In this document: piece after piece, positions 1 through 24,827 of the stretch
How the letters are laid out: each line of letters starts with the position of its first letter
Position numbering within the stretch: the first letter of the stretch is position 1
Virus record (IMG/VR): IMGVR_UViG_3300026078_000086
Span: 1 to 24,827 of that record
Strand: one strand, 5' to 3'
DNA from: a virus
Length of the DNA stretch: 24,827 nucleotides
Translations under genes and position numbers: made by a program
The notes under the pieces: model-generated
What the model saw: only the letters and a program-made list of their open reading frames with translations
The model's database searches: none
What the model was told of the DNA's origin: nothing

Positions 1-19
1 GTTTTCGCATTTACCCCCG
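1..19. repeat. Terminal direct repeat, left copy
   Basis: The first 19 bases are identical to the last 19 bases (24809-24827). This is the usual mark of a circular assembly or a circularly permuted phage genome. It could also be a very short real terminal repeat. If the two copies are collapsed, the unique circle is 24808 bp. Confidence 0.9.
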
Positions 20-32
20 CTAGTCGCCAATA

Positions 33-617
33 GTGACAACGATGGCCCGCAAGGTGTGTCCAGGATGTGGGGAGTCTCGGCCTGTCGACGCGTTTGCGCG
101 AGATCGGAGCAGGCGGGATGGCCGGATGCGTTTGTGCCGTCTCTGCGATCGGATCCGGCATCGGCGCTACGTCGCGGAGCACCCGGAGGAGCATCGCGCT
201 GCGCAGGCCGAAGCTATGGCGCGGTGGAAGGCGAAGCAGCCGCCGAAGCCCCCGAAGCTGTGTCGCCGGTGCGGCGGGGTGGTGGAGGATCGCCGGCGGT
301 GGTATTGCTCGGATGAGTGTCTCGCCGCGGCTCGAGCGGCGAACCCGCACAAGTCGGGTCGGCGGAAGCCTCACACCGAGTCGGCGAGCCGGCGCGGCTA
401 TGGGCAGGAGCACAAGCGGCTGCGGGAGCGGTGGAAGCGGATCGTGGACGCCGGCGCCGCGGTGTGTCCTCGGTGCGGATTGTTGATCCTGCCGGGCGAG
501 CCGTGGGATCTCGGCCACGTCGACGGGAGCGCGAAGATGCTGTACCAGGGCGCGGAGCATCGACGCTGCAATCGGGCGACGAATCGGCGTCGAAGGTTGA
601 GTCTTCAGCAATGGTGA
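33..617 (+). CDS. HNH endonuclease with zinc ribbons, packaging-associated
   Basis: This 194-residue protein has three parts. The N-terminal zinc ribbon has CPGC near residue 10 and CRLC near residue 36. A second cysteine pair set has CRRC near 77 and a YCSDEC motif near 92. The C-terminal HNH nuclease has CPRC near 145, then the DLGH motif near 157, EHRRCNRAT near 174 and a basic tail. In HK97-like phages an HNH protein next to the large terminase works with it in cos cleavage, and that is the likely role here. GTG at 33 is taken as the start; ATG at 42 is an equally good choice, since neither has a clear ribosome site. The last 7 bases overlap the TerL start. No small terminase is recognisable nearby. 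Confidence 0.85.
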   Translation: MTTMARKVCPGCGESRPVDAFARDRSRRDGRMRLCRLCDRIRHRRYVAEHPEEHRAAQAEAMARWKAKQPPKPPKLCRRCGGVVEDRRRWYCSDECLAAARAANPHKSGRRKPHTESASRRGYGQEHKRLRERWKRIVDAGAAVCPRCGLLILPGEPWDLGHVDGSAKMLYQGAEHRRCNRATNRRRRLSLQQW

Positions 618-2089
618 AGCCTCGGATCGAGTGCGTCCCTGCCGGCGATCCCGGGTTGGCGAAGGAGGCGGTGAAGCTGGTGAAGCGTGCCGGTCTTCGC
701 CTCGACGATTGGCAGCGGTACGCGTTCGAGCGAGCTCTCTACACCGGCCCGGATGGGAAGTGGAGTGCGATGGAGGTCGGCGTGGATGTCGCGCGCCAGA
801 ACGGGAAGGGTGGAATCCTCGAGGCGCGAGCTCTCGCTGGGATCTTCGTGTTCGGTGAGCGGTTGATGATCCACTCGGCGCATCTCGTCGACACGTCGCT
901 TGAGGCGATGGAGCGGCTGCTGTGGTTGATCGAGGACATCCCCGAGTTCGATTCTCAGGTGAAGCGTGTCGTCAGGACGAACGGCCGCGAGGGGATCATC
1001 TTCCGGTCGGGGCAGCGGATCCGGTTCCGTACCCGGACGAAGGGCGGCGGCCGTGGATTCACGGCTGATTGTCTGCTGCTGGACGAGGCGATGTACTTGC
1101 CGGAAATGGTGATGGGCGCGTTGATTCCGACGTTGTCGGCGCGGCCGAATCCGCAGATCTGGTACACCGGCTCGGCTGTCGACCAGATGGTGCACGACCA
1201 CGGCACCGTCTTCGCTCGTGTCCGACGACGCGGGATGGCTCAGGAGAAGGGCGTCGCCTACTTCGAGTGGTCGGCGCCGTACGAGATCGACACCGTCTCG
1301 GAGCATCTCGACGACCGCGCTGCGTGGGTGGCGGCGAATCCGGCGATGGGGATCCGCATCAACGAGGAGTTCATCAAGACGGAGCGCAGGGCGATGGACA
1401 ACCGCACGTTCGCGGTCGAGCGGCTCGGCGTTGGCGACTGGCCGAACGATGAGGACATCGACGAGGCCATCTCGTGGGATCGGTGGCGCGAACTGGTCGA
1501 CCCTGAATCGGAGATGCTCGCTCCGATCTGCGTCGCGTTCGACGTGCCGCCGGCGCGCGACCGAGTCACCATCGTCGGCGCCGGCCTGCGGCCTGATGGG
1601 TTGACCCATTTTCAGACGATGGAGTACCGCGCCGGGACGGGATGGTTCGGGAACAGGATGGGCGAGCTCGTGTCGCGCTACAACGTCCACAGCATCTCGT
1701 ATGACCCTGGTTCGCCGGCCGCGAGTCTTGTCCGCCAGCTTGAGAACATGGGGTTGGAAGTCGAGAAGGTCGGAGCCCGTGATTACGCGTCGGCGTGCGG
1801 AGCGTTCCAGGACGCGGTGATGGAGGGCACGGTCAGGCACCACGGGACGGACGAGCTGGCGACGGCGGTGAAGAACGCTGCGACGCGGCCGCTAGGTGAT
1901 GCGTGGGCTTGGTCGCGGAAGAACAGTGCGGCTGACATCTCGCCGCTGGTGGCGGCGACGCTCGCGGTGTGGCAGGCGTCGGCGAACCTGACGAGCGTCT
2001 ATGACGAGCGGGGCGTCCTGTTTGTGGGCGGTTCCGAGCCGGAGGCGCCGGCGGGTCGTCTGGTGGACGGCGAGTGGGTGTCGGCGTAG
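611..2089 (+). CDS. terL: Terminase large subunit (TerL)
   Basis: This 492-residue packaging motor takes DNA into the prohead and cuts it. The ATPase domain shows a Walker A-like ARQNGKGG with K66, then LLLDEA (D158, E159) as Walker B with the catalytic Glu. The C-terminal RNase H-like nuclease carries acidic residues in AFDVP near residue 316, SYDPG near 364 and AADISP near 438. GKG instead of GKS/T occurs in actinophage terminases, so it need not mean loss of function. The frame is open upstream to 317, but that part is a shadow of the HNH gene. ATG at 611 overlaps the HNH stop and gives a family-typical start. It ends with TAG, and the same frame then runs on into the transglycosylase. Confidence 0.95.
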   Translation: MVKPRIECVPAGDPGLAKEAVKLVKRAGLRLDDWQRYAFERALYTGPDGKWSAMEVGVDVARQNGKGGILEARALAGIFVFGERLMIHSAHLVDTSLEAMERLLWLIEDIPEFDSQVKRVVRTNGREGIIFRSGQRIRFRTRTKGGGRGFTADCLLLDEAMYLPEMVMGALIPTLSARPNPQIWYTGSAVDQMVHDHGTVFARVRRRGMAQEKGVAYFEWSAPYEIDTVSEHLDDRAAWVAANPAMGIRINEEFIKTERRAMDNRTFAVERLGVGDWPNDEDIDEAISWDRWRELVDPESEMLAPICVAFDVPPARDRVTIVGAGLRPDGLTHFQTMEYRAGTGWFGNRMGELVSRYNVHSISYDPGSPAASLVRQLENMGLEVEKVGARDYASACGAFQDAVMEGTVRHHGTDELATAVKNAATRPLGDAWAWSRKNSAADISPLVAATLAVWQASANLTSVYDERGVLFVGGSEPEAPAGRLVDGEWVSA

Positions 2090-2094
2090 AAGTC

Positions 2095-2103
2095 TGCTAG
2101 CCT
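2095..2103 (+). promoter_or_regulatory. Possible extended -10 before the transglycosylase
   Basis: TGCTAGCCT fits an extended -10 (TG-N-TANNNT). It ends 7 bases before the ATC triplet at 2111, the same distance seen between the -10 and ATG of the regulator gene at 18882. This would suit a leaderless transcript. No -35 is evident. The assignment rests on pattern only. Confidence 0.35.
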
Positions 2104-2110
2104 GACGCGC

Positions 2111-2467
2111 ATCAGACGAGTCTTCGCCATTGGGCTGGCGATCGTCCTTCTCCTCACGGCCGCGCCGGCCAGCGCCCATAGCCGCTACTGGCACCGCACC
2201 CATCCATGGGTCGGGACGGGGTGGAAGAGCGACGCGTTGTGCGTGCACCGCTACGAGGGGTCGTGGACTGACCCCGACTCGCCGTACTACGGCGGGATGC
2301 AGATGGACGTCGCGTTCCAATCGTCGTATGGGCCGTGGATGCTCCACCACTTCGGCACCGCGGATCACTGGCCGGTGAACGGCCAGCTCTACGCGGCGTG
2401 GAAGGCGTGGAAGGCCAGGGGTTGGACTCCGTGGCCGAATACGGCGCGGATGTGCGGCCTGCTCTGA
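2111..2467 (+). CDS. Secreted Rpf-like transglycosylase, non-canonical start
   Basis: The mature part matches the transglycosylase-like / resuscitation-promoting-factor fold of Actinobacteria: CVHRYEG with the expected catalytic Glu (residue 49), then YYGGMQMD, a WPVNGQ segment, and WPNTARMCG at the end. Upstream in frame is a typical signal peptide: basic RR, the hydrophobic run VFAIGLAIVLLL, then APASA. The first in-frame ATG/GTG/TTG after TerL is TTG at 2237, which would remove the signal peptide. The most natural start is ATC at 2111, which looks like ATG with one base changed; CTG at 2102 is another option. Length from 2111 is 118 residues. The role is probably cutting host peptidoglycan. 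It sits alone between terminase and portal, as a moron gene would. Domain confidence is high; start confidence is low. Confidence 0.75.
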   Translation: MRRVFAIGLAIVLLLTAAPASAHSRYWHRTHPWVGTGWKSDALCVHRYEGSWTDPDSPYYGGMQMDVAFQSSYGPWMLHHFGTADHWPVNGQLYAAWKAWKARGWTPWPNTARMCGLL

Positions 2468-2492
2468 AGCCTGTCCGTCCGAAGGCTTGTGG

Positions 2493-2498
2493 CATAAT
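2493..2498 (+). promoter_or_regulatory. -10-like CATAAT just upstream of the portal gene
   Basis: CATAAT is a good -10 hexamer in a GC-rich gap (2468-2507). It lies 9 bases before the portal ATG at 2508, so transcription would begin at or next to the start codon. No strong -35 is seen; CTGTCC at 2471-2476 is a weak candidate. A similar string (TACAATCATCTC) occurs at 10060-10071 in the tail module. Confidence 0.5.
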
Positions 2499-2507
2499 CA
2501 TCTCCCG

Positions 2508-3755
2508 ATGCAGTGGCCCTGGAGTCGGGAGAATCGCCAATCCTCGTTGAGCGAGCCGAACCAGGACGCCATCGCCCTCCTCGGCGGCCAACGAGTCATC
2601 AGCGGCGAACGCGTCGACGTTACGTCCTCGCTCGCGATCGCGGATGTCTTCGCTGCCGTCACGACGATCACCGAAACCATCGCCACCTTGCCGATGAAGG
2701 TGTATCGACAGGTCGGCGTCGACGTCGTCGAGACGCCCGACCATCGCGCCGCGTCGATGCTCGGCCAGGCGCCGAACAGCATCCAGCCGGCGCACCGGTT
2801 CTGGTCGACGATCGCCGGCCATCTCCTCTTGTGGGGGAACGCGTTCGTGGAGAAGCTCCGCGACGCGAACGGCCTTGTCAGCGAGCTCTACATCATCCAT
2901 CCATCCTGCGTCCGCATCGAGTACAACCAGGCGCTCCGGCAGAAGCGGTACGTCGTCACCGACGAGTACGGCCTGACCGAGACGGCGCTCTCGGACGACC
3001 GCGTCCTGCACATCTACGGCTACTCGCATGACGGGATCTGCGGGATGAGCCCGATCACTCAGACCAGGCAGCAGCTCGGCCTTGCGAAGGCGCGGGAGCG
3101 GTTTGAGGGCGAGGTCTACGCCAACAAGCCGTTCATCACAGGATGGATCGGCCATCCCGGCCAGATGAAGGACACCGTGAAGCTCGACGAGTCTTGGACG
3201 GCGCGCTACGGCGGCGGCGACCGCGGCATCTTCGGCAAGTCGCAGCGGCACGGAACGCCAGTGCTCGAGGAAGGCGCAAGCTTCAACCAGGTCACCGCTC
3301 CGCTCGCCGACATGGAGTTCGTCGCATCGATGCAACTCTCCAAAGTCACGATCGCCAGCATCTTCCACCTGCCGCCGGCGTATATCGGCGGCTCGGTCGG
3401 CGACTCGCTGACCTACATGACGACTGAGGGCAACCAGATCCAACTCGCCCGCCAGGCGATCACCCCCGTCACGACGAACATCCAGAAGTTCGTCGGCGCC
3501 GACCGCGGCATCTTCCCGTTCCCGAGCTGGTACCCCGAGTTCTCGCTCGCAGCGTTGATGCGGGGCGACAGCGCTGCTCGAGCGGCTTTCTACAAGGCGA
3601 TGACGGACGTGAACGCGATCGTGCCGAACGAGATCCGCGGCCTCGAGAACATGCCGCCTCTCCCTGGAGGCGACACCGTGGCGCCGGCGGCCGCGCCTCC
3701 GAGCCTGCCCGCTCCGGCGGCTGCCGACGCCACCACTCCAGGAGCGACGCCATGA
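2508..3755 (+). CDS. Portal protein, HK97 family
   Basis: This 415-residue protein forms the dodecameric DNA channel at the capsid vertex. Family features include the N-terminal segment with ITETIATLP, GNAFVEKL near residue 110, the HIYGYSHDGICGMSPI region, and the C-terminal IFHLPPAYIG with EGNQIQLARQAITP. The C-terminus ends in a Pro/Ala-rich tail, as in many relatives. ATG at 2508 is chosen; a TTG 21 bases upstream lies inside the putative promoter. The stop overlaps the protease start by ATGA at 3752-3755, so the two genes are probably translationally coupled. Confidence 0.93.
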   Translation: MQWPWSRENRQSSLSEPNQDAIALLGGQRVISGERVDVTSSLAIADVFAAVTTITETIATLPMKVYRQVGVDVVETPDHRAASMLGQAPNSIQPAHRFWSTIAGHLLLWGNAFVEKLRDANGLVSELYIIHPSCVRIEYNQALRQKRYVVTDEYGLTETALSDDRVLHIYGYSHDGICGMSPITQTRQQLGLAKARERFEGEVYANKPFITGWIGHPGQMKDTVKLDESWTARYGGGDRGIFGKSQRHGTPVLEEGASFNQVTAPLADMEFVASMQLSKVTIASIFHLPPAYIGGSVGDSLTYMTTEGNQIQLARQAITPVTTNIQKFVGADRGIFPFPSWYPEFSLAALMRGDSAARAAFYKAMTDVNAIVPNEIRGLENMPPLPGGDTVAPAAAPPSLPAPAAADATTPGATP

Positions 3756-4456
3756 GCGAACTCTTCCTCCAGGTCATGCGCCAGGCGAGCCTCGTCGACG
3801 CCGAGTTGAAAGGCCGGAACTTCCGCGGCTACGCAGCCATCTTCGACGCTCCCTGGAACGATGGACTGACCGTCAAGCATGGCTACATAGAGCGGATCGC
3901 CCGCGGCGCGTTCCGCAAGGCTCTGGCCGCGAAGGAGAACGTCCCGATGCTGCTCGGCCACGACCGGAACATGGTGCTCGGCACCACGAAAAGCGGGAAC
4001 GTCAAGATCAGCGAGGAGCCGAAGGGCCTACTCGTCGACGCGAAACTGCCCGACAACGGCCTCGGCGACTATGCCCGGTCGATGATCGAAGCCGGCGACC
4101 TCCAGGGCATGAGCGTCGGCATGAGACTCAACCAGCGCGCCGACGTCGAACGGAGCCGCAGCGGGGAAGGAATCCCCGTTATGACGATCCGCAACGCACG
4201 CAAACTCTTGGACGTCTCGTTGACGTGGGAGCCAGCCTATCTGGACACTACTGTAGAGTTACGGTCGCAAGGATTCGTCGCTCTCCCATTGCAGGAAAAC
4301 GGCCAGGGCGTGGAGACGCAGCCGGTCGATAGCGGCAATGGAGAATCTCCCGACGAGGAGACGACTTGGCAGATGGATCTACCTGCCGAGCCGAAAAACC
4401 AGCCATACGTTCCCTGGTGGGAACTCTTGGCGAGGAGCCTCGAGAAGGAGTTCTAG
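3752..4456 (+). CDS. Prohead maturation protease (U35/HK97 family)
   Basis: This 234-residue protein is the serine protease that trims capsid and scaffold sequences inside the prohead. FRGYAAIFD near residue 25 and HGYIERIARGAF are typical of the family. The likely catalytic His is in LLGHD (H70) and the Ser in GMSVGM (S121). The conserved core ends near residue 170 (WEPAYLDT); the last 60 residues are Gln/Pro/Glu-rich and may serve in assembly. It follows the portal with a 4-base overlap and precedes the capsid gene by one base, so all three should be expressed together. Confidence 0.92.
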   Translation: MSELFLQVMRQASLVDAELKGRNFRGYAAIFDAPWNDGLTVKHGYIERIARGAFRKALAAKENVPMLLGHDRNMVLGTTKSGNVKISEEPKGLLVDAKLPDNGLGDYARSMIEAGDLQGMSVGMRLNQRADVERSRSGEGIPVMTIRNARKLLDVSLTWEPAYLDTTVELRSQGFVALPLQENGQGVETQPVDSGNGESPDEETTWQMDLPAEPKNQPYVPWWELLARSLEKEF

Positions 4457-4457
4457 G

Positions 4458-5714
4458 ATGAGACGCGACGAAGTGGAGCGGCTGCACGAGCAGCTGAAGC
4501 TCCTGACGACCGAGCTCCGCACCGCCGGCCAGGCGGCTGAGGAGTGGAAGAAGGAGAATCACGAGTACGAGTACCGCGCTGAGGATCAGGCGGCGCTCGA
4601 CAAGATCTCGAACGAGATGCTGTCGATCCAGCGGAGTCTTCAGACGCATCAGAAGATCGAGACGCTCGCGACGTGGCAGCCCGAAGACGCCCACACCATC
4701 GACTCTATGGATCGGCCGACGACGCTGAACGCGTACCGCTCCGAGAACGCTGCCCTCCCGGCCAGCGACCTCCCCGACGTGCGCCGCAGCGTCTACAAGT
4801 GGATCGTGGAAGGCAAGGAGTCGCTTGACTCGGACGAGTACCGCGTACTGTCGAAGGCGGCGTCTGGTGGCGGCTTCTTCGTGCCGACCGACCTCGCAGA
4901 CGCAGTCGTCCGCGCCCTCCGGTTCCTGCCGGGCGGCGTCGGCACGCTGGGCCGGACGCTCACGACGAGCACCGGCGACCTGATCAACATTCCGCTGAAC
5001 CTGACGCACGGCTCGGCGGCGTGGATCGCAGAGTCGGGCGCCTACACGCCTTCGGACGAGACGATCACGAACGGGACGCTCAGCGCGTTCAAGGCCGGCA
5101 CGAAGATCATCGTGTCGGAAGAGCTCCTGACCGACTCGGCGTTCGACCTGACCGCGTTTCTCGGCCAGGAGTTCGGCGAGCGGATCGGTGCTCTCGCCGA
5201 AGCCGCGTACATCAGCGGTAACGGCACAGGCCAGCCGACCGGCATCCTCGACGCCGCGTCGTCGGTCACGATCTCGACGCTCCCCGCCGGCTACGTCACG
5301 ACGCTGGCATGGGCCGGCCTCGCTACCGGCATCTTCTCGGTGCCGGCACAGTACCGCGAGAACATGTCGATCCTCGCCAGCGACTCTCTCTGGGTCAAGC
5401 TGGTCAGCACCGTCGACTCGACTGGTCAGCCGCTCTGGAACCCAGGCGTCGCCAGTGGCGCGCCCGCGACGTTCGCGGGGATCCCCGTCTACACGCACCC
5501 CAACCTCGCAGCCGTCGGCGCGAACGCGAAGAGCATGATCGTCGGCGACTTCTCCAGGGGTTACTGGATCCGCCGCGTCAACGGGATGTTCATGCAGCGC
5601 CAGAACGAGCTCCACAGCGACAACGGCCAGGTCGGTTTCCGCGCGTACCTCCGTCTCGACGGCAAGGTCGTGCTCGCCGACGCACTCCGCATCGTGGCCT
5701 TCGCGGCTACCTGA
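4458..5714 (+). CDS. Major capsid protein, HK97 fold
   Basis: This 418-residue shell protein has an N-terminal coiled-coil delta domain (about residues 1-75, rich in Glu/Lys/Leu) that should act as scaffold and be removed by the upstream protease. The HK97-fold body follows: LSKAASGGGFFVPTDLA near residue 131, the E-loop region, ISGNGTGQPTGIL near 252, and the C-terminal GFRAYLRLDGKVV. The start at 4458 has a strong ribosome site (GAGAAGGAG, 4442-4450) at good spacing. The frame is open upstream to 4338, but that part duplicates the protease gene. Confidence 0.95.
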   Translation: MRRDEVERLHEQLKLLTTELRTAGQAAEEWKKENHEYEYRAEDQAALDKISNEMLSIQRSLQTHQKIETLATWQPEDAHTIDSMDRPTTLNAYRSENAALPASDLPDVRRSVYKWIVEGKESLDSDEYRVLSKAASGGGFFVPTDLADAVVRALRFLPGGVGTLGRTLTTSTGDLINIPLNLTHGSAAWIAESGAYTPSDETITNGTLSAFKAGTKIIVSEELLTDSAFDLTAFLGQEFGERIGALAEAAYISGNGTGQPTGILDAASSVTISTLPAGYVTTLAWAGLATGIFSVPAQYRENMSILASDSLWVKLVSTVDSTGQPLWNPGVASGAPATFAGIPVYTHPNLAAVGANAKSMIVGDFSRGYWIRRVNGMFMQRQNELHSDNGQVGFRAYLRLDGKVVLADALRIVAFAAT

Positions 5715-5728
5715 ATCGAGGAAGGAAC

Positions 5729-6037
5729 ATGGCAGACAGCAAAGGTAAGATCGAGGAGCACGAGGTTGGAGTGGCCGTCACTTCGACGACGAAGGAGACG
5801 CCCCACCCCGCCGACGAGTCGTCGGCGCCGGGCCCGTACGACGGCCTGAAGGCGAATCGGCCGCCGGTGTCTACGGATCGGCCGGACGTGCCGATCGCGC
5901 AGTCGCTGGTCGAGGGTGCGGGTGCGCCGCAGCCGGCCGAGTTCGACGTGTCGACGTACGTCGCTCCGAACGCGTACGTGACGGCCGCCGACAAGGACAA
6001 CCTCGCGCCCGTCGAGGGCGAGAAGGCCAGCAAGTGA
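5729..6037 (+). CDS. Unassigned small protein after the capsid gene
   Basis: This 102-residue protein is acidic and Pro/Ala-rich with little predicted hydrophobic core; not recognised as a family. ATG at 5729 is preceded by GAGGAAGGAAC, a strong ribosome site, which sets the start and suggests high expression like the capsid gene. Its place directly behind the major capsid gene fits a head-decoration or neck-accessory protein, but no domain supports that. The stop overlaps the next GTG. Confidence 0.7.
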   Translation: MADSKGKIEEHEVGVAVTSTTKETPHPADESSAPGPYDGLKANRPPVSTDRPDVPIAQSLVEGAGAPQPAEFDVSTYVAPNAYVTAADKDNLAPVEGEKASK

Positions 6038-6183
6038 ACGACACGCCGTCCAGCACCGGAGAGACTGCCCGTCCCGCGGTGCTGGACGGCGTCACCCAAG
6101 ACGACGGCGGGAACGTCACCATCACCGCTCCCGCGGCCGTCGCGATCGTCGAGATCCTGACTGACGGAGATCCGGAGGATTAG
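6034..6183 (+). CDS. Small hypothetical protein, 49 residues
   Basis: GTG at 6034 overlaps the previous stop (GTGA), and its TAG at 6181-6183 overlaps the next GTG (TAGTG). This is the exact spacing style used across the genome and is the main support. The product is acidic with an Ala/Val/Ile-rich stretch (ITAPAAVAIVEIL). Function is unknown; it lies in the virion structural block. Confidence 0.55.
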   Translation: MNDTPSSTGETARPAVLDGVTQDDGGNVTITAPAAVAIVEILTDGDPED

Positions 6184-6632
6184 TGGCCGTCACCGCCTTC
6201 ATGTACCCGATGTTCTTCTCGACGACGTGGAACAAAGAGGCCGACATCGACACCGACACGATCAAGTGTGCCCTGTCGAACACCGCCTACACGTACGCCG
6301 CCACCCACAAGTATTTCGACGCGACGCCGTTCACGACGGCATGGACGGAACTCGGCACCGCGAACGGCTACACCGCCGGCGGCGTCACCCTCACCAGCCC
6401 GACGATCACGAACGGCCAGACGACCTCGTGGACAGCGTCGAACGCGGTGTGGACAGCTTCGGGCGCCGGCATCAGTGCCACGTCGGCGGTCGTCTACGAC
6501 TCGACTCCAGGCGCCGGCGTCAAGCCGCTCATCTCGTATGTCTTGTTCGGTGGGACGGTGACAGCCGCAGCCGGAGCGACGCTGACGATCGCGTGGAACG
6601 CGTCCGGCATCATCTCGGTAGTGGTGGCGTAG
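6183..6632 (+). CDS. Putative virion structural protein
   Basis: This 149-residue Thr/Ala/Gly-rich, beta-type protein has a repeated-looking pattern of short hydrophobic strands (GVTLTSPTI, AVVYDSTPG, LTIAWNASG). The early DTDTIKCALSNTAY segment resembles openings seen in many uncharacterised phage structural proteins. It is coupled to the upstream 49-residue gene by TAGTG. Its position between capsid and connector suggests a head or neck decoration protein. That role is inferred from position only. Confidence 0.7.
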   Translation: MAVTAFMYPMFFSTTWNKEADIDTDTIKCALSNTAYTYAATHKYFDATPFTTAWTELGTANGYTAGGVTLTSPTITNGQTTSWTASNAVWTASGAGISATSAVVYDSTPGAGVKPLISYVLFGGTVTAAAGATLTIAWNASGIISVVVA

Positions 6633-6633
6633 C

Positions 6634-7107
6634 ATGGCTAGCACCTACGTCGCGATGAACACGGTGTTCGCCGCGACGGCGGGCGCGAAGACCGCGCTCA
6701 ACCTGATCGCTGGCGCGAACCAGCCAGTCCAGATCATCGAGTGGGGCGTCAGCTTCGACGGCGTCACCTCCTCGGCGGTGCCGGCGACGGTGAACCTGTG
6801 CCAGTCGACGCAGGCGACAGCGGGCACGTCGGCGGGGTCGATCCCGGCGATTGTACAGACGAAGGGCCGTGCGATCACGGCGCAGATGACGACTGGCCAC
6901 AACTACACCGCCGAACCGACCGCGCTGACGATCATCGAACAGGTCTTCGTCCCCCAATACAACGGGATCTACGTCCGGTCGTACACGCCGGGCGACGGGC
7001 CAGACACCGACCTCTCTGGCGGGACGGTGAAGGCCCTCGCGATCCGCGTGAACGTGTCCGCGAACGTGAACGTCCTCGCCTATGCGCGGTTCGTGATCGA
7101 CTGGTAG
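6634..7107 (+). CDS. Putative virion structural protein
   Basis: This 157-residue beta-rich protein has a hydrophobic, Thr/Val-rich body (NQPVQIIEWGVSF, VKALAIRVNVSANVNVLAY). It starts right after the previous stop without an obvious ribosome site, so it is probably translated by coupling. The compact beta-rich sequence and short length resemble phage capsid- or tail-decorating proteins. No catalytic motif is visible. Family not identified. Confidence 0.7.
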   Translation: MASTYVAMNTVFAATAGAKTALNLIAGANQPVQIIEWGVSFDGVTSSAVPATVNLCQSTQATAGTSAGSIPAIVQTKGRAITAQMTTGHNYTAEPTALTIIEQVFVPQYNGIYVRSYTPGDGPDTDLSGGTVKALAIRVNVSANVNVLAYARFVIDW

Positions 7108-7113
7108 CCAGGG

Positions 7114-7884
7114 ATGGTTGCCAGTTTCGTCGTAGACCTGTTCACACCCGTCTCAGATGTGACGTCGGCGACGACGATGACAGCGACGACGGCCGTTACG
7201 GTCGCGGCTCAGGATAGCGCCATCCTCAGCGCCGGCGCTCGTGGCGGCACGTCGACCGCTCAGAGCTGCTCATTGTCAGGGTTGCCCGGCGATGCTGTCG
7301 TGGAGAAGTCTCCGGACAGGTCTTCGACTGGTTCGCCTGCTATCCAGATGTTCCGCGTCTACTTCCCCACGGGGATGGCTTCTGGAACCGTCATCACGTT
7401 CACGTGGACTCAGTCGGCGACGCGGAAGAACGCTGCCGGCCAGGTCATCACCAGCCTCGCGAACTCGAACGGGATCTGGCAGACCGCGAGCCCCGGCGGC
7501 ACCGCGAACCTGACGGCGGGGACGACGGCGGCGACGACGACGACGACGGGCTGGCACGCCGCGGCGTGGGCGTACAACTCGACGGTCAGCACGAACACCG
7601 TCACGCCCGGTTCTGACGTTGGCGGGACGATGACGGAACGCGCGGACATCCACGCCGGCGCCTCCACGTTCCACTATCTCTACGTTGAGGATCGCCCCGT
7701 CACGGCGTCGACGAGTGGTGAGACGGCGACAGCGACGATCAACGCTGCAGCAGCGTCGAGCGTCGGCGCTCAAGGCGTTTGGGATGGCGCCGCCGCGGTC
7801 GTCGCGCCGCAGAGGAACCAGCGGTTTAGGGGCACGGCGTACCCGACGCGACCGGCTATCGCTCCGCTGATCGGTTGGCGCTAG
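7114..7884 (+). CDS. Putative virion structural protein, Thr/Ala/Ser-rich
   Basis: This 256-residue low-complexity protein is rich in Thr, Ala, Ser and Gly, with a run of Thr near residue 145. The strand-like segments (QMFRVYFPTG, VITFTWTQSA, TFHYLYVEDRP) suggest a beta-sandwich such as those in virion surface or fibre proteins. A short AGGG lies before ATG 7114. The stop directly abuts the start of the repeat protein. The role is inferred from composition and position. Confidence 0.65.
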   Translation: MVASFVVDLFTPVSDVTSATTMTATTAVTVAAQDSAILSAGARGGTSTAQSCSLSGLPGDAVVEKSPDRSSTGSPAIQMFRVYFPTGMASGTVITFTWTQSATRKNAAGQVITSLANSNGIWQTASPGGTANLTAGTTAATTTTTGWHAAAWAYNSTVSTNTVTPGSDVGGTMTERADIHAGASTFHYLYVEDRPVTASTSGETATATINAAAASSVGAQGVWDGAAAVVAPQRNQRFRGTAYPTRPAIAPLIGWR

Positions 7885-8736
7885 ATGGCGTTCTACATCG
7901 CACGCAGGCCACCCGAAGTGGCCGCGGCGAACCAGACCGTCTCGCCACCCGTCGCCACAGCCTCAGCTTCGGCCCCGATCCCGACGCTCCAACTCCAGAT
8001 TCCTGCTCCTGTAGCCGCCGCTAACGCGTCGGCGCCGCTCCCCACCATCCAGGTCAGGGTAAGCCCCGGCGTCGCAACAGCAGCCGCCTCAGCGCCTCTC
8101 CCAACCGTTCAAGTCCAGATCCCGGCTCCGGCTGCGACAGCGGCAGCGTCCGCGCTCGTTCCGACTATCACCGTCGCCACCATCATCGCGGCACCAGCCG
8201 CGACCGCCACCGCCTCGAGCCCGACGCCAGCAGTCCAACTCGTCGTCCCGCCGCCAGCAGCGACAGCGTCGGCGTCGGCGCCTGTCCCGCTCGTCACCGC
8301 CGGACAGTTCGTCCAACCACCAGCCGCCACGGCATCAGCATCCTCGCCGACCGCTGCGATCCAACTCCGACTCTCGCCGCCGGCCGCTACAGCAGCGGCG
8401 AGCTCGCCCACGCCCACCATCCAACTCCGCGTCTCGCCCGCCGCTGCGACAGCGACAGCGAGCGCGCCCACGCCAGGCTTACAACTCCGCGTCTCGCCGG
8501 CAGTCTCCACCGCAACCGCTTCGGCGCTTATCCCAGCCGTCACGAGCACCGGCGGCGGTGGCGTCGCTCCACCCGTCACCGTCCGCACCTACCTCGTCGG
8601 CTCGAGCGGCCTTACCCGAGCCCGCAGCCCTTTATCCGCTACCGAGGCGACCGGAGCTAGCGGTATCCTTGCCCTGACAGGAGCGTCGGGAGCGACGAGT
8701 GCAACCGGAACCAGCGGACAGACAGGAGCCGGCTAG
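7885..8736 (+). CDS. Ala/Pro/Ser-rich 20-residue-repeat protein
   Basis: This 283-residue protein is built mostly of about ten tandem imperfect 20-residue repeats (residues 20-219). A typical unit reads SPPAATASASAPTPTIQLRV, with a small-residue half and a beta-type hydrophobic half. A Gly/Thr/Ser-rich tail follows, with GAS/TGA triplets reminiscent of collagen-like spacers. No catalytic or binding motif is seen. It begins immediately after the previous stop. The fold could be a fibrous stalk, a decoration protein or a host-surface adhesin. It is set between head genes and the connector, an unusual place for a fibre. Recognition is by repeat pattern only. Confidence 0.75.
   Translation: MAFYIARRPPEVAAANQTVSPPVATASASAPIPTLQLQIPAPVAAANASAPLPTIQVRVSPGVATAAASAPLPTVQVQIPAPAATAAASALVPTITVATIIAAPAATATASSPTPAVQLVVPPPAATASASAPVPLVTAGQFVQPPAATASASSPTAAIQLRLSPPAATAAASSPTPTIQLRVSPAAATATASAPTPGLQLRVSPAVSTATASALIPAVTSTGGGGVAPPVTVRTYLVGSSGLTRARSPLSATEATGASGILALTGASGATSATGTSGQTGAG
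7942..8541 (+). repeat. Tandem 60-bp coding repeats
   Basis: About ten consecutive imperfect 60-bp units encode the 20-residue repeats of the surrounding gene. The most alike copies lie near 8365-8510, sharing the string CAACTCCGCGTCTCGCC. Earlier copies have drifted more, and the units near 8160-8220 and 8280-8310 carry one- to two-residue length changes. Confidence 0.8.
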
Positions 8737-9660
8737 ATGGCAGATTTCTACATCGGACAGGGCGACACCGCTTCCACGATGCTGGTCACGCTCCGCGACG
8801 CCAACGGCGCAGCCGTCAACATCACCGGCGCGAGCGTCCACATCGACGTCACACCGATCCACGGCGGCACGAAGATCGTCGACGCCGCTGCCACCATCGT
8901 CGACGCTCCGACAGGCCAGGTCAGCTACACCTTCACCGCTCCGCAGACCGCCGCCGCCGGCGACTATCTAGCGACGTTCACTGTCACGTTCGGCGGCGGC
9001 GCTGTCGAATCGTTCCCGAACGCGGGTTACTACCTCGTCACGATCAACCCCGACGCTCCCACGACCGCGCAGGAGTACGCCAGCCCGCAGGAGCTCTCGA
9101 AGACGCTGAACCTGACCGGGACGACGTACGCCGACCAGGACATCAAGCTCGCCCTCGCAGCGGCGAAGACGGCGATCGACCTGAACTGTGGCCGCACCTT
9201 CACCCTCGGATCACCAGGCGAGGCGAGGACGTATCGGCCCGTCTCGCCCGACTATCTCCTCATCGACGACGTCACCGCCGTCACCAGCGTCACCCAAAAC
9301 AGCGCGACTCTGACCGCTCCCACCTATTACACCCTCGAGCAGGTCAGGGTCGCGAAGCCGCTCGGCATCGCCGTCTACGACGTGCTGCGAGCTCCGGTGT
9401 CGAGCTTGCTCGGCACGTTCGGCACCGCGAACGGTTGGGCCGACGTCTCCGTTACCGGGACGTATGGGTGGCCGAGCGTGCCGGCGCCGATCAAGCAGGC
9501 AACGATGATCCTCGCCAGTCGCTACCTCCAGCGGAGCCGCTCCGCGCCGTTCGCGATCCTCACGTTCGGAGACGGCGGCGAAGCAGCGCGCCTCACCCGC
9601 AGCGACCCGGACGTCGCGATGCTGCTCCAGCCGTACACGCGTAGCGGGATGATCGAGTGA
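8737..9660 (+). CDS. Head-tail connector fused to a BppU/Ig-like N-terminal domain
   Basis: This 307-residue protein has two parts. Residues 1 to about 108 form a beta-sandwich like the N-terminal domain of baseplate upper proteins (QGDTASTMLVTLRDANG, then VNITGASVHIDV). From about residue 115 it looks like the helical gp6-type head-tail adaptor (YASPQELSKTLNL, LALAAAKTAIDLNCGRTF, PIKQATMILASRYLQRS). The adaptor part should sit beneath the portal; the N-terminal part may reach outwards at the neck. AGGAG lies a few bases before the start. Its GTG-overlapped end couples it to the next gene. Domain calls are by sequence feel, not search. Confidence 0.75.
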   Translation: MADFYIGQGDTASTMLVTLRDANGAAVNITGASVHIDVTPIHGGTKIVDAAATIVDAPTGQVSYTFTAPQTAAAGDYLATFTVTFGGGAVESFPNAGYYLVTINPDAPTTAQEYASPQELSKTLNLTGTTYADQDIKLALAAAKTAIDLNCGRTFTLGSPGEARTYRPVSPDYLLIDDVTAVTSVTQNSATLTAPTYYTLEQVRVAKPLGIAVYDVLRAPVSSLLGTFGTANGWADVSVTGTYGWPSVPAPIKQATMILASRYLQRSRSAPFAILTFGDGGEAARLTRSDPDVAMLLQPYTRSGMIE

Positions 9661-10088
9661 GCCTCGCAGCGATCCGACAAGGACTCGCCACGAACCTCGC
9701 CAGCATCCCCGAAACGCAGGTGTCGCCGTACATCATCCTCCCCACGCCGCCCACCATCTGGGTCGCCCGCATCGACCTCGAATACGACCGCGCGATGGGT
9801 TCCAGGCTCGCCGGCATGAAATACACCGACGAGTACACCGCCACCATCCAAGCCATGACCGACTTCCAAGAGCCGCAACGCGGCCAGGAAGTCCTCGACC
9901 TGTACCTCGCCGGAAGCGGCGCCTACAGCGTCAAGGACGCGCTCGAGGCCGACAAGACGCTCGGCGGCGCCGCCGACACGATCTGGGTGTCACAAGCCAC
10001 AGGCCCATCCCTAAACACTTTCCAAACATTCTCCCTGCTGCTGGCCGAGTGGACGGTTACAATCATCTCGACGGAGGTCGCCCTATGA
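9657..10088 (+). CDS. Putative tail terminator / completion protein
   Basis: This 143-residue protein starts with IRQGLATNLASIPE and continues with YTATIQAMTDFQE and GQEVLDLYLAGSGAYSV. That pattern fits small neck/tail-terminator proteins that cap the tail tube. It follows the connector with a GTGA overlap and precedes the tail tube block. No catalytic residues are expected. The role is mainly from gene order. Confidence 0.65.
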   Translation: MSLAAIRQGLATNLASIPETQVSPYIILPTPPTIWVARIDLEYDRAMGSRLAGMKYTDEYTATIQAMTDFQEPQRGQEVLDLYLAGSGAYSVKDALEADKTLGGAADTIWVSQATGPSLNTFQTFSLLLAEWTVTIISTEVAL

Positions 10089-10375
10089 CGGTCTACACCC
10101 TCACCAGCCCCGCCTATGGCCTTGAACGCGGCGACACCGTCACGCTCAACGCCGCCGACCCGCTCGTCCAGATGAACGTCGACAACGGCGTCCTCGTCGA
10201 AGGCAAAGACCAGAAGACGGAGCCCGCGAAGATGACGTGTCCCATCTGCGGCGAGACGATGCAGCGGCCCCCGAAGTTCTCCGACCCGCCGAGCCTCGAG
10301 GCGCACTACGAGGAAAAGCATGCCGGTTTCGTCGTGCCGGACTGGCAGCCCGACGAGGAGGATAACCAGGCATGA
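10085..10375 (+). CDS. Small zinc-finger-bearing protein in the tail module
   Basis: This 96-residue protein has an N-terminal half with TVYTLTSPAYGLERGDTVTL, a short beta unit. A CPIC pair at about residue 51 is followed by two His residues (EAHYEEKH), giving a C2H2-like zinc site. ATG at 10085 has a GGAGG ribosome site 7 bases upstream and overlaps the previous stop by ATGA; the longer frame from 10049 is not needed. A zinc finger between neck and tail tube genes is unusual. It could stabilise a neck protein or be a regulator. Function unknown. Confidence 0.7.
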   Translation: MTVYTLTSPAYGLERGDTVTLNAADPLVQMNVDNGVLVEGKDQKTEPAKMTCPICGETMQRPPKFSDPPSLEAHYEEKHAGFVVPDWQPDEEDNQA

Positions 10376-10794
10376 GCAAGATCGTACTGACCAACGCCTT
10401 CGTCCAGATCAACTCGGTCAACCTCTCCGACCACGTCCAGTCGGTCGACATCCAGTCGACGCGCGACGAGGTCGACGTGACGTCGATGGGCGACACCAGC
10501 AAGGAGATCATCCTCGGCCTCAACGACGTATCCGTCGTCGTCACCTTCTTCAACGACTACGCCGCCGGCTCGATCGACTCGCAGCTCTTCCCTCTCCACA
10601 CGACGAACACGGCGTTCCCCGTTGAAGTTCGCCCCACGAACGCGGCTCGCTCGACGAGTAACGCGGCCTACTTCTTGACGGGCGCGCTGCTGCCGGAGTA
10701 CCACCCGATCAACGGTTCGGTCGGAGACGCTGCGACGACTGAAGTCACGTTCCGGAACGCGAACCAGGCCGGCCTGACGAGGTTGACGGCGTAA
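10372..10794 (+). CDS. Major tail tube protein
   Basis: This 140-residue protein opens with a typical tail-tube start (FVQINSVNLSDHVQSVDIQS), then DVTSMGDTSKEIILGLNDVSVVVTF. The same arrangement occurs in actinophage tail-tube proteins, and the length fits a minimal beta-sandwich tube subunit. GAGGAGG lies 10 bases before ATG 10372, giving a strong ribosome site. Stop and next start overlap as TAATG. Together with the chaperone and tape measure downstream, the order is canonical for a siphovirus. Confidence 0.82.
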   Translation: MSKIVLTNAFVQINSVNLSDHVQSVDIQSTRDEVDVTSMGDTSKEIILGLNDVSVVVTFFNDYAAGSIDSQLFPLHTTNTAFPVEVRPTNAARSTSNAAYFLTGALLPEYHPINGSVGDAATTEVTFRNANQAGLTRLTA

Positions 10795-11135
10795 TGGCGC
10801 TCCTCGCGACACAGGCCATACCCGCCAACGGACTCGCCGCGCCGACGTTCAGCGCCGCGAACGCGTCGGACACGTTCGTTGCCGGCCCCGACATCCTGCT
10901 CTACTGCAAGAACACGAACGCCGCGACCCGCACGATCACGCTCACCACGCCCGGCACGAGTTCTGGTCTTGGCGTCGCGGATGCGACGAACACGATCGGC
11001 GCGACGACCGGCGAGCTCGTGTTCGGCGGGTTCCAGTCTCAGATCTACAACGACCCGACGACTGGTGTCTGCACCATCACTCCGTCCGCGTCGGCGGGCG
11101 TGTCGTACGCCGTCCTCCAGGTCATCGCGAACTAG
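10794..11135 (+). CDS. Putative virion structural protein near the tail tube gene
   Basis: This 113-residue Thr/Ala/Gly-rich beta-type protein contains LLYCKNTNAATRTITLTTPG and GELVFGGFQSQIY. This resembles small phage decoration or head-tail proteins, whose conserved core includes a ‘CxN..a..tiT’ style segment. It is translationally coupled to the tube gene (TAATG). Family not identified with certainty. Confidence 0.65.
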   Translation: MALLATQAIPANGLAAPTFSAANASDTFVAGPDILLYCKNTNAATRTITLTTPGTSSGLGVADATNTIGATTGELVFGGFQSQIYNDPTTGVCTITPSASAGVSYAVLQVIAN

Positions 11136-11138
11136 AAG

Positions 11139-11501
11139 ATGGCGGAGACGATCCGCGTCAAGGGGTACCGCGAAGCCGCTCGCGCGCTACAGCGCGTCAA
11201 CAAGGGCGCCAAGCTCGCCTTGTATGCGGGCCTCCGTGACGCGGCCGACCCGATCGCCCAAGACGCCCGCAGCCGCCTCTCCGGCTATCAGGGCATCAAG
11301 ACATCAAGCATCCGACCACGAGTAGGAGTACGCGGCGTCTACATCACGCAGGGCGCCAAGAAGACGAGCGGCCTCCGACCAGACTTCGGCTCGCTTCAGA
11401 TGCGAGTCGGCCTCCTCCCGGCGGCGTACAGCCGGCAGGACGACATCGTCGCGAAGGTCGAAGAGGCGTTCCTCCTGCTCACAAAGACACAGGGGTTCTA
11501 A
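11139..11501 (+). CDS. HK97 gp10-like tail completion protein
   Basis: This 120-residue protein opens with VKGYREAARALQRVNKGAK, followed by AGLRDAADPIAQDARSRLSG. That pattern of a helix with Lys/Arg followed by an A..I...A..R region is typical of the gp10 family of tail-component proteins. The C-terminal region ends with VAKVEEAFLLLTKTQGF. Its place after the tube protein, one gene later than in HK97, is a modest shuffling. The next gene begins immediately after its stop. Confidence 0.75.
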   Translation: MAETIRVKGYREAARALQRVNKGAKLALYAGLRDAADPIAQDARSRLSGYQGIKTSSIRPRVGVRGVYITQGAKKTSGLRPDFGSLQMRVGLLPAAYSRQDDIVAKVEEAFLLLTKTQGF

Positions 11502-11909
11502 GTGAAGATCAAGATCGAAGGCATCCATCCCTACGACGGTTCGTATGACCTCGACTTCGGCCACCTCACGAACCGCGACATCCGCACCATCAAGCAGGTC
11601 GCCGGATTGTCGCCGCTCGAGTACGAGGCGGCGGGGCAGAAGGGCGACAACGACTTCATCCTCGCGATGACGATCATCGCGCTCCGCAGGAGCGGCCAGT
11701 TCCCGGTCGTCGATGAGGATGTCCTGCTCGACGCGGAGATCGGCCGGATCACCGTCGACGTCGAAGACGAGGCGGTGGGTGATGATGGCCCCCCGGCGCT
11801 CGAGCCAGAAACGCGTGGATCGCCTTCTGGCTCGCCTTCCCCAACAGATTCGGCCACCCCGCCGGCGAGGATCCTCAGGCCTACTGGAACGGGTTTCTCG
11901 GAGCCGTGA
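11502..11909 (+). CDS. Tail assembly chaperone, unshifted product (G-like)
   Basis: The zero-frame product is 135 residues and precedes the tape measure, the usual site of the tail chaperone. The N-terminal part (residues 1-90) is a compact domain with FGHLTNRDIRTIKQVAGL. After about residue 98 the zero frame turns into a Pro/Ser/Thr-rich, disordered tail, which is unlike the rest and suggests readthrough of a region mainly coding in the -1 frame. GTG at 11502 is the start. Chaperone identity comes from position plus the frameshift signal. Confidence 0.85.
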   Translation: MKIKIEGIHPYDGSYDLDFGHLTNRDIRTIKQVAGLSPLEYEAAGQKGDNDFILAMTIIALRRSGQFPVVDEDVLLDAEIGRITVDVEDEAVGDDGPPALEPETRGSPSGSPSPTDSATPPARILRPTGTGFSEP

Positions 11910-12001
11910 GCCTCACGCCACCCATGCTCGCGGACTTGACTCCGTTTCAGATGGATAACGCCCTCGAGGTCGGCAAGGCGTTGATCGGGGCGCGCCAGTG
12001 A
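11502..12001 (+). CDS. Tail assembly chaperone, -1 frameshift product (GT-like)
   Basis: A -1 slip at C_CCC_CCG (11789-11795) joins the first 98 residues to 68 more in the -1 frame, giving 166 residues. The extension holds AWIAFWLAFPNRFGHP, QAYWNGFLGAVS and a C-terminal LTPFQMDNALEVGK helix. This is far more protein-like than the zero-frame tail. Its TGA at 11999-12001 overlaps the tape-measure GTG at 11998 in the GTGA style used all over this genome. Without the frameshift, 88 bases would be left empty. As in phage lambda G/GT, the longer form should be a minor product needed for tail assembly on the tape measure. Confidence 0.85.
11789..11795 (+). promoter_or_regulatory. -1 ribosomal frameshift site
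   Basis: The heptamer C_CCC_CCG follows the X_XXY_YYZ pattern. Both tRNAs can re-pair in the -1 frame: P-site CCC to CCC and A-site CCG to CCC. Six C residues in a row are preceded by GG. The -1 frame carries a stop upstream (TGA at 11783), so a slip close to this point is required to use it. Confidence 0.8.
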
Positions 12002-13470
12002 GCCGCAAGATCGAAGTTCAGATCCTCGGCGATAGCAAGTCGCTCGAGGCGGCGTTGGGGAAGGCGCAGCAGAAGACGAGCCGGTTCGGGTCGGCGCTCG
12101 CCGCCGGCGCGAAGGTCGGCGCGGCAGGCCTGCTCGGCCTCGGCGTCGCCGCGAAGATCGGATTCGACGAGTTCACCGAAAGTCAGAAGGTCGCAGCTCA
12201 GACCGCGGCCGCTATCAAGTCGACTGGGGGCGCCGCGAACGTCACCGCCGACCACATCAACGCCCTCTCACAGCAACTGCTCCAGTTGAGCGGCGTCGAC
12301 GACGAGACGATCGCGTCCAGCGAGAACCTGCTGCTCACGTTCCGCAACATCCACAACGAGGCCGGCAGGACGAACGACGTTTTCGACCAGGCCGAGAAGG
12401 CGACGCTCGACCTGTCCGTCGCGATGGGGAAGGATCTCCAGTCCTCGACGATCCTCGTCGGCAAAGCCTTGAACGATCCGATCAAGGGGATGACGGCGCT
12501 TCGCCGCGTCGGCGTGTCGCTGTCGGATTCGCAGCAGAATCTGATCAAGGATCTCGTGAAGTCTGGGAACACAATGGAGGCGCAGAAGATCATCCTCGGC
12601 GAGCTGAATCAGGAGTTCGGCGGGTCGGCCGAAGCGGCGGGCAAGACTCTGCCGGCGCAGCTGTCTAAGTTGCGGGAGGCGTTCGCGGATGTCGCCGCCC
12701 AGCTCGTCAGCGTTCTCTTGCCCAGCGTCCTCCAGTTGATCGGCGTGTTGACGACGGCTACGGCGTGGATGAAGCGGAACCAGACGGCGACTAAGATCCT
12801 CGTCGGCGCTATCGCAGCCCTATCGGCTGGTCTGATCGCTGCGAAGGTGGCGTACTCGATCGCGAACAGCGGCCTCGTCACGTTCATCAAAAGCGAGCGC
12901 GTCGCGACGGTCGCCTCCAGGATCCTGTCCGGCGCGTTGTGGCTCGTGAACGCTGCCCTCGACGCGAACCCCGTCGTCCTCATAACCGCAGGCATCATCG
13001 CCCTCGGCATCGCGCTCGTCATCGCCTACAAGAAGAGCGAGACGTTCCGCAATGTCGTGAACGCCGCGTTCAGCGCCGTCAAGAGCGCGGTCGGCGCGCT
13101 CGTCGGGGTGTGGAAGGCCGAGTTCAACGCGGCCGTCTCGGTGATGCAGACGCTCTACGGTTGGGTGCAGAATGTGCTCGGCGCGATCCGGTCGCTGGCG
13201 AACGCGATCAGCAGCCTCCCGAGCCTGCCGAGCCTACCGTCGTCGATCGGCGGCATCCACATCCCCGGCCTCTCCGGCGGACTGCTCGGCAATGTCGCAG
13301 GCGTCACCACCGCTGCCCAGACCGGCGGCACGTTCAGAGGAGCGGGCGGCCGAACCTTGCAGGTGAATCTCCACCTCGACAAGAAGCTGGTCTACGCGGC
13401 GATGGTCGACGTCGACAAGGGCGTCATCCGCCAGAACGGCCGCAGCCTCCTCGGCGGATCTCGTGCCTGA
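11998..13470 (+). CDS. Tape measure protein
   Basis: This 490-residue protein sets tail length and takes part in DNA passage. The N-terminus SRKIEVQILGDSKSLEAALGKAQ and the Ala-rich helical domain are typical. Two hydrophobic stretches lie around residues 265-290 and 325-345. The middle holds the PhageMin-type segment with NEFGGSAEAA-like motif and SKLREAFADVAAQL. At roughly 1.5 angstrom per residue it predicts a tail of about 70 nm. It lacks any lytic motif, unlike many mycobacteriophage tape measures; the Rpf-like activity sits in a separate gene instead. GTG start overlaps the frameshift product stop. Confidence 0.92.
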   Translation: MSRKIEVQILGDSKSLEAALGKAQQKTSRFGSALAAGAKVGAAGLLGLGVAAKIGFDEFTESQKVAAQTAAAIKSTGGAANVTADHINALSQQLLQLSGVDDETIASSENLLLTFRNIHNEAGRTNDVFDQAEKATLDLSVAMGKDLQSSTILVGKALNDPIKGMTALRRVGVSLSDSQQNLIKDLVKSGNTMEAQKIILGELNQEFGGSAEAAGKTLPAQLSKLREAFADVAAQLVSVLLPSVLQLIGVLTTATAWMKRNQTATKILVGAIAALSAGLIAAKVAYSIANSGLVTFIKSERVATVASRILSGALWLVNAALDANPVVLITAGIIALGIALVIAYKKSETFRNVVNAAFSAVKSAVGALVGVWKAEFNAAVSVMQTLYGWVQNVLGAIRSLANAISSLPSLPSLPSSIGGIHIPGLSGGLLGNVAGVTTAAQTGGTFRGAGGRTLQVNLHLDKKLVYAAMVDVDKGVIRQNGRSLLGGSRA

Positions 13471-15316
13471 CGAGTGCACACCCAAACTCGAGTTCAGCCC
13501 CGACCCTCTCAACGACACGACGCCCACCTACACCGACGTCACCGCATACCTGAAAGAGGCTTCGTGGAACAGCGGCGTCTCGCGTGACCTCGACCAGCCG
13601 CAGGCCGGCGGCGCGACGTTCGTGCTCCGCAACCGGAACAGGGATTGGGAGCCCGAGTACGCCGCGGGGCGCTTCGCCGGGAACATCCTCCCCCTACGAC
13701 GGTTCCGCTGGTCAATCACCGCAGACGGCGTCAGCAGGCCACAAGGCACCTACTACGCGACGAGCTATCAGGTCGTCTATCCCGACCCGAGCTCGACCGA
13801 GAGCGACGTCGTCGTCACCTGCGTCGACGGGTTCGGCGTCCTGAGTCTCTACCCGCTTCCGCGCCTCGACTCTGGCAGCACCGCTGAGACGTACGCCGAC
13901 GTCATCATGGCCGACGAACCGTTCGCCTATTACCCCGTCAATGATGGCGGCGGCAAGACGATGAGCGCCACCGCTGGCCCGCAGGGCGTCTACAAAAACA
14001 CGGTTGAGTTCGGGCATCCCAGCCCCGTCGTCGGGTCGAACGATCTCGCAGCACAGTTCACTCAGACGGGGTATGCGCGGGCGCTCCTTGACGACTCGGG
14101 GATCTGGTTCGACTCGGGAGAGTTGACCGTCGAATGCGTCGTCCAGCGGCAGAACAGTTTTCTGAACAACTTTGTCGGCGGCCCGTGGGACACGACAGCC
14201 GCGAACCGATCATTCGGCATCGACTACAACCAGATGTTCATATTCAATACTGGTGCCACGCTAAAAGCAGTCAACTTTAGCGGCGGCGCTCTCGGCGCGG
14301 GGACATATCACCTAGCCCTCACCTACGACGGTTCAACGCTCCGTGCATACATAAACGGAGTCCTCGACGTCACCGACAGCGGCGCAGGGACGCTCATCAA
14401 CCCTGACACGCCCGAGTTCGTCTACATCGGCTGGCCGCAGAACCATTCCACCTCATCGACGATCGGCGTGGACATCATCTCGAACGTCGCGTTCTACACG
14501 CACGCTCTCAGCGCCGACCGCGTCGCGGCGCATTCCACCGCTGCTCTCAGCCGCGGCTATGCCGCTCAGACCGCAGGCTCGAGGATCGCAGCGCTGGCGA
14601 CTCACCCGATCTGGTCAACCGCGTCGATCCCCGCCGGCACGGTCGTCGCCGCTCCGCGCTTCCAAGTCGGACAGGAAGCACTCGACGAGATCGTCACCAC
14701 CGCTGCCACGGAGACTCCGCAGAGCCTTTTCTTCTTCAACGACGCCGGCAACCCCGACTACATAGCGTGGGAAGACACGACCACGATCCAAGCGACGCTC
14801 GGCGAGCAGGAAGTCCAGTACGACGACATCGGCCTCGTCTACGACGATCAAGTCTTCAACCAGGCGACAGCCGGCCGCGAAGGCGGCGCCACGAAGACCG
14901 CATCTGACGCTGCCAGCCAAGCCGCGTACAGCGTCCGCGCCGCGTCCGACCTGACTGGCCTGATACTCGCGAACGACGCCGACGCCGCGATGATCAGCCA
15001 GGCGATCGTCGACCACTTCGGCCAGCCGATGTACCGCTTCGAGAGTGTCGTCCTGAACGGCGCCCAACAGAACCGCCGGACACAGATCCTCGTCCGAGAG
15101 ATCGGCGACACTATCCGCATCAAGCGGCGCGGAGCCGGCGGCACCGCGAACCCCGACATCGTCACCCGCATCATCGGCAAGGAGAAACACGTCGACGTGA
15201 ACAAGCACTTGACCTGTAGCTGGACGCTCGCCAGAGGATTCTCGGCTGCGACGGCGACGTGGCATCTCTCGCAGAGCGGCTACGCCGAACTCAACACGAC
15301 AGCGATCCTCGCGTGA
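13463..15316 (+). CDS. Tail-tip protein with LamG-like insert
   Basis: This 617-residue protein has baseplate-like ends and a carbohydrate-binding-like middle. Residues 1 to about 140 resemble distal tail / tail-tip proteins (AYLKEASWNSGVSRDLDQPQ, FVLRNRNRDWEPEY, RFRWSITADG). Residues about 145-375 form a concanavalin/LamG-type unit: FAYYPVNDGGG, ELTVECVVQRQ, LALTYDGSTLRAYINGVL, VAFYTHALSADRVAAH. From about 400 the baseplate-type sequence resumes (DEIVTTAATETPQSLFFF) and ends with LTCSWTLARGFSAATATWHL. The insert is a good candidate for host recognition. GTG 13463 overlaps the tape measure end by 8 bases. Confidence 0.82.
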   Translation: MPDECTPKLEFSPDPLNDTTPTYTDVTAYLKEASWNSGVSRDLDQPQAGGATFVLRNRNRDWEPEYAAGRFAGNILPLRRFRWSITADGVSRPQGTYYATSYQVVYPDPSSTESDVVVTCVDGFGVLSLYPLPRLDSGSTAETYADVIMADEPFAYYPVNDGGGKTMSATAGPQGVYKNTVEFGHPSPVVGSNDLAAQFTQTGYARALLDDSGIWFDSGELTVECVVQRQNSFLNNFVGGPWDTTAANRSFGIDYNQMFIFNTGATLKAVNFSGGALGAGTYHLALTYDGSTLRAYINGVLDVTDSGAGTLINPDTPEFVYIGWPQNHSTSSTIGVDIISNVAFYTHALSADRVAAHSTAALSRGYAAQTAGSRIAALATHPIWSTASIPAGTVVAAPRFQVGQEALDEIVTTAATETPQSLFFFNDAGNPDYIAWEDTTTIQATLGEQEVQYDDIGLVYDDQVFNQATAGREGGATKTASDAASQAAYSVRAASDLTGLILANDADAAMISQAIVDHFGQPMYRFESVVLNGAQQNRRTQILVREIGDTIRIKRRGAGGTANPDIVTRIIGKEKHVDVNKHLTCSWTLARGFSAATATWHLSQSGYAELNTTAILA

Positions 15317-15759
15317 TCTCCGCAACCGACAAGGCATACGCCGCAGGACTCTTCGAAGGCGAGGGATGCATCGGGATCAGCAACCAGCGCCACAGAAGCG
15401 CGCCTATTCCTGTTTGCATCCTGAGATGCAAGGTCGCAATGTGCGACTCGGAACCGCTTGAGTTCCTGCGATCGACCTGGGGAGGATCTGTGAGCCACCC
15501 CAAGCCACGTCAGAAGGAGTACCGGCCATCGCATGTGTGGGTCATCTCGACTCGGCAAGCCGCTGCATTCCTTGTTGACATCCTGCCCTACGTCCGCATG
15601 GAACGGATGCGAGACAAGATCATCTTGGGCCTTGCGTTCCAGGAGCAGAAGATACGCGGCCGGCACTCCGGGCATTCTGGGGAGTACCACCGCCGGCAGA
15701 TCTCCTACTACGAGCGGATGAAGGCCGCCAACGTGAGGGGCAGCCGTGCCTTGGACTAG
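15313..15759 (+). CDS. LAGLIDADG-type homing endonuclease, free-standing
   Basis: This 148-residue protein has one clear LAGLIDADG motif, AYAAGLFEGEGCIGI, near residue 10, and a basic body with helices (MERMRDKIILGLAFQEQ). One motif means it would act as a dimer. Here it is not in an intron or intein but sits as its own gene, overlapping the tail-tip stop by GTGA and the next gene by 14 bases. The ORF can be extended upstream to 15259, but that part lies in the tail-tip gene; GTG at 15313 is preferred. It is a likely mobile insertion into the tail operon. Confidence 0.8.
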   Translation: MISATDKAYAAGLFEGEGCIGISNQRHRSAPIPVCILRCKVAMCDSEPLEFLRSTWGGSVSHPKPRQKEYRPSHVWVISTRQAAAFLVDILPYVRMERMRDKIILGLAFQEQKIRGRHSGHSGEYHRRQISYYERMKAANVRGSRALD

Positions 15760-16243
15760 TCCTGCAACCAGATCCAGCGGCTATACGGTTACTGCCAGCA
15801 ATTGGAATGAGCTTGTAAACGATCTGCTGTTCCTGAAGCGCCTCGCGTACGTCGAGTTCACGTCGGACGTCTCCGTCACCGCGACGACAGCGGCGACCGC
15901 GAACCAGGTCGTCTCGGCCGGCGCCGTCACGTACGAGGCGGCTCCGATCGAGATCGAGTTTTGGACGGCGCGGTACACCGCTCCAGCCCAGCAGACGTGG
16001 CTCCTCCTCCGCGACGGGACGACGATCCTCGGCACCTTCGGGAACGTCCAGGCGTCGGACGCCGAACCGGGCATGACGCTGAAACGCAGCATCACGCCGA
16101 CCGCGGCCAGCCACACCTACAATGTGGCTGCCTACCTCGGCGGCGCCGGGACAGGCACCTTCAAGGCTGGAACCGGCGGTTCGGCGGGCGACGGCACTAC
16201 CTACCTGCCAGGCTACATCTCGGTCAAGTACATCCCAACCTAG
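15746..16243 (+). CDS. Putative distal tail / fibre-type structural protein
   Basis: This 165-residue protein starts PWTSPATRSSGYTVTASNWNE, a start common in proteins coded behind tail-tip genes in environmental phages. A beta-rich Thr/Ala part follows (EIEFWTARYTAPAQQTWLLL, SHTYNVAAYLGG), ending with YLPGYISVKYIP. This fits a small receptor-binding or tail-appendage protein, but no family is named with confidence. GTG 15746 overlaps the endonuclease end. Confidence 0.7.
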   Translation: MPWTSPATRSSGYTVTASNWNELVNDLLFLKRLAYVEFTSDVSVTATTAATANQVVSAGAVTYEAAPIEIEFWTARYTAPAQQTWLLLRDGTTILGTFGNVQASDAEPGMTLKRSITPTAASHTYNVAAYLGGAGTGTFKAGTGGSAGDGTTYLPGYISVKYIPT

Positions 16244-16261
16244 ACGATAGGCTGCCCGTGG

Positions 16262-16459
16262 ATGGGGGCGATGGTGAATGACCAGTGGGGGAGGGCTCTC
16301 CGCGAATGGATCCTGTTCACGGTGGGCGTCGCGATGATCTGCGTCTTCACCGGGAAGTGGTTGTGGACGGGTGATCCGCCCGACGTGACGTTGGGGGGGA
16401 TCGCGTTGATCCTGGTCGGCGTGGGGAACGAAGTCCTGAAACGGGCTGGCGGGTCGTGA
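16262..16459 (+). CDS. Small membrane protein, lysis-module candidate
   Basis: This 65-residue protein has two likely membrane segments: EWILFTVGVAMICVFTG near residues 15-32 and LGGIALILVGVGNEVL near 44-60. Such small two-helix proteins at the start of a lysis module are often holin-like or accessory. ATG at 16262 or the next ATG at 16271 (preceded by GGGGG) could be the start; the second gives 62 residues. The stop overlaps the next GTG. Confidence 0.6.
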   Translation: MGAMVNDQWGRALREWILFTVGVAMICVFTGKWLWTGDPPDVTLGGIALILVGVGNEVLKRAGGS

Positions 16460-16740
16460 GGGCCGTCCACGCCCTCCGGCTGAACCGGGCGTCTACGGCG
16501 GCGGTCGTCGTCGGCGTCGTCCTTGTTGTCGGCGGCGTCTTCAAGGTCTACCAGACGGCCGACAACGTCCATAGGAGTCTGTGCGCGCTGCGCGCAGAGC
16601 GGATCCGCGGTATCGTCAATGGCAAGAAGTTCCTCCAGGAGCACCCGCAGGGTATCCCTGGGATTAGCCGCGCGGACATCTTGCGCAGCATCGAGACGCA
16701 GAAAGAGACAGTCCGCGCGTTCAGATTCGCGGACTGCTGA
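16456..16740 (+). CDS. Single-span membrane protein, unknown
   Basis: This 94-residue protein has one hydrophobic span (AAVVVGVVLVVGGVF, about residues 15-30) and a basic, helical remainder with a KETVRAFRFADC end. The arrangement of a short cytoplasmic basic start, one span and an outer helical part resembles a spanin or membrane-anchored accessory, but no family match is claimed. Stop and next ATG overlap (TGATG). Confidence 0.6.
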   Translation: MRAVHALRLNRASTAAVVVGVVLVVGGVFKVYQTADNVHRSLCALRAERIRGIVNGKKFLQEHPQGIPGISRADILRSIETQKETVRAFRFADC

Positions 16741-17210
16741 TGAGACTGATCCACTGGCCTCGCCTCTTCAACTTCTTCTTGATCGCCGCCGGCGCTTTGA
16801 TCCTCGGCGTCCGCGCCGCTAGCGACGTCGCGCCCGGCGTGCCCGGCGTCGAGACCGTCCTCGAGCCCGGCCAGACCAAGACGTTCGTGTCGACGCACGT
16901 CGTGACGAGGAAGGTCAGGGGCAGGATCATCCACGTCGCCGACAAGGTCTACGTCACCGTCCCGGTGATCCGCGTCCACGTCGACCATCGCACCATCACC
17001 GTCGCCGCGCAGCGCCTCCCGCTCCGCTCGGCCAGTGCGACCGTCGCCGCGAACGCGAACGTCACCGTCTACATCCCCGTCCCAGAAACGACGTTCGTCC
17101 CCACGACCGTCACGTCGACGGAGACCGTCGAGCTGCCTCCGTCCACGACGACGATTACAGTTCCGACTACCATCACGCTCCCCTTGATTCCGACCACATC
17201 CGACCAGTAG
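16740..17210 (+). CDS. Anchored Thr/Val-rich protein, unknown
   Basis: This 156-residue protein has an N-terminal span (FFLIAAGALILGV) and an exported-type Thr/Val/Pro-rich remainder (VSTHVVTRKV, VYVTVPVIRVHV, TTVTSTETVELPPSTTTI). The beta-type repeated Thr-Val pattern and the absence of cysteine suggest an extracytoplasmic stalk or wall-contact protein. It directly precedes the endolysin, with AGGAGG over its stop codon, so it belongs to the same unit. Function unknown. Confidence 0.6.
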   Translation: MRLIHWPRLFNFFLIAAGALILGVRAASDVAPGVPGVETVLEPGQTKTFVSTHVVTRKVRGRIIHVADKVYVTVPVIRVHVDHRTITVAAQRLPLRSASATVAANANVTVYIPVPETTFVPTTVTSTETVELPPSTTTITVPTTITLPLIPTTSDQ

Positions 17211-17214
17211 GAGG
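17209..17214 (+). promoter_or_regulatory. Ribosome binding site of the endolysin
   Basis: AGGAGG, full anti-SD match, 5 bases before ATG 17220. It overlaps the stop of the upstream gene and decides the start over the TTG at 17217. Confidence 0.8.
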
Positions 17215-17219
17215 CATTG

Positions 17220-17942
17220 ATGGCCCACGTCTTCATCGACCGATCGAACGTCAACGGCAGCGACGACTACAAGGCCGCGCCGACGACCCACATCTACCTG
17301 AAGGTGTCGGAGGGCGCGACGTTCGTCGACCGGACGTACCTCGACCGGAAAGCGCAGGCCCGAGCCGCGGGAGCGAAAGTCGGCGGCTACCACTTCGCCG
17401 GCCACGCCGACCCCAGAGCCGAAGCCGACTTCTTCCTCTCCAAGCTCGGCACGGTCGGCGAGCTGCGGCCGTGTCTCGATCTCGAGTCGGGCCAGTCGCG
17501 GCAGTGGGCGGAACAGTTCGTGCTCCGCTGCAAGGACAAGCTCGGCTACATGCCCGTCCTGTACGGGTCGACGAGTTTCATCCAGCCGATGCGGTCGGCA
17601 TCTGCGACGCTCAGGGCGTGTCCGTGGTGGCGAGCCGAGTTCGGCCCGAACGATGGTCAGCGCCACGCCCTCACCGGCGGCGACCTCGGAGCCGTGGCGC
17701 ACCAGTACACGTCTGTCGCCCACGTGCCCGGCATCTCGGGGAACACGGATCAGAGCCACATCCTCGACGAGTCTGCGCTGCTCGTCCCGGATGGGAAGGT
17801 GTTCAAGCCGTGGGGCGTCTACAAGGACGGCGAACACGTCCGCAACTATCGCCGCTACTCGCGAGCGTTGATCTGGATGGCGCGAAACAAGCCGCGTCAT
17901 CCGGGGCATCAACGCGCGATCAGGCACAGGGAGGACTCGTGA
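17220..17942 (+). CDS. Endolysin, GH25 lysozyme family
   Basis: This 240-residue protein cuts the glycan strand of peptidoglycan. GH25 features: FIDRS near residue 7 (first acidic), KVSEG near 36, a YHFAG segment near 60, and CLDLES with D87 and E89 as likely catalytic acids; YTSVAHVPGI near 165 lies in the C-terminal beta part. After residue 195 there is a short basic tail with GVYKDGEHVRNYRRYSR that might bind the cell wall. No signal peptide, so release through a holin is expected, in keeping with the membrane proteins around it. Confidence 0.93.
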   Translation: MAHVFIDRSNVNGSDDYKAAPTTHIYLKVSEGATFVDRTYLDRKAQARAAGAKVGGYHFAGHADPRAEADFFLSKLGTVGELRPCLDLESGQSRQWAEQFVLRCKDKLGYMPVLYGSTSFIQPMRSASATLRACPWWRAEFGPNDGQRHALTGGDLGAVAHQYTSVAHVPGISGNTDQSHILDESALLVPDGKVFKPWGVYKDGEHVRNYRRYSRALIWMARNKPRHPGHQRAIRHREDS

Positions 17943-18139
17943 ACATTAAGTGGTACGAGATCATCTGGAACGCGATCTTTATGACGATTGGGTGGGGAAT
18001 CGGCGTCACGAATGGAGGTACGTCGCTTTGGTGGGCGCCGCTCATCTGCGTTGGATTCCTGTCCGGCTTCCTGCTCGTCGAGCTCGTCGAGTGGGCTGGC
18101 GGCATGTTCCTGCGCCGCGTGAGGGCTAGCCATGACTGA
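17939..18139 (+). CDS. Two-span small membrane protein, holin candidate
   Basis: This 66-residue protein has two hydrophobic segments, WNAIFMTIGWGIGVT and WAPLICVGFLSGFLLVELVEW, and a basic C-terminal end (RRVRASHD). This is the class II holin-like arrangement. GTG 17939 overlaps the endolysin stop (GTGA). The open frame extends far upstream but only as an endolysin shadow. The partner holin-like gene follows, so one may be the holin and one an antiholin. Confidence 0.7.
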   Translation: MNIKWYEIIWNAIFMTIGWGIGVTNGGTSLWWAPLICVGFLSGFLLVELVEWAGGMFLRRVRASHD

Positions 18140-18443
18140 GGCTCAGACCGACATCTACGTCCGCGGCTACAACCAGGGCCGCCAGGACGAAGCCGCCCAC
18201 ACCGCCGCGACGAACGGAGGCCCACGCTTGTTGAAGACGCCCGACATCACTCCCGCACAGGTCGTCGCCATCGTCGGCGCCGTCCTCGCCGTCGCCGCCA
18301 GCTTCGGCTTCGACATCTCGCAGGACTCGAAAGACTCGATCATGCAGCTCGTCACCGTGCTCGCCTCTGCTCTCCTCGTCGGCGACGCGGCGATCCGGCA
18401 CGGCCGCGCGACCGGCGCCGCGAAGAAGAACCTCGATGCCTAG
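18132..18443 (+). CDS. Holin-like protein, two spans
   Basis: This 103-residue protein has an N-terminal soluble part (TEAQTDIYVRGYNQGRQDEA) followed by two membrane segments, ITPAQVVAIVGAVLAVAASFG and IMQLVTVLASALLVGDAAI, and a basic tail. The ‘A..VALVGAVLAVA..FG.DIS’ arrangement is like holins of actinophages. Overlaps the previous gene by 8 bases. A likely holin for the GH25 enzyme upstream. Confidence 0.75.
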   Translation: MTEAQTDIYVRGYNQGRQDEAAHTAATNGGPRLLKTPDITPAQVVAIVGAVLAVAASFGFDISQDSKDSIMQLVTVLASALLVGDAAIRHGRATGAAKKNLDA

Positions 18444-18600
18444 CATCACTCTCGACGAGCTCCAGCAGGAGTACGCCCGAGCGACGCGGGACGGCATCAG
18501 CCGCGAGACGCTGCCATCGGCGCGAGAAGGCCAGCTAGACGGCTACCTCGCCGGACTCCTGTGGGCGATCAACCACGCCGACCACCAGGACGATGAGTAG
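18436..18600 (+). CDS. Small hypothetical protein, 54 residues
   Basis: ATG 18436 overlaps the preceding stop by ATGCCTAG; its own stop overlaps the next ATG the same way, both 8 bases. The product is acidic and helical (LDELQQEYARATRDG, QLDGYLAGLLWAI). Overlaps on both sides and compact helical composition support a real gene. Function unknown. Confidence 0.65.
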   Translation: MPSITLDELQQEYARATRDGISRETLPSAREGQLDGYLAGLLWAINHADHQDDE

Positions 18601-18757
18601 CCTTCTGAATCGTCCGGCCGGTTCTGGTCGGAGCCGGCCGGACACCCACTACTGCGCCAAGTGTCGCAGCCTCAATCCGACGACGATCATCCGCGGCTAC
18701 AACGGCGCCAGCGACCATCGGCGGTGCGAGGTTTGCGGCAGGACGTGGCCGCGGTAA
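18593..18757 (+). CDS. Small zinc-ribbon protein, 54 residues
   Basis: Two cysteine pairs (YCAKC near residue 21 and CEVC near 46) with 22 residues between form a zinc ribbon. A basic N-terminus (RPAGSGRSRPD) suggests nucleic-acid contact. It is the last gene before the regulatory gap; its stop (18755-18757) is within GGTAAGGT at 18753-18760, which begins the structured element. Function unknown. Confidence 0.65.
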   Translation: MSSLLNRPAGSGRSRPDTHYCAKCRSLNPTTIIRGYNGASDHRRCEVCGRTWPR

Positions 18758-18839
18758 GGTAGCGGGGCGTGGGGGAGCGGCGCGGCCAACAGCTGCCACC
18801 GGAGCAGGGCCGCGCGGCCCGCCTCCCCCACGCCCTACC
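18758..18839 (+). ncRNA. Three-tier GC-rich hairpin, terminator or small RNA candidate
   Basis: GGTAG (18758-18762) pairs with CTACC (18835-18839). After a 3-base bulge, GGCGTGGGGGAG (18766-18777) pairs with CTCCCCCACGCC (18823-18834). Inside, CGCGGCC (18781-18787) pairs with GGCCGCG (18808-18814), and CTGC (18793-18796) with GCAG (18804-18807) around a 7-base loop. This is 28 base pairs in an 82-base segment. No U-tract follows, so it is not a standard intrinsic terminator. It separates the late block from the regulator promoter. It could be an RNA, a terminator of another type, or a boundary. Confidence 0.6.
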
Positions 18840-18845
18840 TCCTCC

Positions 18846-18874
18846 TTGACAACCCCTCGCGAGGGGGGTACAGT
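18846..18874 (+). promoter_or_regulatory. Promoter of the regulator gene
   Basis: TTGACA (18846-18851) is a full -35 match; TACAGT (18869-18874) is a good -10; the spacer is 17 bases, the best length. Start would fall at about 18881, at the ATG, so the transcript is probably leaderless. It is the strongest promoter visible in the window. Confidence 0.88.
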
Positions 18875-18881
18875 GAGGGGT
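18852..18881. promoter_or_regulatory. Operator-like half-sites inside the regulator promoter
   Basis: The spacer holds a perfect 14-base palindrome, CCCCTCGCGAGGGG (18853-18866). A further copy of the half-site, GAGGGGT, lies at 18875-18881 between -10 and ATG and is the inverted match of ACCCCTC at 18852-18858. A repressor bound here would cover the promoter, so the Cro/CI-type protein coded immediately downstream probably controls itself. Confidence 0.7.
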
Positions 18882-19088
18882 ATGAAGTTCTCTCCGTCAG
18901 CACTCCGATGCGCCAGGAAGCGCCTCGCCCTGTCGCAACGCGAAGTCGCGACGATGGCGGGCCTCGACCAGAAAGTCGTCCAACGCGCCGAACGCGGCAA
19001 GACGACACCGAAGACTGAAACGCTGGGCCGTCTCGCCACGGTACTTGGAGTGGAGATGGACAGCCTGTTCACAGAGGGGGAAGCATGA
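18882..19088 (+). CDS. Cro/CI-type helix-turn-helix regulator
   Basis: This 68-residue single HTH_3 domain has the classic order: RCARKRLALSQREVATMAGLD, then VVQRAERGKTTPKTETLGRL and VLGVEMDSLF. The recognition helix lies in LDQKVVQRAERG, about residues 28-39. It has no oligomerisation or cleavage domain, so it is closer to Cro or a minimal repressor than to full CI. ATG 18882 is chosen because the upstream frame to 18846 lies inside its own promoter. Next gene starts by ATGA overlap. Confidence 0.9.
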   Translation: MKFSPSALRCARKRLALSQREVATMAGLDQKVVQRAERGKTTPKTETLGRLATVLGVEMDSLFTEGEA

Positions 19089-19222
19089 GCCTCACGTCCA
19101 CCATCTTCAAGATGGCGCGCCTCTCGGCCGACGCACGCTCGGTCAAGACGGGTCGCGTGCCGCAGCGCCTCGCCAACAAGGCAATCGGCCGCTCTATCCC
19201 GTGGCGGAGGATCTGGCGATGA
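19085..19222 (+). CDS. Small basic protein, 45 residues
   Basis: The product opens SLTSTIFKMARLSADARSV and is basic and helical throughout, ending PWRRIWR. Similar short basic proteins with this opening are common in early regions of actinophages, without known function. ATGA overlaps on both sides support it; it is too short for many gene finders. Confidence 0.65.
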   Translation: MSLTSTIFKMARLSADARSVKTGRVPQRLANKAIGRSIPWRRIWR

Positions 19223-19431
19223 TCTGGGACATCCCCAAGCGATACCGCCAACGCATCGCAGCCCTCGAAGCGCGGCTAGCCGAACTCGAAGGTTCGTATC
19301 TCAGCCTGACGCTCGACCAGGCCGGCGTTGACCGCCTCGCGCGGACACTCAAATCCGCCCAGAAGGCCCACGGCGACTGGTCTGCGATCTCGATTCCCGT
19401 GCAACTCGCAGCGACGAAGAGGCGACCATGA
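19219..19431 (+). CDS. Small helical protein, 70 residues
   Basis: This 70-residue product has a coiled-coil-like helix at the start (RQRIAALEARLAELEG) and a more mixed C-terminal part (LDQAGVDRLARTLKSAQKA). It overlaps both neighbours by ATGA. The longer frame from 19045 is a shadow of the regulator and the 45-residue gene. Function unknown. Confidence 0.65.
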   Translation: MIWDIPKRYRQRIAALEARLAELEGSYLSLTLDQAGVDRLARTLKSAQKAHGDWSAISIPVQLAATKRRP

Positions 19432-19592
19432 TCCTGCTCCAGTCCTTCTCGCTCGTCGTGCTCGGCGTCGTCTGCTTCGTCATGGGTCGCGTCTACGAGC
19501 AGCGCCGCTGCGACGCCGACCTCCAACTGCTCGCGGAAGAGTTCGCGTACCAGATCCGCGAACACCAGGCCGCCATCAAGGACCTCCGATGA
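19428..19592 (+). CDS. Small membrane-anchored protein, 54 residues
   Basis: One span (LQSFSLVVLGVVCFVMG, residues 4-20) is followed by a charged helical part (YEQRRCDADLQLLAEEFAYQ). ATGA overlaps join it to both neighbours. Function unknown; short single-span proteins in early regions sometimes act on the host envelope or in exclusion. Confidence 0.6.
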   Translation: MILLQSFSLVVLGVVCFVMGRVYEQRRCDADLQLLAEEFAYQIREHQAAIKDLR

Positions 19593-19768
19593 TTTGGAAG
19601 CTCGCCACCGCCATGCTCCTCGTCGCCGTCTCCCTAGCGTTCGCGTGGCCGTGGGTCACGCCTCATCTCGAGCGTCGCGACCAGCCACAGCGCCTCCTAG
19701 ACGCCTTGCGCGAGGAGTGGGAACGGGACGACGTGGACGCTCCCCGCTACGACGGGATGCCGTGGTGA
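19589..19768 (+). CDS. Small membrane-anchored protein, 59 residues
   Basis: One N-terminal span (LATAMLLVAVSLAFAWPW, residues 5-22) is followed by an acidic helical tail (RLLDALREEWERDD). It may be the partner of the previous single-span protein. Stop and next ATG overlap (TGATG). Function unknown. Confidence 0.6.
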   Translation: MIWKLATAMLLVAVSLAFAWPWVTPHLERRDQPQRLLDALREEWERDDVDAPRYDGMPW

Positions 19769-20184
19769 TGGACGTCTTCGAGCACTTCACGCGCGTAGGC
19801 GAGTGCTGGGAATGGACACGTAGCCGCACCACGGCGGGCTATGGAGACTTCTGGCTCGACGGCGCCCATCTCTACGCTCACAGGATGGCCTACGAGGATG
19901 CGAACGGCCCGATCCCAGCCGGATACGAGATCGACCATCTCTGCCGCAACCGGGCCTGCATTCGACCAGACCACCTCGAGGCCGTCACCCCCTCGGAAAA
20001 CCGCCGGCGGCAGCGCCACCACAACCGCGAGAAGACTCACTGCCCTAACGGCCATCGATATTCGGGCGCCAATCTCCGCGTCGTCTACTTCAAGGGACAG
20101 ATCAACCGCGTTTGCCGGGCCTGTCGCGCCGAACGCGACCACGTTCGGTATCTGCGTCGGAAGGCCAACCACGATGCCATTTGA
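19768..20184 (+). CDS. HNH_3-family endonuclease
   Basis: This 138-residue protein starts with a CWEWTRSRTTAGYG segment like HNH_3 homing-type nucleases. It continues with AHRMAYEDANGPIP and the catalytic YEIDHLCRNRACIRPDHLEA, then CPNGH and CRAC cysteine pairs that may bind zinc. It is free-standing. ATG 19768 overlaps the previous stop; two GTGs just upstream are possible starts. It overlaps the next gene by 11 bases. Such nucleases are mobile in phages and often spread into early operons. Confidence 0.85.
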   Translation: MDVFEHFTRVGECWEWTRSRTTAGYGDFWLDGAHLYAHRMAYEDANGPIPAGYEIDHLCRNRACIRPDHLEAVTPSENRRRQRHHNREKTHCPNGHRYSGANLRVVYFKGQINRVCRACRAERDHVRYLRRKANHDAI

Positions 20185-20788
20185 TCTCTCAGAATACGAA
20201 CCAGTGGAGGCGCGCCTCGACCGGTTCTGGCGCGACAACCCGAACGGCCGCATCTTCACTGAGCTCGTGAACGGCAGCCACGCCGGCGAGTCGGTCGTCA
20301 TGCTCGCGTCTGTCTACAAGGACAAGGCCGACCTCTACCCCGACGCGACTGGGCACGCCCAGGAGACGCCAGGTTCGAACCCCGTCAACAAGACGAGTTG
20401 GGTCGAGAACTGCGAGACCAGCGCCATCGGCCGTGCGCTCGCGAACCTGAACTACGCGCCGAAGGGCCATCGTCCCAGCCGGGAAGAGATGGCGAAGAGT
20501 GCGGCTCCCCGATCCCATACTCCCCCTCGTGCGCGGGCGGGGAGCCGCGCTACCTCTAAGAAGCTCAGGGCAGCCCAGATCCGACTCGTCACCGCCGCCA
20601 AAGACGCCGACGTCGACGACACGCTCCGACACCGCATCATCTATCGCCTCACAGAGGGCTACACCGAGTCGGTGCGCGACCTCGACGACGACGCGTGCGA
20701 CAAGATCACCGCCCAACTCGGCTACTTCAAGACGAACCGCGAAGCGTCGATGCGGCGCCTCGAGGAGTGGGAGAAGAGCCATGCATAG
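20174..20788 (+). CDS. Putative ssDNA-annealing recombinase, ERF-like
   Basis: This 204-residue protein has the segment SWVENCETSAIGRALANLNY (about residues 75-95), a signature seen in phage ERF/Rad52-like single-strand annealing or ssDNA-binding proteins. It is preceded by FWRDNPNGRIFTELV and VVMLASVYKDK, which fit the beta-part of the same fold. Residues about 110-135 are a Ser/Arg/Pro-rich linker, and the C-terminal part is helical and charged. A recombinase would help circularise or repair the genome. The family call is by motif only and could be wrong. Confidence 0.6.
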   Translation: MPFDLSEYEPVEARLDRFWRDNPNGRIFTELVNGSHAGESVVMLASVYKDKADLYPDATGHAQETPGSNPVNKTSWVENCETSAIGRALANLNYAPKGHRPSREEMAKSAAPRSHTPPRARAGSRATSKKLRAAQIRLVTAAKDADVDDTLRHRIIYRLTEGYTESVRDLDDDACDKITAQLGYFKTNREASMRRLEEWEKSHA

Positions 20789-20975
20789 GCCCTGCGCCGC
20801 TTGTGGCAAGCCCGTCCTGCTCCTCTCAGAAGCAGAGCCGCCCGCCTATTCGAAGGCGTGGCATGGCGAGTGTTACCTCGACTATCTGCACGGCATCGTC
20901 GAACCCGCCGCGCGGCTCGTGATCGGCCACTCGAGCCATGACGAGCGAGTAGCGGACGGATTGGAGCTGCCATGA
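20781..20975 (+). CDS. Small zinc-binding protein, 64 residues
   Basis: This product has CAAC near residue 5 and H..C (WHGEC) near 28, a plausible zinc site, with an Ala-rich helical end. ATG 20781 overlaps the previous stop by 8 bases (ATGCATAG) and the next ATG by ATGA. The longer frame to 20499 is a shadow. Function unknown. Confidence 0.65.
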   Translation: MHRPCAACGKPVLLLSEAEPPAYSKAWHGECYLDYLHGIVEPAARLVIGHSSHDERVADGLELP

Positions 20976-21892
20976 CGGACGCGATACCGACAAGCGCGGC
21001 CGACAAGTTTCCCAGCGCGCCGGGCGATGGCGGCAACCCGCGTCCGGGCTGGCACTCCTCGGACGCGAGTAGCAATACCGCGGCCAACCAGCCGATATGC
21101 CAACGCGAACGGTTCGCCTGCACCTGGCCGGAGTGCGACTGCCCCTATCCCGATCCGAACGCAATCCCCAATCGCGTGGACAAGTACGCCTGCCCCGGAT
21201 TCGACCCCGAAACGCAGGCGTGTATGCGCCAGACGTGCGAGTGCGAGGCTGCGGACGCTACTGCGAATCGCGTCCGCTATGCGACCGTCGTCGTGGATCC
21301 CCCTTGGCCGATGCCTGCAACCGGCGCCACGTCGCGTGGCGAGACGGACACGAAGGGCGTCTACACCGCGAAGGGTGGCCGCCAGGTCGACGGCACATGG
21401 TGGGGACGACACCGCGGCGGATCGGTCACGCTGCCCTACGCGACGATGACCGTCGCAGAGATCGCATCGCTCCCCGTGGCCGAACTCGCGGCGCCTGCTG
21501 CGCATCTCTACCTGTGGACGACGAACCGCCACCTCGAGGACGCCTACGCCGTCGCCCGCGCATGGGGGTTCCGGCCGGCGCAGCTCTTGACGTGGTGCAA
21601 ACCGCCTATGGGCATCGGGTTCGGCGGCGCGTTCACCACGACGACCGAGTTCGTCGTCTTCGCTCGGCGCGGCTCGTTGCCGCACGCAGAACGCCAGGAC
21701 TCGTCATGGTGGCAGTGGAGCCGCCCCTACGAGAACGGGCACATCGCCCACAGCGCGAAGCCGGAGGCGTTCCTAGACCTCGTAGAACAGGTGAGCCCCG
21801 AGCCGCGCGTCGAGCTCTTCGCCCGGCGGAACCGCCTGGGCTGGCACACATGGGGCGACCAGAGCCTGGAGCATGTGGAGATGCCGGCGTGA
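20972..21892 (+). CDS. MT-A70 family DNA adenine methyltransferase
   Basis: This 306-residue protein has the MT-A70 signature DPPW at residues 109-112, followed by MTVAEIASLPVAELAAP, LYLWTTNRHLEDAY, and TTEFVVFARRG, which matches the usual C-terminal order. It should transfer methyl to N6 of adenine in DNA. The first 100 residues are an unusual Cys-rich extension (8 cysteines, including CTWPECDC and CMRQTCEC) that probably binds metal and DNA. No matching restriction gene is present, so it is an orphan enzyme, likely protecting the phage from host restriction or marking DNA for replication. Confidence 0.9.
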   Translation: MTDAIPTSAADKFPSAPGDGGNPRPGWHSSDASSNTAANQPICQRERFACTWPECDCPYPDPNAIPNRVDKYACPGFDPETQACMRQTCECEAADATANRVRYATVVVDPPWPMPATGATSRGETDTKGVYTAKGGRQVDGTWWGRHRGGSVTLPYATMTVAEIASLPVAELAAPAAHLYLWTTNRHLEDAYAVARAWGFRPAQLLTWCKPPMGIGFGGAFTTTTEFVVFARRGSLPHAERQDSSWWQWSRPYENGHIAHSAKPEAFLDLVEQVSPEPRVELFARRNRLGWHTWGDQSLEHVEMPA

Positions 21893-22113
21893 CTGGCCAC
21901 GCGAGCACCAGTCGCGTCCGCTGCCCCATATGCAACCGCTACCCCCAACTCACCCAGAACGGCGCACTCAGAAACCACACCTACGCGTGGCCACACCCCC
22001 AAGAAGGCGAACCATGCCCCGCCAGCGGCAACCAGATCCTGCCACTCCCCGGCCAAACCACGTTGGAGGAACTATGCGACGACTCATCCCCATCGGCCTC
22101 ATCGCAGCGCTAG
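21889..22113 (+). CDS. Small zinc-ribbon protein, 74 residues
   Basis: The product carries CPIC near residue 12, then an H/C-rich segment (NHTYAWPHPQEGEPC), so a C2HC-type zinc site is likely. GTG 21889 overlaps the methyltransferase stop by GTGA. Its last 40 bases overlap the next gene, which starts at 22074 with its own GGAGG. Function unknown. Confidence 0.6.
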   Translation: MTGHASTSRVRCPICNRYPQLTQNGALRNHTYAWPHPQEGEPCPASGNQILPLPGQTTLEELCDDSSPSASSQR

Positions 22114-22499
22114 CCATCGCCGGCACCACCACCATGACGAACGCGGCTAGCGGATCGTGCGCGAACAGCTTCCCCAACGACGGCCACCCCGGTCCGTGGC
22201 GCACCACGAACAACGGCGGCACCCTCCACGGCAACACCGTCCACATCGACTGCCCCAACCCGTCGACGCACTGGAGCATCCAGTACCGCGTCCAGGGATC
22301 GCCGCCAGGCACCGGAGCGTGGGCGAACGTCATCGTCGCCGACCGCAGCGGCAACGGATCGCCGCCAGACTTCTCGTTCAGCGAATCCCCCATGTCCTGC
22401 TCGACCGCCGTCTACCGCACCCACATCGTCAACGTCGTCACCAGCGGCACGATCAACAAGCCGAGCGGCGGCGGCGGCGTGGGCCTCACCTGCGGATAA
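22074..22499 (+). CDS. Secreted Cys-containing protein, unknown
   Basis: This 141-residue protein starts with a clear signal peptide (RRL then PIGLIAALAIAGTTTM, cleavage near NAASG). The exported part has four cysteines, pairing likely as two disulfides, and Gly/Ser/Asn/Pro-rich beta-type sequence (HWSIQYRVQGSPPG, WANVIVADRSGN). GGAGG at 22065-22069 gives a firm start. An exported protein in a phage early region suggests envelope modification or superinfection exclusion, but no family is recognised. Confidence 0.75.
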   Translation: MRRLIPIGLIAALAIAGTTTMTNAASGSCANSFPNDGHPGPWRTTNNGGTLHGNTVHIDCPNPSTHWSIQYRVQGSPPGTGAWANVIVADRSGNGSPPDFSFSESPMSCSTAVYRTHIVNVVTSGTINKPSGGGGVGLTCG

Positions 22500-22513
22500 C
22501 CCCCGGATGGGGG
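22500..22513 (+). terminator. Short C5/G5 hairpin after the secreted-protein gene
   Basis: CCCCC (22500-22504) and GGGGG (22509-22513) form a 5-bp stem around GGAT, starting one base after the stop codon. No U-tract follows. The 80-base gap to the next gene holds this hairpin and an AGAGGAG ribosome site (22565-22571). Weak termination or RNA processing is possible. Confidence 0.35.
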
Positions 22514-22579
22514 ATGCCCAGACCACCACCCCGACCGATACTCACCCCGGCACGTCATCCGACCAGAGGAGCTCCGACC

Positions 22580-22999
22580 ATGATCCGTCCCATCACCCTC
22601 GCAGCCGTGGCGCTACTCGCCGCTCCGGCCGCCGCGCAGGCCAGCCCGGCGAACGCGCTGCAGCCCGCCAACGTCTACTTCGGCACCGTCCAGTCCGGCG
22701 ACCATCCGACCGCGTTCGTCACCGTCAAGAACGTCACCGGCCACAACCAGCACCTCCGTCGCTTCGACCTCGCAGGCGCCGGCGGCCGCAAGTTCACCTT
22801 GACGTGGAACGGCGCGACCTGCTCGGTGAACATGCTGCTCGCTCCGAAGGAGACGTGCCTCCTCAAGGTCCGCGTCGCCACAGAGAAGCCGGAGTATTGG
22901 CAGACGACGTTGTCGGTCTACTATGGCCGGTCGACTGCGTTCCACAAGGGCGGCCGCGGCCAGTTCAACGGCTCTGTCTACGCCCACGTCGTCCAGTGA
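22580..22999 (+). CDS. Secreted ASH/Hydin-like domain protein
   Basis: This 139-residue protein has a signal peptide (PITLAAVALLAAPAAAQA) and then an immunoglobulin-like domain resembling the ASPM-SPD2-Hydin / choice-of-anchor type: NVYFGTVQSGDHPTAFVTVK, a strand turn, TWNGATCSV, LLAPKETCLLKVRV. The two cysteines would pair. AGAGGAG 8 bases upstream gives the start. It follows another secreted protein, so the two may act together at the cell surface. Domain call is by pattern. Confidence 0.7.
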   Translation: MIRPITLAAVALLAAPAAAQASPANALQPANVYFGTVQSGDHPTAFVTVKNVTGHNQHLRRFDLAGAGGRKFTLTWNGATCSVNMLLAPKETCLLKVRVATEKPEYWQTTLSVYYGRSTAFHKGGRGQFNGSVYAHVVQ

Positions 23000-23181
23000 A
23001 CGAGGGGCCAGCACGCCGAGCCCAGAAGCGGCTCGAGGAGTTGGAGGCGGCTAGGACGCTCGCAGCGACGGCGCTCGAAACGATCCCCGTCACCCACACC
23101 ACGGTAGACGCGAGCGTCATGCTCAAATACAGGCCCGTCGTCGCCTACAACGGCCCCTGGGCCCAGCGTGGCGACAACTAA
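22996..23181 (+). CDS. Small hypothetical protein, 61 residues
   Basis: The product has a charged helix at the start (RRAQKRLEELEAARTLAATA) and a Thr/Val middle. GTG 22996 overlaps the previous stop by GTGA; its 3' end overlaps the next GTG. Function unknown. Confidence 0.55.
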   Translation: MNEGPARRAQKRLEELEAARTLAATALETIPVTHTTVDASVMLKYRPVVAYNGPWAQRGDN

Positions 23182-23404
23182 GCAGGCAGACGGGCGCAAG
23201 TGGAAGCACACTTGCGCCCTCTGCGGCCTCCCGGTAAAGGCCCACACCAGCTACAGCCAACAAGGCGACCAGATCACCCACTTCGCCTGTCGCTACTCCA
23301 AGACCGCTCCGACAAGCGGGCCCCGACCACCCCAAACGGAGAGGCTCTTCCATGACCCGCATCCACTCCAGACCGACGCAGCACATCCAGCTTCTGGGCG
23401 TTGA
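23168..23404 (+). CDS. Small zinc-ribbon protein, 78 residues
   Basis: CALC near residue 16 and an H-F-A-C end near 39 form a likely zinc ribbon, followed by a Pro/His-rich tail. GTG 23168 is used. The last 53 bases overlap the next gene, so the C-terminal tail may be unimportant. Function unknown. Confidence 0.5.
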   Translation: MATTKQADGRKWKHTCALCGLPVKAHTSYSQQGDQITHFACRYSKTAPTSGPRPPQTERLFHDPHPLQTDAAHPASGR

Positions 23405-23681
23405 ATACGTCTACGCCAGCCACGACCTGCGACCCATCCGAGCCACAAGGCACTGCCCGATCTGCGGCGCCCGGCTAGCCCGCGATCGGGCCTTCTACGA
23501 CAGCCTTTGTTCTCCGTGCGAGCTGCGGCACACCCAGAACCTCGAACCAGAGGCGTTGCATCCCGAGACGAGCTACGACCGGCAGAAACGTCGACCCACA
23601 GGGAGCAGGCCGGCGAGTGGTAAGGTTTGGGGCGGCGAGGACGGAACCCCCGCCGCCCCTATGGGGCCTCAACCTGGATAG
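23352..23681 (+). CDS. Zinc-ribbon protein, 109 residues
   Basis: CPIC near residue 36 and CSPC near 53 form a zinc ribbon. The rest is basic and ends in a Gly/Pro-rich tail. GGAGAGG lies 7 bases before ATG 23352, a fair ribosome site. Its last 60 bases code the hairpin element (23623-23675) upstream of the replication gene. Function unknown; possibly DNA-binding. Confidence 0.6.
   Translation: MTRIHSRPTQHIQLLGVEYVYASHDLRPIRATRHCPICGARLARDRAFYDSLCSPCELRHTQNLEPEALHPETSYDRQKRRPTGSRPASGKVWGGEDGTPAAPMGPQPG
23619..23675 (+). promoter_or_regulatory. Leader hairpin before the replication gene
   Basis: GGGGCGGCG (23629-23637) pairs with CGCCGCCCC (23651-23659) around a 13-base loop. AGGTT (23623-23627) can pair with AACCT (23671-23675) outside. 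An overlapping alternative, GCCCC/GGGGC around TAT (23655-23667), cannot form together with the main stem. The upstream motif GGTAAGGT (23619-23626), then GGGGCG, also begins the structured element at 18753. The ribosome site GGAGGGAGG (23681-23689) lies just after it. It may act as an attenuator or translation control. Confidence 0.45.
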
Positions 23682-23697
23682 GAGGGAGGCGCACCAC

Positions 23698-24345
23698 ATG
23701 ACAGAGGATACCAGCAGGCTCTACCTGTACGTCAAGGACTGGGAACGCCACCAGCCACGCAGCGACCGGCCTAACCTGCCGTGGCTCAGACTCCACACCG
23801 ACCTGCTCGGAAACGACGCTTGGCTCGAGCTCTCAACCGCCGACCGTTGTCTCCTGATCGGCATCTGGATGGTCACCCAAAGGTACGGCAATGGTCGACT
23901 ATTGGCCGACGAAAGGTGGCTGAAAAGTCAGGCAAAAGCCCACAAAAGTTCGCTCGATCGGCTTGTCCAAGCGGGTTTCATCACTCTTTCCACCACCAAA
24001 GCGGAACCATTTGGTGGCCTAGAAGAGAATAGAATAGAAAGAAAAGAAGAAAAGAAGCCGGACTGCGGCGCCAAAAAGGCGCCCGCCCGACTTCCAGAAA
24101 ACCCACGTGACTGGATACCCGACGATTACAAGCAGCACACAAGAGAAGGTCTAGCTCTCATGGGAATCCATCTCACAGAGCAGGAGTTCGCAGACGCCAC
24201 ACTCGACGATCTGCATGCCCTGCGCCGTGAGCGCAACGCTGTCCACGACAGCAACGGCGAACGAGCAGGCAGATACGAGCCGATGTCCAAGGAAGAACTC
24301 AAGGAAGCGATCGCTGCCATCCGACCACAGCTAGGAGAACCATGA
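23698..24345 (+). CDS. Replication initiator-like protein (winged helix)
   Basis: This 215-residue protein opens with LYLYVKDWERHQ and LPWLRLHTDLLGNDAWLEL, followed by DRCLLIGIWMVTQRYGNGRL and SSLDRLVQAGFITL. This is the pattern of the winged-helix N-terminal domain in phage DnaD-like / replisome-organiser proteins. A charged linker at residues 107-135 is coded by the A-rich tract, and the C-terminal part is helical (LTEQEFADATLDDLHALR, KEELKEAIAAIR). The start has a very strong ribosome site, GGAGGGAGG (23681-23689). It should bind the origin and recruit host helicase. No other replication gene is seen. Confidence 0.7.
   Translation: MTEDTSRLYLYVKDWERHQPRSDRPNLPWLRLHTDLLGNDAWLELSTADRCLLIGIWMVTQRYGNGRLLADERWLKSQAKAHKSSLDRLVQAGFITLSTTKAEPFGGLEENRIERKEEKKPDCGAKKAPARLPENPRDWIPDDYKQHTREGLALMGIHLTEQEFADATLDDLHALRRERNAVHDSNGERAGRYEPMSKEELKEAIAAIRPQLGEP
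23912..24083 (+). other. Candidate replication origin inside the initiator gene
   Basis: Four parts lie in order. AAAG/AAAAG blocks at 23912, 23923, 23934 and 23944 are spaced 10-11 bases apart, phased for DNA bending. An inverted repeat, CCACCAAA (23993-24000) and TTTGGTGG (24010-24017), has a 9-base spacer. A purine-only, A-rich tract (about 24021-24057), almost free of C, makes an easy-melting region in this GC-rich genome. A hairpin follows, GGCGCC-AAAAA-GGCGCC (24067-24083). The layout mirrors phage lambda, where ori lies in the linker part of gene O. Inference from sequence arrangement. Confidence 0.55.
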
Positions 24346-24653
24346 CGCCGCTACTCGCCATCACCCTCACCATCCTCACACCCACCACCCCACTCGCTAC
24401 CATCAACCACGCAGCAACCACAGCACCGACCACCGAGAGGACCAGCACCATGGCCACCAGCTACCCCACAGGCTCACCCCCCACCTTCACCACCAAAGGA
24501 CGCGGCAACCCACGAGGCACCACCTTCCAACGCATCGGCCTCGACGCATCCAACCCCAACCCAGCACGACACGGCTACCCCAGCGCCAACAACCAGAACC
24601 GCATCACCAACAGCCGACCGGGTGGGTTCACCGACACCAGGACAAGCCGCTGA
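24342..24653 (+). CDS. Hypothetical Thr/Pro/Asn-rich protein
   Basis: This 103-residue frame starts at an ATGA overlap with the initiator gene. The first 30 residues are hydrophobic and Thr-rich (PLLAITLTILTPTTPLATI), perhaps a weak signal peptide, and the rest is low-complexity. A second start, ATG 24450, has GAGAGGA upstream and would give 67 residues. The coding strand is very C/A-rich here. Function unknown; only frame and overlaps support it. Confidence 0.5.
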   Translation: MTPLLAITLTILTPTTPLATINHAATTAPTTERTSTMATSYPTGSPPTFTTKGRGNPRGTTFQRIGLDASNPNPARHGYPSANNQNRITNSRPGGFTDTRTSR

Positions 24654-24745
24654 TGCTGCTCGTACTCGGACTCTCTATCGCAGCATGGCTCGCCATCATC
24701 CTCCTCATCATCGCCGTCGTCTTCGTCGCACGCCACTACCTATGA
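24653..24745 (+). CDS. Tiny hydrophobic protein, 30 residues
   Basis: TGATG overlap with the previous gene. The product is almost one membrane span (LGLSIAAWLAIILLIIAVVFVA) with a short basic end. It could be a small membrane peptide; short length limits confidence. Confidence 0.45.
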   Translation: MLLVLGLSIAAWLAIILLIIAVVFVARHYL

Positions 24746-24808
24746 CCCACCCAAAACATGGAGTCGCACCACGATTTTTTAGGCACGACCCCCCGAGACA
24801 CCACGCCA
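24746..24808. other. Non-coding junction region, candidate cos neighbourhood
   Basis: This stretch, with bases 1-32 after circularisation, is one of the few gaps without a convincing gene. It holds a T6 run at 24775-24780, preceded only by a weak stem (GTCG/CGAT around CACCA), and a C6 run at 24789-24794. It lies just upstream of the HNH and TerL genes, where cos sites of HNH-encoding phages usually lie, but no cohesive-end sequence can be recognised directly. A 27-codon reading frame crosses the junction and is described under findings. The cos assignment is inference. Confidence 0.3.
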
Positions 24809-24827
24809 GTTTTCGCATTTACCCCCG
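24809..24827. repeat. Terminal direct repeat, right copy
   Basis: Exact copy of bases 1-19. Joining the two copies puts the tail-end small ORFs directly upstream of the HNH/terminase genes, which is a normal order for a cos-type HK97-like phage. Confidence 0.9.

What the first reader, a model, noticed from the sequence alone, without database searches (positions are those of the whole stretch)
2090..2467. Rpf-like secreted transglycosylase as a moron with no canonical start codon
An intact signal peptide and Rpf/transglycosylase domain lie directly in frame after the TerL amber stop. No ATG/GTG/TTG exists between that stop and the signal peptide; ATC at 2111 stands exactly where ATG would be expected. 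Options are an ATC or CTG start, readthrough of TAG (giving TerL-fused protein), or a recent point mutation. An exported Rpf-type enzyme could loosen the wall or wake dormant actinobacterial hosts, which a phage could exploit.
Basis: partly seen in the sequence, partly recalled or inferred. Interest (0 to 1): 0.72.

Follow-up and report, generated by a model that had tools for sequence, protein, structure and literature searches.

The report
Phage wall enzyme with weak start codons
Many soil phages of high-GC bacteria carry a secreted cell-wall-cutting enzyme related to bacterial 'wake-up' factors, and in about a fifth of the different versions, this one included, the gene begins with a rare, weak start codon (ATC, ATT, ATA or CTG), probably so that little of a dangerous enzyme is made, and so that ordinary gene finders miss or shorten it.

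Summary
After the TerL amber stop, an in-frame ORF encodes a signal peptide and an Rpf-type transglycosylase domain, with no ATG/GTG/TTG before the signal peptide and ATC (2111) as its first codon. Chance mutation and read-through are unlikely: a close relative (L033; TerL 80%, portal 75% identical) has ATC at the same place inside a conserved island TCTGCTAGCCT-N3-GCGCATC, although its enzyme domain differs. Among 87 different phage relatives with a signal peptide, 17 start at ATC (8), ATT (4), CTG (4) or ATA (1). Ten of the 17 have a Shine-Dalgarno match of 6 or more bases at proper spacing (background 1.9%). The trait changed at least 8 times on supported branches. Other genes of the same contigs show no clear excess of such starts. 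Three relatives that can start only at CTG/ATC have dN/dS 0.03-0.08. Profile and AF2/Foldseek place the domain with RpfB/C/E; the catalytic Glu is kept in all 17. Best reading: a Sec-exported muralytic accessory enzyme, outside the lysis cassette, throttled by near-cognate start codons that IF3 disfavours; in the window the mRNA may be leaderless. Initiation, export, activity and 'waking' of hosts are untested.

The parts
611..2089 (+). terminase large subunit (TerL); amber stop TAG at 2087-2089
   Evidence: phrog_9 E 1.8e-76, PF20441
2095..2103 (+). extended -10-like box TGCTAGCCT, 7 nt before the ATC; possible promoter of a leaderless mRNA
   Evidence: identical in L033 with the same distance to ATC while the flanking spacer is not conserved; promoter function is inference
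2111..2113 (+). ATC, proposed start codon
   Evidence: no ATG/GTG/TTG upstream of the signal peptide; ATC conserved in L033; near-cognate starts in 16 other family members
2111..2176 (+). signal peptide (M)RRVFAIGLAIVLLLTAAPASA, predicted cleavage ASA|HS
   Evidence: hydrophobic core mean Kyte-Doolittle 3.2 over 12 residues; two Arg in the n-region
2219..2464 (+). Rpf-type transglycosylase domain; catalytic Glu at codon 2255-2257, paired Cys at 2240-2242 and near the C-terminus
   Evidence: profile against PDB: RpfB 2.2e-10; AF2 pLDDT 85.8 and Foldseek top nine hits all Rpf; Glu invariant
2465..2467 (+). stop codon TGA of the Rpf-like ORF
2490..2498 (+). second -10-like box TGGCATAAT just before the portal start, partly conserved in L033 (TGGCATACT)
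   Evidence: alignment; promoter function is inference
2508..3755 (+). portal protein (ATG start)
   Evidence: PF04860 E 1.2e-65
17217..17942 (+). GH25 endolysin without signal peptide: the phage's own lysis enzyme, separate from the Rpf-like gene
   Evidence: PF01183 E 2.8e-24; phrog_291 endolysin; preceded by AGGAGG
18132..18443 (+). holin candidate next to the endolysin
   Evidence: phrog_9752 holin E 2.1e-5

Best explanation
The ORF at 2111-2467 is a real, translated gene that starts at ATC and makes a Sec-exported Rpf-type peptidoglycan transglycosylase. It belongs to a phage family that repeatedly uses near-cognate start codons (ATC, ATT, ATA, CTG), or weak canonical ones (GTG, TTG), rather than ATG. 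The likely function of the weak start is a translational throttle: the initiator tRNA pairs imperfectly, IF3 destabilises the complex, and only a trickle is made of a wall-cutting enzyme that, being exported without a holin, could otherwise lyse the host too early. At low dose it remodels or loosens the wall during infection or lysogeny, apart from the GH25/holin lysis cassette. Shown by sequence: no canonical start, recurrence, Shine-Dalgarno placement in most relatives, purifying selection, Rpf fold, conserved catalytic Glu. Inferred: initiation at ATC, the throttle, export, activity and biological role. In the window the start has no Shine-Dalgarno and may lie at the 5' end of a leaderless mRNA.
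For: ATC and its surroundings conserved in L033 despite a different enzyme domain. 17 of 87 family members with near-cognate starts, all ATH or CTG; Shine-Dalgarno of 6 or more bases in 10 of 17 against 1.9% background. At least 8 changes on supported branches. No clear excess of such starts in other genes of the same contigs. dN/dS 0.03-0.08 across L156/L161/L162, which have no canonical start. ATG avoided in the family (23/87 against about 140/199). Rpf fold and catalytic Glu. Precedents: IF3 represses near-cognate starts, infC is ATC in Streptomyces, sigR is GTC (PMC5472188); an exported phage transglycosylase lyses E. coli when cloned with its signal peptide (PMC7150955).
Against: No expression, proteomic or transcript data. 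The window and L172 have no Shine-Dalgarno at the proposed start, and leaderless messages are thought to need AUG or, in some Actinobacteria, GUG (PMC9031893). The start calls are heuristic, four of 17 were made by hand, and the control counts only genes with a Shine-Dalgarno. CTG shows 4 Shine-Dalgarno-coupled cases among 87 codons in control genes. 23 members do start with ATG, so a weak start is not obligatory.
Confidence: 0.62

Rival explanations
1. A recent point mutation or assembly error (ATG to ATC) has silenced or misread this gene; it is a pseudogene or an artefact.
For: A single contig, no reads available; one base change would give ATG.
Against: ATC at the same place in L033, a contig from another metagenome with 20% different TerL; no ATG variant of the island in IMG/VR; near-cognate starts in 16 other relatives with intact domains; dN/dS 0.03-0.08 in three of them.
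Confidence: 0.06
2. The protein is made from another codon or by another route: CTG at 2102, read-through of the TerL amber stop, or reinitiation after TerL, with ATC read as an internal isoleucine.
For: CTG 2102 is in frame and the TerL stop is only 21 nt before the ATC. Short upstream ORFs whose stop overlaps the start are seen in L139 and L172.
Against: CTG is CTC in L033, whose TerL stop is about 90 bp away, while ATC and its surroundings are conserved. CTG 2102 lies inside the conserved -10-like box. In relatives the upstream stops are of all three kinds, and the Shine-Dalgarno points to the ATH/CTG codon.
Confidence: 0.1
3. The start codon is real but its weakness has no function: in these hosts ATC/ATT/CTG work well enough, and the gene drifts among start codons under weak selection.
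For: The start flips between CTG and ATC in close relatives (L156/L161/L162) and between GTG, TTG and ATG elsewhere.
Against: Other genes of the same contigs do not show it; ATG is depleted in the family; no ACG, AAG or AGG, the other single-base neighbours of ATG, was seen among the 17.
Confidence: 0.17
4. The enzyme is a lysis or virion-associated lysin rather than an accessory exported factor.
For: It is a wall hydrolase in a phage; the secreted Kayvirus Tgl acts beside the main endolysin (PMC7150955); Rpf motifs occur in mycobacteriophage tape measure proteins (PMC1796659).
Against: The window has a GH25 endolysin with a holin candidate next to it 15 kb away; neighbours in relatives are varied and often replication-type genes; the signal peptide argues against packaging in the virion.
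Confidence: 0.2

Closest known systems
Resuscitation-promoting factors RpfB, RpfC, RpfE (PF06737 transglycosylase-like domain)
   Same: Fold, catalytic Glu with YYGG-Q-D motif, paired Cys, signal peptide
   Different: Phage-encoded, short, no LysM/G5 or other extra domains in the window protein; near-cognate start; resuscitating activity untested
Near-cognate start genes infC (ATT in E. coli, ATC in Streptomyces) and sigR (GTC) with IF3 repression (PMC5472188)
   Same: Near-cognate start, usually behind a strong Shine-Dalgarno in the relatives, on a gene whose dose matters
   Different: Cellular regulatory genes with one fixed start; here a phage enzyme family whose start varies among near-cognates and changed repeatedly; IF3 dependence untested; no Shine-Dalgarno in the window itself
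Secreted phage transglycosylase Tgl of Kayvirus (PMC7150955)
   Same: Phage-encoded transglycosylase exported by the host Sec route, separate from the main endolysin
   Different: Staphylococcal IsaA/SceD-like family, not Rpf; no near-cognate start reported in the abstract read here
Rpf motif in mycobacteriophage tape measure proteins (Barnyard, PMC1796659)
   Same: Rpf-like domain carried by a phage of Actinomycetota
   Different: There part of a virion tail protein; here a free exported protein

Membership tests
Rpf / PF06737 transglycosylase | sequence profile match | tested here: met
   20 of 23 relatives hit PF06737, the window alone only E 0.057; family profile to RpfB E 2.2e-10
Rpf / PF06737 transglycosylase | Rpf lysozyme-like fold | tested here: met
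   AF2 pLDDT 85.8; top nine Foldseek PDB hits all Rpf, TM about 0.6-0.67, best E 0.004
Rpf / PF06737 transglycosylase | catalytic glutamate | tested here: met
   invariant E in A1, A2 and all 17 near-cognate members; aligned with E of the RpfB EAG motif for L031
Rpf / PF06737 transglycosylase | secretion signal | tested here: met
   n-h-c signal peptide by hydropathy, 88 of 91 members with a hydrophobic core; no dedicated predictor run
Rpf / PF06737 transglycosylase | peptidoglycan cleavage and resuscitation of dormant cells | not testable with these tools
   needs purified protein
IF3-controlled near-cognate start genes (infC, sigR type) | no canonical start, near-cognate codon at the start | tested here: met
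IF3-controlled near-cognate start genes (infC, sigR type) | strong Shine-Dalgarno before it | tested here: not met
   not met in the window (no match); met (6 or more bases) in 10 of 17 relatives counted with the window
IF3-controlled near-cognate start genes (infC, sigR type) | expression rises when IF3 is low or impaired | not testable with these tools
   needs reporter assay
Leaderless genes | -10 box about 7 nt before the start, mRNA 5' end at the start codon, AUG or GUG start | tested here: inconclusive
   conserved TGCTAGCCT-N7-ATC and no Shine-Dalgarno, but the codon is neither AUG nor GUG and no transcript data exist
Phage endolysin in a lysis cassette | next to a holin, late lysis module | tested here: not met
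   GH25 and holin candidate lie at 17217-18443; the gene lies between TerL and portal

The most novel reading that the evidence does not exclude
Phages have repeatedly placed an exported 'wake-up factor' enzyme under near-cognate starts so that its synthesis reads the host's translation state (IF3 relative to ribosomes): low in vigorous cells, higher in starved or waking ones; in the window's phage possibly even from a leaderless AUC message.
Probability: 0.15. Interest if true: 0.85.

Novelty: new variant of a known kind. Interest (0 to 1): 0.62.

Why it matters
Near-cognate starts in bacteria are known from a handful of genes. A phage gene family in which about a fifth of members use them, with no clear excess among neighbouring genes, gives a natural series (ATG, GTG, TTG, CTG, ATC, ATT, ATA) for testing how initiation strength is selected. 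It also means that gene callers limited to ATG/GTG/TTG lose such genes or cut off their signal peptide, so exported phage wall enzymes are probably under-counted. If the throttle is tied to IF3, it would link a 'wake-up' enzyme to the translation state of the host.

Tried and rejected
Exact DNA search for a near-identical contig with another base at 2111: none; element search with ATC or ATG: only the L033 contig. Cultured phages: no relatives. Genome-contig scan: one hit, a contig in a Saccharibacteria MAG. Search centred on Thermoleophilia genomes was not possible (needs a genome handle). A first Shine-Dalgarno survey over half of each ORF was too diluted, and a first TerL/portal start control too loose to discriminate; replaced. 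A control with other signal-peptide-like genes gave 13 'no start' cases that look like spurious, mostly antisense, gene calls. General use of ATC starts in these phages: rejected. Local RNA structure around the start: no more stable than shuffles. Fold of the L033 enzyme: model too poor (pLDDT 52), no convincing family hit; its likeness to a lytic transglycosylase (CESRFDP...GVPQLS) is by eye only. L166 left uncalled. Searches of the held literature for free Rpf proteins of phages and for phage genes with near-cognate starts found none, which does not prove there are none.

Full report
THE FEATURE. The window is a 24.8-kb virus record with the head-gene order HNH, TerL, portal, protease, major capsid. 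Between TerL (stop TAG 2087-2089) and portal (ATG 2508) an in-frame ORF encodes a signal peptide and a short C-terminal domain. No ATG, GTG or TTG occurs between the TAG and the signal peptide; ATC at 2111 is its first codon.

WHAT THE PROTEIN IS. The window protein alone is a marginal hit to PF06737 (E 0.057), but 20 of 23 aligned phage relatives hit that family, and the profile of the alignment hits RpfB, RpfE and RpfC structures (2e-10 for RpfB). The AlphaFold model (pLDDT 85.8) finds only Rpf domains at the top of the PDB (nine best hits, probability 0.93-1.00, best E 0.004). The catalytic Glu, two Cys and the YYGG-Q-D motif are conserved. So it is an Rpf-type transglycosylase domain; activity is untested.

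IS THE ATC REAL? Phage L033 (TerL 80%, portal 75% identical) carries in the same gap a signal peptide that also has ATC at its first residue, inside an island of 18 identical positions, TCTGCTAGCCT-N3-GCGCATC, while the spacer upstream and the enzyme domain behind the signal peptide are not conserved. CTG 2102 is CTC there, and its TerL stops with TGA about 90 bp upstream, so a CTG start and amber read-through are not conserved. A scan of IMG/VR for the island with ATC or ATG found only that contig.

THE TREND IN THE FAMILY. Viral scans gave 91 different ORFs of the family, 88 of them with a hydrophobic core before the domain. One (L166) could not be called. Of the remaining 87, 70 have a canonical start (GTG 31, ATG 23, TTG 16) and 17 do not: ATC in the window, L019, L030, L137, L157, L162, L171 and L223; ATT in L165, L168, L177 and L198; CTG in L156, L159, L161 and L172; ATA in L164. 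Thirteen come from an automatic rule (no ATG/GTG/TTG from 22 codons before to 2 codons after the start of the hydrophobic core). Four (L159, L165, L171, L223) were added by hand because the Shine-Dalgarno or the homologous position points to a near-cognate codon. Ten of the 17 have a Shine-Dalgarno match of 6 or more bases at a spacing of 4-9 (background 1.9%, p about 1e-13), for example AAGGAGGACGTT-ATC (L030), AAGGAGGACGAT-CTG (L159) and GGGAGGTACAT-ATT (L198). In eight cases an in-frame stop lies at most 12 codons upstream, so few other codons are possible (window, L030, L137, L157, L164, L172, L177, L198). On a tree of the domain the label needs 12 changes, at least 8 of them forced by supported branches (the tree was labelled before L165 and L223 were reclassified).

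CONTROL. In contigs with a near-cognate Rpf start, 191 other genes show Shine-Dalgarno coupling of 16.7% for ATG and 6.9% for GTG, against 1.5% for ATC, none for ATT and ATA, 4.6% (4 cases) for CTG and 1.9% for all other codons. In the other contigs (1205 genes) ATC, ATT and CTG are at background. So these phages do not use such starts in general. The family against this control: 17/87 versus about 0/199 (Fisher 5e-10); ATG share 23/87 versus about 140/199 (5e-12). The control numbers are background-corrected estimates and cover only genes with a Shine-Dalgarno; related sequences are not independent, so the p-values overstate the case, but the tree shows repeated change.

TRANSLATION. L156, L161 and L162 have no canonical start, differ at dS 0.34-0.54 and have dN/dS 0.03-0.08 over the whole ORF including the signal peptide; their start is CTG, CTG and ATC. 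Such constraint needs translation from the near-cognate codon or very near it. That the start changes among near-cognates without becoming ATG in these three suggests selection against a strong start (inference).

HOW IT MAY WORK. An exported wall hydrolase acts without a holin; the secreted phage transglycosylase Tgl lyses E. coli when cloned with its signal peptide (PMC7150955). Low synthesis therefore seems to be needed. Near-cognate starts give this, and IF3 is known to repress them: infC itself is ATT in E. coli and ATC in Streptomyces, and sigR (GTC) is repressed by IF3 (PMC5472188). The window phage has a separate GH25 endolysin and holin candidate, and in relatives the gene lies among various, often replication-type, genes (functions there partly judged by eye), so a lysis role is not the first guess. 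Wall loosening during infection, or an effect on the growth state of the host, remain guesses.

THE WINDOW'S OWN CASE is the least canonical: it has no Shine-Dalgarno, and a conserved extended -10-like box 7 nt before the ATC suggests a leaderless message. Leaderless translation is thought to need AUG, or GUG in some Actinobacteria (PMC9031893), so either the transcript starts further upstream, or this would be an exception. This is the weakest point of the explanation for the window itself.

HOST. The closest cellular relative found lies on a Miltoncostaea oceani plasmid (Thermoleophilia; 46% identity to the window, 54% to L018), which hints at that class; it does not settle the host.

VERDICT. 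The Rpf-type domain is of a known kind. The recurrent near-cognate start in a phage-exported enzyme family is a new variant of a known mode of control, well supported by comparison and untested at the bench.

Noticed in passing
L033:1785-2141: Sister phage has a different, unidentified secreted domain (motif CESRFDP...GVPQLS, lytic-transglycosylase-like by eye) behind the same start element and signal peptide: an apparent domain swap that kept the ATC.
   Followed up: partly
L139:2423-2815 and L172:4866-5228: A 5-codon upstream ORF with its own Shine-Dalgarno ends in a TGA that overlaps the TTG or CTG start of the Rpf-like gene, which suggests translational coupling.
   Followed up: no
L034, L037, L038, L101 between TerL and portal: The TerL-portal gap holds different small genes (membrane-type, unknown) in related phages, so it looks like a cargo site.
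   Followed up: partly
window 22074-22499: Second secreted protein of unknown family (MRRLIPIGLIAALAIAG...), with ordinary ATG and GGAGG; no PHROG or NCBIfam hit.
   Followed up: partly
window 2490-2508: The portal start also has a -10-like box (TGGCATAAT) close before its ATG, partly conserved in L033; a second near-leaderless gene is possible.
   Followed up: no
window 15259-15759: HNH endonuclease ORF (phrog_5046) overlapping the end of the preceding gene.
   Followed up: no
L249:2437-3267: The Miltoncostaea oceani relative is annotated from a GTG at 2830 although an ATG further upstream (MLCAAVLCATFTPSTPALS) would add a signal-like segment.
   Followed up: no
L113 (contig JAIFWC010000006.1): A family member lies in a MAG labelled Candidatus Saccharibacteria; its isolate name contains 'viral', so the contig may be a phage binned with it.
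   Followed up: no
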